DNA of 52,362 bases from Oligoflexia bacterium (lineage in GTDB: Bacteria; Bdellovibrionota; UBA1018). How positions within the stretch are numbered: the first letter of the stretch is position 1; each line of letters starts with the position of its first letter. A program made the translations under genes and the position numbers. Location of the stretch: the NCBI GenBank assembly GCA_014376785.1, contig JACMQW010000050.1, positions 1-52,362 of the forward strand. The letters run 5' to 3'. Shown here piece after piece: positions 1 through 52,362 of this stretch. The notes below the pieces were generated by a model that worked only from the letters and a program-made list of their open reading frames with translations, did no database searches and was not told the DNA's origin.

Positions 1-1
1 C

Positions 2-814
2 GGCGCCACCACCGGTGCGCTGAGTTCTTCTCTGAGTTTTAATCAGCGGGTTCGCAGTGATCAACCTGCCCGCGACCAACTCACTCCCGGAAATCTTTCA
101 AACTGTGGCGACGTTTCTTCGCTCCTTCGCGGAAATTCCGCATGTGGAAGTGTTGCGATTTATCAAATGAGTTCTACCGAGATCGGAATCTTACGAGTTC
201 GGTCCATGAGAGATGAGCGCGGTTCGATCGTCTCATCGAAGATTTTCGCTCGTTATACCTTCTCCTCGGAAGTTGCGTCGGATATCCCGCGCACTCCATC
301 TAGACGGAGAGTGACTCCGGTTCATAAGCCCGTTTCTCCTCGTAAAAATCCCGGCCAGGGGAATCCAGGTCAAGCCAACCCGACCCAAGGTAAAAAGGGC
401 GGTTCAGATGGACTTGTTTCCCTGCCCGTCGAAAACGTTTCGGTCGTGCAAGGAAACAACTCGGTCGTGATCGTGAACGGCGGCGTGAAGGGCAGTCCTG
501 TACAAGGAAATCCCGGCCAAGGAAAAAGCGGTTTGAATGATGGCCTGAATCCGAATCCTCCGCGTTTGATTTACGTTCCAGCTCCGGTCGTTCGTCCAGT
601 TCCGGTAGCAGTGATCGTCCCGGCTCCACCCGCCGAACCCATTGTTCCAGCTCCGACGGGCGATTCCGATACTAAGTTGAAAGAAAAAATCAAAACGAAC
701 AAAGACGGCGAAATCACCAAACACAAAATCAAAGAGAAGTCTGATGTGAAGAGCATCGGAGCGAACGGGAAAGAAATCAAAACCCGCACGAAGACGAAAA
801 TCAAAATCAAGTAA
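2..814 (+). CDS. Partial repeat-rich, probably surface or exported protein (5' end outside window)
   Basis: The reading frame is open from position 2, so the gene begins before the window; an ATG at 167 is internal and has no convincing ribosome site. I do not recognise the family. The visible part has a serine/asparagine-rich start with two cysteines, then a linker with repeated Gly-Asn-Pro-Gly-Gln units (two clusters, around 350-400 and 505-530). A Pro/Val-rich stretch follows, then a strongly basic tail rich in Lys, Glu and Thr. This order resembles a surface protein with a flexible stalk, but that is inference. The tail could bind an anionic polymer. A role cannot be given without the N-terminus. 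Confidence 0.6.
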   Translation, partial: GATTGALSSSLSFNQRVRSDQPARDQLTPGNLSNCGDVSSLLRGNSACGSVAIYQMSSTEIGILRVRSMRDERGSIVSSKIFARYTFSSEVASDIPRTPSRRRVTPVHKPVSPRKNPGQGNPGQANPTQGKKGGSDGLVSLPVENVSVVQGNNSVVIVNGGVKGSPVQGNPGQGKSGLNDGLNPNPPRLIYVPAPVVRPVPVAVIVPAPPAEPIVPAPTGDSDTKLKEKIKTNKDGEITKHKIKEKSDVKSIGANGKEIKTRTKTKIKIK

Positions 815-896
815 TTCAGACCTGATTTGGAAGTAAGCTCATGTGGTCGGATTCGGTTCTATTTTCGGATTCACCCTTTAGATTTCGAGGATTTAG

Positions 897-1964
897 ATGC
901 GCGGCAATCAGAATAATTGGGTAAGCCATTCATTGGCGTTTTTGATTGCCGCGGCTTCTATTCAGCCGGTTTTCGCTTCGGTTCCCGACTTCGACCCGAA
1001 AGGTTGTGATGGGCTAAAAGCCGATGCTTCCGATATCCGCGAACTGGTAAAGAAAACACTTCTTCCTTATACGTTTTCTCTCAACAGACCCATTGAGCTC
1101 TTTCATTACGGTAAGAACCCTCGCCCAGCCCAGCCTATCGTCGATCCAAAAGACAAAGAATTAGCCGATCTTTTTTTCTACGATAAAAAATCAGGGGCCA
1201 GTTTTTTCAATCAGGATTCGTCGTATGCACTCTACACTGCATCCAACCCGGTTATCAGCGTCGATTACGGAGATGAGCATCCTGACCTATTATTGAAATT
1301 GGTCATTCCTGCTGGTGTCGTTGCTCTTCGGGAAAAAAATATAGATTTAGATATCGAGAGCGTGAATCAGCTCCGATGTTTCGTGTTGCAAGAGGCAACG
1401 GATAAAGTCGCTCAAATAGATCAATATCGAAATCTAGATTTGAACGGTGGAAGGCTGCGTTTTAGTTACTCTGGCCTCAGATCTGCATCTCGAAAGACAA
1501 GCCAATTACTGAACGAAATTTTTAAAGATCTCCATATTCAAATCTTGATCGGAAATTTTAGAAAAAACATTTACTCGGAGTGCACGGGTAGAAGTCCGGA
1601 GATCCAAATGATCGATCCCGAGCTTTCTAACCGCATTGAGAAAACAATTTATTCCTCACAATTCGAGAAACGTCCTTCGGCTGAGAAATTGAAAAAATAC
1701 GCATCCCTCCTTCGTTACTTCGAAGCGGTAGATGGTGTGGTTCTTGAAACTTTGCAGTATAATAATCAACAAAGTTTTTGGGCACATTACAATAATTGGG
1801 CAGCTGCAGTTTATGGCCTTCCGGCTGAAACGGACTTCAAGACGCTCAGAGAAAAACAACACGTGAAATTCGAACGATCGAACCATAGTTTGGTAGAGAA
1901 ACTATTCTCCTGTTCGGCGGACCCTGAGTTTTCGAACGAAAGCAGTGATTCCGAACCTCGGTGA
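897..1964 (+). CDS. Exported protein of unknown function
   Basis: The 355-residue product starts with a basic, hydrophobic signal peptide that probably ends after a Val-Phe-Ala-Ser motif near residue 28, so it should act in the periplasm or outside the cell. A GAGG sequence sits about 8 bases before the ATG. The mature part has few cysteines and no motif I recognise; I see no further membrane segment. The middle of the gene (about 1150-1850) is visibly richer in A and T than its neighbours, which can mean recent acquisition. It runs head-on into the matrixin gene, with six bases between the stop codons. Confidence 0.65.
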   Translation: MRGNQNNWVSHSLAFLIAAASIQPVFASVPDFDPKGCDGLKADASDIRELVKKTLLPYTFSLNRPIELFHYGKNPRPAQPIVDPKDKELADLFFYDKKSGASFFNQDSSYALYTASNPVISVDYGDEHPDLLLKLVIPAGVVALREKNIDLDIESVNQLRCFVLQEATDKVAQIDQYRNLDLNGGRLRFSYSGLRSASRKTSQLLNEIFKDLHIQILIGNFRKNIYSECTGRSPEIQMIDPELSNRIEKTIYSSQFEKRPSAEKLKKYASLLRYFEAVDGVVLETLQYNNQQSFWAHYNNWAAAVYGLPAETDFKTLREKQHVKFERSNHSLVEKLFSCSADPEFSNESSDSEPR

Positions 1965-1985
1965 CATTACTCATTCGGCCGAGGT
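1955..1985. terminator. Weak hairpin between convergent genes
   Basis: ACCTCGG and CCGAGGT form a 7-bp stem with a 17-base loop spanning both stop codons of two convergent genes. There is no T-run on either side, so this would be a poor intrinsic terminator at best. Confidence 0.25.
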
Positions 1986-2558
1986 CACTGACTTCAGCGC
2001 GATGCCATCCACCGTAGCCGCAGTGAGAGTGTTCACCTTCAGAACCTCGGGGAACATGATGTTGGTCGGATCGCTCACGTGACCCAGGCCTAGGAAGTGA
2101 CCGAGTTCGTGGGCAAGAGTATTTCGAATGCTCGTTCTTCCCATCCATCCTCGGCAGTCTCCGGAGCAAAAAGGAATATCGGGATTCACCATGATGATAG
2201 CGTGTTCGATCGTGTCGGTTGATTTGAACGTGGTGGTTCGTCCGGCGATCGATGCACCAAACGGCCAAGGGTTTTGGAAAAAAATCACGTTTGCGACCGC
2301 TGAAGCAGGCGCCATGACATTGCCCGCGTAGGGAGTTCCACTCTTCCAGATTCCGCGGTAATCGAAGAGTTTTTTACCCGCTCGCGTTTCCCAAAACGTC
2401 ATCGCGTCGGTGAGATCTGCTTCCGCTTCGCGCGAAGAAACGAGTGCGGAGTCGGCGTAGATCTCTACGGGAAATCCAGACCACGAACCTCCGCTTTTTC
2501 CGCAACCCGACAATAGTAGAAATAAAATACCGGAACCGATGCGCCATCCTTGGCTCAT
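1971..2558 (-). CDS. Matrixin-like zinc metalloprotease, lipoprotein
   Basis: The 195-residue product has a lipoprotein signal with lipobox Leu-Ser-Gly-Cys (Cys19), so it should be anchored in the inner or outer membrane facing the periplasm or outside. The zinc motif HELGHFLGLGH (His150, Glu151, His154, His160) is a perfect metzincin HExxHxxGxxH, and Met168 in the following IMFPE is the expected Met-turn. Cys131 and Cys135 could form a disulfide. The size fits a bare catalytic domain with no propeptide or hemopexin domain. An AGGAGAG ribosome site lies 8 bases before the ATG. It probably digests proteins outside the cytoplasm; the substrate is unknown. Confidence 0.85.
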   Translation of the reverse strand: MSQGWRIGSGILFLLLSGCGKSGGSWSGFPVEIYADSALVSSREAEADLTDAMTFWETRAGKKLFDYRGIWKSGTPYAGNVMAPASAVANVIFFQNPWPFGASIAGRTTTFKSTDTIEHAIIMVNPDIPFCSGDCRGWMGRTSIRNTLAHELGHFLGLGHVSDPTNIMFPEVLKVNTLTAATVDGIALKSVTSAE

Positions 2559-2723
2559 AGTGCTCTCTCCTGACTCTCTTTATCGCAAGGTCGGTACCAA
2601 TATCCATTCTGTCCTGGGGCCCGCTTATCGCCATCCTATCGAAAAGCGGCCGTGTATTCGATTTTAAGGTGACTCAGAACCGGGCCGGGAAAGGTCAATG
2701 GTGCTTGAATGCACCTCCTGGTA

Positions 2724-2769
2724 CGCAAAAAAAGACCCAAGTCGCCGCCATCGGCACGCTTGGGTCTTT
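2724..2769 (-). terminator. Intrinsic terminator of the amino-acid permease gene
   Basis: AAAGACCCAAG (2731-2741) pairs perfectly with CTTGGGTCTTT (2759-2769). An inner GCCG/CGGC stem extends the hairpin. Read on the minus strand it is followed by a run of seven T. It lies 25 bases downstream of the permease stop and separates it from the matrixin gene. Confidence 0.9.
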
Positions 2770-2794
2770 CAAAGCAGAACCAATCGAACCGAGT

Positions 2795-4339
2795 TTACTT
2801 CCCGAGGCGAAGCTTGCTGTGCTTGCGGCTATAGCCGAAATAAATCACAAATCCAATCAAGAGCCAGATGATGAGCCGAAGCCAAGTGTCGAGCGGAAGT
2901 CCCGTCATCACCCAAAAACAGGATGCAGCTCCTGCGATCGAAACAAACCAATAAGCCGGTGTTTTGAACGGGCGATTTCGATTTGGCTGGGTGATTCGAA
3001 GAATCGGAATTCCTGCGCACACGAGTACGAACGCCAGCAGCGTTCCGATCGATACGAGTTCTCCCACTAAACTCATCGGCATCAGTCCACCACAAAGGGC
3101 AACGAAAATTCCGGTCACGATCGTCGCGGCTCCGGGAGTGCCATGCTTCGGATGAACACGGTCAAACCATGGCAGGAGTCCATCACGCGCCATCGCGTAG
3201 AAGATCCTCGTTTGCCCGAGCATCATCACCAAGATCACCGACGTGAGTCCGGCCAATGCGCCGAACTTTACGGAGAAGGCGAGCGCAAGTCCCGCAACCG
3301 GTGACCAATGCCGAAGTTCGACGATGCGGTCGACGCCGACTGCGACCGGATCCGAGACGGCTAGGTTTTTATAATTCACGACCCCAGTCATAGTCAGAGA
3401 CATGAGGATATAGATGATCGTGCAACCGATGAGGGAAGCCAAAATCGCGATCGGCAAATCACGTTGCGGATTTTTAGCTTCTTGTCCCGTAGTCGAAATC
3501 GCATCGAATCCGATGTAGGCGAAAAAGACGACGCCCGCTCCGGTGAGCACTCCCGGCCATCCGAATCCGAGGTATTCTCGGCCGTGACGGGTAATCATTT
3601 CTTGCGCAGGAACCAACCGCGCGAGGCCGGATGCAGCCGGATTTGCGATCCAGTTTGCGGAATCGATGACTCCCCATCCGATGGCGATGAACGCGAGGAT
3701 GATGAACACTTTCACAAACACGATGACGTTATTAATTTTCGCGGACTCGCGAATGCCGCGGTAGAGAATCGCCGACATGATCAGTGCGATCACGGTGGCA
3801 GGAAGATTCCAAATTCCGGCGGACGTCGATCCATCGAGGAGCGTGACGGTTTCCCAAGGCCCTTTCGTGAACCTGACCGCCAGATCGGAAAATCTGACTC
3901 CGAGCGTTTTCGTCACGAGTGAAACAAAGTATCCGGACCAGGCTGCAGAAACAGTGACCGCACCGAACGCGTATTCTAGGACGAGATCCCAACCGATGAT
4001 CCAGGCGATGAATTCGCCCATCGTTGCGTAGGAGTATGCGTAGGCCGATCCCGCGACGGGAACCATGGCGGCCATTTCGGCGTAACAGAGTCCGGCGAAT
4101 GCGCAGAGAATTCCGCCGATGATAAAGCTGTAAACGATTCCGGGGCCTGCGTAATTCGCCGCGGCCACTCCGGTGAGTGAGAAAATCCCTGCTCCGATAA
4201 TGGCTCCGACTCCGAGCGCGGTGAGGTTGTAGGCGGTGAGGTGACGTTTCAATCCGGTCGAATGTCCACCTTCGCTGACCCCTGGATCTTTTGCGTCTGC
4301 GAGAAGCCGGTCGATGTCTTTCTTAATAAAGAGACTCAT
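2795..4339 (-). CDS. APC-superfamily (CAT-type) cationic amino-acid permease
   Basis: The product is a roughly 514-residue integral membrane protein with 12-14 hydrophobic segments. It carries the APC signature LGVGAIIGAGIF in the first helix and FFAYIGFDAISTTGQEAKNP in the middle, both typical of the CAT/YhdG group, which moves amino acids with protons across the inner membrane. I place the start at 4339, because AAAGGA lies just before this ATG and the resulting N-terminus (MSLF.KK.ID) matches the paralogue next door. An ATG at 4366 is possible and adds nine residues. The gene is divergent from a second permease, and the two are clearly related along their length. Confidence 0.88.
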   Translation of the reverse strand: MSLFIKKDIDRLLADAKDPGVSEGGHSTGLKRHLTAYNLTALGVGAIIGAGIFSLTGVAAANYAGPGIVYSFIIGGILCAFAGLCYAEMAAMVPVAGSAYAYSYATMGEFIAWIIGWDLVLEYAFGAVTVSAAWSGYFVSLVTKTLGVRFSDLAVRFTKGPWETVTLLDGSTSAGIWNLPATVIALIMSAILYRGIRESAKINNVIVFVKVFIILAFIAIGWGVIDSANWIANPAASGLARLVPAQEMITRHGREYLGFGWPGVLTGAGVVFFAYIGFDAISTTGQEAKNPQRDLPIAILASLIGCTIIYILMSLTMTGVVNYKNLAVSDPVAVGVDRIVELRHWSPVAGLALAFSVKFGALAGLTSVILVMMLGQTRIFYAMARDGLLPWFDRVHPKHGTPGAATIVTGIFVALCGGLMPMSLVGELVSIGTLLAFVLVCAGIPILRITQPNRNRPFKTPAYWFVSIAGAASCFWVMTGLPLDTWLRLIIWLLIGFVIYFGYSRKHSKLRLGK

Positions 4340-4390
4340 GAGTTTCCTTTCACTCGTGTTTGCCATTCCGCCCTTTTAGGATTCGTGGCT

Positions 4391-4420
4391 ATTTTGTTTG
4401 GACCAAGGTAGGGGTGTCAA
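4391..4420 (-). promoter_or_regulatory. Candidate sigma-70-type promoter for the minus-strand permease
   Basis: On the minus strand TTGACA (4420-4415) is followed after 18 bases by CAAAAT (4396-4391). It lies about 50 bases before the permease start and overlaps the ribosome site of the divergent permease, so the two genes may interfere with each other. Confidence 0.4.
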
Positions 4421-4424
4421 TAAG

Positions 4425-6911
4425 ATGTCGCACAGTTTAAACACAAACGTTTCCGGAAATGATTTCAAGGCGTCTTTATTTCGTAAAAAATCCATCGCCG
4501 ATATTATCCAGCATTCAACAGAAGGGGACGGAGCGGCTAACGGAATGCGTCGAACCCTCACCGTCGTCGACTTAACCGCGCTCGGAATTGCCGCCATCAT
4601 CGGCGCCGGAATTTTCTCAACAATCGGCCAAGCCTCCTTTCACGGTGGCCCAGGCGTCGTTTTCCTCTTCATCTTTACCGCTATTGCCTGCGGCTTTTCT
4701 GCCTTTTGTTACGCGGAGTTCGCTTCCCAACTTCCAGTTTCGGGTTCGGCCTACACATACGCCTACGCAAGTCTCGGCGAACTCCTCGCTTGGGTGATTG
4801 GCTGGGATCTTCTCATGGAATACGCGATTGGAAACATCGCGGTTGCGATCTCTTGGAGCGAATACTTCATGAGTCTCTTGAAGGGGTACGGGATTTCTTT
4901 TCCGCCGTATTTCGCTACGGATTACCTCACTGCGGTGCGTGGACACGAAGCAGTGCGCGAAGTGCTCTCACACGGCGTGGCATTTGCGGACCTGGCGACG
5001 AAAGACATTTCAAGCGCGCAGGTCACGGCTTACACGGCGTTTGAAACGGCGCCCCGAATTTTCGGATTGCCAATGATTGCGAATTTACCTGCGCTTGGAG
5101 TGGTGATTCTAGTCACTTGGGTCGTTTACATCGGAATCCAGGAATCAAAACGCGTCTCAAACCTCATGGTTCTTTTAAAGCTATTCGTCCTCGCGCTGGT
5201 CATCGCGCTTGGTGCGTTTTACGTGAAGCCGGCGAACTGGACGCCTTTCATGCCGAACGGAGTGTCGGGAGTTTTAAAAGGCGTTTCGGGAGTATTCTTT
5301 GCCTACATTGGATTTGATGCGATTTCGACGACGGCGGAAGAATGCAAAAATCCTCAGCGCGATCTTCCTCGCGCGATGATGTATGCGCTGGTGATTTGCA
5401 CCGTGCTTTATATTTTAGTCGCACTGGTCCTAACGGGAATGGTTCCCTACACGAAACTCGGCGTGGCCGATCCGCTCGCGTTTGTTTTCGGCCCGGACGG
5501 TGCGCATGTGAACTGGATTGCGGGAGTCATTGCGGTGAGCGCAGTGATTGCGCTTTTCAGTGTTTTACTTGTTTTCCAATTGGGGCAGCCGAGAATTTGG
5601 ATGGCGATGAGCCGCGATGGGCTCCTCCCTAAAATTTTCTCTGAACTTCATCCAAAACACCGCACGCCTTGGTTTTCGACGATCGTCACCGGCGTGCTCG
5701 TGGGTGTGCCTTGTTTGTTCATGAATCTCACTGAGGTCACTGACCTCACTTCGATTGGGACCCTCGCGGCGTTTTTACTCGTGTGCATCGGAGTGCTGAC
5801 GATGGATCCGCGGAGACCTGGCGTAGAGGGCCAGTTCCGAATGCCTTACATCGACTCGCGGTGGATCTTTCCAGCCATCGTACTCGTGACGGTGGGAGTG
5901 GTCTACGCGATGAGCCCGGAGTCCATTACCGGATTTCTGCATGACTTCAGGCATCCGGAGTGGGATGTGCTCAAGCATCGCTTGCCGCTGCTTGCTTACT
6001 TGATTGGAATAGTTTGGTTGCTCGTGTTGAGTTTCCGTCACCGACTATCCCTCATTCCCGTCCTCGGTTGTTTTACGACCGGCTACCTCATGACGGAACT
6101 CGGGTGGGTGAACTGGACTCGGTTCGGTGTGTGGCTTGCGGTGGGACTGGCGATCTATTTCCTCTACAGCTACCGTCACTCGAAGTTGGCTTTGACTAAG
6201 AATACAATGTCATCCGCCGGAGTAATCTTCCTTACAATTACCAGTCTTTTGACTTTTTCTGCCAGAGCGGGAGTGGTCCCCGAGCGAACGCCATCAGGAA
6301 TCCTCCTTGATTCTAGTTGGAAACGCTCAGTTTATGATTTCTCGGTTAAAAATTCCTTGCACCCATCTTGGGGACTCGCTCATTCGGAACGGGATTACCA
6401 AGTCGCTGCTGAACTCTTAAAGTCAGAGGGTAAAGTCGTCGATAAAGATGTTCTTTTCGCGGCGGCTTTTCTGCACGATATCGGCGGACTGCCTCCTTTT
6501 TCGAAAGCAGGAGTCGACCACGCGATTCGGTCTGTGGAAATTGCAAAACCGATGTTGGAGAAATGGGGATTTCCCTCATCAAAATGGCCCGGAGTAAAAG
6601 ACGTCATTCTCGGGCACACCTATTATGGGCCAAAGCCGAGTTCGGATCTCGGAGTCGCATTTCGGGAAGCCGATGTTCTAGACTTCATGGGCTCGATCGG
6701 GATTGCGAGAATTCTCGCCGTGACTGAAGAAGGTCCGAAACCTTCTGCGATCCTCGAGCCTGGGGTGGAAATGCTCATGCGCTTCCGCCGCGAATTTCCT
6801 CTTATGCTAACCACCCCGGCCGCAAAAGCAATGGGTCGAAGCCGAGCTCGCGAGATGGATGAATTCTTTCTCCAGTTAAAGCGGGAAAGTTTCGGCGGCA
6901 GGGTTCTTTAG
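4425..6911 (+). CDS. CAT-type amino-acid permease fused to an HD-domain phosphohydrolase-like protein
   Basis: The start is placed at the ATG at 4425, preceded by AGGGG; a TTG at 4398 is less likely. Residues 1-590 form a second CAT-type permease, with ALGIAAIIGAGIFS and AYIGFDAISTTAEECKNP motifs. It ends in YRHSKLAL, where the neighbouring paralogue stops. The frame then continues through Met595 into a signal-peptide-like hydrophobic stretch ending Ala-Arg-Ala, followed by an HD domain: His653, the pair His684-Asp685, His731 and Asp750/753. If the stretch spans the membrane, the HD domain lies in the periplasm. No stop or strong ribosome site is visible at the junction (6190-6209). A one-base shift would create a TAA there, so a sequence error or recent stop loss is possible. 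Confidence 0.8.
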   Translation: MSHSLNTNVSGNDFKASLFRKKSIADIIQHSTEGDGAANGMRRTLTVVDLTALGIAAIIGAGIFSTIGQASFHGGPGVVFLFIFTAIACGFSAFCYAEFASQLPVSGSAYTYAYASLGELLAWVIGWDLLMEYAIGNIAVAISWSEYFMSLLKGYGISFPPYFATDYLTAVRGHEAVREVLSHGVAFADLATKDISSAQVTAYTAFETAPRIFGLPMIANLPALGVVILVTWVVYIGIQESKRVSNLMVLLKLFVLALVIALGAFYVKPANWTPFMPNGVSGVLKGVSGVFFAYIGFDAISTTAEECKNPQRDLPRAMMYALVICTVLYILVALVLTGMVPYTKLGVADPLAFVFGPDGAHVNWIAGVIAVSAVIALFSVLLVFQLGQPRIWMAMSRDGLLPKIFSELHPKHRTPWFSTIVTGVLVGVPCLFMNLTEVTDLTSIGTLAAFLLVCIGVLTMDPRRPGVEGQFRMPYIDSRWIFPAIVLVTVGVVYAMSPESITGFLHDFRHPEWDVLKHRLPLLAYLIGIVWLLVLSFRHRLSLIPVLGCFTTGYLMTELGWVNWTRFGVWLAVGLAIYFLYSYRHSKLALTKNTMSSAGVIFLTITSLLTFSARAGVVPERTPSGILLDSSWKRSVYDFSVKNSLHPSWGLAHSERDYQVAAELLKSEGKVVDKDVLFAAAFLHDIGGLPPFSKAGVDHAIRSVEIAKPMLEKWGFPSSKWPGVKDVILGHTYYGPKPSSDLGVAFREADVLDFMGSIGIARILAVTEEGPKPSAILEPGVEMLMRFRREFPLMLTTPAAKAMGRSRAREMDEFFLQLKRESFGGRVL

Positions 6912-6926
6912 TTCCTTAGACGAAAT

Positions 6927-6968
6927 AAAAAAGAGGCTAGCGAGAATGATCTCGCCAGTCTCTTTTTT
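6927..6968. terminator. Bidirectional intrinsic terminator
   Basis: A stem of up to 19 bp (AAAAAAGAGGCTAGCGAGA against TCTCGCCAGTCTCTTTTTT, one mismatch plus a G-T pair) with a 4-base loop has A-runs on one side and T-runs on the other. It lies between the convergent permease-HD gene and the FadL-family gene and should stop transcripts from both. Confidence 0.92.
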
Positions 6969-6990
6969 ATTATTGAATCTTCTGGGAAGC

Positions 6991-8349
6991 TTAGAAGTGG
7001 TACTTCGCGCTCAGGTGAGCAACGTACGCATGAGACTTGAATTCCGCGTCGTTCGTGACGTCTGGGTATGCCGGATTCGGGGCAATGATGTTATGACCCG
7101 TGCCACTTGCGAAGCTGTATTCGCCGGCGAAATCGAAATCCAAGTTTGCCATAAGGGGCATTCCGGATCCGATCGCAATCGCATGACCGCTCCCTGGGCT
7201 TGCGAACGTGCTGCGAGCGTATTCGGAAGGGGTAACCTGGGAAGTGTAAGCATAACCGAAGCGAATCGGCATCGCGTAACCGGTGTACTCGAAACCTAGA
7301 CGACCGATATGCTGATTCTTCCAGTATTGAGGAATGGACGAAAGTGCGGTTCCATTCACCGTTCCGTTAATTACGAGGACTTTATCTTTCGAATAGTTCG
7401 TGTAGCTGTATTCGGTCGACACGCGCAGAGTCGGCGACGCCTTCACATAACCACCCAAGTTCACTTGTTGTGGGAAGGTGTTTGAGAGGTCTGCAAATCC
7501 GGTCGTGAGAGCCGTAGGGTTGGTGGCCGCCGTTTCCACTTGTCCAGACGTGTTCGCGCTTTTCGCCGTGAATTTCACTTCAGAGCGGTATTGAGCGCCG
7601 ATGCCCCAGGTTTTTTCTGCGTTGTCATACTGCAGCCCGAGTTTGTAAGCATTCCAACGAGTGGCTTTGATGTCATCGATATTCACGTTCGTGATCGCTT
7701 GGTGAGGATTATAACCTGCGGCAGCTGGAGATCCGACGGTCGAGAAGTTTGCGTTCACCATGACCACACGCCATGCGGCTCCGAAGCGAAGTCCGGGGAT
7801 GACTTCATATCCAGCTCCGAGAGCAGCTTCCGTGATGGCGAGGCTGGTTTCGACGACTGGCTGAAGGGAGTAGAGGTTTGCCGGGTTAATCGAAACAGCG
7901 GAATAATCTAAACCTTCGTATTTCGACTTGGTTCCGCCGCTGACGTAAAATCCGCCCCCGATGGCCAGTTGGTTAGAGAGTTTGTAGGAAGCGAGCATTC
8001 CACCCACGGGTGAAAATCCGCCTTTACCATCGACCGCGCCGACGCCTGCGTTACCGCTACTCGCTGAATATTGGAGAGGATTTGCGCCGGAGAATTTCGA
8101 AAAGGTCGGAGAAAAGTTTAAGGAGACTTCGGCACCGGTGGAGGTCGTGCCCGCAAGTCCGGCCGGATTGTAATAAAGGGAATCCGCGCCAGCAACGGAA
8201 CCGACGACGGCACCGGCTTGTGCAGCGGAAGCAGCCGACCAAGTGAGGGACTTTTCAAATCCAGCGGCGTGAGCTGAACCTGAGTTACAAACGGCTCCGA
8301 CGATGAGCAACGCGCTCGCCGACGATTGAATGATCATCTTTTTAGTCAT
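6991..8349 (-). CDS. FadL/OmpP1-family outer-membrane channel
   Basis: This 452-residue protein has a signal peptide ending in Ala-His-Ala-Ala and the family's N-terminal hatch region, with SLYYNPAGLAG. A long series of alternating hydrophobic beta strands follows, ending in a terminal Phe (KYHF) as BAM-inserted barrels require. FadL-family channels let hydrophobic compounds such as long-chain fatty acids or aromatics cross the outer membrane. The substrate here cannot be read from sequence. ACAGGAGA sits 8 bases before the ATG. It has its own terminator and looks monocistronic; no fatty-acid degradation genes lie nearby. Confidence 0.9.
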   Translation of the reverse strand: MTKKMIIQSSASALLIVGAVCNSGSAHAAGFEKSLTWSAASAAQAGAVVGSVAGADSLYYNPAGLAGTTSTGAEVSLNFSPTFSKFSGANPLQYSASSGNAGVGAVDGKGGFSPVGGMLASYKLSNQLAIGGGFYVSGGTKSKYEGLDYSAVSINPANLYSLQPVVETSLAITEAALGAGYEVIPGLRFGAAWRVVMVNANFSTVGSPAAAGYNPHQAITNVNIDDIKATRWNAYKLGLQYDNAEKTWGIGAQYRSEVKFTAKSANTSGQVETAATNPTALTTGFADLSNTFPQQVNLGGYVKASPTLRVSTEYSYTNYSKDKVLVINGTVNGTALSSIPQYWKNQHIGRLGFEYTGYAMPIRFGYAYTSQVTPSEYARSTFASPGSGHAIAIGSGMPLMANLDFDFAGEYSFASGTGHNIIAPNPAYPDVTNDAEFKSHAYVAHLSAKYHF

Positions 8350-8530
8350 GGAATATCTCCTGTAGAAAGAAGGTGTCGAAGGTTTGACGGAAAGACAAGC
8401 TTAAATGCGAATCGGCATCGCGCGCAGGGATCAGGCTTAAAGAGAAAAAAACTGAAGCGAGGCAGTTGGTGCTCGAACTCTGACCGTGCACAATAAGACG
8501 GAGGCAATCTTTCTCCGAGGAGTTCTTTCC

Positions 8531-10231
8531 ATGCAGAGGCGCGCGCGTTCACGGAATGTTTTCTTTTCTTCACTGATCGTTGCGGGACTTTCCGCATGTG
8601 CCTCCGAAAAATTAGGGGCGGTTCCTCTCACAAAAGGAAGTCCTGCACGCAGTCTCGCATCCGTGACCGCTCGCGTAGGAATGACGTGCTTTTCCGGCGC
8701 ACGAATTTTTTCGGGCGGTGAAAACTTTCAGAGTTGGAATGACTGGGCGGAAGCAAGAGGGCGTGATGGATCCTTGAGGAGTGACCTGGCAAATCGGCTC
8801 GGAGCACTCACTCCAGATGAGCAAATGAAAGCGCTATCTCTTGCGCTCGCTGAAGCGGATGCTTACGGCGCAATGCTGGTGAAAGATTTTTACGGACTCG
8901 TAGACCGTGGATACACTTTGGACCGCATTCAAGCGCACTCTCCGGTCTACGCACGACTCCAGTCGTTGTACAGTGTTCGGCGCGATCTCGGCGATCTTGC
9001 GGCCGTACTTTTTCGGGATCGCTTTATTCGCGCGTTGGACGGAGTTTCGAGTGATGAAGACGCACCTGCAGAGCACGCTTCACTCATTGCCCGTGAGGAA
9101 GTTAAAAAATTCCGAGCTGAGCTTGCCGCGCCGATCACGAACCAAGTGAATGATTCGCGATTTGCCACGCTGGCTACGGCCGAAATTTCCGAGCTCCTCG
9201 CCCAGATCGAGTGGTTTTCAAGCTCTCCCGGATGTGGAGAAGGGGGAGCAACCGAAATGAAAATCGGTTCCCCTGCTTCGAATTCTCGCGAGGTCATTCA
9301 GGCGGCGAAGAGCTTAAAAAATCAGGGAAAATCTTTGTCACTTTTTCAATCCGCATCTAGTGGCGCGATGATTCCCGTCGTGCGGCTCGTCGAAGCAAGG
9401 GCTGAATTCTTCCGCGAAAAAATCACACCCGGCCAAACTTTGCCGATTGTTCCAGCTTCTCCGAGTCCATCGCCACAGCCCTCCAGAGTTTCAGATTTGG
9501 GTAGCCCGGGCGTAATAGAAGGCGACACTCTGCTCACTCGACCCCTGGAAATAAGGAAAAGCCAGTGGGGTTCGGTATTTTTTCCGGATGCAGGAAAAAA
9601 AGGCAATGTCAGTGGATCTAATTTTCCAAAAGGGGACTGGTCTCTCACCTATGACGACGGACCCGTTTCTCCCCATACCGAAAAAAATCTCGAAAATTTA
9701 AAGAAGAATTCCTACACTGCTACCTATTTTATTCTCTCGGGAAATATTGGTAAAAATGGGCGACCAGATCTCGCACTGAGAGAGCAAGCGGCGGGACACG
9801 CTGTCGAGTCGCATTCATTCACGCACCCCCAATTCGCGAAAATCAGCGATACCGACAGGCACTACCAAGTAGAGGGAGCCGCCGCGCGATTCAAGTCCGT
9901 TTTGGGTGTTCTGCCTCGGTTTTTTCGCCTTCCCTACGGGCAAGGGCTTACGGTTCCCGCCATTCGGAGCATCATCGCAAACGCAGGAATGGTGCATGTT
10001 TTCTGGAACGTCGATACGCTGGATTGGCAAATTAAAGATCCGGACGCCGTCTACGCCGGAACTCTGAAGCAGATGCGTGCGAACGGTCGAGGAGTGATTC
10101 TCTTTCACGATGTGCATCCGCAGTCGGTCATCGCAAGCGAGAGGGTCATGCGCTTCATTAAAGACCCGGCTAACCACCTACGCGCGGTTACAATCCCTGA
10201 AATCGTGGACCAAATGAATGGACGTAAGTAG
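8531..10231 (+). CDS. Lipoprotein polysaccharide deacetylase (NodB domain, CE4)
   Basis: I place the start at the ATG at 8531, where CGAGGAG precedes it. This gives a lipoprotein signal with lipobox Leu-Ser-Ala-Cys, and excludes the upstream GTG at 8486. The first 340 or so residues are helical and of unknown family. The C-terminal 200 residues are a NodB domain with all five motifs: TYDDGP (Asp375, Asp376), HSFTHP for zinc, RLPYG, the DTLDW region and LFHDVH. CE4 enzymes remove N-acetyl groups from peptidoglycan or other aminosugar polymers. Membrane anchoring suggests action on cell-wall or external glycan. In predatory relatives such enzymes mark prey peptidoglycan, but nothing here proves that role. 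Confidence 0.88.
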   Translation: MQRRARSRNVFFSSLIVAGLSACASEKLGAVPLTKGSPARSLASVTARVGMTCFSGARIFSGGENFQSWNDWAEARGRDGSLRSDLANRLGALTPDEQMKALSLALAEADAYGAMLVKDFYGLVDRGYTLDRIQAHSPVYARLQSLYSVRRDLGDLAAVLFRDRFIRALDGVSSDEDAPAEHASLIAREEVKKFRAELAAPITNQVNDSRFATLATAEISELLAQIEWFSSSPGCGEGGATEMKIGSPASNSREVIQAAKSLKNQGKSLSLFQSASSGAMIPVVRLVEARAEFFREKITPGQTLPIVPASPSPSPQPSRVSDLGSPGVIEGDTLLTRPLEIRKSQWGSVFFPDAGKKGNVSGSNFPKGDWSLTYDDGPVSPHTEKNLENLKKNSYTATYFILSGNIGKNGRPDLALREQAAGHAVESHSFTHPQFAKISDTDRHYQVEGAAARFKSVLGVLPRFFRLPYGQGLTVPAIRSIIANAGMVHVFWNVDTLDWQIKDPDAVYAGTLKQMRANGRGVILFHDVHPQSVIASERVMRFIKDPANHLRAVTIPEIVDQMNGRK

Positions 10232-10318
10232 TATTCGCCAAAAGGATGACGGATTAAAAGTTAGAATCTAGTCATTCCTTTCTTTGGAAAAAATGGATTT
10301 TTCGGGACAATAGTCGGA

Positions 10319-11863
10319 ATGGAACGTGTAAAGATCGTCGTCTATTCCCAGAGTTTAATTCCGCCTGCGATGATGAGTACGCTCCTGGAACAACTCGAAA
10401 AACAAAAGGCGACTTTAGATTCCGAAGTCGTTCGATCCCCTGAGGGGATACTCGCTGCGGTCGAATCGACTGTCCTCACCGTACTGATCCTCACACTGCA
10501 AGCAAAAGAAGAGTTAGTCGATTTACTGAATGTGCTCACGATGGTGGATGACCGAATTAAATCGGGGAACCTCCGCTCCATCATCTTGAATGGTGTGAAT
10601 CATCCGAGGGTGATCGGACTGATGAAAACGCGTGGCGCGCATGACATCATCGATTATCAGTCGACGATTAAGGCAGTAAATCACAAAATCAAGACGGCAT
10701 TCATGGTGGTTACTCAGAACCATCAACGAAACCAATCAACCCGAAACTCCGGAAGTCGGGCCGGGAATGAGGGGGGGGGGTCCGCGAGGGAAAATCGGAA
10801 TGATCACGCTTCGAACATTCGGTGGCTGAAACCCGTCGAGCACCCCTCTGATTTCTGGTATGTTCCCCATGTAAAAAATCTTCGGTTCGTCATGGGTCGC
10901 TGGTTAGTCGACGTCCTCGGGCCCGGTCCGGCAGCCGGATTTTGGGAAGAACTGAAAAGTGAGCGGCAAGGCGAACGGGGTTGGGTTTGGAAACTCCGTG
11001 TGCAGTCTGATACCGAATTCCAACCGCGACAAGGGCGCTGGATTTTTTACGGAAAACAGCCGGAGTTTTCTTGGCAACGAAACCTTTGGTCCTTTGTTTC
11101 CACCGTCCCGTTCCTTGCTTTCTACACGGAAGATGAACAGGCTCCAGAGTTTGTGCGTTTTGGTTGTGTGAAGGGCAAAGAACTCGAGGCCTTTGAGAAT
11201 TCGGAAGTCTCTAAGCTTTTCGTTCCTAAAATCCAGGCTTCGCTTGAAGCTTCGATGAAGCTTTCAAAAAATGAAATCGAGTCCATGGGTTATGGTTCCA
11301 CCGGGCCGAGTGACTCCAGCCATCCGGAATGGAATGATCATGAAGGTGCAGTTGGATTCGAATTCAAGCCAAAAGACCTCCGAGTCGAGACGAGGCGGAG
11401 ATCACACGACCGGAAATCTCCACTCGATACCAATCCAGCGCTCGGTGAACATCTCGGGTTGAAAGACGTCGCACAGCCGGGAGTGAGTAGCGGGAAGAAA
11501 ACATTTGAGAAAATCATTCTCGAGATCCGCATGGAATCTTTAAATGGTCTGGCGATTTCGAATGGACTGCCTTTGCGCGTGATCGAGTTGAGTGGTGAGC
11601 GGGCTACGTTTGAATTTCCACGCGACTCGCTTCGCGCAAGAGACCGCCTTCTTCTCGGAGTTCGTTTCCGCCTGGGGGAAATTGACCGGAGATTCAGTGT
11701 GGAATGGTCTGGTCATGATGTCCAAGGAGTGGAGGGCGCCGGCATGCTTGCGGTCGGGAATTTTACCGGGAAAGGCCAAGAAGAGCTGAGGCAGGCCCTG
11801 TTTATTTTCGATCGACGTGAAGCGGAATTAAAGGATTTTTTTACCACGGCTAGAGGAGCTTAG
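10319..11863 (+). CDS. Receiver-like protein with PilZ-like C-terminal region
   Basis: Residues 1-130 look like a CheY-type receiver fold (KIVVYSQS first strand, later ILNGV and AHDIIDYQ), but the usual phospho-acceptor Asp and terminal Lys are not evident, so it is probably a pseudo-receiver. A low-complexity linker follows, encoded by a G10 tract. A middle domain rich in Trp and Phe (residues about 165-320) is unrecognised. The last 115 residues have a beta-barrel pattern like PilZ, although the RxxxR motif that binds c-di-GMP is missing. Its stop codon directly abuts the next gene's ATG, so the two proteins probably work together. I infer a signalling role and do not know the output. Confidence 0.7.
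   Translation: MERVKIVVYSQSLIPPAMMSTLLEQLEKQKATLDSEVVRSPEGILAAVESTVLTVLILTLQAKEELVDLLNVLTMVDDRIKSGNLRSIILNGVNHPRVIGLMKTRGAHDIIDYQSTIKAVNHKIKTAFMVVTQNHQRNQSTRNSGSRAGNEGGGSARENRNDHASNIRWLKPVEHPSDFWYVPHVKNLRFVMGRWLVDVLGPGPAAGFWEELKSERQGERGWVWKLRVQSDTEFQPRQGRWIFYGKQPEFSWQRNLWSFVSTVPFLAFYTEDEQAPEFVRFGCVKGKELEAFENSEVSKLFVPKIQASLEASMKLSKNEIESMGYGSTGPSDSSHPEWNDHEGAVGFEFKPKDLRVETRRRSHDRKSPLDTNPALGEHLGLKDVAQPGVSSGKKTFEKIILEIRMESLNGLAISNGLPLRVIELSGERATFEFPRDSLRARDRLLLGVRFRLGEIDRRFSVEWSGHDVQGVEGAGMLAVGNFTGKGQEELRQALFIFDRREAELKDFFTTARGA
10771..10780 (+). repeat. Homopolymer tract of ten G inside a coding region
   Basis: Ten consecutive G encode part of a Glu-Gly-Gly-Gly-Ser linker between the receiver-like and middle domains. 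Tracts of this length can slip during replication, and loss or gain of one base would truncate the protein just after its first domain. Confidence 0.85.
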
Positions 11864-12946
11864 ATGCGAGCTAATCCAAAAACGGCCAACATCGAAATCG
11901 TCAAGGGTAGAAAACTTCTCATTGCCGCCTCGGATCCCATGCAGCGCGCTTATTTGCTCTCGCTCGCCGTAGAAATGGGGTTTGAGACTCGTAAAACCTA
12001 TATGGCAAAAGACCGGAGCGAAGCGCTTCATTTCACCGGGTTTGAGGGCGCTCACACCATTCTCTTTGACGATTCCTTAGGCTTTCCATTGCTCGAAGAG
12101 CTTCAAGAGATGATCTCGACCGAAAGTTTGGAAAACGCATTCGTTTTTCTTTTAACTGAAAATTCTTCGCAAGCGGGAATCGGGAGAGCGGTTGAATCCG
12201 AAGTGGATGGATTTGCTTTAAAGCCTTTTGCGGCTGACGAATTCAAAGCGACTTTTTTGGAAAAGCTCACGGCGAAAATCATTCCTTCGGAATTTAATCG
12301 AATCATCGCGCTCGGGAGAGCCCGGCTTTATAAAGGGGATTTCGATCAAGCGGAGGTCCTTTTTGAAAAAGCAAAAAATTTAGATTCTGCACCTTCCAAT
12401 GCGCATTTCTACGCTGGCCAAGCGAAGTTGATGCGGAAGTTGATGGGTGAGTCGAAAAATGAATTTAAACTCGGGCTGGCCCAGAACTCGATTCATTGTA
12501 AGTGTTTGAAAGCGATGTATGAGCTTCTGGTGCATCAAGGAAAAACGCTTGAAAGCTACGAAGTCCTCCGTAGGTTGGTCGGCATTTTTCCTGATAATTC
12601 AGCGCGCCTGCATTCTGCGATCAAGCTCGCAGTGAAAACCGCCAATTTTTCAGATGTTGCGAATTGGTTTGAGATTTATGAGGGCCAGATTGAGAAAACG
12701 GAAGAAGTAAAAATTGCGATCGGAGCGGGGCTTGCGGTCCTCGGACGGTATTACCTCATTCACGAAGAGCATGAGCAGGCCGTGAAGATGTTTGAGCGGG
12801 CAATCTTGCTTGGGGTGAAGAAATCTACTTTTCTCACCTATGCCGTCGATTCTATGCAGAAATACGGTTTGAATGCCGAGTCGGCACGCTTTCTCGAGAT
12901 TTATTCGCGGGGAAGTGTTCCTCAGACTCTTTTGGAAAGCGTTTAA
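11864..12946 (+). CDS. Response-regulator-like receiver with TPR repeats
   Basis: The start codon follows the previous stop with no gap, and GAGGAG lies 5 bases upstream, so translation is probably coupled. Residues 1-140 form a receiver domain. It has an acidic residue after the first strand (AASDP), a candidate phospho-acceptor in ILFDDS, Thr in FLLTEN and Lys in ALKPF, so phosphorylation is plausible. Residues 150-360 are helical tetratricopeptide-like repeats (for example the DFDQAEVLFEKAKNLD helix pair), which usually bind other proteins. There is no DNA-binding or enzymatic output domain. It probably relays a signal by protein contact, together with the upstream pseudo-receiver. Confidence 0.78.
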   Translation: MRANPKTANIEIVKGRKLLIAASDPMQRAYLLSLAVEMGFETRKTYMAKDRSEALHFTGFEGAHTILFDDSLGFPLLEELQEMISTESLENAFVFLLTENSSQAGIGRAVESEVDGFALKPFAADEFKATFLEKLTAKIIPSEFNRIIALGRARLYKGDFDQAEVLFEKAKNLDSAPSNAHFYAGQAKLMRKLMGESKNEFKLGLAQNSIHCKCLKAMYELLVHQGKTLESYEVLRRLVGIFPDNSARLHSAIKLAVKTANFSDVANWFEIYEGQIEKTEEVKIAIGAGLAVLGRYYLIHEEHEQAVKMFERAILLGVKKSTFLTYAVDSMQKYGLNAESARFLEIYSRGSVPQTLLESV

Positions 12947-13234
12947 GGACGATTCTTTCGACGATTAAAACTCAGGGTGAGTTCTTTCAGAGTGGTGAGA
13001 CCATTTGCAATGCGGTCTATCTCGGATTCGCTTACGCCTGACAAACGCTAGCCCCATCGAATTGAAAAACGAAGTTCGAGCATTTACTTGTTCATTTAGC
13101 ATAACAAAGTGCTCACGGAAACGTCACTCCGTTTCGAAAAACCGATTTTCTAAGGATATTTCGGGGGTGTCGAACATGACTCATTATGGGGACGCGAAGA
13201 CTTTGCGAAATTATAGCTATCGGGGTGATTGTTT

Positions 13235-14119
13235 ATGAGTGTTCAAGTTAAAAACAGTTTCGCAGTTCTAGCGGTGATGTTCGGGGTTTTTTCCGGTTGT
13301 AATGACACCGGCTTTAGCTCGGTTCTCTCCCAAAAACAGTCCGACCAGATCGCACCGGTCTCAGATCCATCGGTGCCCGCGCTTCCACCTTCCACTTCGA
13401 CTCTTTGTGAAGACCACCCCGAAGCGCCGGCCTGTAGTCGCGCACCGGTAGTGACTTCCGCTGGAGTCGTGACGATTCTTTTCACAGTCAGCCAGATTCC
13501 CGATGAAGCAGCGAATTTAATTATGACGAATGCCGTGAAGTACGCTTCACCCGTCGCAAATCCTAAAATTCTTTTCTTGAAAGATTCAAACACTCACGGA
13601 GAGGATGAAGGCGATTCCGATTATATTAAAAATGCCTTGCTCGCCGGCTACCAAGTCGAATATCGAGTGATCATGCCGGGAGGACTTCGTCGGGAAGAGG
13701 TTACTGGGAAGGACCTCGTGATCGTCAGTAACCCAGGGCATCCGCTGAGCGATGAGCAAACCCTTTCGACTCTGAAGTCGTTTTCAGGTGGGGTGATCCT
13801 GGTAGGCGACGATATGTCGAATGGCGCCGGGTTCAGCCTTGAATCGTTCACGGGACTTCGGTTCCGGGATAATGGATCGTCCCTTAGCTGTAATGGCCAG
13901 AGTTTCAGCTACGATAACCAAGGCGGATATCAATACCGCGTGACCATGAATTCCGAATTTTTACCGGGCATTCCTGAAGCCGACAAGCATTACACATACG
14001 GGAATGACCTCGATTTAACCGAGGCTCTTCCCGGAGTTCAGGTCCTGGCGTCTGCGATCGGCGCTGCCGGAACGTGCGACATTGCGCCGGTGCCTGCAGT
14101 GGTTCGCCGAACGAAATAA
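13235..14119 (+). CDS. Lipoprotein with glutamine-amidotransferase-like fold, function unknown
   Basis: I choose the ATG at 13235, with CGGGGTGA about 7 bases upstream, over the TTG at 13229. The 294-residue product has lipobox Phe-Ser-Gly-Cys and a Pro/Ser-rich linker after it. From about residue 95 a Rossmann-like pattern appears (PKILFLKDSN, DLVIVSNPGHPLSDE, GGVILVGDDMSNG) that resembles class I amidotransferase-like or ThuA-like domains. The catalytic Cys-His pair of true amidotransferases is not evident. The gene has its own terminator. The 288 bases before it (12947-13234) hold an AT-rich stretch but no promoter I would name and no credible gene. Confidence 0.65.
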   Translation: MSVQVKNSFAVLAVMFGVFSGCNDTGFSSVLSQKQSDQIAPVSDPSVPALPPSTSTLCEDHPEAPACSRAPVVTSAGVVTILFTVSQIPDEAANLIMTNAVKYASPVANPKILFLKDSNTHGEDEGDSDYIKNALLAGYQVEYRVIMPGGLRREEVTGKDLVIVSNPGHPLSDEQTLSTLKSFSGGVILVGDDMSNGAGFSLESFTGLRFRDNGSSLSCNGQSFSYDNQGGYQYRVTMNSEFLPGIPEADKHYTYGNDLDLTEALPGVQVLASAIGAAGTCDIAPVPAVVRRTK

Positions 14120-14134
14120 TTATCTGATGACATG

Positions 14135-14178
14135 ACGAAAGAGGGATGCCGCAAAAGGGGCGTCTCTCTTTCGTTTTC
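14135..14178 (+). terminator. Intrinsic terminator of the lipoprotein gene
   Basis: ACGAAAGAG pairs with CTCTTTCGT. An inner imperfect stem (ATGCC against GGCGT) closes a short loop, and a TTTT run follows at 14174-14177. It lies 15 bases after the stop codon. Confidence 0.8.
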
Positions 14179-14273
14179 AGCTAACTGTTATAGATTCGCA
14201 TATCCTAGGCAGAGGTCGATCCAATACAAAACCGGTTGTGATCGCACGCAAAATTAAGTACGACCCCCAAAAT

Positions 14274-14717
14274 ATGAACCTCATTAAACAGCAAGATCAG
14301 ATCAGTGAACTCTATCGCCGAGGCGAAATCGAAGCGGCAAAAGAAAAATTTGAAGACCTGCTGCTCTATTGTGAGGAAACCGACGAAACCGACCATCCTG
14401 CTTACGCGGAAGCGCTGCTCGGGCTGGGTAGTTTAAACCAAAATGACCTTCATGATTTGCCAGCGGCCGAAGAATGCTGGCAAGTTTTGGTGGCTAAAGT
14501 GGATGGACTCGACGCCGCGCTGGGCCTCGACCCGGACTATTTTGATATCTACACCGCCGGGCTCCTCTTACTATCCCTGGTGCAAAAGCAGCAAAACAAG
14601 CGAGAAGAAGCCGAAGGAAATTTCCGAATACTCAGGCAGATCGCAGTTCAGGTTAGGGGAGAGCAGAGCGAAGATGTGCGCTCGATCGATGAGCACCTGG
14701 CTTCGTTGAAAAAGTAA
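14274..14717 (+). CDS. Small TPR-like cytoplasmic protein
   Basis: The product is a 147-residue, acidic, all-helical protein. It has two or three degenerate tetratricopeptide-like helix pairs (for example RRGEIEAAKEKFEDLLLYCEE and the HPAYAEALLGLGSL segment). There is no signal peptide or membrane segment. The start is uncertain: the ATG at 14274 gives a natural N-terminus but has no clear ribosome site, and neither has the in-frame GTG at 14238. It lies in tandem with a secreted-protein gene 40 bases downstream. A scaffold or chaperone-like role would fit the fold but is not shown. Confidence 0.6.
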   Translation: MNLIKQQDQISELYRRGEIEAAKEKFEDLLLYCEETDETDHPAYAEALLGLGSLNQNDLHDLPAAEECWQVLVAKVDGLDAALGLDPDYFDIYTAGLLLLSLVQKQQNKREEAEGNFRILRQIAVQVRGEQSEDVRSIDEHLASLKK

Positions 14718-14757
14718 ATTCGTTGATGGCGAGCGGCTACGACGCCGATGAGTGAGG

Positions 14758-15395
14758 ATGAAGTTTAGTCGCCTTTTCATCATCGCGCTCAGTCTTTCGA
14801 CTTTGTTCGCCTCTGCGGGTGAAAGAGTGACGGCACCTCAGCTCCTGGAAGTCGGAGTGATGAAAAAAGATCTGGGACAGTTTCTCTATTTTAGACTCGA
14901 GGACTTAAGCGAGAACCGGACCGCGTTTCCGATGAATCAATGCAAGGGTGAGTGTTTGGAGAGTTGGATTCGAGCCGTTCGGAAAGACGAACGGTTAGCC
15001 GACAGCATCGGGCGTCTGCTTGCTTCTGATTTCGAGGCGGGCTCGCACCGACTGACCCTGATTTTATCTTCAGTCCTTCGGGATCCGTGCGGTAGATCGA
15101 TACGGGAATGTGGAGTGAGCGGATGCCTGGCGAAGCGGGAGAGCAGGCGTTCATCGACACGTATTCGTTTGCCATCACGCACGCTCTAGAGCGCGTGGAT
15201 GAAGTCGGAGCGAAAGTCCTGAGCCAGGAAGAACGTCGCGACTTTTTAGAGAAAGTTTTTCGGTCTTATTTGGGTGCATGGAAACAGACCTCTTCTCCCA
15301 GTGCCTTCCGGTTGATGAAGAAGTTTGGTGAGATCTCGGTGTTCAAATCGCTGTTAGTGAGCGCCGGCCTTCCGGATGCTTTTATTTCGCTCTAA
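14758..15395 (+). pseudogene. Secreted protein gene split by a probable frameshift
   Basis: The ATG at 14758 opens a clear signal peptide (KFSRLFIIALSLSTLFASAG). This frame runs to a stop at 15189, but its last 35 residues become an Arg/Ser-rich string typical of out-of-frame reading. A second frame, open from after the TAG at 15093 to 15395, carries the natural-looking continuation (AFIDTYSFAITHALERV and RRDFLEKVFRSYLGAW). A one-base change between 15096 and about 15130 would join them into one protein of about 212 residues. Alternatively, the second part could be a coupled gene starting at ATG 15123, with GGAG ahead of it. No family recognised. Confidence 0.55.
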
Positions 15396-15519
15396 AAATC
15401 TGAATTGATCATGCGTATTCCATGGCCAGTTCAATTTCTGTTGAGCAAGGCGATCAATCTGAAGTTCGATTATTGTAATCCAGAAAGCGGCACCGGAGAA
15501 CCAGAGAGAGAAAGAAAAT

Positions 15520-15604
15520 TGGTGCTCGGGACTGGACTCGAACCAGCACACCTCTCGGCACACGCCCCTCAAACGTGCGTGTCTACCAATTCCACCACCC
15601 GAGC
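15520..15604 (-). tRNA. tRNA-Leu (anticodon GAG)
   Basis: On the minus strand the RNA starts GCTCGGGTGG and ends CCCGAGC-A-CCA, with a perfect 7-bp acceptor stem and encoded CCA. The D-arm (GGAATTGGTAGAC), the loop with GAG at the anticodon position, the extended class II variable arm and the GGTTCGAGTCC T-arm are all present. The length of 85 nt fits tRNA-Leu. The anticodon reads CUC and CUU codons. Confidence 0.93.
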
Positions 15605-15765
15605 ACACGACGAACTCAAAACAAAACAGAGGGTAGATAGGAATTAGACGATCCTGTTCGGAGGGTCAAGCCGATCTTTCAGACCGTTTAGAAAAGTTTT
15701 CAAGCCAAGCCGATCGTGACGCACCGTAATCTGGTTTTTTGAACGCAAGCGTTGTTCCCGTAACG

Positions 15766-16722
15766 TTAGTACTCCATTCGCAGACCGAAATAGAGCGCGG
15801 TTCCGTCGGTGGAGAGGAGAGTCTCTCCCGCGGTGAGTTGCTTCATTTCTCCGACCAGATAGGTCCTTCGAATGCCATATTCCGAAAACAAATTATGCGC
15901 TGCGCTCGGTTCGAGCCAATTTAAAGCAAGCATGGCTCCGAAGGTCAGCCCTTTTGCCGTGGTGATTCCCGATTGCCCATCGATGATCGAATATTTGATC
16001 ATCTCCGCTTCGTAACCAACGAACGGAACAAACGCTTGGCCGCGCCAGTATTTGAATTGGTACTTCAGGTTCAGCCCGAGACCATAGATGGAAAACGCGG
16101 AGCTCGTGATGCTCGCATCGTCGACATAGTAAACGCTGAGCGAAGGACCAATCGAAAAAACGCCCATTTTCTGTAATGCCGCGGGCTCAAATTCATAACC
16201 CACGCCAAAGTTTTTTACGGAGACGCGTTCCGGCTCGGTGCCCGGCCCTAGGTCGGTCTGTATGCCGGGGTTGCCGAGAGCGGCAAGCGACCCATGGAAA
16301 TCGATGGCCCGCGTAGGGTTCTCACGGTCATAGAGCGGAATCGAACGGTCCCATTTTTTTGCGGACACGCCGGCATTTCCCTCGCTCGGTAGCGTCGCAT
16401 CCATGATGGAGTGGCGAGATAGCGGGGTCGGAATTCTCGAGGTTTCTTCTCGTCCGGCGAGCGCATCTTTAACCGAGGGATCTTCCGTTTCTGCAGATGC
16501 CGACTTCTCGCGCGATGGTTTCAATTCACGAGGGGAGGGCGCGCTTTTTAAAAGGTCCTCCGCATTTTCGTTTCCACTTTCCGGCGTGAGAGGAAGACCC
16601 GCCGCCATTTGCTCTTCCGACGTCGACTGCGAATCGAGGAGGTGAGAATAATCCGGATCACCGGCCGCGAATACGAATTGCGAAGAAAGCAGCAGACTAG
16701 CCAATCCAAAACGTTTTAACAT
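15766..16722 (-). CDS. Outer-membrane beta-barrel protein with disordered N-terminal region
   Basis: The 318-residue product has a signal peptide ending in Val-Phe-Ala-Ala. About 110 residues of Ser/Glu/Pro-rich, probably disordered sequence follow. From about residue 150 come alternating-hydrophobic strands (VKNFGVGYEFEP, IYGLGLNLKYQF, GLTFGAMLALNW) ending in LYFGLRMEY, a barrel-type C-terminus. This pattern suggests an eight-stranded barrel with a periplasmic or surface tail; no ligand can be proposed. It has a TAAGGA ribosome site 11 bases upstream and is divergent from a tyrosine recombinase gene, with its promoter reaching into that gene's first codons. Confidence 0.72.
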   Translation of the reverse strand: MLKRFGLASLLLSSQFVFAAGDPDYSHLLDSQSTSEEQMAAGLPLTPESGNENAEDLLKSAPSPRELKPSREKSASAETEDPSVKDALAGREETSRIPTPLSRHSIMDATLPSEGNAGVSAKKWDRSIPLYDRENPTRAIDFHGSLAALGNPGIQTDLGPGTEPERVSVKNFGVGYEFEPAALQKMGVFSIGPSLSVYYVDDASITSSAFSIYGLGLNLKYQFKYWRGQAFVPFVGYEAEMIKYSIIDGQSGITTAKGLTFGAMLALNWLEPSAAHNLFSEYGIRRTYLVGEMKQLTAGETLLSTDGTALYFGLRMEY

Positions 16723-16773
16723 AGTTTCGCATATCCTTAGCGACTGAATTACCTAGGCATCCTTGCGTAAATA

Positions 16774-16802
16774 AGTATGATCGAGGCATGCAAAAACGTC
16801 AA
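16774..16802 (-). promoter_or_regulatory. Promoter for the barrel protein, overlapping the recombinase start
   Basis: On the minus strand TTGACG (16802-16797) is followed after 17 bases by CATACT (16779-16774), giving a leader of about 45 bases. The -35 box lies inside codons 4-5 of the divergent recombinase. Confidence 0.5.
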
Positions 16803-17771
16803 CGCAAGCCAATCAACGAGGGTCGCACGACTCTTCCGCTGGCGTCTGCCGTTAAAAGCTTCATGGGTCACCTCGAGGGATCCGGAAAAGCAAAGCACAC
16901 CATTGATTCCTACCGCTTTGATTTGCTGAGCTTTGGAGAGTTTTTGCTCGCGCACCGAGGGAAACCGACTCTCGATTTAAAAAGCTTAGCTCGAAAAGAC
17001 CTTGAACGTTACCATGACTGGCTGAAGCTCGAGGGCCAAAAAACAAACACCCGTCGCCGAAAACTGATGACCGTGCGGAAGCTGATGCACTACTTGACGG
17101 CCCGGAAAAAACTCGACCTCGACATTGCGAAAAAATTGCTGGCTCCCGAAAAAATTGAACGTGTCCCGCTCACCATCGACCTTGCTCTTTTCAGAGAAAA
17201 AATTTCTGGGCTTCCAGTTGAGTCTTATTTCCAAGCGCGGAACGCCGCGCTTCTTCTGCTCCTCTCCGACACGGGTTGTAGTGTGAGCGAGCTCTCTCTG
17301 ATTCGGTGGTCAGCCTATGAGCCTTTGAACACGCGATTAAAATTTTATGGAAAAGCAGAACGTGAATCCAAATTAAGACCCGACACGATCACCGCCCTCA
17401 CGCAACTGAAGGAGCTCGCCCGTCCCATCGAAAAACCAAGCCATCACGAAGATTCCGATGAGCTTTTATTCATTGGATTTAATCGTCATGGTCCCATGCG
17501 GATTGGGAAAAAGGCACTCGGAATCACCCCTCGAGGAATCGAGATGCTGGTGAAAGGAATGTCCGAAACCCTCGGTTTTCCGGGAGTCACTCCGCGAGTG
17601 CTTCGCCATTCCGCTGTCGTCGACTGGTATAAATCAGGTATTCAGCCCGAAGAAATTCAGAAACGCCTCGGCTTGAAAACGGCTTACACTTTTCGAATCT
17701 ACGAACCCATTTTCAACGCGATCAGATCCAAGACTGAAGCCACATCCAGTCCACAAACGTCTCCCCTTTAA
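16788..17771 (+). CDS. Tyrosine-recombinase-like protein with degenerate active site
   Basis: The 327-residue product has a core-binding domain (HTIDSYRFDLLSFGEFLLAH, about residues 20-110) and a catalytic domain, the layout and length of XerC/XerD. The nucleophile Tyr305 (FRIYEP), Lys189 and Arg273 (VLRHS) are present. However, the first catalytic Arg is Ser165 (TGCSVSEL in place of TGLRxSEL), the HxxR His is Arg270, and the LGH/W position is Leu296. Loss of three of six residues makes normal strand transfer unlikely. It may bind DNA without cutting, or act with a partner. GAGG precedes the ATG. Its last 50 bases overlap the 3' end of the opposite mannosyltransferase gene. Confidence 0.82.
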   Translation: MQKRQRKPINEGRTTLPLASAVKSFMGHLEGSGKAKHTIDSYRFDLLSFGEFLLAHRGKPTLDLKSLARKDLERYHDWLKLEGQKTNTRRRKLMTVRKLMHYLTARKKLDLDIAKKLLAPEKIERVPLTIDLALFREKISGLPVESYFQARNAALLLLLSDTGCSVSELSLIRWSAYEPLNTRLKFYGKAERESKLRPDTITALTQLKELARPIEKPSHHEDSDELLFIGFNRHGPMRIGKKALGITPRGIEMLVKGMSETLGFPGVTPRVLRHSAVVDWYKSGIQPEEIQKRLGLKTAYTFRIYEPIFNAIRSKTEATSSPQTSPL

Positions 17772-19038
17772 TCGGCATCGCGGAAAGAATCGGGAAGAAA
17801 TAGAAAAAGACTCCAAACGTCGCTGCCACCGCGACGATCGGAATTCCGTTCTTTTTCGTTTTCTGAAGCCAATAGGTCCAGGCCAGGGAAAGCATCATCC
17901 CGGCCGGGTAATAGTAGTAATAAAAAGCCACTTTGCGCGGAATGACGATCCAACAGAGCGCAAAGCCAAAGTAAAAATACAGGATGAGAAAAGCGGTTCG
18001 ACCGCGGGTTTTTAAAAAACGAACCACCATCGCGGTAATCGCAACCAGCCCCCCCCACATGATGAGGGGATTACCGAGTAAAAGGACGCCCCGTACCGTT
18101 TTTTGATCGACTCCTTCTTTATCGAAGGCGTACCAAATCGGGCGTTTGAGCCAGATCCAATCCCAGAATTGGCTCATGTACGGATGGGCGGTGACGACGC
18201 GTTTCTGGCCGTCCAGCATCCGGGCCTGATGGCTCGTGAGCAGCTCAAGCACCGTGTACGGCGGATTCCGATTCACCCAGAGGTAAGGCATGAAAGTCGC
18301 GAAGTAAAAAAGAGCGGGAACGAATGCCCAATAAAGAACCAGGTCGACCACTCGGTTTTTTGATTTCAGGTGAACCGCTTGGGCGATTAAAAGAGCGCCA
18401 CACATCAGGTAAGGAACGAGTGCGAACCACTTGCACGCAATGGCAAGCCCCATGAAAACGCCAGAAAGTCGAATCCACCGAGGATCGAAGACATCGGGGT
18501 CGATCGCGCGGACAAAGCCCCAAAGCGACCAGACTAAGAAGCCCATCATAAACGTATCCAGCATCGCGATTCGCGCTTGGACGTACAAAAGTTGATTGAA
18601 GACCGTGATGCCGGTGCAAATCCAAGCAGCCCGTCGATTTTTCCCGAAGAGCTCATAGGCGAGGCGATACATTCCCACGACGGTGATCGCTCCGAACACC
18701 ACGCTCATGAATCGCCACCCAAGCGGCACATCTCCGAATAGTCGGATGCCCAGGCTGATCAAGATTTTAGCGAGCGGAGGATGCTCCCAGTTTTGATTCT
18801 CACTCCCCGCGATCCATTGCAGGGCGGACGGGATGTAATGGAATTCGTCGAAATTTTTTGTTTTAGGAAACGAGATATTCAGAAGGAAGAAAATCAGTGA
18901 AAAAACAAAAAGGGTCACCGAGTCCCAGAATGCCACTCGTGACTCCGCGAAATCACTTTTAATGAGGGTATGCACGGAAGAGGGGCGCCGATCTGCGGGT
19001 TTTAGAGCGGGCTTCGGAGCGACTTTACGAGGATGCAT
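17722..19038 (-). CDS. PMT-type protein mannosyltransferase (GT39 family), membrane
   Basis: The 438-residue product has about ten hydrophobic segments after a basic N-terminus. After the first membrane helix it carries FDEFHYIPSA, the acidic motif that starts the first external loop in GT39 enzymes, and then EHPPLAK. Both are hallmarks of bacterial PMT proteins. These enzymes use a polyprenyl-phosphate-linked sugar to O-glycosylate secreted proteins on the outer face of the inner membrane. The C-terminus, rich in Trp (FVDWMWLQSWI), fits the family, so the antisense overlap with the recombinase is real for this gene. There is no clear ribosome site; the ATG is the first in frame. It is alone on its strand, with no donor-synthesis genes nearby. 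Confidence 0.82.
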   Translation of the reverse strand: MHPRKVAPKPALKPADRRPSSVHTLIKSDFAESRVAFWDSVTLFVFSLIFFLLNISFPKTKNFDEFHYIPSALQWIAGSENQNWEHPPLAKILISLGIRLFGDVPLGWRFMSVVFGAITVVGMYRLAYELFGKNRRAAWICTGITVFNQLLYVQARIAMLDTFMMGFLVWSLWGFVRAIDPDVFDPRWIRLSGVFMGLAIACKWFALVPYLMCGALLIAQAVHLKSKNRVVDLVLYWAFVPALFYFATFMPYLWVNRNPPYTVLELLTSHQARMLDGQKRVVTAHPYMSQFWDWIWLKRPIWYAFDKEGVDQKTVRGVLLLGNPLIMWGGLVAITAMVVRFLKTRGRTAFLILYFYFGFALCWIVIPRKVAFYYYYYPAGMMLSLAWTYWLQKTKKNGIPIVAVAATFGVFFYFFPILSAMPIKGETFVDWMWLQSWI

Positions 19039-19156
19039 CTCTTAAAGTTAAGGGTTCAGATGCGCTTGGTCAAGCCACCCGCGCGCACGCGACTCTCATG
19101 CGGCGAGGAAAACCCCTGGGCAACGTGCCTCCTTTCGCTTAAAACAAACTCACTTT

Positions 19157-19792
19157 ATGACTGAAATGAATAACCCGATCGACCCGAACACTGCGCTTTC
19201 CACTTTATCTCCGACCACACCCGCAGCCTCCACTCCGGAGCCGCAGGTCGGACGAAACGAGCCCTGCCCCTGCGGCAGTGGAAAGAAATACAAGCGCTGC
19301 CATGGCGTCGATGCGGCCCCTAAGCTGAGCGTCCCGACCGTTCTCCCTTCCGCACCGGGAATGGGCGCACTGCCCGCATCGATGGGCGGATTCGATCCCT
19401 CGAAGATGGATCCGGCGATGATGCAGCAAATGCAGAAATCCCTCCAACGCCTTCCTCGCGCGCAACTGACGAAACTTCAGTCCCTCATGCAGCGAGCAAT
19501 GGCCGGTCAGGACGTGAGCTCCGAAGCTGCTTCGTTTGAAAAAATGCTCCCGCCTGAATTCTCCCAAATGGCGATGCAAATGATGATGGCCCAGGGAATG
19601 GGTGGGGCCGAAACCGCAGAAGAAATGAATGCGGATGAAGCAAAGCAAATCGTCGCCAAAGCAGTCGCCGACGGGAAAATGACTGAAGAGCAAGCGAAGG
19701 AATTGCTCGGGGACGAAGATCCTAAAGCAATTCTGGAAAAGGCTGAGAAAAAAGGCATCACTGGGTTCTTTAAGAAGATCACCGGGAAATAA
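19157..19792 (+). CDS. SEC-C motif protein with methionine-rich middle
   Basis: The 211-residue cytoplasmic product carries a SEC-C zinc motif, [19 protein letters not shown] (about residues 34-52). This is the same ligand pattern that ends SecA, where it helps bind SecB and ribosomes. The middle (about 70-155) is unusually rich in Met and Gln (for example [11 protein letters not shown]), as in the signal-sequence-binding M domain of Ffh. The last 50 residues repeat a short helix ([19 protein letters not shown]). I infer a role near secretion or nascent chains, but no function is known to me for this domain order. It lies 12 bases before the AEC transporter gene. Confidence 0.75.
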
Positions 19793-19804
19793 TAAGTCTC
19801 TCGC

Positions 19805-20791
19805 ATGAATGCCTCCTTCGGACCTTTCGTCGTCATCGCAGTGGGCATCATCGCGGGGTTTTTATTCCGCAGAAGCGGGCGATTTCCGGCCGAAACGCCG
19901 CGAGTTCTGAACGCGTACGTGATTGCGATTGCCCTTCCCGCAGTCGTCCTCTCTGAACTCCCGCGGTTTCTCCGAGACCTTGCCGCTCACCGCGACCGTG
20001 TGGATGCGGCTTTGATTTTTCTCCCGCTTATCCCTTGGTTAATCTTCGGAGTCGCGATCCTCTTTTTCGGCCTGCTCTACCGAGCAGGCCTCATCCGGCG
20101 AGACCAGTGGGGACTGCTCGCGCTGGCTGGTGGGCTAGGAAATACTTCGTTCGTCGGAATCCCGCTGCTCGAGGCGCTCCTGGGCCCGGATAAAATTCCG
20201 CTGGCCGTCTTACTCGATCAACTCGGAACTTTTCTGGTCCTCGCGGTGGGAGGAACGCTCTGGATTTCTTACTTCCACGCGACTTCTGGCCACTCCGCAT
20301 CCGGAGCACCGAAATCGTTTAGCGTGCGGAAATTTTTCTCAGACCTTTTTCACTTTCCACCCTTTCTGGCGCTCCTAATTGCATTTGGGGTTGCGCCCCT
20401 CGGCGACTTCCCATCGATGATTCAGTCAGCGCTCGGTCGAATCGCTGCCACGCTCGTTCCAGTAGCGATGGTGAGTGTGGGTGCACAGTTGAAACCCGAT
20501 TTGAAGATGATTCGTCACGAAGGCCGGGGACTCACCTTGGGGCTCGCTTATAAAATGGTGCTCGCGCCCCTCATGATCTACGGGATCGCCGCCGGGATTT
20601 TTCATTTTCAGGGGGACGCACTGAACGTCGGAGTGCTCGAAGCGGCGATGGCCCCGATGATCACCGCGACCGTCTTAGGAATCGAAGCGGGGTTTGCACC
20701 GAATCTAGGCGCACTCATCTTGGGCATCGGAATTCCGCTTTCCCTAGTAACGGTACCGCTGCTCAGTCACCTTTGGTTTCATTCCCCGTAA
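19805..20791 (+). CDS. AEC-family transporter (auxin efflux carrier type)
   Basis: The 328-residue protein has about ten hydrophobic segments in two halves. The conserved family motif lies in the first half (GGLGNTSFVGIPLLEALLGPD) and its counterpart in the second (GVLEAAMAPMITATVLGIEAG). Bacterial AEC proteins are inner-membrane carriers for small organic anions such as malonate or malate; which one cannot be told here. It follows the SEC-C gene closely with only a weak ribosome site, so it is probably co-transcribed. Its final 13 bases overlap the end of the convergent acyltransferase gene. Confidence 0.83.
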   Translation: MNASFGPFVVIAVGIIAGFLFRRSGRFPAETPRVLNAYVIAIALPAVVLSELPRFLRDLAAHRDRVDAALIFLPLIPWLIFGVAILFFGLLYRAGLIRRDQWGLLALAGGLGNTSFVGIPLLEALLGPDKIPLAVLLDQLGTFLVLAVGGTLWISYFHATSGHSASGAPKSFSVRKFFSDLFHFPPFLALLIAFGVAPLGDFPSMIQSALGRIAATLVPVAMVSVGAQLKPDLKMIRHEGRGLTLGLAYKMVLAPLMIYGIAAGIFHFQGDALNVGVLEAAMAPMITATVLGIEAGFAPNLGALILGIGIPLSLVTVPLLSHLWFHSP

Positions 20792-21684
20792 ATCGTGCGG
20801 TCACTTGGTTTTGCGTGCTTCCACCGACGGTGGCTCCAAAGCCAGTATGCCGGTTTCTTTCGAATCTCTGACTCGAGAAGCCGCATTCCTTGCTCCAGTA
20901 TCCAACCCGACCGCTCCACGTGCGGCGGCTGAACGAGGGGTGAAATCGTAAAGTCATAATAGCCGCGGGACCGCTTCCGAATAATGCCGTAATAGACGGG
21001 CAGACCGTATTCCTTCGCTAGCTTCTCCGCTCCAAACACCACGCCGGTTTCCAACCCGAGAAATCGAATCCAGTGCGCTTTGCGAGGATCTCCGGGCGAC
21101 TGATCAAATCCAAAACCAACGATAAAAGGCTTTCGCTCCCCGGCTATGACACGCGCGTTTTCACGCTGAAAAAAATCGGAGATCTCTCGGGTTGAAACGA
21201 GCTCTAGTCCAGTGCGTCCCCGAGTTTCCCGCATCTTGCGATCGAAAAAAGGGTTTGAGAGCGACTTATAAATCGCCACCAATTGGTGCTGCATCTGCAA
21301 CGGAAGACCCATTGCGAGCCACTCCCAGTTGCCGTAATGCCCGCCCACTAAGACGATCGATTCCCGGCGACCATAAGCATCCGAAAGCACCTCGGGGTTA
21401 TTCAGATGAAAGCGCTTCCGCACTTCTTCGTCAGAAATCGAAAAACTTCGGACGCTCTCAAAAACCAGATCACAAAAGTGACGGTAGAAATCACGGGCGA
21501 TTTTTCCTCGCTCCGTTTCAGAAAGACCAGGAAAAGCGCGCGCGACGTTTTCACGGATGACCTTCTTTCGGTAGCCCACCCCATAAAAAGTAATGAGAAA
21601 AAGGAGATCCGAAAAACGGTAGAGCACCGTTAGCGGAAGTTTAGAAAGCGGGAGAATAAAAAAAGCATAAAGTAGCGCGGTCAC
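20779..21684 (-). CDS. LpxL/HtrB-family lipid A acyltransferase
   Basis: The 301-residue protein has an N-terminal membrane anchor (LLYAFFILPLSKLPLTVLYR). The catalytic HxxxxE motif is in VGGHYGNWEW, followed by the usual FDRKMRETRGRTG region and a GFGFDQSPGDP loop. Enzymes of this family transfer an acyl chain from acyl-ACP to lipid A precursors on the inner face of the inner membrane. The length is normal. The start codon is GTG with AGGGA immediately before it. No other lipid A genes are adjacent, so it could be a second, modifying member rather than the core enzyme. Confidence 0.85.
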   Translation of the reverse strand: MTALLYAFFILPLSKLPLTVLYRFSDLLFLITFYGVGYRKKVIRENVARAFPGLSETERGKIARDFYRHFCDLVFESVRSFSISDEEVRKRFHLNNPEVLSDAYGRRESIVLVGGHYGNWEWLAMGLPLQMQHQLVAIYKSLSNPFFDRKMRETRGRTGLELVSTREISDFFQRENARVIAGERKPFIVGFGFDQSPGDPRKAHWIRFLGLETGVVFGAEKLAKEYGLPVYYGIIRKRSRGYYDFTISPLVQPPHVERSGWILEQGMRLLESEIRKKPAYWLWSHRRWKHAKPSDRTIYGE

Positions 21685-21762
21685 TCCCTGAGAGCTTAAG
21701 CCGAAGTGACGGCTAGGGGAAGGACGCTTTACGTCCGAAGCGCGGCGTACTAATCTGAATTC

Positions 21763-22434
21763 GTGAAGAAATTAAAGCTTCCGAATCTGATCGGAACAAT
21801 CCAGTTAAGCGCTTTACCGGGCTCTCCCGGGTCTCGAGATCTGCATCCGACCGATGCGGTGCGAATCGCCGGCCTTCGTGCTGTAAAAGAAGCGAGAGAA
21901 TTGAAGAAGGCTGGTTTTAAAGCCCTGATGCTGGAAAATACCGGGGATACCCCTTATTTCGAGCGCTCGGTTTCTCCCGAAACATTAGCGAGTTTCGCTT
22001 TCATTGCTGCAGCAGTCAGAGAAGCCGTCAGCGTTCCGCTCGGAATTCGCGTCCTAAGAAACGATTCGCGGGCAGCGCTCGCGATAGCGGCAGTGACTGG
22101 TCTCGAATTCATCCGGGTTCGGGGACTGATGACCACTGGCGCAGAACTACTCAGGGAGCGCGACCGTCTCGGAGCAGAAGTGGCGATCTTAGCCGACCTC
22201 TCGAACGATCCTCGGTCTTTTTTGCGAGAGTCCGGAGCGGATGGAGTGATCATCCCGGTCGGCATTGCGGCTGAAACGGTTGCGGCACTCCGGGCGGCAA
22301 ATGCGAAAACGAAACTTCCAGTTTGGGTAGCGGACGGCGTGCGAGACTCATTCGCACGCGAAATTCAGTCGATGGGATTTGGTGCTCTCATCGAATCAAA
22401 TCACCGCGCGGTCGCGAAAGCGTTTAAAAAATGA
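21763..22434 (+). CDS. BtpA/SgcQ-family TIM-barrel protein
   Basis: The 223-residue protein opens with LIGTIQLSALPGSPGS and has EARELKKAGFKALMLENTGDTPY. These match the BtpA/SgcQ family, a TIM barrel of poorly defined function: BtpA affects photosystem I assembly in cyanobacteria and SgcQ lies in a sugar operon in E. coli. The organism shows no photosynthesis genes, so the photosystem role should not be transferred. The start is GTG. A small GGACG/CGTCC hairpin lies about 25 bases upstream. The stop overlaps the start of the downstream recombinase gene (ATGA), which suggests coupled translation. Confidence 0.78.
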   Translation: MKKLKLPNLIGTIQLSALPGSPGSRDLHPTDAVRIAGLRAVKEARELKKAGFKALMLENTGDTPYFERSVSPETLASFAFIAAAVREAVSVPLGIRVLRNDSRAALAIAAVTGLEFIRVRGLMTTGAELLRERDRLGAEVAILADLSNDPRSFLRESGADGVIIPVGIAAETVAALRAANAKTKLPVWVADGVRDSFAREIQSMGFGALIESNHRAVAKAFKK

Positions 22435-23750
22435 AGTTAGGTGGCTGGCTCGTAAAAGGGTTACGAAATCCACGACCGACTCGGAAACGAACAGGTCGAC
22501 GAGCGAAACGACTGCAGCACCGGAAATTTTTTCTCCGGAGCGAAGCCGACGAAAAAGAAAGTGAAAAAAGTTTTGGCGGGATCGGAGACCCGGGCTCTGA
22601 GGTGGGGACCGCATCCGCCTCGGCCATTCCGCATCCAGCCAGCACTCTTGCAGCCACACCTCCTGCAGTGATTTCGGCAGAGGTCGAAGTTTTACCCGTC
22701 GAATTGCCGCGGCCCCTGAACCTCATCGCCCCCCCAGGCCTTCGGGCAGAAGAATTCATCCGCCCCGACAGTCGGCTTCGCCAGAGTATCGAAGCGTTCT
22801 TACTCGACCAACGCTCACCCCACACGCGCCGAGCATACGGTAAAGATCTCGAGCGCTTTTTGAAATACCTCATCGTCCGGAATGGTCGACGGAACACGGA
22901 ACAGGGCCCTGAACACCTGAACCGCGCCGTTCTCATCGGCTATAAAGATTTTCTACTTGCGGAGAAACTCGAACACACCACGGTCGATCGCCACCTCGCG
23001 ACCCTCCGAAGTTTTTTTCGCTGGCTCGTGGACGATGGCATCATTGAAAAAAATCCAGCCGAAGGCGTGCGGTTTCTGAACCCAAAGCGCCTTTCGCGAA
23101 CGAACGCTTTCACCGACTTAGAAGTGGTGAAGCTTTTGAAAGGCCCAAACCTTCACACGCGAACCGGCTCCCAGCATTACGCGATGCTCATGATTCTTTT
23201 TTACTGCGGGCTGCGGAGGTCTGAACTCTGTGATCTGAAAAATGCGAGTCTCGGCGAAGAACGCAGTCATCACGTCCTCCGGCTCCGAGGAAAAGGAAAT
23301 ACAGAGCGCATGATTGTGTTGATTCCAGCCGTCTGGAGTGCGCTTCAGCACTATTTTATGATCACGAAAAAAGACCTCGCGCGTGGCGAATTTCTCTTCT
23401 CACCGATTCGAAATAATCGCACTGGTGTGAAAGATAAAGCGATCGATCCGTCGATGATTTTCTACATCGTGACGAAATACGCAAAAATGGCAGGAGTAGC
23501 GAATCGGGTTTCCCCCCATTCATGTCGGGCTACGGCGATCTCGAATGCCCGCGATCATCAGGTGCCTGACCGCGCGATCCAGGAATTCGCCGGATGGGCG
23601 AGTCCGGACATGATCACTCGCTATGATAAGCGGAAGAATTCCGTCGAAAATTCCGCAGCCCGCGCCATTGAATACGGAGAGCCGAATCGTCCCTTGCCGT
23701 CGCTTGCGATTCGGCCTGACTCGGACGAGGGCAGAGAGGGGGACTCATGA
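22431..23750 (+). CDS. XerC/XerD-like tyrosine recombinase with intact catalytic residues
   Basis: The 439-residue product has a core-binding domain (residues 112-205, SPHTRRAYGKDLERFLKYL) and a full catalytic set: Arg262 (CGLRRSEL), Lys288 (RGKGNTER), His363 and Arg366 (PHSCRATAI), Trp389 (AGWAS) and Tyr398 (TRYDK). It should therefore cut and rejoin DNA. XerD proteins are about 300 residues. Here about 110 extra N-terminal residues, Arg-rich then Pro/Ala-rich, precede the core, and the true start may lie downstream, for example at GTG 22602. The ATG overlaps the BtpA stop. A dif-like palindrome lies 380 bases downstream. It could be the chromosome dimer resolvase or an integrase. Confidence 0.85.
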   Translation: MKLGGWLVKGLRNPRPTRKRTGRRAKRLQHRKFFLRSEADEKESEKSFGGIGDPGSEVGTASASAIPHPASTLAATPPAVISAEVEVLPVELPRPLNLIAPPGLRAEEFIRPDSRLRQSIEAFLLDQRSPHTRRAYGKDLERFLKYLIVRNGRRNTEQGPEHLNRAVLIGYKDFLLAEKLEHTTVDRHLATLRSFFRWLVDDGIIEKNPAEGVRFLNPKRLSRTNAFTDLEVVKLLKGPNLHTRTGSQHYAMLMILFYCGLRRSELCDLKNASLGEERSHHVLRLRGKGNTERMIVLIPAVWSALQHYFMITKKDLARGEFLFSPIRNNRTGVKDKAIDPSMIFYIVTKYAKMAGVANRVSPHSCRATAISNARDHQVPDRAIQEFAGWASPDMITRYDKRKNSVENSAARAIEYGEPNRPLPSLAIRPDSDEGREGDS

Positions 23751-23776
23751 AAGACAAATCACGCTGAGACCTTCAG

Positions 23777-24052
23777 ATGCCCATGAACCAGGATTATCCG
23801 ACCCACGTTCTGGCCGCAGTGATGAGCGCGGAGCCCAGTTGGGAGGCTCTTATCGGTGGAGACCTCTACGACCGAGGCGCAGTGGTGGAATGGGTAAAGG
23901 GTTCGCTGCTCACTCGATTTTCTAGGCATTTAAGCGCGGCCGATTACCAAACCTTCTTACGCGATTACCAGCGAAGGTTGTTTGAAATCTTGCCGGATGA
24001 GCGGCCCTTCTTTTACCCGTTTAAACGCCTCTTTATCTGGGCGAGACGCTAA
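23777..24052 (+). pseudogene. C-terminal remnant of a trans-aconitate 2-methyltransferase
   Basis: The 91-residue frame reads like the last third of Tam-type methyltransferases. It has a VVEWVKGSLLTRF helix, the AADYQTFLRDYQRRLFEILPD segment and the terminal YPFKRLFIWARR, which matches the usual FPFRRLFIVA ending. The whole SAM-binding domain with its glycine-rich motif is absent, and the upstream DNA encodes the recombinase. The gene was therefore probably cut by a rearrangement or insertion. It has two possible starts (23777, 23783) and no good ribosome site. A small independent protein using only the substrate-lid domain is a less likely reading. Confidence 0.6.
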
Positions 24053-24120
24053 GCACCCCCCTCGGTCACGTCTTCTGCCGAGATTCGTTCAGCTCGAGAA
24101 GGGCAGGACGGTCGCTTATC

Positions 24121-24162
24121 AAGTTATTTCATTCGCGATAACTTCTCTTATCGCGAATAAGA
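24121..24162. other. Overlapping palindromes with a dif-like 11-6-11 core
   Basis: ATTCGCGATAA (24131-24141) and TTATCGCGAAT (24148-24158) are perfect 11-bp inverted repeats separated by the 6 bases CTTCTC. This is the geometry of a Xer recombination site. The inner ATAA-N6-TTAT matches the conserved edges of dif. Two shorter inverted repeats overlap it: AAGTTAT/ATAACTT (24121-24144) and TCTTAT/ATAAGA (24146-24162). It lies between convergent genes, so a terminator is the main alternative, but neither strand has a T-run after the stem. Confidence 0.5.
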
Positions 24163-24188
24163 AAGAGCCTCTGAACCGTTGAAAACAA

Positions 24189-25376
24189 TTAATAACCGAA
24201 AAAAAGCAGATTTTTAGGACTGAGTCGGCCGAGGGCCCGAAAGAGCCAGGCGCAACGGGTGTCGGAGCGGGAATTGTATTTTTTCTCAGAGGCGAGTTTC
24301 GTGAAGGGGGTGTGCGGAAGAATTTTGGTCGCGGCCCCTTCTTTCAACCTCGCTTCGCCGATTCGTTTTGGCAGAAAAGATCGATAATCTTTCCAAGGAA
24401 GGCCGGTCTCGGTCACAAATCGGTAAAATCCCAGAGCAGCTTCGAGCTCGGTCTCGGGAGTGAGGAGGGTTGCACCGAATCCGACTCGGCCGTCCTTGCT
24501 CTCTAAATAATCGATCCGCCGCTGGAGCAGTAAAATTTCGCTCAAAAAGACGTCGGCATTTGCTTGAGCGGCAAAGCCCCGAAGCTCCAATGTTTGCCGA
24601 TCACTTTCATAAGCAAACTGATCAATTCGAGTGACGTTCGCATCTTGATACTTTTCAGCTGGCTCCCATTTCGATGGGGTCGCGTAGTAAACCTGTTTAT
24701 TCAGCGCCCGAGCGAATTCCACCGTGGTGGTGATCTTACCCTCATCGAAATCTCGGATGACGGCGATGAACGCGCGTTTTTGGGGAACTGTCAGCTCAGA
24801 TATCGGCGGAGCGTTTGCGGGGTCATGGTTGAAAATCCCCATAGCAAGTTCTGGGTGATTTGCCCGGTCGACAATAAAGTTCCGAAGGAGGAGGGGATTT
24901 TCATTAAACCCGGAGACCACTCCGATGTGGACGTGTCCGGCTCCCTCTTCGGCAGAGGGGAAGAGTTCACATTCGGCCGCAACGTCGAAAATATCGGACT
25001 GAATGCGGTCTCTCATCTCTTGAAATTCTTCATAAGTTGCGGGAGCCGTTTGAACTTCGATGGTTCCGTTGTCAGTGCTGATTCGAAAAGACCAGCCGTC
25101 TTCATAGGTGACGACGTAATCCATCGAGCTTAAGCCCTTTCGAGGACTGCTCGAGACTCGGCAATCTCGCCGAACCGCGCAAATTTTCTCGAGTTTTTCT
25201 CGCATGGCGAGCTGGTATTTTTTTAGCACGGGATGAGAGATCCCCTCGGTCGCGGAAGTCTCTGCATTATGAAATTCGAACTCTGCGCCAAAAAGCGCAG
25301 GAGCCGCGAGAGCTTGCATCGCGGTCGCGCAACTCAAGCTCAATGCAACCGCAGCGATGAGGAGAAGGCGAATCAA
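24189..25376 (-). CDS. Exported amidoligase-like protein
   Basis: The 395-residue product has a signal peptide ending near Ala-Leu-Ala-Ala (residue 25). The mature part shows the motif order of the putative amidoligase family (glutamine-synthetase-like fold): GAEFEF (Glu32, Glu34), TIEVQTAP (Glu107), GHVHIGV (His148, His150) and TLELRG (Glu264, Arg266). Members are predicted to join carboxyl and amino groups using ATP. An exported one is odd, because ATP is scarce outside the cytoplasm. The start is a TTG overlapping the stop of the upstream gene (TTGA), so it is translated together with the tandem NlpC-like protein. The amidoligase call rests on motif order seen by eye. Confidence 0.65.
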   Translation of the reverse strand: MIRLLLIAAVALSLSCATAMQALAAPALFGAEFEFHNAETSATEGISHPVLKKYQLAMREKLEKICAVRRDCRVSSSPRKGLSSMDYVVTYEDGWSFRISTDNGTIEVQTAPATYEEFQEMRDRIQSDIFDVAAECELFPSAEEGAGHVHIGVVSGFNENPLLLRNFIVDRANHPELAMGIFNHDPANAPPISELTVPQKRAFIAVIRDFDEGKITTTVEFARALNKQVYYATPSKWEPAEKYQDANVTRIDQFAYESDRQTLELRGFAAQANADVFLSEILLLQRRIDYLESKDGRVGFGATLLTPETELEAALGFYRFVTETGLPWKDYRSFLPKRIGEARLKEGAATKILPHTPFTKLASEKKYNSRSDTRCAWLFRALGRLSPKNLLFFGY

Positions 25377-27250
25377 AGCGGGGCGTCCTCAATCAAAAGC
25401 GTTCGCTGACAACCCTTTTCGAAGAATTTGCGAAGGACCGTGAAATTCAAATCATCGGCTAACTTCCCCTCGCGGTTCACAATCCGGCGTTCCTTGAGAG
25501 CCGGGAATGCAAACCAAGGAAGCGATGTATAAACCCGGTCAAGGACTCCACGGTCTCTCTTTAAGTACGCATCGAGCGCGTAAAAGAGGCTATTCGTGCA
25601 GTTTTTGAGCGCATAGTTGTAGACCTTCGGCATGGTCGGATCATGCATCACTTCGATCACCGACCAAAACAGGTCGTTTAACCGAGTTTCAGAGAGCTTG
25701 ATCTTCATCTGCTGAACTTCGTTTTTATCGTTGATGATCGACGCCCGAATTTTATCTTTTTCAGAGATCAAACGATGAGCCAGGCCGAACTGACCGGTCA
25801 TGCCTGCGATAAAGCCGAATTCTTGGGGTCCGCCCACGGTGCGTGCTCCTTCGACCGAAAAAATGATTCCCGGAAGTTTCACGGGTTCAGCCTTCGGATC
25901 TTTTTGGTTGAAGAGAGTCGCTTCTTTTCCGTCTTTGAAAACGAATCGCATCTGGGTATGGGCGATCCCTAAGTTGGGCTCCAAAATTTGCTTTTCAAAA
26001 AAGATCTCGCGGATCGCGTCGCGCTCAATCGCCATGACCCAGTAAGTTTCTTCATGCGAGACGTTTGCGAGCAGGCGGATGTTCTCGTGGTTCGGAATCG
26101 ACTTAAACGAGTGGGGACTTCTCTTTTTAAAGTGAGCGTCGAATTCCGCAGGGGTAATGATCTTGTACCCACGCGACCCACCATCGCCGACGTTTAAACA
26201 CCGTTTTTTACTCTTCCAAAATTGCATCTCCCAGACGCGACTCGTCCAAGAAGGCATGATCCCACTCGGTGCAAACGGGTCTTTTGCCAGCGGACAACCG
26301 CTAGCCACATCTGCCTTATCATATTCGCGGGCGGCAAACCGCTCGATCAGTTCTTCCCTAAGGTCCGGTAATTTTTCTTTTCCAAGCAAGTGACCCAGTT
26401 CCAAACCCTGTTTTGCGTAAGTGGGTGCGAGAATGATTCCGCGCTGGGCGAGTTCATTAAACCATCCGATGCGCGCGGGCTGCCAAGCCTTGAACATCTC
26501 AAAGAGCTGGGTGGTGCAATTCCGGGACACCGTATCGTAAAGCTTCGTCATTTCCGGATCATGAAAAAAGGGAAGCATGAACTTCCACAGGCCGTTTGCT
26601 TCCTCGGTCGTGAGTGAAAGTCGATACTGACGAACCCGCTGATCCTGCCGGACGCTCATATCGTCGGCTCTTTCCCAGAGCGACGCAAGCCGAGCTGCGT
26701 TCGCAAACGCTCCCTGCATGCCTTCTTTTAAGTCGTAACCCTTACCGTCTAGGAGCGAAACGATTTCGTGGGAAAGAATGATTTCGCCCAGTGAGATCGG
26801 ATCTCGGGATCGGTCGGTCTGATGGTAAAGAATGACCGGAGTTTCAGGCCTGAAGTTCACCCGGAGCTGGGTATGAGCCGCAATCAGGAGCGGCGGAAAT
26901 TCATCGATTTGAAAATCGATCGTCTCGACCGCATCCACTGGAAACGCCCCAATCCAGTGCTCGTGATCATGGCTCACGTTTGCAATAAATTGGTACTCGA
27001 CCCCTGCTTTTAAATGTCCGAAATTTCCGACGACTCCTCGAGCCTGCTCAGGCGTAATCAACCGGTAACTCCGCTTACTCGGGTCTAGGCAATGATTTGC
27101 CCGAGGCCCGGATGGCATGACGGTCGGACCCACGAATGGATCTCCCTCCGGTCGACAATCCGCATGCGCGGATGAGACGAAGAGGATGCTGAGCATTCCA
27201 AGTGCCAGTAAGAAAGAGTGGGGCTTCAGGCGTTTTATCCAAGAGTTCAT
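25373..27250 (-). CDS. Exported protein with two DUF4105/NlpC-like thiol hydrolase repeats
   Basis: I start at the ATG at 27250, which has GTAAGG close upstream, rather than 27262. A signal peptide ends at Ala-His-Ala-Asp. The mature protein is an internal duplication: residues about 37-256 and 324-561 share DPF...MPS, Y(R/K)(L/I)ITP, ANVSH, AHTQ(L/M)R and NCT..LF. In the DUF4105 (Lnb N-terminal) and permuted NlpC/P60 group, the His of AHTQ and the Cys of NCT are the likely catalytic pair (His126-Cys245 and His431-Cys551), so both copies look active. Such enzymes cut amide bonds in peptides or lipoproteins. It overlaps and precedes the amidoligase-like gene. Confidence 0.7.
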   Translation of the reverse strand: MNSWIKRLKPHSFLLALGMLSILFVSSAHADCRPEGDPFVGPTVMPSGPRANHCLDPSKRSYRLITPEQARGVVGNFGHLKAGVEYQFIANVSHDHEHWIGAFPVDAVETIDFQIDEFPPLLIAAHTQLRVNFRPETPVILYHQTDRSRDPISLGEIILSHEIVSLLDGKGYDLKEGMQGAFANAARLASLWERADDMSVRQDQRVRQYRLSLTTEEANGLWKFMLPFFHDPEMTKLYDTVSRNCTTQLFEMFKAWQPARIGWFNELAQRGIILAPTYAKQGLELGHLLGKEKLPDLREELIERFAAREYDKADVASGCPLAKDPFAPSGIMPSWTSRVWEMQFWKSKKRCLNVGDGGSRGYKIITPAEFDAHFKKRSPHSFKSIPNHENIRLLANVSHEETYWVMAIERDAIREIFFEKQILEPNLGIAHTQMRFVFKDGKEATLFNQKDPKAEPVKLPGIIFSVEGARTVGGPQEFGFIAGMTGQFGLAHRLISEKDKIRASIINDKNEVQQMKIKLSETRLNDLFWSVIEVMHDPTMPKVYNYALKNCTNSLFYALDAYLKRDRGVLDRVYTSLPWFAFPALKERRIVNREGKLADDLNFTVLRKFFEKGCQRTLLIEDAPL

Positions 27251-27261
27251 CGCCTTACTCA

Positions 27262-27281
27262 TCGGGAGCGCGTGCTCCCGA
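27262..27281 (-). promoter_or_regulatory. Perfect hairpin just before the DUF4105-like gene
   Basis: TCGGGAGC and GCTCCCGA form an 8-bp perfect inverted repeat with a 4-base loop. It ends 12 bases before the ATG at 27250. It could be an operator or a leader hairpin limiting ribosome access; there is no T-run. Confidence 0.45.
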
Positions 27282-27455
27282 CTTAACTGCGTTTACAGAA
27301 ACGGGGAGTTAATAGGTATGATAAATTTCTGACGATTTGGCGGCCTTCGCCCAATCAAAGCCCTGCTATTCGGTCTCCCCATTCAAGCGGCGGGAGCGTA
27401 AACCCCCGAGCGATTGGCTTGACGGATCGGCTCTCTTTCGCAAAGCTGATCCTCT

Positions 27456-29567
27456 ATGACCGACCTCCCACTGCCACCTCGTTGTCCGAAAAAAGTGAAA
27501 ACGATTCTCGAACATGGGGAAACAAGGGAAGACCCCTATTTTTGGCTTCGAGAGAAAGAAAATCCCGAAGTCGAGAAGTATGTCAGAGAAGAAAACGCCT
27601 ATTACGCGACCGTGATGGACCGTCTGAAAGACTTGAAAACTGACTATTTTGAGAAGCTCAAGTCTCGGATGGAACCCGAAGCCATCGAAGTTCCTTATCG
27701 CCACGGCCCCTTTCGTTATGGTGCTTACATTCCCGAGGGAAAAGAATACGCCGTTTACACGCGATCAAAGGAAGAAAGTCGCAGTCTTCATCCCGCAGAC
27801 GGAGTGGTGTGGCTCGATTTAAACGAGGTTGCGAAAGCGCACGACTACGTCTCGCTCGGAGGGTTTACTCCGAATGATGCGCACGATCTCATTGCTTACA
27901 CCTTGGATGTGGAAGGAAACGAGATTTATCGACTCCATTTCATTTCAACGGATGCGAGACCCGCGCCGTCAGAAATCATTGAAAATGTAGAAGGGGACAT
28001 CGTCTACTCAAAAAACGGGCAGTATATTTTCTATGTTCGCTTAAATGACCAGCACCGGCCCTACCAAGTCTGGCGCCACGCACTCCGAACTCCGTCCACC
28101 GAAGATCTTTTGATCTTTGAGGAAAAAGATCCCAGATTCTTCACTTCGATCCAGTCATCCACCGATGGCGAATGGATCTTTATTCACCTCTCGAGCGCGG
28201 AAAGCACGGAAGTTAGGTACGCGAGAAGGGGATCAGAAAAAAACGAGGCCGGGGGGGAATCCCCTTTATTCACTGTTTTTCTGACACGGAAGGGTTCTCA
28301 TGAATATGAACTGGACGCTCAAGCGGACCGCTTCATCGTTCTCACGAATCAAGATGAGCCGAACTTTTCTCTCGGATCTATCCCTCTGACCGAAATCGAA
28401 AACGGGATGAAGAGCTGGAAGCCGATTGTCATTGGAGACGCTCGCACGGACGTGCGCGGATTCACCGTTTTTAAAAACCACATCGCAGTGCTGTTTGCTT
28501 TCGACGGCGTCCTGGGCGTTCGGATTTTTTCTCAAGGGGAAAGCCGAGGAGAAAAGGCGACCTATGATTTGCCATTCACAGAAACCATTCGGGACGTGAG
28601 TTTTTCCGCAAATGAAGAGTTTAATGCGAAAACCATCCGCCTCAAATACTCCAGTCCAAGAACTCCCACCCAAACTATCGAATACGATCTCTCAAGCGGT
28701 CACCGTGAAGTGCTGCATGAAAGGATCGTTCATGGATTTCGGCCGGAAGATTACGCCGTCGAGCGCATCGAGATTTCCGCCGCGGATGGTACGAAAATAC
28801 CCGTCTCTCTGATTTTTAGAGAGATCGACCGCGGGAAGAAACTGCCGACCTTGCTCTATGGTTACGGATCGTACGGGATGGTCACGCCCACGGGATTTAG
28901 CCTGCTTCGGTCCGTGATTGTCGATGACGGATTTCTCTACGCGGTTGCTCATGTTCGCGGCAGCGGAGACCTCGGCCAACGTTGGTACAAAGAGGGTAAA
29001 TTTCTAAAAAAGAAAAATACCTTTACGGACTTTCATGATGTGGCGAAGGCGTTAGTCACTTCGGGCCGAACCGGCGCGGGGAATATCACGTTGCATGGGG
29101 GGAGCGCGGGCGGACTTTTAGTGGCGGCGACGATGAACTTGGAGCCGAGTTTTTTTCGCGGCGTGATCGCAGAAGTGCCCTTCGTCGATGTCTTAAGCAC
29201 CATGTCTGATGAGACGCTCCCGCTCACCCCGACCGAATGGGATGAATGGGGGGATCCTCGTCAGCTCGAATTTTTCCGAGCCATGCGCGAATACTCTCCC
29301 TACGACCAACTCAAGGCCGGCGAGTATCCCTATCTTCTCGTAAACGGAGGATGGAACGATCCGCGGGTGACTTACTGGGAGCCGACCAAATGGGTGGCTA
29401 AGCTTCGAGACCTCCGTACCGATGATCGTCTGACCATCTTGGATATCGAGATGGGGGCCGGCCACTTCGGTGTGACCGGACGATTTGCCGCACTGGAAAA
29501 ACCAGCGGAAATGATCGCTTTTCTGCATGCGATTCATTTTGAGCGGGAACGTTTGAACGAGAATTGA
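27456..29567 (+). CDS. ptrB: Oligopeptidase B-like serine peptidase (S9A)
   Basis: The 703-residue protein has the S9A layout: an N-terminal beta-propeller opening with DPYFWLREKENPEVEKY, then an alpha/beta-hydrolase domain. The catalytic triad is readable as Ser550 in GGSAGG, Asp635 in NGGWNDPRV and His670 in GAGHFG. The blocks KKNTFTDF and EVPFVDVLSTM.DETLPLTPTEWDEWG are characteristic of oligopeptidase B, which cuts short peptides after Arg or Lys in the cytoplasm. There is no signal peptide. Length is normal. No good ribosome site is seen before the ATG. It is divergent from the DUF4105-like operon and looks monocistronic. Confidence 0.88.
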   Translation: MTDLPLPPRCPKKVKTILEHGETREDPYFWLREKENPEVEKYVREENAYYATVMDRLKDLKTDYFEKLKSRMEPEAIEVPYRHGPFRYGAYIPEGKEYAVYTRSKEESRSLHPADGVVWLDLNEVAKAHDYVSLGGFTPNDAHDLIAYTLDVEGNEIYRLHFISTDARPAPSEIIENVEGDIVYSKNGQYIFYVRLNDQHRPYQVWRHALRTPSTEDLLIFEEKDPRFFTSIQSSTDGEWIFIHLSSAESTEVRYARRGSEKNEAGGESPLFTVFLTRKGSHEYELDAQADRFIVLTNQDEPNFSLGSIPLTEIENGMKSWKPIVIGDARTDVRGFTVFKNHIAVLFAFDGVLGVRIFSQGESRGEKATYDLPFTETIRDVSFSANEEFNAKTIRLKYSSPRTPTQTIEYDLSSGHREVLHERIVHGFRPEDYAVERIEISAADGTKIPVSLIFREIDRGKKLPTLLYGYGSYGMVTPTGFSLLRSVIVDDGFLYAVAHVRGSGDLGQRWYKEGKFLKKKNTFTDFHDVAKALVTSGRTGAGNITLHGGSAGGLLVAATMNLEPSFFRGVIAEVPFVDVLSTMSDETLPLTPTEWDEWGDPRQLEFFRAMREYSPYDQLKAGEYPYLLVNGGWNDPRVTYWEPTKWVAKLRDLRTDDRLTILDIEMGAGHFGVTGRFAALEKPAEMIAFLHAIHFERERLNEN

Positions 29568-29780
29568 CTGATCAACGGGGCAAACACCGCTGATAGTCCA
29601 CTCAGTAGTGACCAAAGCCCTCTCCACGGCGACCATAGAGCTTGAGTCTGATAATGGTTATTATGTAAAGTAGAAACTATTAGGGGATGTTTTTGCCTAC
29701 GTGAGCCTGGCTTAAAAGAACTCTCTAAACCCCTTGATCCAGTGTTTGATTTCCAAGCGATCCTCGTTATCGTCGACCAC

Positions 29781-30242
29781 ATGAAAAACTTTTCTCTCTC
29801 AATTCTCTGTTTATCAATCTCCGCGGTCGCGGGCACCGCTGTGGCTGGCCAGTCTGCAGACCCTCAGATGGCTCACTTGAATATCCCGGGTTTTGAAGCG
29901 GCTCCGGCAACCGCAAAAGTCATTTTTGAAAGTCCAAAAAATCACGATGTCGTGACGAAGAAATTCAAAGTAAAATTCGGGGTTTCCGGCATGAAACTTC
30001 ATCCTGCGGGCGAACTCAATCCGGGCACTGGACATCATCATCTGATCATCGATGGCGACTCGGTTCCGGCTGGCCAAACGGTGCCTGCGGATGCAACGCA
30101 CATCCATTTTGGAAAAGGTCAAACAGAGACCGAAATCGAACTTGCCCCAGGCCCACATAAATTGACTCTGCAGTTCGCGAACGGGGCGCATCTTTCCTAT
30201 GGTCCCACGATGGCGACCACGATCGACATCATCGTAAAATGA
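29781..30242 (+). CDS. Exported DUF4399 protein
   Basis: I start at ATG 29781, which gives a clean signal peptide (KNFSLSILCLSISAVAGTAVAG); the in-frame GTG at 29742 would add 13 residues before it. The 153-residue product carries the DUF4399 hallmarks GTGHHHLIID, ADATHIHFGKGQTETE and LAPGPHKLTLQFANGAHLSYGP. These proteins are small periplasmic beta-sandwiches with a conserved His cluster. A metal-binding role is often guessed but not proven. The 213 bases before it (29568-29780) show no terminator with a T-run and no promoter I would name with confidence. Confidence 0.8.
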   Translation: MKNFSLSILCLSISAVAGTAVAGQSADPQMAHLNIPGFEAAPATAKVIFESPKNHDVVTKKFKVKFGVSGMKLHPAGELNPGTGHHHLIIDGDSVPAGQTVPADATHIHFGKGQTETEIELAPGPHKLTLQFANGAHLSYGPTMATTIDIIVK

Positions 30243-30256
30243 TCCGGACCGCTTAT

Positions 30257-30279
30257 TTAAGTTACATTAAGTTAATGTA
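30257..30279 (+). promoter_or_regulatory. Operator-like palindrome with 10-bp direct repeat
   Basis: TACATTAAGTTAATGTA (30263-30279) is a perfect palindrome of 8+1+8 bases. TTAAGTTA also occurs twice exactly 10 bases apart (30257 and 30267), one helical turn. It ends 18 bases before the ATG of the next gene, a position suited to repression of that gene by a dimeric regulator. Confidence 0.55.
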
Positions 30280-30297
30280 TTAAATGAGGGTAATATC

Positions 30298-30747
30298 ATG
30301 AATTCTTCGGAAATTGACTCACGCGGATCGGGACGAAATCGATCAGAAATCATAGATTTAGACCACCGTTTGAAGGGGTTAGATGAAGATCTCTCCGGCG
30401 GTGGGTTTCTAGAGGTGCGTCCGAATCAAGAGTGGACTCCCCTCTTTACTCGCTCCTTTTTATTGACGGTGGAATGTTATGCGGCCGTTTTGTTTCAACG
30501 ATTACGCGCCGAGCTCTTCGAATCAAGACTCGGAATGCCTAAAAACGATGCGGAAGTTTTCTCCATCCTCGAGCGCCACGGAAAAATGGACCTGATCGAA
30601 GCGAGAAAGTTGCGTCAGTTTTGCGAGGCTCGCGCACTGTCATCCCGTGATCTTGAAAAATTAAATCACGCGGAGCTTGGCGAAATGGTGTCGGATCTCT
30701 CATGGATCCGCGAAATCCTGGTCCGCATGGCCCACGACATCAGCTGA
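30298..30747 (+). CDS. Small helical protein of unknown function
   Basis: The 149-residue protein has a disordered polar start (about 25 residues) and then helices, including RSFLLTVECYAAVLFQRLRAE and a Lys/Arg/Glu-rich C-terminal half. There is no signal peptide and no motif I recognise. A GAGGG ribosome site lies 7 bases before the ATG. The palindrome just upstream suggests regulated expression. It is convergent with the BamB-like gene, with 23 bases between stop codons and no obvious terminator. A DNA- or protein-binding role is possible but not visible. Confidence 0.6.
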   Translation: MNSSEIDSRGSGRNRSEIIDLDHRLKGLDEDLSGGGFLEVRPNQEWTPLFTRSFLLTVECYAAVLFQRLRAELFESRLGMPKNDAEVFSILERHGKMDLIEARKLRQFCEARALSSRDLEKLNHAELGEMVSDLSWIREILVRMAHDIS

Positions 30748-30770
30748 ACCCTCAAACCTGAACTGAGAAC

Positions 30771-31973
30771 TCAGTAAGCCTGGCGCCGGTGTTCTGCGCT
30801 GCCAAATTGGTAAGCGTCGGGACGTTTTGCGCCCTCAGGCCTGATCTTGAATTGGTAGAGGTTGCCCGCCATCGAAAGCAAATAAAGCGATTCCGTACTC
30901 GAATCGAACACCGGGTTGCTTGAGAATCCCGAACCGTCGCCCACATTGAATCGGTATAGGCCTTTACCCGTCACTTTATCCACCACGTACAAGTACTGGT
31001 GCGAGGATGCGAAAATCGCGTAGCGCTCGGTGATCACGATCGATGTCGGAACTCCGCGGTCGATATCAAACTGCCAAAGGACTTTCGCATTCGCTTGGGA
31101 GAGTGCGTAAACCGATCCGTTACTCGAAGGCAGGTAAATAACGGACTGGTCGATCGTGACTTTGCGAGCTCCGCCGGCATCGAACCTCCAGAGGGTGTCC
31201 CCTCCTTTTCGACGGAGCGAATAAAGTGCCCCGTCATACGAAGGAATGTAGACCGTGTCTCCGCTGAGGACCGGAGAGGCATCCACATCGGTGAACTTGG
31301 TGGTTACCTGAAGCTTCCGCTCCCATTTTAAAACGCCTTCTTCAAGCGATAACGCGACTAAGAATCCGTCACTCATTCCCGCAATGACTTCTCCACCATC
31401 CACTAATGGCGCAGAAGCGGCGTGAATCGTCGCCGTTTGGGGAGTCCGACGTTTATAACTCCAGAGCCATTTTCCAGTGCCGGCATCCAGAGCATAAAGC
31501 GTGTCATCCGCTGCCGTCACAAAAAGCCGACCGTTCACGATTGTCGGCCGAGAGACGAGAGACTGCTTTACTTCGTATTTCCAAACGAGCTTGCCGGTTT
31601 CGGCACTTAGGCAATAAAGAAAGCCATCTCCCCCTCCGAAGTAGACGTTTTTCTTTTCCGCCGCGAGCTCGCTTACCACTCCATTTTTTACCGGGAAAGT
31701 CCAGCGCACCCGAAGCAAGCCAGGATAAAGTGAAGTCACACCACTCGACACACTCCCGAAAATCAGCGTGTTTTCGTAGAGAATGGCGTTTGAATACTCG
31801 AACCCGCGATCATTCGCATCGTAAGCGCCATGAGTCGGAAACGTCCATCCACGCGTCATCACCATCGTGTCTGGCACGAGATCACGGTGAATGTTTTTAC
31901 CCGCGCATCCAGAGAGAAGCGATCCGAATCCGAGGATCGATCCGAAGAAGAGAGTGATGAGTAAAAAACGCAT
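30771..31973 (-). CDS. bamB: BamB-like outer-membrane assembly lipoprotein (PQQ-repeat propeller)
   Basis: The 400-residue protein has lipobox Leu-Leu-Ser-Gly-Cys near residue 23, so it is a lipoprotein. It then has six or more blades of a beta-propeller of the PQQ type (FLYCLSAETGKLVWKYEV, TLYALDAGTGKWLWSYK, GFLVALSLEEGVLKWE). BamB helps the BAM complex fold barrels into the outer membrane, and this window has several barrel clients. Its ATG overlaps the stop of the upstream yfgM-like gene by one base (TAATG). In E. coli the order is yfgM-bamB-der; here der lies 2 kb away behind two inverted genes. A different PQQ-propeller lipoprotein cannot be fully excluded. Confidence 0.8.
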   Translation of the reverse strand: MRFLLITLFFGSILGFGSLLSGCAGKNIHRDLVPDTMVMTRGWTFPTHGAYDANDRGFEYSNAILYENTLIFGSVSSGVTSLYPGLLRVRWTFPVKNGVVSELAAEKKNVYFGGGDGFLYCLSAETGKLVWKYEVKQSLVSRPTIVNGRLFVTAADDTLYALDAGTGKWLWSYKRRTPQTATIHAASAPLVDGGEVIAGMSDGFLVALSLEEGVLKWERKLQVTTKFTDVDASPVLSGDTVYIPSYDGALYSLRRKGGDTLWRFDAGGARKVTIDQSVIYLPSSNGSVYALSQANAKVLWQFDIDRGVPTSIVITERYAIFASSHQYLYVVDKVTGKGLYRFNVGDGSGFSSNPVFDSSTESLYLLSMAGNLYQFKIRPEGAKRPDAYQFGSAEHRRQAY

Positions 31974-32761
31974 TAGAGCGATGCTTTCTTCGTTTCGGCA
32001 AACCGAGCGGCGTCCGTATTCGGCAACGTTTTCACCATTTGTTCATAAGTCGTTTTAGCCGCTGCTTTATCGCCGAGTGTTTCTTGGCAACGCGCTTTCG
32101 ACCGTAAAAGCTCTCCCGCCATCAAGCCCGATCCAGAATGGTAAGCGCGGTCGAAACTTTTCACTGCGTCTGCGCAGCGCCCGAGAGCTTCTTGTGCGTA
32201 ACCGAGGCTGTAAAGCGCAGCAGTCGTTTGTTCTTTCCCCGGAGCGGAGTTCGCCGCGGAGTCAAACCACTTTGCTGCTTTTTCAAAAGAAGCCGCACCG
32301 ACGGAATGATCAAAATAAAGCCCACCTAAGTCCATCTTCGCGTCAAATCCGGGTAGCGTGCCCGGAAAATCATGGGCAACTTTTTCAAGCGATTCTACGC
32401 TGCCGTGGAGCTTTGCATCGACATCAAATGTCGCGAGCGATAGAGCGGCTGGATTTGCGATCTTTGCGGCAGGCTTGATCGGTGTTTTTGATTTCGGATC
32501 GACCTTTGCCGGCACGGGTGTGGCTGCTCTCACCGAGTTCGAGTAAACTTTCATTTCAGCTGCCAGGGTGTTGCGGGCTTTGAAAAGGGCTTCGGATGCT
32601 TGCGCCCGAAAAGTACCGCGTTTGGTGAGGTAGAGGCTCACCGCGAGTGCGATCGCGAGGAGAATCACACAGGCAACTGCAACCAACTTTCGTTGTTTCG
32701 AAGCAGTCGTAGCGATACGAGTCATGGAACCAGAGAGCAGATCATTCGAAGCAAGTGACAT
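31973..32761 (-). CDS. YfgM-like membrane protein with TPR repeats
   Basis: The 262-residue protein has a short cytoplasmic N-terminus, one transmembrane helix (VAVACVILLAIALAVSLYL) and a periplasmic part. That part has a Pro/Lys/Ala linker and tetratricopeptide-like repeats (TAALYSLGYAQEALGRCADAVKSFDRA). This is the architecture of YfgM, a SecYEG partner that passes exported proteins to periplasmic chaperones. The start could be at 32761 or at Met13 (32725); a possible promoter close to 32761 favours the shorter form. It is coupled to bamB, as in E. coli, which supports the assignment. Confidence 0.72.
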   Translation of the reverse strand: MSLASNDLLSGSMTRIATTASKQRKLVAVACVILLAIALAVSLYLTKRGTFRAQASEALFKARNTLAAEMKVYSNSVRAATPVPAKVDPKSKTPIKPAAKIANPAALSLATFDVDAKLHGSVESLEKVAHDFPGTLPGFDAKMDLGGLYFDHSVGAASFEKAAKWFDSAANSAPGKEQTTAALYSLGYAQEALGRCADAVKSFDRAYHSGSGLMAGELLRSKARCQETLGDKAAAKTTYEQMVKTLPNTDAARFAETKKASL

Positions 32762-32769
32762 ATGATTCT

Positions 32770-32798
32770 GGTTTAAGGGAGCATCGTAGGGTTGTCAA
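32770..32798 (-). promoter_or_regulatory. Candidate promoter for yfgM-bamB
   Basis: On the minus strand TTGACA (32798-32793) is followed after 17 bases by TAAACC (32775-32770). The -35 box is perfect and the -10 box weak. Transcription would start close to the ATG at 32761, which favours translation from 32725. Confidence 0.35.
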
Positions 32799-32829
32799 AA
32801 GGAAAGACCCCCGCTACCCTTTAACGAAC

Positions 32830-33342
32830 ATGAATCGGATCAAGGGCTTAATCGCTTTTCAGGCACTCCTGCTCGCATTTTCAGCCCTCGCTCTCGCGCC
32901 ATCGGCTCTCGCGCGAGATCTTCAAGGCCGAATGGGATTAGGATATAACGCACAGTTTGCGAACTACCGCGAGTCGGGCAACTCAACGCCCGCAATCGCC
33001 GCAAAATACGCGCCTACGAAGGACATTGCGCTCGAAGGGGTCTTAGGAGTCGCGACCACGAAGCCGGGAAACTCGGTCGTTGCCTTGAAACTTTTTAAAA
33101 ATCTTTTTTATGAGAACAATCTGAACTTCTACGGAATGCTCGCCGGAGGGCTGGTTACCGCAAACAGCAATTCCGGCGTCGATCTGCAAGGCGGATTTGG
33201 ATGCGAATTTTTCATCCCGGGTCTCGAGAGCGTCGGCATGTCGTTTGAGCTCGGCGGTGAACTGACGAACATTACGGGCTCGATGGTTTTCCGAACAGTG
33301 GGAGCATCCTTTCTCAATGCCGGCATGCGATTCTATTTCTAA
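32830..33342 (+). CDS. Small outer-membrane beta-barrel protein
   Basis: The ATG at 32830 gives a signal peptide ending in Ser-Ala-Leu-Ala-Arg; earlier in-frame codons lie upstream of any plausible leader. The 170-residue product has alternating strands (GRMGLGYNAQFANY, NLNFYGMLAGGLVTA, VGMSFELGGELTN) and ends in FLNAGMRFYF, an aromatic C-terminus typical of eight-stranded barrels. No specific function can be given. It is the first of two barrel genes on the plus strand that separate yfgM-bamB from der, and only 28 bases separate it from the second. Confidence 0.75.
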   Translation: MNRIKGLIAFQALLLAFSALALAPSALARDLQGRMGLGYNAQFANYRESGNSTPAIAAKYAPTKDIALEGVLGVATTKPGNSVVALKLFKNLFYENNLNFYGMLAGGLVTANSNSGVDLQGGFGCEFFIPGLESVGMSFELGGELTNITGSMVFRTVGASFLNAGMRFYF

Positions 33343-33370
33343 ATCTGTGTTTTCAAAACGGAGCTCTCCA

Positions 33371-34183
33371 ATGCTCGCGATCGGGCTCGCATTCGGTGTC
33401 GCTTTAGTCGCGGCCTCGCTCACGAGCCTAAGCGCATTCGCTGTCGATCCGCCTCCACCCGCATCCGTTACCGAACCAGCCGCTTCGGGCGAACATGGAG
33501 CCGGGCGCACGCAACAACCCGAGGAAGATGATTTTCGGCCCACTCCGTACACCAGTTTTGGCGAATTTAATGATGAGGAAGAATCAGAAGACACGCGCTT
33601 CTTCCAGTACGGTCGATTTTTCGGCGTCAGTCTAGGACTGGGTTACGAAGGTGCCCCCGGAAATCGGGGGGCGTTGTTTACGGGGGGGATTCCCGCGTAT
33701 GAGCTTCGCGTGCATTACTGGTTTGATTTTAACTTCGCGCTCACTCTGGGGATTTATTCCGCGAAACACCAGTATACCGGATTGAGAGAAAACAGCGCAG
33801 ATAACGAACAATCCAAACACGACTTTAGCCTATTCAAATTCGGCGCAGAGCTTCGCTATTACTTCGATACGCGCGACGCGACGGCCCCGGTGACTTTCGC
33901 CGGACCCTTTCTCACCGTCGGCGTCGGTCAGTACACGAAAACCGAAAATGACATCTCCGATCCGACGACAGTCGCGAAAGACAATGCTTTTGGCCTCTCC
34001 GTGGGTGCGGGCTTAGAGTTCCCGCTGAAACCCAGGAAGAGTTATCTGAATCTGGAAACGAAATTCCATTCCGTGTCGTTTAACGACACCGGACTTTCCG
34101 TCACAACGGCTGGATCGAAAGTGACTCCCGATACCAGCGGCTTATTCTTCACCGTCATGGCTTCCATTCTCTTCACTTATTAA
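33371..34183 (+). CDS. Outer-membrane beta-barrel protein with acidic linker
   Basis: I choose ATG 33371, preceded by GGAG, which gives a signal peptide ending Ser-Ala-Phe-Ala-Val. After it come about 55 Pro/Glu-rich residues, then barrel-like strands (GVSLGLGYEG, YELRVHYWFDFNFALTLGIYS, FGAELRYYFDTRD) and a final SILFTY. Seven residues from the start of the strand region a run of G (in GAPGNRGALFTGG) gives a Gly-rich turn. It is the second gene of the inserted barrel pair. Its last 42 bases overlap the 3' end of der on the other strand, encoding both the final barrel strand and Der's acidic tail. Confidence 0.75.
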   Translation: MLAIGLAFGVALVAASLTSLSAFAVDPPPPASVTEPAASGEHGAGRTQQPEEDDFRPTPYTSFGEFNDEEESEDTRFFQYGRFFGVSLGLGYEGAPGNRGALFTGGIPAYELRVHYWFDFNFALTLGIYSAKHQYTGLRENSADNEQSKHDFSLFKFGAELRYYFDTRDATAPVTFAGPFLTVGVGQYTKTENDISDPTTVAKDNAFGLSVGAGLEFPLKPRKSYLNLETKFHSVSFNDTGLSVTTAGSKVTPDTSGLFFTVMASILFTY

Positions 34184-35704
34184 TTCGTAATCATCGCTCA
34201 TCCCAGACTCGAGATCTGGATCCACGATGTATTCCATGGCGGATGAAGAGCCTTGCTCGGTAAACCCTTCCTTACCCACGTAGTTTGGATTTTTTCGACC
34301 GGTAGAGGTGGTTGGGAATTTATTTTGCTTTGGCCCTTTGCGGCTTTTGCCCTCTTGGAAGAGCATCCGAATCGGAGTTCCCATGAAACCCCATTTCTCA
34401 CGAATGGCGTTCATCAGGTGGCGATGCAAACTAAAGTGGACTTTATCCGGATTCGACACGTGACAAACAAAGGTTGGCGGATGGCGCGACACTTGGTGGC
34501 ACATGTAGAACTTCACGTTGTAAGGGTTATGAATCTCCGCTTCCGCGCGGACCCATTCGGTAAATTCCCTCGTGCTGATCTTTAACTTTCGCTGCTCGAG
34601 AATATCGTAGATCAGGTCGCCCAAATCCTTAAATCCGGTGCCTTCCTTCGCCGAGACAAACATCACGGGTGCGTAGCGTAGAAATCCAAAATCGTGGCGG
34701 ATCTGCTCCACTGCTTTATCTTTCGAAAAGTCCTTTTTACCGCGGGTTGTGTCCCACTTGTTCATCACCAAAATAACGGAACAGCCGGTTTCTTCGATGA
34801 GCCCAGCGATTTTTTCGTCTTGGTCCGAAGTGCCTTCTTCGCTGTTGAGCATGAGGATCGCGACGTTTGCGCGCTCGATGGCTTTCCGAGATTGGACGAC
34901 CGAAAGGACTTCTACGCCCTGCTCAGTTTTCGACTTACGCCGAATTCCGGCGGTGTCGATGAGAACCACGGCTTTGCCGTTAATCGCACATAGGGAATCG
35001 ATCGAGTCGACTGTGGTTCCGGCGACAGGGCTTGTGATCATGCGGATTTCACCCATGACGGCGTTTACAAAAGTTGACTTCCCGACGTTCGGACGGCCGA
35101 TGATCGCAACTCTGGGAACGCGGTCTTCCGCCATCTCGCTCGACTCAGGAGAAATTTTTCCAGCCGCTGTAAGCGCCTCGATAATTTTTTCCTGAAGGGT
35201 CTCTACGCCACGGTTGTGTTCCGCAGAAATCCCGATGATGTCGGCGATTCCGGTCGCATAGAATTCGTTTACGAAGTCCTCGTGAACGGAATCATCGACT
35301 TTGTTTACGGCCGCGATGAGTTTAATTTCGCCCTTTTTCAAGCCGGAGCGAACCATCTTCTGAATCACTTCTTGGTCGGCAGGAGTGTAGCCCGCTTGCC
35401 CATCGAAAAGAGCCACCACGACATCTGCCCGGGCTAGCGCAGTGTCGACTTGGAACTTAATTTCTTCCGCGAATCGATCTCCACCGAGTCCGCCGGTGTC
35501 GATGATGTTCAGAATGTAGCGCTCTCCCAGCACCCACCATTCGACTTGTTCCTCGAGGCGATCTCGCGTGACTCCGGAGACGTCGTGCACCAGCGCGCGA
35601 CGTCTCCCAAAAAGACGATTAAACAGAGTCGATTTGCCAACGTTCGGACGTCCGACAATGACGACGCGCGGGGCGTTCATTTTAGGAGCGAATGGAATAA
35701 TCAT
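34142..35704 (-). CDS. der: Der (EngA) double GTPase
   Basis: The protein has two tandem GTPase domains, each with a perfect P-loop: GRPNVGKSTLFNRL near residue 20 and GRPNVGKSTFVNAV near residue 210. G4 motifs NKVD and NKWD and a C-terminal KH-like domain follow. Der is essential for maturation of the 50S ribosomal subunit. A tail of about 65 residues after the KH domain, first Lys-rich and then acidic, is longer than in most relatives and is encoded in part antisense to the neighbouring barrel gene. The ATG overlaps the era stop (ATGA), so start 35704 is preferred to the ATG at 35680. It is the last gene of the rnc-era-der run. Confidence 0.95.
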   Translation of the reverse strand: MIIPFAPKMNAPRVVIVGRPNVGKSTLFNRLFGRRRALVHDVSGVTRDRLEEQVEWWVLGERYILNIIDTGGLGGDRFAEEIKFQVDTALARADVVVALFDGQAGYTPADQEVIQKMVRSGLKKGEIKLIAAVNKVDDSVHEDFVNEFYATGIADIIGISAEHNRGVETLQEKIIEALTAAGKISPESSEMAEDRVPRVAIIGRPNVGKSTFVNAVMGEIRMITSPVAGTTVDSIDSLCAINGKAVVLIDTAGIRRKSKTEQGVEVLSVVQSRKAIERANVAILMLNSEEGTSDQDEKIAGLIEETGCSVILVMNKWDTTRGKKDFSKDKAVEQIRHDFGFLRYAPVMFVSAKEGTGFKDLGDLIYDILEQRKLKISTREFTEWVRAEAEIHNPYNVKFYMCHQVSRHPPTFVCHVSNPDKVHFSLHRHLMNAIREKWGFMGTPIRMLFQEGKSRKGPKQNKFPTTSTGRKNPNYVGKEGFTEQGSSSAMEYIVDPDLESGMSDDYELISEENGSHDGEE

Positions 35705-36753
35705 GATGCGGTCTTCTTTCCGGAAAGCTTTTTAGGGCGGGGCAAGTCGTAGCCGAGTTGCTTTAACCGCTCTGGGTCTTTGCTCCAGTCCTTTAGGACT
35801 TTCACATTCAAACCGAGAAATATTTTAGTATCGAGAAAGCTCTCGATCTCGCGGCGAGCAGCGGTGCCAATTTCTTTAATCTTCGCTCCAGCCGCGCCGA
35901 TGACCATTCCCTTTTGGCTGTCGCGTTCGACGAAGATGACGGCTTCGATGCGTACCGGTTTCGAATTTTCATCAAACTTCTCGATCGCAATCGCGCAGCA
36001 GTACGGAAGCTCGTCGCCTAGGAGATGAAAAAGCTGTTCGCGAATTTTCTCCGAAACGAAAAACCGTGTCGGCCGGTCTGAAATCTGGTCTTCGTCCTCG
36101 AAATGAAAGGGACCGATCGGCAGGGCATCCCAAGTTGCGGCCATCAGCTCATCGAGTCCGCGTTTCTTCAGTGCGCTAATTTTAAACGTCTTCACGACTT
36201 CGATACCGAGCACCGCGCAGGCCGCAAGCAGCTCTGGTTCGAGTCGTTCGACGGAGGGGAGATTTCGTTTCTGATCCGTTTTATTAAAGATCAGATAAAC
36301 CGGGCGCTTAGCTTCCGCGAGCATCGCAAGCACCGCTTCTTCGTGTCTCGGGGCGCTGTCGGGATCGACCATGTACCAGATGATTTCTGGCATATGCAGC
36401 GCACTCTTCACTTCGTTCATCATGTAGGCATTAATCCCGCCGTCGCGCGCACGGTGAATTCCGGGCGTATCGATGAAAACGATCTGTCCTTCTTTTTCGG
36501 TCAGCACTCCGTTCACTCGTTCACGTGTGGTCTGCGCTTTCGGAGTAACGATCGAAAGCTCACTGCCGAGGAGCGCATTCATGATCGTGCTTTTCCCAGC
36601 ATTCGGTCGTCCGGCAATGGCGACCAATCCAGACTTTCGATTTGCTTGGGAAGCCGGAGCTTTTTCCGAGAAAGGGGCTTCTTCTTTCAGAATCATTTTC
36701 GGCGCACGCTCAGTTGATTTTTTTGGAGCGGGTTCGGCGTTTCTTTTAGACAT
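35701..36753 (-). CDS. era: Era GTPase
   Basis: I start at ATG 36753, preceded by GGAG at 8 bases; this lies inside the end of rnc (8-bp overlap). The protein has the Era P-loop GRPNAGKSTIMNALLG, the TTRERV switch, DTPGIH (G3), NKTD (G4) and a C-terminal KH domain (VIGAAGAKIKEIGTAARREIE). Era binds the 3' end of 16S rRNA during 30S assembly. The roughly 40 residues before the GTPase domain, rich in Lys, Ala and Pro, are an extension not found in E. coli Era. The rnc-era pair is conserved in many bacteria. Confidence 0.95.
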   Translation of the reverse strand: MSKRNAEPAPKKSTERAPKMILKEEAPFSEKAPASQANRKSGLVAIAGRPNAGKSTIMNALLGSELSIVTPKAQTTRERVNGVLTEKEGQIVFIDTPGIHRARDGGINAYMMNEVKSALHMPEIIWYMVDPDSAPRHEEAVLAMLAEAKRPVYLIFNKTDQKRNLPSVERLEPELLAACAVLGIEVVKTFKISALKKRGLDELMAATWDALPIGPFHFEDEDQISDRPTRFFVSEKIREQLFHLLGDELPYCCAIAIEKFDENSKPVRIEAVIFVERDSQKGMVIGAAGAKIKEIGTAARREIESFLDTKIFLGLNVKVLKDWSKDPERLKQLGYDLPRPKKLSGKKTAS

Positions 36754-37444
36754 GAGAAGACTCCAGGGCGGAACGAGCCGCATTTTGTTCGGCGTCTTTT
36801 TTAGAGCTGCCTTTCGCTTGTGCGAGTGGAAGGTCGCCGATCCGAACTTCGACGGTAAACGTCTTTTCGTGATCAGGCCCTTCAGAATGAATCATGTGGT
36901 AGGTGGGAGTGAGCTTACGGTCGGCTTGAACCTTTTCCTGCAGTCGAGTCTTCGGATCAGCGGTGTGTAAAATTCCGAGATCAGATTTGAAAAAGGGCTG
37001 GAACAAACTTCGGACGACCGGGAATACGGCATTAAATCCACCATCCAGGTAGATCGCCGCGATGACCGCTTCGAAGGTACTCGAAAGAATGGATGCTTTC
37101 GCCGTGCCGCCACTCTGAGACTCGCCTTTTCCAAGCCGAACCGCATGGGCAAGACCCAGTGTGACTGCGATGTCAGTCAGGGTTTTTTCGTTCACCACTG
37201 CCGCGCGCATTTTCGAAAGCCGGCCTTCCTGAAACTCAGGAAAACACTCAAGCAAGATATCTGAAACAATCGCGTCTAAGATCGCGTCGCCTAAGAATTC
37301 CAGTCGTTCATTGTCTCGCAGTGCCAAGGGACGCTTCGGGAAGTGCTCATGCCCATAAGAGGTGTGCGTGAGCGCTTGCAGAAGAATCCCGCGGTCTGAG
37401 AAGGTGTATCCCAGAGCCGCTTGGAGGACTTCCAGTTCTTTCAT
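36746..37444 (-). CDS. rnc: Ribonuclease III
   Basis: The 232-residue protein has the RNase III signature NERLEFLGDAILDAI with the catalytic acidic residues, the second acidic site near EAVIAAIYLDGGF, and a C-terminal double-stranded RNA-binding domain ending GSSKKDAEQNAARSALES. It cuts double-stranded RNA in rRNA precursors and some mRNAs. The only ribosome-site-like sequence before the ATG (TTTAGG) lies in the 3' arm of a hairpin at 37452-37493. Because RNase III controls its own operon leader in E. coli, a similar loop is plausible here. Confidence 0.95.
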   Translation of the reverse strand: MKELEVLQAALGYTFSDRGILLQALTHTSYGHEHFPKRPLALRDNERLEFLGDAILDAIVSDILLECFPEFQEGRLSKMRAAVVNEKTLTDIAVTLGLAHAVRLGKGESQSGGTAKASILSSTFEAVIAAIYLDGGFNAVFPVVRSLFQPFFKSDLGILHTADPKTRLQEKVQADRKLTPTYHMIHSEGPDHEKTFTVEVRIGDLPLAQAKGSSKKDAEQNAARSALESSHV

Positions 37445-37451
37445 AGAGTTA

Positions 37452-37493
37452 CCTAAATTCGGGGGTCATTTCTAACACGACGCGGAATTTAGG
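37452..37493 (-). promoter_or_regulatory. Leader hairpin of rnc hiding the ribosome site
   Basis: CCTAAATTC and GAATTTAGG form a perfect 9-bp stem. After a small internal loop, GTCGT and ATGAC form a second 5-bp stem (one G-U pair) with a 7-base loop. The AGG that would act as ribosome site for rnc is in the stem, 7 bases before the ATG. There is no T-run, so it is unlikely to be a terminator for mtaB. Confidence 0.55.
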
Positions 37494-37514
37494 AGGAACG
37501 AGGGGGAAAGTCAA
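37486..37514 (-). promoter_or_regulatory. Candidate internal promoter for rnc-era-der
   Basis: On the minus strand TTGACT (37514-37509) is followed after 17 bases by TAAATT (37491-37486). The -10 box lies in the 5' arm of the leader hairpin, so transcripts from here would lack that arm and leave the rnc ribosome site open. Confidence 0.5.
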
Positions 37515-39040
37515 GGACTCGCACAGAGGAGCGCCACATCCCCTTGATTGGAGTCGACTAAAATCCCCACTGGGGCGAGCGACAGGGATTGGTTTCGAAG
37601 CGCTTCACCCGCCGCTTCGGATTCAACTCTCAAAATCGCACGGAGGTAATTCGACGAATACCCCCCCACATAATTCTGCGTCGGATCCGGCCCTTTTACC
37701 GGACCTTCGATCAGCACGCGGTCAAGCTTTCGACCGTGCTCCCGGAAGTTGGTCAACACCTGGTGATGAATCCGCTTCATGCGCTCTAAACTCAGATCGC
37801 GCAGGACCTTCGCACGCCGAACACGCTCGGAAGGAGGAACGGTATTTGGAAGTCGCGTAGCAGGGGTACCCGCCCGTTCACTGTAAGGAAAGACATGAAG
37901 CCTTGTCCAAGGAAGCGCCCTAAGCTGATCCACGCCCCACTCGAACTCTGCTAAGCCTTCCCCCGGAAATCCCGTGATGACGTCCATCCCCGCGAATACG
38001 CCCCCGATCGGTGCGGGCAATTCAGAGATCGCGTTCAAGCAACTCTCGACGTCGGTTGACACGTACTTTCGCTTCATGAGGCGTAAAACTTTTGAATGAG
38101 GGCTCTGCAGAGAAACGTGAAAGTGGGCGCAAAGTCTTGGATTCTCGGCATAAATGGCTCGAAGTTCCGGAGTGATCTCGACCGGATCGAGGGAAGAAAT
38201 CCGGAGTCGCTCCAAATCAGTCTCTGCTAGGATCGCCGTTACCAGATTTTCCAGCATCGGTTTTCCGGCGGGCTTTACCGGGTCGGCGAGATCGGCTCCG
38301 TAGTCGCCGATGTTCGTGCCCGTGAGGACAATCTCGCGCACCCCTTGAGACACGAGGTCTCGAACCTGTTCGATCAGAGCTACGATCGGAAGGCTCCGCC
38401 CTGGGCCGCGTCCATAAGGGATAATGCAATAAGTGCAGAACGAGTCGCAGCCTTCCTGAATTTTAATAAAGGCTCGCGTGCGACCCGTATCCCCGCGAAG
38501 GTGCGCGGGGGGGAGCATGAAAGAACTCTCAGGTGTCGCCCATTCCCGGTCCATCGGATGACGAGAAAGAATATCGGAATAAGAAGTGACTCCACCGAGG
38601 ATTTTTCCAACCGACGCTTTCCCTCTGACGGAAAATTCATCGGATGGGAGAGGGCTTTTCTCAATTTCAGCGAGCACCAAATCGACCAGACGATTTTTAC
38701 TCTGATTTCCGACAATAAAATCCACGCCGGTTGCCGCGGCAAATTTTTCTGGCTCTATTTCCGCTCCACACCCGGTCATCACCACTCGGGTGCCGGGGTG
38801 ACGTGCGGCTTTCGCGGCCATTTTGCGGCTCTGCTTGTCGGCCTCGTCCGTCACTGTACAGGAGTTCACGACGCAAAGATCGGCAAGTTCGTCTGCACCG
38901 GCCGGAGTCCATCCGCGTTTTTGCAGCTCCGCCTCGATGAGTTGGCTATCGTAGAGATTCGCCTTACAACCAAGCGTTTTAAGGGAGTATTTCTTTGCCT
39001 GCACGACCCTGTGACTATTCGCATTCGGCCGATTATTCAA
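37511..39040 (-). CDS. mtaB: tRNA t6A37 methylthiotransferase MtaB
   Basis: The 509-residue protein has the methylthiotransferase N-terminal domain (KYSLKTLGCKANLYDSQLIEAEL, VNSCTVT, TGCGAEI). The radical-SAM cluster motif CDSFCTYCIIPYGRG follows, then the GTNIGDYG region and a C-terminal TRAM-like segment. The GCKAN form and overall fit point to MtaB, which converts t6A to ms2t6A at position 37 of ANN-reading tRNAs, rather than MiaB. It needs two 4Fe-4S clusters, which fits its place right after the cysteine desulfurase. The start is taken as a TTG directly after the upstream stop; a GTG at 39004 is an alternative. The tail is slightly longer than usual. Confidence 0.9.
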   Translation of the reverse strand: MNNRPNANSHRVVQAKKYSLKTLGCKANLYDSQLIEAELQKRGWTPAGADELADLCVVNSCTVTDEADKQSRKMAAKAARHPGTRVVMTGCGAEIEPEKFAAATGVDFIVGNQSKNRLVDLVLAEIEKSPLPSDEFSVRGKASVGKILGGVTSYSDILSRHPMDREWATPESSFMLPPAHLRGDTGRTRAFIKIQEGCDSFCTYCIIPYGRGPGRSLPIVALIEQVRDLVSQGVREIVLTGTNIGDYGADLADPVKPAGKPMLENLVTAILAETDLERLRISSLDPVEITPELRAIYAENPRLCAHFHVSLQSPHSKVLRLMKRKYVSTDVESCLNAISELPAPIGGVFAGMDVITGFPGEGLAEFEWGVDQLRALPWTRLHVFPYSERAGTPATRLPNTVPPSERVRRAKVLRDLSLERMKRIHHQVLTNFREHGRKLDRVLIEGPVKGPDPTQNYVGGYSSNYLRAILRVESEAAGEALRNQSLSLAPVGILVDSNQGDVALLCASP

Positions 39041-40258
39041 TCAGCGAGTGTCGTGTCTTTTCAAAATCGACTCGAGAGCGTCCAGAAACAGCGCAAGCTC
39101 CTCCCAAGTACTTTCTGAGTGCAATGACACCCGGACCGAATTGAGAGCGTCTGTGGCTCCGAGTCCCATCGCCAGAAGGACGTGGGAAGGTTCTGGAACT
39201 TGGCTTGCACAGGCAGACCCCGCCGCGACGGCAAAACCTTTCAGATCCAGTTGCTCAATGATTGAAATAGACCGGGAAAGTCCTATGAGCGAAAAATGAG
39301 AGAGGTGCGGTGCACGAGATCGGTCTGCGGCCGTAATTTTAGCCAGGGAGAGTCGCTTTTTGAGTTCAATTTCGAACCGATCTCGATGCGCTCGCAAAGC
39401 TTCGATTTCGGCCCTTGTCGAAATCCATTCATCGGCGATGACTTTCAGAGAGAGAATGCCCAAGATATTTTCGGTGCCTCCACGGAGCCCCGCTTCCTGG
39501 CTGCCAATTACCTGTGGCTCGAGACCGCAGGACTTCCGGTGAATCAATGCACCCACCCCGGGCAACCCGCCGAGCTTGTGAGCGGCAATAGCGACCAAAT
39601 CCGGACAGCCCGGCACGGATAAATCGAGGTCTACTTTTCCCCAGCCCGCGACTAAGTCGACATGCAAGAGAGGGTGATGTTCAGTTGAATTGCCCGCGCT
39701 AAGGATATGCGAAGTTAAAGTGGGTGTTGAAATGAAGGGTTGAATCCGCCCTGTTTCGTTGTTCACCCCGATGACGGAAATGAGGGTTGCGCTCTGGCAC
39801 TCGGAAGCCGGATGGGTGACTTCGCCATCGCCATCGATCCCGGCAAGGGTGACCCTCACCCCAGCCGCTTGCATGGGTTCAATCAATCCCCGCACACACG
39901 AATGCTCTACTGGAGACACGATCCAATGAGGATCTGGCCCTTCTCCGCTGCTCTGTTGCTTTAGGGCGCGATCCAGCGTCCCTCGCACGGCGAGTTGATT
40001 CGCTTCGGTGCCGCCCGAAGTAAAGGTGACCTGCCAGTCTTCGGGCGAGGCCTGAAAGGTTTTCAAGATGGAAGACCTTGCGGCGTTCAATAAAAATTCG
40101 GCTGCTCTTCCGAGCGAGTGCCCGCTAGAAGGATTACCAAGATAACCGGCCTGGCCGGGCGATGAGGAAAGAAGGAACGCGGAAAGAGCCTTTTTCACCC
40201 GAGGGTGAAGAGGCGCTCCCGCGTTCGCATCAAGTAAAATCGCGTGCTTTTCCAGCAT
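39041..40258 (-). CDS. Cysteine desulfurase (IscS/NifS family)
   Basis: The 405-residue protein is a class V PLP-dependent aminotransferase-fold enzyme that takes sulfur from cysteine for Fe-S clusters and tRNA thiolation. It opens with ILLDANAGAPLHP, has the TSGGTEANQLAVRG block, the PLP lysine in IAAHKLGGLPGVGAL, and the sulfur-accepting Cys in AAGSACASQVPEPSHVL. Like NifS/IscS, the Cys is in a loop with SGSAC-type context. Its N-terminus overlaps the rrf2 gene by 29 bases and its stop directly abuts the mtaB start, so rrf2-desulfurase-mtaB looks like one operon. No iscU gene is seen here. Confidence 0.9.
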   Translation of the reverse strand: MLEKHAILLDANAGAPLHPRVKKALSAFLLSSSPGQAGYLGNPSSGHSLGRAAEFLLNAARSSILKTFQASPEDWQVTFTSGGTEANQLAVRGTLDRALKQQSSGEGPDPHWIVSPVEHSCVRGLIEPMQAAGVRVTLAGIDGDGEVTHPASECQSATLISVIGVNNETGRIQPFISTPTLTSHILSAGNSTEHHPLLHVDLVAGWGKVDLDLSVPGCPDLVAIAAHKLGGLPGVGALIHRKSCGLEPQVIGSQEAGLRGGTENILGILSLKVIADEWISTRAEIEALRAHRDRFEIELKKRLSLAKITAADRSRAPHLSHFSLIGLSRSISIIEQLDLKGFAVAAGSACASQVPEPSHVLLAMGLGATDALNSVRVSLHSESTWEELALFLDALESILKRHDTR

Positions 40259-40751
40259 TGAGATTTGGGCTAGGGGCTTTAAAGCCAGAGGCGTCTAGAA
40301 GTCCGGGAGATCCTGCGGACTTCGGAAGCTCAGTCGAACCTCGAGCCTTGCGGATCAAATCGCCTACCGAAGTCGTGGTCAGGTATTCCTGCATCAGCAT
40401 GCCGAGATTTTCGAAATAGGTTTTCGTCAGGATAAACTCCACCGTATCACTCTTGATGTCAGCAGCTCCGACGAGGTCTTTGGCGGGATTGATGTTCTCT
40501 CCGACGCTGACCAAGACATCTTTGATGGAAATTTCGTCCATCGTTCGAGAGAGAACGTATCCGCCACCCGGACCGCGAACGCTTTTCACGACCGAGCCCT
40601 TACGGAGTCGTCGAAAGAGCTGCTCTAGGTAATGGAGCGAGATCTTCTGACGTTCAGAAATTTCCTGCAGCCTCACCGGGCGGCCGTTTGAATTGAAGGT
40701 CAGATCCAAAATCGCTCGGACGGCGTACCGTCCCTTAGATGTCAAACGCAT
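40230..40751 (-). CDS. Rrf2-family transcription regulator lacking Fe-S cysteines
   Basis: The 173-residue protein has the Rrf2 winged helix (MRLTSKGRYAVRAILDL, ISLHYLEQLFRRLRKGSVVKSVRGPGGGYVLSR) and the dimerisation helix ending YLTTTSVGDLIRKA, as in IscR. The three cysteines that hold the 2Fe-2S cluster in IscR are missing: the corresponding loop (about residues 85-110) has none, nor has the whole protein. It therefore cannot sense clusters in the IscR way. A 30-residue tail is rich in Ser, Pro and Ala. A GAGGGAG ribosome site and a good promoter lie upstream. It probably controls its own operon with the desulfurase and mtaB. Confidence 0.88.
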   Translation of the reverse strand: MRLTSKGRYAVRAILDLTFNSNGRPVRLQEISERQKISLHYLEQLFRRLRKGSVVKSVRGPGGGYVLSRTMDEISIKDVLVSVGENINPAKDLVGAADIKSDTVEFILTKTYFENLGMLMQEYLTTTSVGDLIRKARGSTELPKSAGSPGLLDASGFKAPSPNLNAGKARDFT

Positions 40752-40788
40752 GGCAATTCTCCCTCTTCTCTCTCACAAATCTAACGGT

Positions 40789-40817
40789 GTCATATCATGC
40801 TGGATATTACCCGTCAA
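40789..40817 (-). promoter_or_regulatory. Promoter of the rrf2-desulfurase-mtaB operon
   Basis: On the minus strand TTGACG (40817-40812) is followed after exactly 17 bases by TATGAC (40794-40789), placing the start of transcription about 30 bases before the rrf2 ATG. I see no canonical IscR-type palindrome over it. Confidence 0.6.
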
Positions 40818-40922
40818 CTACTTCCCCAAATCGCCACCAAAATGACAGCTAAACTCTTTCATGAAACTCGCCGAAAAGACCTTGAGAAAGGCTTTCTTCC
40901 TCATATTGGGAGAGCTAAACAG

Positions 40923-41828
40923 ATGTCAGACAAAAAAGCTCAACGTTTCACTATTGACGCCGATCACGATGGAGCAGAAGTGCCCACGCTCACCTCTCTT
41001 CTTTACCGAAAAAACTTAGTAAAAACGTTGGGTCCCGGCGGAAACCTCGCGCGAAACTTAGAGCCCCCCCTTCCGGACACTCTCGAACCCACCCGGACCA
41101 TGACCTTGACTCGTGAAGAAGGCCTCAGTTTCGCAAATCCCTCGTTTGCGCTTCCAGTTGCCGAGGCGGCAAGCAACCCGCCCCCCCTTCCTTTGACGGA
41201 AGAACCCACCGGAATCAGTCTTCTTTCGATGGAGATGGGACTTGAAGCGTCCCTGGCCTCGCCTATTGTCGGCATGACAGAGCCTGGGTCTCCTGCGATT
41301 GGCCGGATTGTAAACAGCAGCACCGCAAAAAAGGGAACACTGCGTGCCCTCCTTCCGGCTCATTTCGCCCAAATCCCAGAGGGACCTCCGGTCGGGGCAG
41401 TCGGAATTTCCGAACTCGTGAAATCGGCTAAACTCAGCGCCGCGGTCGTCTTTAAAACCACCCAAACAGCAGCTCCGTCCTCCCGGTTCGGCGTTTTCGC
41501 AGTCGTCGCAAACACGCCTCCCTCTGCTCCCGCAAACGTGTGGAGCGGGATGGAGTTTGCCGAAGCCGACTTTTCGCAAATCTGGCAGAGGATGGAAAAA
41601 TACGGATTCGCCGAATTTCCAAAACTCGGAACAGCGGGAGATCAGGACTTGGAACGCAGAGCGATTCGAAACGCTTTTCAAGTGGGCCCCGCAGAGTGCC
41701 TCACCCTCGTCCGAAGTCAGACCCAAAGCGGAGAGCAAACCCTCTTTGCCTTCCTCAGTGAGTCGAGCATTCAAGCCCACCTGCCAAACTTCCAATCATC
41801 GGGGATGCGCGCGCTAAAAGTTGCGTGA
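40923..41828 (+). CDS. Unknown Pro/Ala/Glu-rich protein
   Basis: I place the start at ATG 40923 (GGGAGAG about 10 bases upstream). The ATG at 40797 would lie inside the divergent rrf2 promoter, though it cannot be excluded and would add 42 residues. The product of about 301 residues has no signal peptide. A disordered Pro/Glu/Ser-rich first half (about to residue 120) is followed by a more ordered second half with VWSGMEFAEADFSQIWQRMEKYGF and a Gly-rich region. I do not recognise the family. It stands between the rrf2 operon and the ftsH-tsaE operon, and its last 15 bases overlap tsaE. Confidence 0.6.
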   Translation: MSDKKAQRFTIDADHDGAEVPTLTSLLYRKNLVKTLGPGGNLARNLEPPLPDTLEPTRTMTLTREEGLSFANPSFALPVAEAASNPPPLPLTEEPTGISLLSMEMGLEASLASPIVGMTEPGSPAIGRIVNSSTAKKGTLRALLPAHFAQIPEGPPVGAVGISELVKSAKLSAAVVFKTTQTAAPSSRFGVFAVVANTPPSAPANVWSGMEFAEADFSQIWQRMEKYGFAEFPKLGTAGDQDLERRAIRNAFQVGPAECLTLVRSQTQSGEQTLFAFLSESSIQAHLPNFQSSGMRALKVA

Positions 41829-42362
41829 GATTTGAACACGGCGGAGCAGATCGGGGTTGCGGCTGGATGCGGACTGCTCAGCACTCACAAAATCGATTCG
41901 GACCTCCCACACGGGAAGCTCCGATTTCTTAAGCTTCAAGATGAGATCCGGAAAAAGATCCATCCACTCGATCAGGAGTAATACGCCCGGATCCCAAAGG
42001 GCGTCGAGCAATCCGGTTTCTTCAAGCTCTGCTTCCGATTTGAGTCGGTACGCATCCGCATGTATGACTCGACCTGCGCGGGAATCTACGTATTCGTGAG
42101 CAATCGAGAACGTGGGACTTCCTTCCGCCGCCCGGTCCACTCCGATAGCCTCGAGAAAGGAGCGCGCGTAAGTCGACTTCCCTGCCCCTAACGGCCCAGA
42201 AAGTAAAACTCGCGGGCGGACGACCTCCGCCTGCACCGAGAAAGCGGACGCCTCGAATGCCGTCCTGAGTGCGAGAGCGTTGAGTTCCGCTTCAGAGCAG
42301 ATGTGCTCGGCACTCAAGGGGGAGTTTCGAGTCTCGGTCCGTTTTGATTTCTTTGAAGGCAT
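41814..42362 (-). CDS. tsaE: tRNA t6A biosynthesis ATPase TsaE
   Basis: I choose ATG 42362 over the TTG at 42377; neither has a strong ribosome site. The 182-residue protein has a Walker A (LSGPLGAGKSTYARSFL), SPTFSIAHEY, HADAYRLKSEAELEETGL and the LIEWMDLFPD block, all typical of TsaE. With TsaB and TsaD it makes the t6A base at position 37 of ANN-reading tRNAs, the substrate that MtaB (encoded 3 kb away) then methylthiolates. Its start lies inside the end of nnr (71-bp overlap). The N-terminal 20 residues are Lys/Ser/Thr-rich. It is the last gene of the ftsH-tsaE run. Confidence 0.92.
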   Translation of the reverse strand: MPSKKSKRTETRNSPLSAEHICSEAELNALALRTAFEASAFSVQAEVVRPRVLLSGPLGAGKSTYARSFLEAIGVDRAAEGSPTFSIAHEYVDSRAGRVIHADAYRLKSEAELEETGLLDALWDPGVLLLIEWMDLFPDLILKLKKSELPVWEVRIDFVSAEQSASSRNPDLLRRVQISRNF

Positions 42363-43899
42363 GGCTAATATTCTCAATAATATCTTGGGCGGTCATACTT
42401 CGGTGACCTTTCGTCTCAGCTGCAATTCCTCCGGCAAGGCTGTGAAGGTAAACACCGAGCAGAGTCGCGTCAGCAGCTTCCATTTTTTGGCCCAGCAACC
42501 CGCCGATCATTCCGGCCAGCACGTCTCCGCTTCCCGCCGTGGCCATTCCGTCGTTTGGATAATGATTCAGAAAGATGCGCCCATCCGGAGTGCCAATCAA
42601 CGTCGCTGCGCCCTTTAAAAGCACGATGGCGTGAGTTTTCTCCACTGCGGCCCGAAGACTCTTGATCACGTCTCGAGTCACTTCTGCTTTTGAGATACCG
42701 AGCAGTCTCGCCATTTCTCCCGGATGGGGAGTGAGCACCGTCGGAGCCCGCCGAGCAACGAGTAAATCATGGAGGTCATGTTCTGCGATCAAATTGAGAG
42801 CGTCGGCATCGAGCACGACCGGACCGCGGTAATGTGTCAGCAGCTCATCAAGCAGACGTCTTCCCTCCGGACGTAATCCTAAGCCCGGACCCATGACGAT
42901 GCTAGAATAGGTAGGCAAGGTCTGCCGGTACATCACGTAATCGGCTTCGGTAGAGCCAAGCGAAACCGCCATCGTTTCACTCGCGAGTTTCTGAGTGAGC
43001 ATCTCAAACGATTCTTTCCAGGTCGCGCAAGTCACCAGCCCCGTACCCATTCGGTGACAGGCTCTGGAGGCCATCTCGATCGCTCCGACACGTCCGGGAG
43101 CGCCACCGATTAGAAGGGTGTGCCCAAAAGAATTTTTATGACCATAACGATCGCGCTCGATCAGTAAAGTGGACAAGGGGGCGCGAAGGAGAAGAAAAGT
43201 ATCTCCCTCCATCCGAAATCGGTAAGGCAGAGAAATATCGACATTGATTAAGTGGCCGCGCTTTGCAGCTCCGGGTGGTAGAAAATGGCCGAACTTAGGG
43301 AATCCAAACGAAACGGTGAGCGTCGCTTGCACCGCGTTTCCGTGGATCTCTCCCGTGTCCCCCGATACTCCCGTGGGAATGTCGAGTGACATCACTTCGC
43401 GCGCTTTCATGCGATTAATCACTTCGACGACGTCTGCGTATAGTCCCTCTAAATTTCCTTTTAGCCCTGTACCGAGGAGTCCATCGACCACCGTAAATGG
43501 TCCGCTCGCCTGGGAGAGGAACGCTTCGATGCTTGCGACCTGATCAAGCGCCGTCATGCGGGCACCGAGTTTCTTTAAAATTTGGAAATTTTTTTCTACG
43601 GAAGGGCGGTAGTGAGTCGCCGGCTCGATGTAGAATACGCGAACGCGCTTGCCTAACCCAATCAGCCGCCGCGCGACCACAAACGCATCGCCCGCATTGT
43701 TTCCGCTTCCCGCAAAAACGAGAATTTCGGTGTCTGTGCCGGCTCCGGGATAATTCTCCAGCAGAATTTGGGAAGCCGACCTTCCCGCATTTTCCATCAA
43801 CATGTCGGGAGAAATACCGTACTCTTCTTCGGCGATGTGGTCGATCTCACGCATCTCTTGACTGGTCGTGACTCGCATCGATTCTTTGTGGCTCTTCAT
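42292..43899 (-). CDS. nnr: Bifunctional NAD(P)HX epimerase/dehydratase
   Basis: The start at ATG 43899, with GGAGAG just upstream, is preferred over an in-frame codon at 44010 that would lie in pdxJ. Residues 1-215 form the epimerase (YjeF N-terminal) domain, with SGNNAGDAFVVARRL and VDGLLGTGLKG. Residues 225-535 form the ADP-dependent dehydratase, with LLIGGAPGRVGA, VMGPGLG, LTPHPGEMARLLG and the DGMATAGSGDVLAG substrate loop. Together they repair the damaged hydrated cofactors NADHX and NADPHX. Length and domain order are normal. It lies between pdxJ (41-base gap) and tsaE (overlapping). Confidence 0.93.
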   Translation of the reverse strand: MKSHKESMRVTTSQEMREIDHIAEEEYGISPDMLMENAGRSASQILLENYPGAGTDTEILVFAGSGNNAGDAFVVARRLIGLGKRVRVFYIEPATHYRPSVEKNFQILKKLGARMTALDQVASIEAFLSQASGPFTVVDGLLGTGLKGNLEGLYADVVEVINRMKAREVMSLDIPTGVSGDTGEIHGNAVQATLTVSFGFPKFGHFLPPGAAKRGHLINVDISLPYRFRMEGDTFLLLRAPLSTLLIERDRYGHKNSFGHTLLIGGAPGRVGAIEMASRACHRMGTGLVTCATWKESFEMLTQKLASETMAVSLGSTEADYVMYRQTLPTYSSIVMGPGLGLRPEGRRLLDELLTHYRGPVVLDADALNLIAEHDLHDLLVARRAPTVLTPHPGEMARLLGISKAEVTRDVIKSLRAAVEKTHAIVLLKGAATLIGTPDGRIFLNHYPNDGMATAGSGDVLAGMIGGLLGQKMEAADATLLGVYLHSLAGGIAAETKGHRSMTAQDIIENISHAFKEIKTDRDSKLPLECRAHLL

Positions 43900-43940
43900 C
43901 GCTCTCTCCGTAATCTGATCTGTTTTAATTATTTTTTCAG

Positions 43941-44714
43941 CTAGGGGGCCAGAACGGCCGAGACCATTTCGCGAACGGCTCGGTCCATCCCCACAATGAC
44001 AGCCCGGCAAATAATGGCGTGACCGATATTGTATTCTTCGATCAGGGGTTTTCCCTCAGCATCCATGAGCTCTGCGACGGCTCTGACATTTTCATAATCA
44101 AATCCATGCCCCGCATGAACATGCAGTCCAAGTTTCCTGGCGAGCATTCCCGCATCTCGGATTCGGTTCAGTTCTTTTTCCGCCTTCGACTGAGAGAGCT
44201 TCCCCAATCCATTTTGAGTGGCGAGGCAATAACGCCCGGTATGGAGTTCGACTGCAATGGCACCCATTTTTTGAGTCGCCTTCATTGCTTTCAGGGAAGG
44301 CTCAACAAACAAACTGACCTTGATTCCAGCAGACGAAAGTTCCTTTACGATCCTGGAAACTCTTTTCTCATGCTTTTCTAAATCAAGACCGCCTTCAGTG
44401 GTGAGTTCCGCGCGCTTTTCCGGAACGATGCAAACCCAGTCCGGTTTTATTTTCCTCGCAAATTGACTCATTTCATCGGTCGCCGCGATTTCTAAATTTA
44501 AGAGGACTTTCAAACTTCCCCGAAGCGCCACGACGTCTGCATCCTGGATATGTCGACGGTCTTCTCGCAGGTGCACCGTGATTTGTTCACCCCCGGCGTC
44601 TTCCACCAGTTTCGCCGCATCCAGGAGTGAAGGATAAGGCGTTCCTCGTAATTGCCGGAGGGTGGCCACATGATCGATATTCACACCGAGTCTCGGCTGC
44701 CCGGGCGTTTTCAT
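43941..44714 (-). CDS. pdxJ: Pyridoxine 5'-phosphate synthase
   Basis: The 257-residue protein starts with LGVNIDHVATLRQLRG, followed by GGEQITVHLREDRRHIQD and the C-terminal HAGHGFDYENV and EYNIGHAIICRAV, all diagnostic of PdxJ. It condenses 1-deoxyxylulose 5-phosphate with 3-amino-2-oxopropyl phosphate to make pyridoxine 5'-phosphate, the precursor of PLP (the cofactor of the desulfurase encoded 4 kb away). The length matches the family. Its ATG overlaps the glmM stop (ATGA). The place of pdxJ after glmM is common in bacteria, usually next to acpS, which is absent here. Confidence 0.95.
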   Translation of the reverse strand: MKTPGQPRLGVNIDHVATLRQLRGTPYPSLLDAAKLVEDAGGEQITVHLREDRRHIQDADVVALRGSLKVLLNLEIAATDEMSQFARKIKPDWVCIVPEKRAELTTEGGLDLEKHEKRVSRIVKELSSAGIKVSLFVEPSLKAMKATQKMGAIAVELHTGRYCLATQNGLGKLSQSKAEKELNRIRDAGMLARKLGLHVHAGHGFDYENVRAVAELMDAEGKPLIEEYNIGHAIICRAVIVGMDRAVREMVSAVLAP

Positions 44715-46138
44715 TGGGCTCCGATCTCTTTTCGAAGTTCTTCCGCGATGCCATTTGCGAGCGCTTGAATGACTTTGGCATTTTCGCCTTCGATCATCAC
44801 CCGAATGAGCGGTTCGGTTCCCGAATAACGGACGAAAACACGCCCCTTCGACCCAAGCTCCGCTTCGGCCTCGGCGATTTTTTTACCGACGTTCGGGAGT
44901 TCCTCGATCGGCCTACGTTCCCGGACTTTGATGTTTTCTAAAACTTGGGGGAAGAGACGAATCTGCTTCTTTAATTCCGAGAGGGGTTTTCCCGTGCGCT
45001 TCATGACTTCGAGCACTTTCAGGGCCGCTAAGATCCCGTCTCCCGTAGTCGCGGAATCAAGAAAGATGATATGGCCGGACTGCTCGCCGCCTAGTTTGTA
45101 GCCATTTTTTCGCATCTTCTCTACCACATGACGGTCGCCCACTTTTGCCCGGATCATGCTGATCCCATGCTCCTGCAAACTCTGCTCAAGCCCGATGTTC
45201 GACATGGGAGTCGTCACGATGGTCGAATGATCCAACGTCCCTGCGCGCTGCATTTCGATCGCACAGAGTCCGATGATTTGATCGCCGTCTACGACTTCCC
45301 CTTTTTCATCTGTGAGAATGCAACGGTCCCCGTCACCATCGAGCGCAATCCCGATATGGGCGCCACTTATTTTCACACTCGCAGCGATTTTTTCGGGATG
45401 GAGAGCACCGCATGCTTCATTAATGTTCAGGCCGTTTGGATGCACGCCGACTTTCACGACCTCCGCACCCAATTCCTCAAACACGAGGGGAGCAGTTTTA
45501 TAGGCGGCGCCATTCGCGCAGTCGATGGCGATTTTCACTCCGATGAGGTCCAGGTCATCCGCAAAACGCGATTTTAAGAACACGACGTAGCGATAATGAA
45601 CGTCATCGAGGCGAAAGGCTTTTCCCACTAAATCGCCAGTCGGCCGCGGCACGTGCGATAAACCATCACCCGCGACCATGCGTTCGATTTCTTCTTCCAG
45701 TGAGTCGGGAAGTTTAAAACCATCGGAGGAAAAGATTTTGATTCCATTATCGGCGTAACCATTATGCGAAGCAGAAATCATGATCCCTGCATCAGCGCGG
45801 ATACTGTGGGTAATGTAAGCCACTCCGGGAGTGGAAAGCGGACCAATTAAAATCACATCCGCACCCATGGATAGAACTCCCGAGGCGATGGCTTGTTCGA
45901 GCATGTATCCCGAAAGCCTCGTGTCTTTTCCGATGACGATTTTCGCACGACGGTTTGAGTGGCTGGCCTCTAACCCTCGGATACCCACGGGAAGCGAAGT
46001 CTTCCCATGCATGGCGGGAGTGGTCTGCAGAACATGGGCGATCGTGCGACCGATGGCCATCGCCATCTCGCCGGTCATCGGCCATTCGTTGGCGACTCCC
46101 CTCACGCCGTCCGTACCGAAAAGTTTTTTAGAATTCAT
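44711..46138 (-). CDS. glmM: Phosphoglucosamine mutase
   Basis: I start at ATG 46138, with AAGGA 8 bases upstream, rather than 46159. The protein opens with KLFGTDGVRGVANEWP. The phosphoserine lies in GIMISASHNGYADNGIK (Ser124), the metal loop is DGDGDRC, and the C-terminal phosphate site is RYSGTEPLIRVM. It makes glucosamine 1-phosphate for peptidoglycan and lipopolysaccharide. A stretch of about 20 residues (roughly 43-65, from TTPAMHG to SHSNRR) appears inserted compared with typical GlmM, whose serine is near position 100. The neighbourhood with cdaA-cdaR matches the known link between c-di-AMP and GlmM. Confidence 0.95.
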   Translation of the reverse strand: MNSKKLFGTDGVRGVANEWPMTGEMAMAIGRTIAHVLQTTPAMHGKTSLPVGIRGLEASHSNRRAKIVIGKDTRLSGYMLEQAIASGVLSMGADVILIGPLSTPGVAYITHSIRADAGIMISASHNGYADNGIKIFSSDGFKLPDSLEEEIERMVAGDGLSHVPRPTGDLVGKAFRLDDVHYRYVVFLKSRFADDLDLIGVKIAIDCANGAAYKTAPLVFEELGAEVVKVGVHPNGLNINEACGALHPEKIAASVKISGAHIGIALDGDGDRCILTDEKGEVVDGDQIIGLCAIEMQRAGTLDHSTIVTTPMSNIGLEQSLQEHGISMIRAKVGDRHVVEKMRKNGYKLGGEQSGHIIFLDSATTGDGILAALKVLEVMKRTGKPLSELKKQIRLFPQVLENIKVRERRPIEELPNVGKKIAEAEAELGSKGRVFVRYSGTEPLIRVMIEGENAKVIQALANGIAEELRKEIGAQ

Positions 46139-46182
46139 GAATATTTCCTTACTCACCATTGCCCCCGGTCAGTGACCATTAT

Positions 46183-47097
46183 CTAGTACAGCGTCACGCG
46201 CACCGTCTCCGGCACGACTCGAACCATTCCGACATTCGGCGGCAGAGAGACTTTCACTTTTGAAGTGTAGCGACCTTTAGTTTTTCCCTTCAGGTCGATG
46301 GTGAGAGCGACTTGCGCGGGTTCAAGCTTCGCGATGTCATCGGAATCCATGCGCACGTAAACGGTCAACGCCGGCTCGTCGATTCGTCCCCGGTAGGCAG
46401 AATCGATCCGAATATCGGAGGATTTTATTTTCAATTTATAATTGGCCTGCACGGCCGCCACATCGATGGATACTTTTGGAGAAGCGCCATCGACTTTCAC
46501 ACCCAGGCGGTCGGTGTCGAACCTTGCTTCGAGTTCCAGATTCGACCGAACGTTCGCGAGATCGATGTCTGCAGTCTGAAGTTCGGTGAGCGCGTCGACT
46601 CGACTTTCCGGTCCTTTAATCCGCACGTTTTTAGGAGAAATCAGTGCGTGCTTCAAAACATAGCCCTCGGGTAAACTTCCCGTGAGCTCGAGTCGAACCG
46701 GAACGTCTTTGGTTTTCTGGGCCTCGAGTTTCACGATTACCGAAGAAGGGTTCACGTTTAAAACCCGCACGCCGATCGGCAACCGGATGTTGTCCGCGAA
46801 AAAGCGGTAAGTCACGAGTCCGGCACGAGCGCCGGAGAGGTTCACGCGAATCGGTTCTTCAGGACGATCGAGAATCGCGCGGAGGAAAGCTTTTGGCCCC
46901 GCGAGGCGAAAGATCACTTTTTCAGGCAGATCGCTACTGACCACCAGGTCTCCCGGCGTGGTAACGATCACCGGGATTTCTTTCGTGACTTCGGTGGACC
47001 GAGATCCGAGAACCACGATCCAAAGCACGATGGCGACGATGACGGAAACCACTTTCGCGCCGGTGTTTCCAGAGAACATTCGGATGACGGGATTCAT
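46183..47097 (-). CDS. cdaR: CdaR/YbbR-domain regulator of diadenylate cyclase
   Basis: The 304-residue protein has one N-terminal membrane helix (VVSVIVAIVLWIVVLGS) and an exported part made of three YbbR repeats (for example KEIPVIVTTPGDLVVSSDLPEKV and RIDEPALTVYVRMDS). CdaR binds the membrane-bound cyclase CdaA and modulates c-di-AMP production from the outer face of the membrane. The position directly after cdaA (12-base gap) and before glmM is the conserved order. The C-terminal repeat is complete. No clear anomaly. Confidence 0.9.
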   Translation of the reverse strand: MNPVIRMFSGNTGAKVVSVIVAIVLWIVVLGSRSTEVTKEIPVIVTTPGDLVVSSDLPEKVIFRLAGPKAFLRAILDRPEEPIRVNLSGARAGLVTYRFFADNIRLPIGVRVLNVNPSSVIVKLEAQKTKDVPVRLELTGSLPEGYVLKHALISPKNVRIKGPESRVDALTELQTADIDLANVRSNLELEARFDTDRLGVKVDGASPKVSIDVAAVQANYKLKIKSSDIRIDSAYRGRIDEPALTVYVRMDSDDIAKLEPAQVALTIDLKGKTKGRYTSKVKVSLPPNVGMVRVVPETVRVTLY

Positions 47098-47109
47098 AGC
47101 AGCACCATT

Positions 47110-47952
47110 CTAGGACCGATCCTTGCGGCGCTCTCTCACGCTCGTGAGCCAGCCGCGCATGCGTCTCGGCAAAGATTCATTTGGCCGCGAGAGATCAAGA
47201 AGGGCAGAGAGACTTTGCACCATTTCGCTCTCATTCAAATTCGTAATGATCTTTCCGTTTTTAACCAGGTGGGCTTCTCCCGCCTCCTCTGAAATCAGCA
47301 CGACGATTGCGTCCGAGTCTTCGGTAATTCCCAGTGCGGCACGGTGACGAGTGCCGTAGCGTTTATCGATATTCGGATCTTTCGAAAGCGGTAAGAAACA
47401 GCCTGCGGCCGCAATACGCCCTCCCGTGACGATGACCGCTCCATCATGAATGGGAGAGGTCGGAACAAAAATCGAGTAGATCAGTTCTGCCTTCACTTGG
47501 GCATCGAGCTTAGATCCGGTTTCGATGAAATTTTTCAAACCCGTCTCTCGCTCCAGCACAATTAACCCACCGACTCGCTCCCGAGCCAAGCGGTTCGCAG
47601 CGCGAGCGATTTCTTCCACGTTCGCGCGTTCCGCCTCACTGGCACTTGAGGAGAAAAAGGGATTTTTCCCCACGTTGGTCAGCGCCCGCCTTAAATCGTC
47701 TTGAAACAGCACGATCACAATCAGGACGAGGTAATCGAAAAAATGCGAGAGAAGCCAATGAGTGGTGAAGAGCTCAAGCGCCGACGAAAGGAAAAATCCA
47801 ATCGCCATGATGCCAAGCCCGGTGAGCATCTGCATCGCGCGCGTGCCCTTGATGAGCAAAAGGACGCGGTAAACGATGAACGCCACGATGGCGACGTCGA
47901 GCAGATCGATCAGTCGAACGCTCGACTGGAGATTAACGAGAAGATCCTTCAC
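47110..47952 (-). CDS. cdaA: Diadenylate cyclase CdaA (c-di-AMP synthase)
   Basis: The 280-residue protein has three N-terminal membrane helices (residues about 15-85) and a DisA_N cyclase domain with DGA (170-172, HDGAVIVTGG) and RHR (202-204, GTRHRAALG), the two motifs needed to join two ATP molecules into c-di-AMP. It therefore looks active. c-di-AMP controls osmotic balance and cell-wall synthesis where studied. It follows ftsH with 33 bases between, so both are probably on one transcript. No c-di-AMP phosphodiesterase (GdpP or DhhP type) is visible in the window. Confidence 0.94.
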   Translation of the reverse strand: MKDLLVNLQSSVRLIDLLDVAIVAFIVYRVLLLIKGTRAMQMLTGLGIMAIGFFLSSALELFTTHWLLSHFFDYLVLIVIVLFQDDLRRALTNVGKNPFFSSSASEAERANVEEIARAANRLARERVGGLIVLERETGLKNFIETGSKLDAQVKAELIYSIFVPTSPIHDGAVIVTGGRIAAAGCFLPLSKDPNIDKRYGTRHRAALGITEDSDAIVVLISEEAGEAHLVKNGKIITNLNESEMVQSLSALLDLSRPNESLPRRMRGWLTSVRERRKDRS

Positions 47953-47985
47953 CTCGTTTTTTCAACCTCCCGAGTTCCGTTCATC

Positions 47986-49926
47986 TCAAGCCGGAAGCGG
48001 TGCTGGGTTGCCCGTGCCTTCGCCCTTTGAGTCTGATTGAGTTTCTTTCGCATCCGTCACAACAGCATCCGTCGGATCGATTCGATTCGTGTTGATCACG
48101 ACATCCGGACGAACCAGTTTTTCACCCCGACAGATGAGCTCGACTTCCGCACCATCGATGGTTTCATACTCCAGGAGCGCGCGACACATCTCGTGAAGCA
48201 CCGGTAGTTTTTCCCCGAGAATAATCTTCGCGCGTTTATAGTTTCTCTCGACGATGTCTCGCACTTCGCGGTCGATGGTCTGCGCCGTCTGCTCTGAAAA
48301 ATCTCGAGAACGAGAAACGTCGTGCCCGAGAAACACGGGGCTTTCCTTCTGACCGTAAGCCAGCGGTCCCAGAACATCGCTCATGCCCCACTCACAAACC
48401 ATGCGGCGAGCGATGTCGGTTGCGCGTTCGATGTCGTTTCCGGCGCCCGTCGTTTTTTGGCCGAGCACTAATTCTTCGGCGACCCGACCGCCCATGAGGA
48501 AGGCGATTCCGTTCTCGGCTTTTTCACGGTCCATGCTCACCCGGTCTTCGGTCGGCAGGGTCATCGTCACTCCGAGTGCCATGCCGCGTGGGATAATCGT
48601 GACTTTGTGCACGGGATCGGTTCCTGGCATGAACCTCCCCACGATGGCATGTCCGGATTCATGAATCGCGGTCGAACGCTTTTCTCGGTCAGAAAGAATC
48701 ATGCTCTTTCTTTCCACACCCATGATGACTTTATCTTTCGCGTCTTCAAAATCGGACAAATCAATCGTCTTTTTATCTTTTCGAGCGGCATGGAGCGCCG
48801 CTTCGTTCACCAGGTTTTCGAGATCTGCCCCTGAAAATCCAGGCGTACCGCGGGCGATGATCGAAAGATCGACGTTGGTTGAAAGCGGCGTTTTGCGCGT
48901 GTGAACTTTCAGAATGGCTTCGCGACCTTTTAAATCGGGCGGTGAAACCACGACACGTCGATCGAATCGACCGGGACGAAGGAGTGCGGGATCCAGAACG
49001 TCGGGTCGGTTGGTTGCGGCAATGAGGATGACGCCTTCGTTTGCTTCGAAACCGTCCATCTCAACCAGCAACTGGTTTAAGGTCTGTTCGCGCTCGTCAT
49101 GTCCGCCACCCACTCCGGCGCCACGATGGCGACCGACCGCATCGATTTCGTCGATGAAAATAATGCAGGGAGCTTGCTTCTTGCTCTGTTCGAAAAGATC
49201 TCGAACGCGAGATGCTCCAACCCCGACGAACATTTCAACGAAGTCCGATCCGGAAATGGTGAAGAAAGGCACGCCTGCTTCTCCCGCGATTGCGCGCGCA
49301 AGAAGGGTTTTTCCCGTTCCCGGAGGACCCATCAGAAGCACGCCCTTCGGAATGCGGCCGCCCAGCCGTGTGAATTTTTTCGGATCTTTCAAAAATTGAA
49401 CAATCTCTTCGAGTTCGTTCTTTGCTTCGTCCGCACCAGCGACGTCTTTGAAGGTGACTTTATTGGACGACTCATTCAGAAGTCGTGCTTTTGACTTTCC
49501 GAAACTCATGGCCCTTCCTCCGCCCGACTGAAGCTGCCGCATGAAGAGGAAGAAAAAGATAAAGAGAAGGAGCATCGGGAACCAGGAAATCAGCACCTGC
49601 TGCCAAACGGGAGTTTTCTCCGCGCGTTCGTAGTTCGGCGTCAGATTGTGTTTCTGAAGCAATTCAAAAACGGGTGCACTGTCCGTCGGCCCCACCGTCT
49701 CAAAAACTTTTTTCCCGTCGCTGCCCGCCTCTTTCAAATTTCCGACGATGAGGTTGTCGGTCTTGAAGGTGACGTCGGAAATTTTTCCTTCATTCACATA
49801 GGTGATGAATTCACTGAACTTGATCTCGCGACGAGGCCTATTTCCAGGATCGAAAACCTTGAAAAGGCTCGCGAAGAGCAGAATCAGGACTAACCATAGA
49901 GCGACTGTTTTTTGCGTGGGTTTCAT
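47986..49926 (-). CDS. ftsH: Membrane-bound AAA+ protease FtsH
   Basis: The 646-residue protein (start 49926 by family comparison; ATG 49950 adds eight residues and neither has a good ribosome site) has two membrane helices around a periplasmic loop. Its AAA domain has Walker A GPPGTGKT (200-207), Walker B IIFIDEID and the second region of homology. The zinc-protease motif is HESGH (422-426). FtsH removes misfolded membrane proteins and, in many bacteria, LpxC. The C-terminus is short and rich in Asp, Ser and Gly. It heads the run ftsH-cdaA-cdaR-glmM-pdxJ-nnr-tsaE. A clear promoter lies upstream. Confidence 0.95.
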
Positions 49927-50006
49927 GGTGCGGCTCGCTTCTTTCCCCATACGCGGGGAGGATTAGAGGCTAACAGGGGTTCTTCCCCCACACAATCCTC
50001 GTTGTG

Positions 50007-50035
50007 ATTTGACGCACGAAGAAAAGTGATGTCAA
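50007..50035 (-). promoter_or_regulatory. Sigma-70-type promoter for the ftsH operon
   Basis: On the minus strand TTGACA (50035-50030) is followed after 17 bases by TCAAAT (50012-50007). The leader to the ftsH ATG is about 75 bases. The outer TTTGAC and GTCAAA form an inverted repeat around the spacer. Confidence 0.6.
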
Positions 50036-50066
50036 AGTTTTGCGCAGCCTGTTTGAATGCGCTCTA

Positions 50067-50810
50067 TTACGACTTTGAATGGTCGACTGAATTGATGGAT
50101 TCGATGGCTTTTGGAAAAATCTCCTCGAGCACGGGCATGAGATCGCGACGCATACGGGCGCGAAGAAATCGCGGATCGAAATTCGAAGAATCTTCCCGCC
50201 AGATTTGTTTTTCTTCATGGAGGAACGAAATCAAATCCCTCCGCCGGACGCCAAGCAGCGGCCTGACTTCGACCCCGTGACGCATGAGAATTCCTCCGCC
50301 GAGTTTTGCGGGCGCACCGGTAAAGAGGCGCCAGAGGCGCGTTTCGGCTTGGTCGTCGGCGGTGTGACCGGTGAATATGGACGCGCCCTCAAGCCGCGCG
50401 CTGTAACGCCGAAAAACGACTTTCCGAAAATCTCTTGCGTGCGCCTCCCAAGATTCGCCCTTCTTAGGCTTCTCCTCGAGGCGTTCGACCCAGACTGGAA
50501 TTCCAAGTTTCTTACCCAGCAAGAGCACGAAGGCCTCATCTCCGTCGCTTTCCTCTCCCCGCCACCCATGGTTGATGTGCAAGAGAGACACCCTCGAACC
50601 CAGTCGGCGGCCGTATCTTGCGACTAAAAGAGCGAGCGCGGTAGAATCTGCCCCCCCGGAACAAGCGCAAAGGATATGCGAAGTTACCGGAATCTCTAAT
50701 TTTGTTGAGCGCACGGCTTTCAGCATCGTTCGAATCAACTGACCGCCGATAGCCCCTGGAACGGGATAGTCACTTGGCCTCTTCGGCCGCTTTTTCGAAC
50801 TTTCCGCCAT
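50067..50810 (-). CDS. tilS: tRNA(Ile)-lysidine synthase, short form
   Basis: The 247-residue protein has the N-type ATP pyrophosphatase P-loop CACSGGADSTALALL (about residues 47-61), HINHGWRGEESDGDE, the HTADDQAETRLWRL motif and the DSSNFDPRFLRARMRRDLMP segment diagnostic of TilS. It turns C34 of tRNA-Ile(CAU) into lysidine so that it reads AUA. The C-terminal substrate-binding domains of E. coli TilS (432 residues) are missing; such short forms occur in several phyla. It lies upstream of ftsH on the same strand, as in many bacteria, separated by the ftsH promoter. Confidence 0.9.
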   Translation of the reverse strand: MAESSKKRPKRPSDYPVPGAIGGQLIRTMLKAVRSTKLEIPVTSHILCACSGGADSTALALLVARYGRRLGSRVSLLHINHGWRGEESDGDEAFVLLLGKKLGIPVWVERLEEKPKKGESWEAHARDFRKVVFRRYSARLEGASIFTGHTADDQAETRLWRLFTGAPAKLGGGILMRHGVEVRPLLGVRRRDLISFLHEEKQIWREDSSNFDPRFLRARMRRDLMPVLEEIFPKAIESINSVDHSKS

Positions 50811-50928
50811 GGTCGCCTTTCTGGGTTGTTGTCGATTCTTTGCAATTCCTGGTTGCAGAGCATGCCGAGCTTAGGTAATCCCTTTTACCTCTTCAATGCA
50901 TTCGTGAACTTCATTCATGGGTGCCGAT

Positions 50929-51005
50929 GGCTGGGTAGCTCAGTTGGTGAGAGCACCGGATTCATAACCCGGGGGTCGGCGGTTCGACTCCGCCTCCAGC
51001 CACCA
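50929..51005 (+). tRNA. tRNA-Met (anticodon CAT, elongator type)
   Basis: The 77-nt RNA starts GGCTGGGTAGCTCAGTTGG and ends with TCCAGCC-A-CCA, with encoded CCA. The anticodon loop is TTCATAA. The T-arm has GGTTCGACTCC. The first base pair is G-C, not the mismatch of initiator tRNA, so it is an elongator. The acceptor stem does not look like tRNA-Ile2, the TilS substrate, which shares this anticodon before modification, but that alternative should be kept in mind next to tilS. Confidence 0.9.
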
Positions 51006-51084
51006 TTTTTCTCTTCTTGCGTTAGAGCAACAAAAATAAACCTTCCCCATCCCGACGATTTCTAGTCGGAGGGGTCGGCGCATG

Positions 51085-51117
51085 AAAAAACCCCCGAGAT
51101 CGCTCCCGAGGGTTTTT
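51085..51117. terminator. Bidirectional intrinsic terminator
   Basis: AAAAACCC pairs with GGGTTTTT around a CG-containing inner stem with one mismatch, and A- and T-runs flank it. It lies between tRNA-Met on the plus strand and the small lysine-rich gene on the minus strand and should serve both. Confidence 0.85.
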
Positions 51118-51147
51118 ACCGATTCGTCAGATTTGATGGCGCTTTGA

Positions 51148-51366
51148 CTAAGCTTTATCGGAGCTGTTCTTCTCGATGTGCTTTGCAAGCTTGGCCATCG
51201 TCGATTCGTACTTCTTATCAAGAGCTGCCTTGGACTTCGTCAGCTTCTTCTGAAGCATGGCGGATCCATCTTTGTCTAACTTTGCCAGCCAATGCTTGTG
51301 CGTCGTCAGGTCACTCATCATTTCGGAAATTTTCTCGAGCGGGGTCTTCTTCTTTGGATTTTTCAT
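51148..51366 (-). CDS. Small lysine-rich coiled-coil protein
   Basis: I start at ATG 51366 (GCGGA just upstream); the longer frame from a TTG at 51423 has no leader. The 72-residue product is very basic and helical, with a heptad-like pattern through LAKLDKDGSAMLQKKLTKSKAALDKKY. It has no signal peptide. Its composition resembles small nucleoid-associated or histone-like tails, but I recognise no family. It has its own terminator and stands alone between tRNA-Met and a divergent secreted-protein gene. Confidence 0.6.
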   Translation of the reverse strand: MKNPKKKTPLEKISEMMSDLTTHKHWLAKLDKDGSAMLQKKLTKSKAALDKKYESTMAKLAKHIEKNSSDKA

Positions 51367-51439
51367 TCCGCAAGTATGAATGAACTCTGTAAACTTTCCA
51401 GCGCGTTGTGATGTTTTATCCAAGCGAAACGCTCCCTTG

Positions 51440-51464
51440 AAAAAACGCGGCCCCGATCAGGGGC
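51440..51464 (-). terminator. Weak terminator-like hairpin
   Basis: GCCCC and GGGGC form a 5-bp stem with loop GATCA. On the minus strand four bases and then six T follow. It would stop antisense transcription arriving from the acyltransferase side; the stem is short. Confidence 0.25.
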
Positions 51465-51537
51465 AAAAAAACACGCCCCCAATGCTGCGGCGCTTAAAAC
51501 ACTGGCTTGTGATGCCAGGTTGTGCGAAGCCCGCGTC

Positions 51538-52017
51538 ATGAAAACACTCCTCACTTTGGCCCTCACTCTCTTCGCAAGTTCCGCGTTCGCAGTCGACCAA
51601 GTCGAAGACTTAATGACCCAGCTCACGTTTACAGGAAAATCCGGGGACACGAAGGTTTTCAGTGTCGACGCAGAGACTCTTCTCCAGGTTGGGTTGGAGT
51701 TCGCACCCGAAATCGCCGCTCTCAAATCTGGAAATGGGCAGATTTACCAAACCCAGATGCGCGTGTTGCCTGACTCTAAGAAAGACGGATCAGACGTGAG
51801 CACCACCGAAATCAAATTGGTCGCAACCCATGAGCTCTGCCGACATTTCGGTTGCCGGGATGCCAAGCGAGCGACCTTCCAAGTTCTCACTATTCACCGC
51901 GAGCATTCTTGCCGGCCTGAAGCCGATGCTCCTTGTTTCGATAAACTCATTTCCAAAGGCGTCGAAAATTGCGAGATGGACTCACTTTTTTGGCTGAATA
52001 AAAAACCAATCAAATGA
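51538..52017 (+). CDS. Secreted protein of unknown function
   Basis: I start at ATG 51538, which opens a typical signal peptide (KTLLTLALTLFASSAFA, cut before Val-Asp). The mature protein of about 140 residues has six cysteines, including the cluster HELCRHFGCRDA and EHSCRPEADAPC, which suggests disulfides in the periplasm or outside. No family recognised. There is no strong ribosome site. It is convergent with the partial acyltransferase gene, with three bases between the stop codons. Confidence 0.65.
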   Translation: MKTLLTLALTLFASSAFAVDQVEDLMTQLTFTGKSGDTKVFSVDAETLLQVGLEFAPEIAALKSGNGQIYQTQMRVLPDSKKDGSDVSTTEIKLVATHELCRHFGCRDAKRATFQVLTIHREHSCRPEADAPCFDKLISKGVENCEMDSLFWLNKKPIK

Positions 52018-52020
52018 GCG

Positions 52021-52362
52021 TTAGCGAGCTGAGAAAACTCTCACTCTCATTGCGGCTGTAAGCAATTCCGGGGTTTGAAACCGAGCGACTTCGTCCGGAG
52101 TGAACACAGGCCGAATCTCGAGACGGAGAGCAGAACGGACACTCGTCAATTCCCTCAGTAAGAGGATTACCCTCCACTGCGGGACTAACAGGCCGACCCA
52201 TTGGAAAAAGAGGCTGTTGCGGCCCGGAAAATAGACGGGGACGATGGTGGCGCGGGATGCCACCGCGAGTCTCGCCACATGCGAGCTCCAAACCTTCTCT
52301 GTTGTTCGGCTCGAACGCAAAGAATTGAAAGCCGCCACCTCTCCCGCTGGAAAGACCCCGAC
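52021..52362 (-). CDS. Partial lysophospholipid/hemolysin-type acyltransferase (5' end outside window)
   Basis: The frame stays open to the window edge, so the N-terminus is missing. The visible 113 residues start with VGVFPAGEVA, the block III motif (FPxGE) of PlsC-like acyltransferases. They continue with TIVPVYFPGRNSLFFQWVGLL, which matches the putative-hemolysin/OlsB-like branch (PVFFxGRNS). The catalytic HxxxxD motif would lie upstream, outside the window. Such enzymes acylate glycerolipids or ornithine lipids at the inner membrane. No partner gene is visible. Confidence 0.75.
   Translation of the reverse strand, partial: VGVFPAGEVAAFNSLRSSRTTEKVWSSHVARLAVASRATIVPVYFPGRNSLFFQWVGLLVPQWRVILLLRELTSVRSALRLEIRPVFTPDEVARFQTPELLTAAMRVRVFSAR

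Follow-up and report, generated by a model that had tools for sequence, protein, structure and literature searches.

Enzymes that follow the glutamine-synthetase plan depend on ATP and are normally cytosolic. The Lnb_N domain, formerly DUF4105, defines a clade of permuted NlpC/P60 proteins; its characterised representative, Lnb, is a lipoprotein N-acyltransferase and not an amidase, and proteins with this permuted arrangement have lipids as substrates or serve as acyltransferases (PMC12994826). The dif site is a 28-nt intergenic palindromic motif found near the replication terminus and linked, in some groups, to a recombinase gene (Carnoy and Roten, PMC2731167). Proteins related to the first two systems, and a site resembling the third, were found in a 52,362-nucleotide contig stretch (hereafter, the window) that belongs to the genome of an uncultured member of the Bdellovibrionota, a relative of Bdellovibrio. 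Two genes lie there on the minus strand, the one for P2 (629 aa) first and the one for P1 (395 aa) second:

25373-27262, minus strand: P2, predicted exported protein of 629 aa, whole open reading frame
26288-27262, minus strand: predicted signal peptide and Lnb_N domain 1 of P2 (AHTQ, NCT)
25373-26287, minus strand: Lnb_N domain 2 of P2 (AHTQ, NCT), terminating in a 4-nt overlap with P1
25373-25376, minus strand: TTGA overlap, made of the P1 start (TTG) and the P2 stop (TGA)
24189-25376, minus strand: P1, predicted exported amidoligase-fold protein of 395 aa, with a putative signal peptide at about residues 1-24, the catalytic-type residues E32, D102, E107, H148, E264 and R266, and the mostly conserved cysteines Cys66, Cys72 and Cys375

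As a sequence-only reading of this DNA had proposed, the two open reading frames overlap by 4 nt; the P1 start codon, a TTG, is preceded by GAGGA 8 nt upstream. From this overlap, P1 and P2 are probably co-transcribed at this locus. The GC and GC3 contents of the pair match those of its neighbours, so that composition gives no sign of recent horizontal acquisition. Both proteins start with a charged, hydrophobic leader of the AxA type that resembles a signal peptide, in agreement with the signal peptides that the sequence-only reading had ascribed to both products. Simple signal-peptide scoring is crude and unspecific, as 106 of 250 control ORFs also pass, and the case for P1 export hence rests mainly on its conserved cysteines and on the N-terminus of the family, which is conserved, hydrophobic, AxA-ended and located directly before the first strand. 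Signal peptides are strongly indicated for both P1 and P2 by these sequence features.

P1 gave no match to Pfam at E-values up to 1, and no usable match to the NCBIfam, PHROGs and PADLOC models. PDB sequence searches with P1, P2 and their profiles returned no usable relative, and no relative of P1 was found in the viral contigs searched. The AlphaFold model of P1 (pLDDT 79.5, pTM 0.77) was more informative. In VIA comparisons, whose alignments span about 230-264 residues, it scored Z values of 12.4 with the glutamate-cysteine ligase 2gwc, 11.8 with YbdK (1r8g), 11.7 with Dop (7oy3), 11.4 with glutamine synthetase and 10.1 with PafA, and its top Foldseek matches were without exception glutamine synthetases or GmaS (E 1.9e-4, probability 1.00). 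Likewise, hhalign aligned the P1 family with PF12224 proteins of the same phylum at a probability of 96.2 (E 1.6e-9), ten column-shuffled controls and one reversed control all remaining below 1%, and the P1-family and PF12224 profiles independently matched the same genes (for example G207:C72, at 2.3e-11 and 5.6e-5, over the cut-off). We conclude from the model and the profiles that P1 has the glutamine-synthetase/glutamate-cysteine-ligase (amidoligase) fold. The description of the 395-aa protein as amidoligase-like, proposed earlier from its sequence, is thus borne out by the structural matches, the profile alignment and an intact set of catalytic-type residues, and the glutamine-synthetase-like fold on which that description depended was indeed present (best VIA Z 12.4). 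None of 18 P1 homologues matched PF12224, and this family had no match within P1's own genome; since P1 falls below the Pfam threshold, we consider that it represents a separate family within the superfamily and is not a PF12224 member.

A single-sequence search detected relatives of P1 in 18 of the 58 related genomes, and a profile search in about a fifth of the sampled Bdellovibrionota genomes (67 of 291, a few of them counted through weak matches to larger proteins). A contig search with a narrower P1 alignment yielded nine loci, all in Bdellovibrionota-type MAGs, and the family has so far been seen in Bdellovibrionota only. Its members keep the motifs GxE, D....E..(P), GHxHxG and ExR, in the order found in the glutamine-synthetase/glutamate-cysteine-ligase superfamily. 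D102, E107, E264 and R266 are present in 25 of 25 homologues, and E32 (with one gap) and H148 in 24 of 25, the homologues being otherwise about 21-35% identical to P1. The conserved acidic, His and Arg site residues of the superfamily are therefore retained across the family (24-25/25); they would correspond to the metal- and nucleotide-site residues of glutamine synthetase. Of the two His in the HxH motif, the second is replaced by Asn in 8 of 25 homologues and missing in 5 of 25, so that some members of the family may be altered. P1 might then be a catalytically dead binding protein that has retained the fold, which would suit both the members deprived of the second His and an exported protein without a conserved partner. 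However, a dead protein would need none of the six catalytic-type positions, which persist in 24-25 of 25 homologues at this level of divergence, and we consider this explanation rather unlikely. As a separate observation, three open frames of about 1850 aa (G038:C11, G045:C14 and G051:C9; L098-L100) give weak amidoligase matches with the PF12224 profile as well as with that of P1.

Ligase or ligase-like chemistry is the most likely reading of P1 from its sequence and model, and we give it about even chances. P1 would bind metal and nucleotide through E32, D102, E107, H148, E264 and R266, and would join a carboxylate and an amine into an amide bond, or possibly hydrolyse such a bond as does Dop, the depupylase of the same fold. 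It would work outside the producer's cytoplasm at a place where nucleotide exists, most plausibly within a different cell or adjacent to one. The caveat is that an ATP-consuming enzyme would be located outside the cytoplasm, with no obvious source of energy. This difficulty would disappear if P1 were a Dop-like hydrolase that cuts extracellular amide or isopeptide bonds and keeps its nucleotide bound as a cofactor instead of consuming it. Dop is among the best structural matches of P1 (Z 11.7), but the Z-scores to the ligases and to Dop are tied within about 1, and we judge a hydrolase of this kind unlikely. The ligase reading gains weight from PF12224 proteins with exported-type N-termini, some of them with an ATP-grasp region (R2K-type, assigned from weak Pfam scores that stay under the curated cut-off). 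The highest-scoring PF12224 proteins of the phylum look cytosolic (L158, L161, L163 and L164), and many others carry exported-type N-termini.

P2 matches Lnb_N (PF13387) in two stretches (65.7 bits, for a cut-off of 22.2), which are 28% identical to each other; the fold is assigned from this Pfam match only, the P2 model predicted without an alignment having a pLDDT of 32.6. The two copies of a His/Cys site noted earlier (AHTQ and NCT) proved intact when the repeats were aligned, each half holding its His and its Asn-Cys (AHTQ...NCT), and H100 and C219 are invariant across 16 members of the P2 family. Lnb has a membrane-spanning segment besides its signal peptide. A simple hydropathy scan of P2 found no hydrophobic segment beyond the signal peptide, so that, by its architecture, P2 is not Lnb. 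The sequence-only reading had given P1 and P2 opposite chemistries, amide-forming and amide-breaking, a contrast that we abandon: the nearest characterised relative of P2 is a lipoprotein N-acyltransferase (PMC12994826), making acyl chemistry likelier than amide cleavage. A canonical NlpC/P60 amidase acting on the cell wall would agree with the Cys/His pair of P2, which belongs to the papain-like clan (PMC10318531), but His precedes Cys in both halves, as in the permuted NlpC/P60 arrangement with its lipid-acting and acyltransferase members (PMC12994826), and an amidase therefore appears quite improbable. By its sequence and by analogy with its relatives, P2 is most likely a soluble, exported protein, either a thiol acyltransferase or a lipid or amide hydrolase, that would act via a Cys acyl-enzyme.

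The same genome contains five further relatives of P2. Three of them are single-domain exported Lnb_N-type genes grouped within 7 kb on contig C17 (L080, about 2.8-9.8 kb). The best Lnb_N match of the genome is a 658-aa protein (G000:C27; L081:5182-7158, minus strand) with an outer-membrane beta-barrel-like C-terminus. It was considered as the housekeeping Lnb, a candidate that was dropped on account of this barrel-like end and of the absence of a hydrophobic segment after its signal peptide.

The pair had also been read as a two-gene exported module. Overlapping genes and the predicted export of both products would indeed suit a functional module in which P2 and P1 act sequentially on one exported peptide, lipoprotein or wall substrate. 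However, among 291 genomes a P2-family neighbour was found at only 1 of 79 P1-family places, which is the window itself, and the next closest pair of P1-family and P2-family genes is 26 kb apart. No conserved neighbour gene was seen in 25 loci of P1 homologues. The flanking genes (BtpA-type, Xer and prolyl oligopeptidase) are shared by the sister genome G002, which has neither P1 nor P2 between them but a methyltransferase-like gene and a short ORF for an exported product. The module would draw some support from one P1 homologue (L054:2606-4417, minus strand), whose N-terminus is fused with a transglutaminase-like, exported domain (DUF553, papain-fold; 22.4 bits, for a cut-off of 20.5). Thiol chemistry and this ligase fold can thus share one protein, and no other observation hints that they work together, but the partner domain is not Lnb_N. 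We conclude that P1 and P2 are paired only locally and do not form a conserved two-step system; their sequential action on one substrate is very doubtful.

The sequence-only reading had further described a perfect hairpin in front of the first gene. The perfect inverted repeat does exist, but because both genes run on the minus strand it is located downstream of the pair, 31-58 nt after the P1 stop codon, next to a recombinase gene:

24131-24158, no strand assigned: dif-like 28-bp site ATTCGCGATAA-CTTCTC-TTATCGCGAAT (11-6-11), outside the gene pair
22431-23750, plus strand: Xer-type tyrosine recombinase gene, 439 aa, linked to the dif-like site in eight genomes

A role of the palindrome as terminator or regulator was rejected, as it lies downstream, has no T-tract (the 91 nt surrounding it have a folding z-score of -1.67), is absent from the terminator scan and is conserved without P1/P2. 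Indeed, at the syntenic position of G002, where P1 and P2 are both missing, identical arms flank another hexamer. Copies that deviate by no more than two mismatches in the arms occur in 21 of 58 relatives, almost always as a single copy, the reversed pattern used as control being almost absent among these 58. The palindrome thus has the single-copy 11-6-11 organisation, the intergenic position and the location near the terminus of dif/Xer sites. A homologue of the 22431-23750 Xer gene is found within about 60 bp to 3.4 kb of the site in eight genomes, including that of the window; since other tyrosine recombinases are present in the genome, this linkage does not establish a single-recombinase system. 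The main genes are mostly forward to the left of the site and mostly reverse to its right, converging there, and the cumulative GC skew, a weak signal, peaks broadly at 15-30 kb (maximum at 15.5 kb, plateau to about 30 kb), both as expected at a terminus. By its sequence and setting, we conclude that the palindrome is a chromosomal dif-like site, beside an Xer gene at the terminus, and that it is unrelated to P1/P2; the site and the Xer gene are probable markers of the replication terminus in the window.

Taken together, we favour, with somewhat better than even confidence, a joint reading in which P1 belongs to a Sec-exported family of glutamine-synthetase/glutamate-cysteine-ligase fold, P2 is an Lnb_N thiol enzyme, the two are paired locally, and the dif-like site has no relation to them. 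The exported amidoligase-fold family is the part that merits follow-up, as an intact active site combined with a signal peptide raises the question of the nucleotide source and of the substrate. The P1 family, the exported PF12224 proteins, the amidoligase/ATP-grasp fusions and the transglutaminase-like/amidoligase fusion could, as a set, mean that Bdellovibrionota repeatedly export ATP-type ligases that act in the prey or neighbour cell, where ATP is present, and modify its peptides or proteins. We hold this idea with low confidence; if P1-type enzymes did act in prey, they would represent a new class of predator enzymes. As for the dif-like site, it is of practical use for locating the terminus in these uncultured genomes.

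Compared with PF12224 proteins and with glutamine synthetase, glutamate-cysteine ligase, YbdK and PafA/Dop, P1 is alike in fold, strand order and the GxE...D....E...GHxH...ExR motif, whereas it differs from the PF12224/glutamine-synthetase superfamily by having no direct Pfam match, a putative signal peptide, conserved cysteines and an orphan context. The depupylase Dop and the Pup ligase PafA share the fold of P1 (Z 11.7 and 10.1), but are cytosolic and act on Pup. With the exported PF12224 proteins of Bdellovibrionota (L091, L092, L095, L096 and others), P1 has in common the superfamily, the phylum and a signal-peptide-like N-terminus; several of these proteins are about 750-800 aa long and end in a C-terminal region tentatively assigned to R2K-type ATP-grasp, a domain that P1 does not have. 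L091, L092, L095 and L096 each appear to combine two ATP-type ligase domains, PF12224 and ATP-grasp, in a single exported protein. P2 resembles Lnb in its PF13387 match over the cut-off and in its conserved His and Cys, and differs from it by its tandem domains and by having no hydrophobic segment past the signal peptide. Finally, the dif-like site resembles those of the dif/Xer modules difSL-XerS and difH-XerH, being a 28-bp non-coding 11-6-11 palindrome near the terminus and linked to a recombinase, while its arms, ATTCGCGATAA and TTATCGCGAAT, differ from those of the B. bacteriovorus HD100 dif (PMC2731167).
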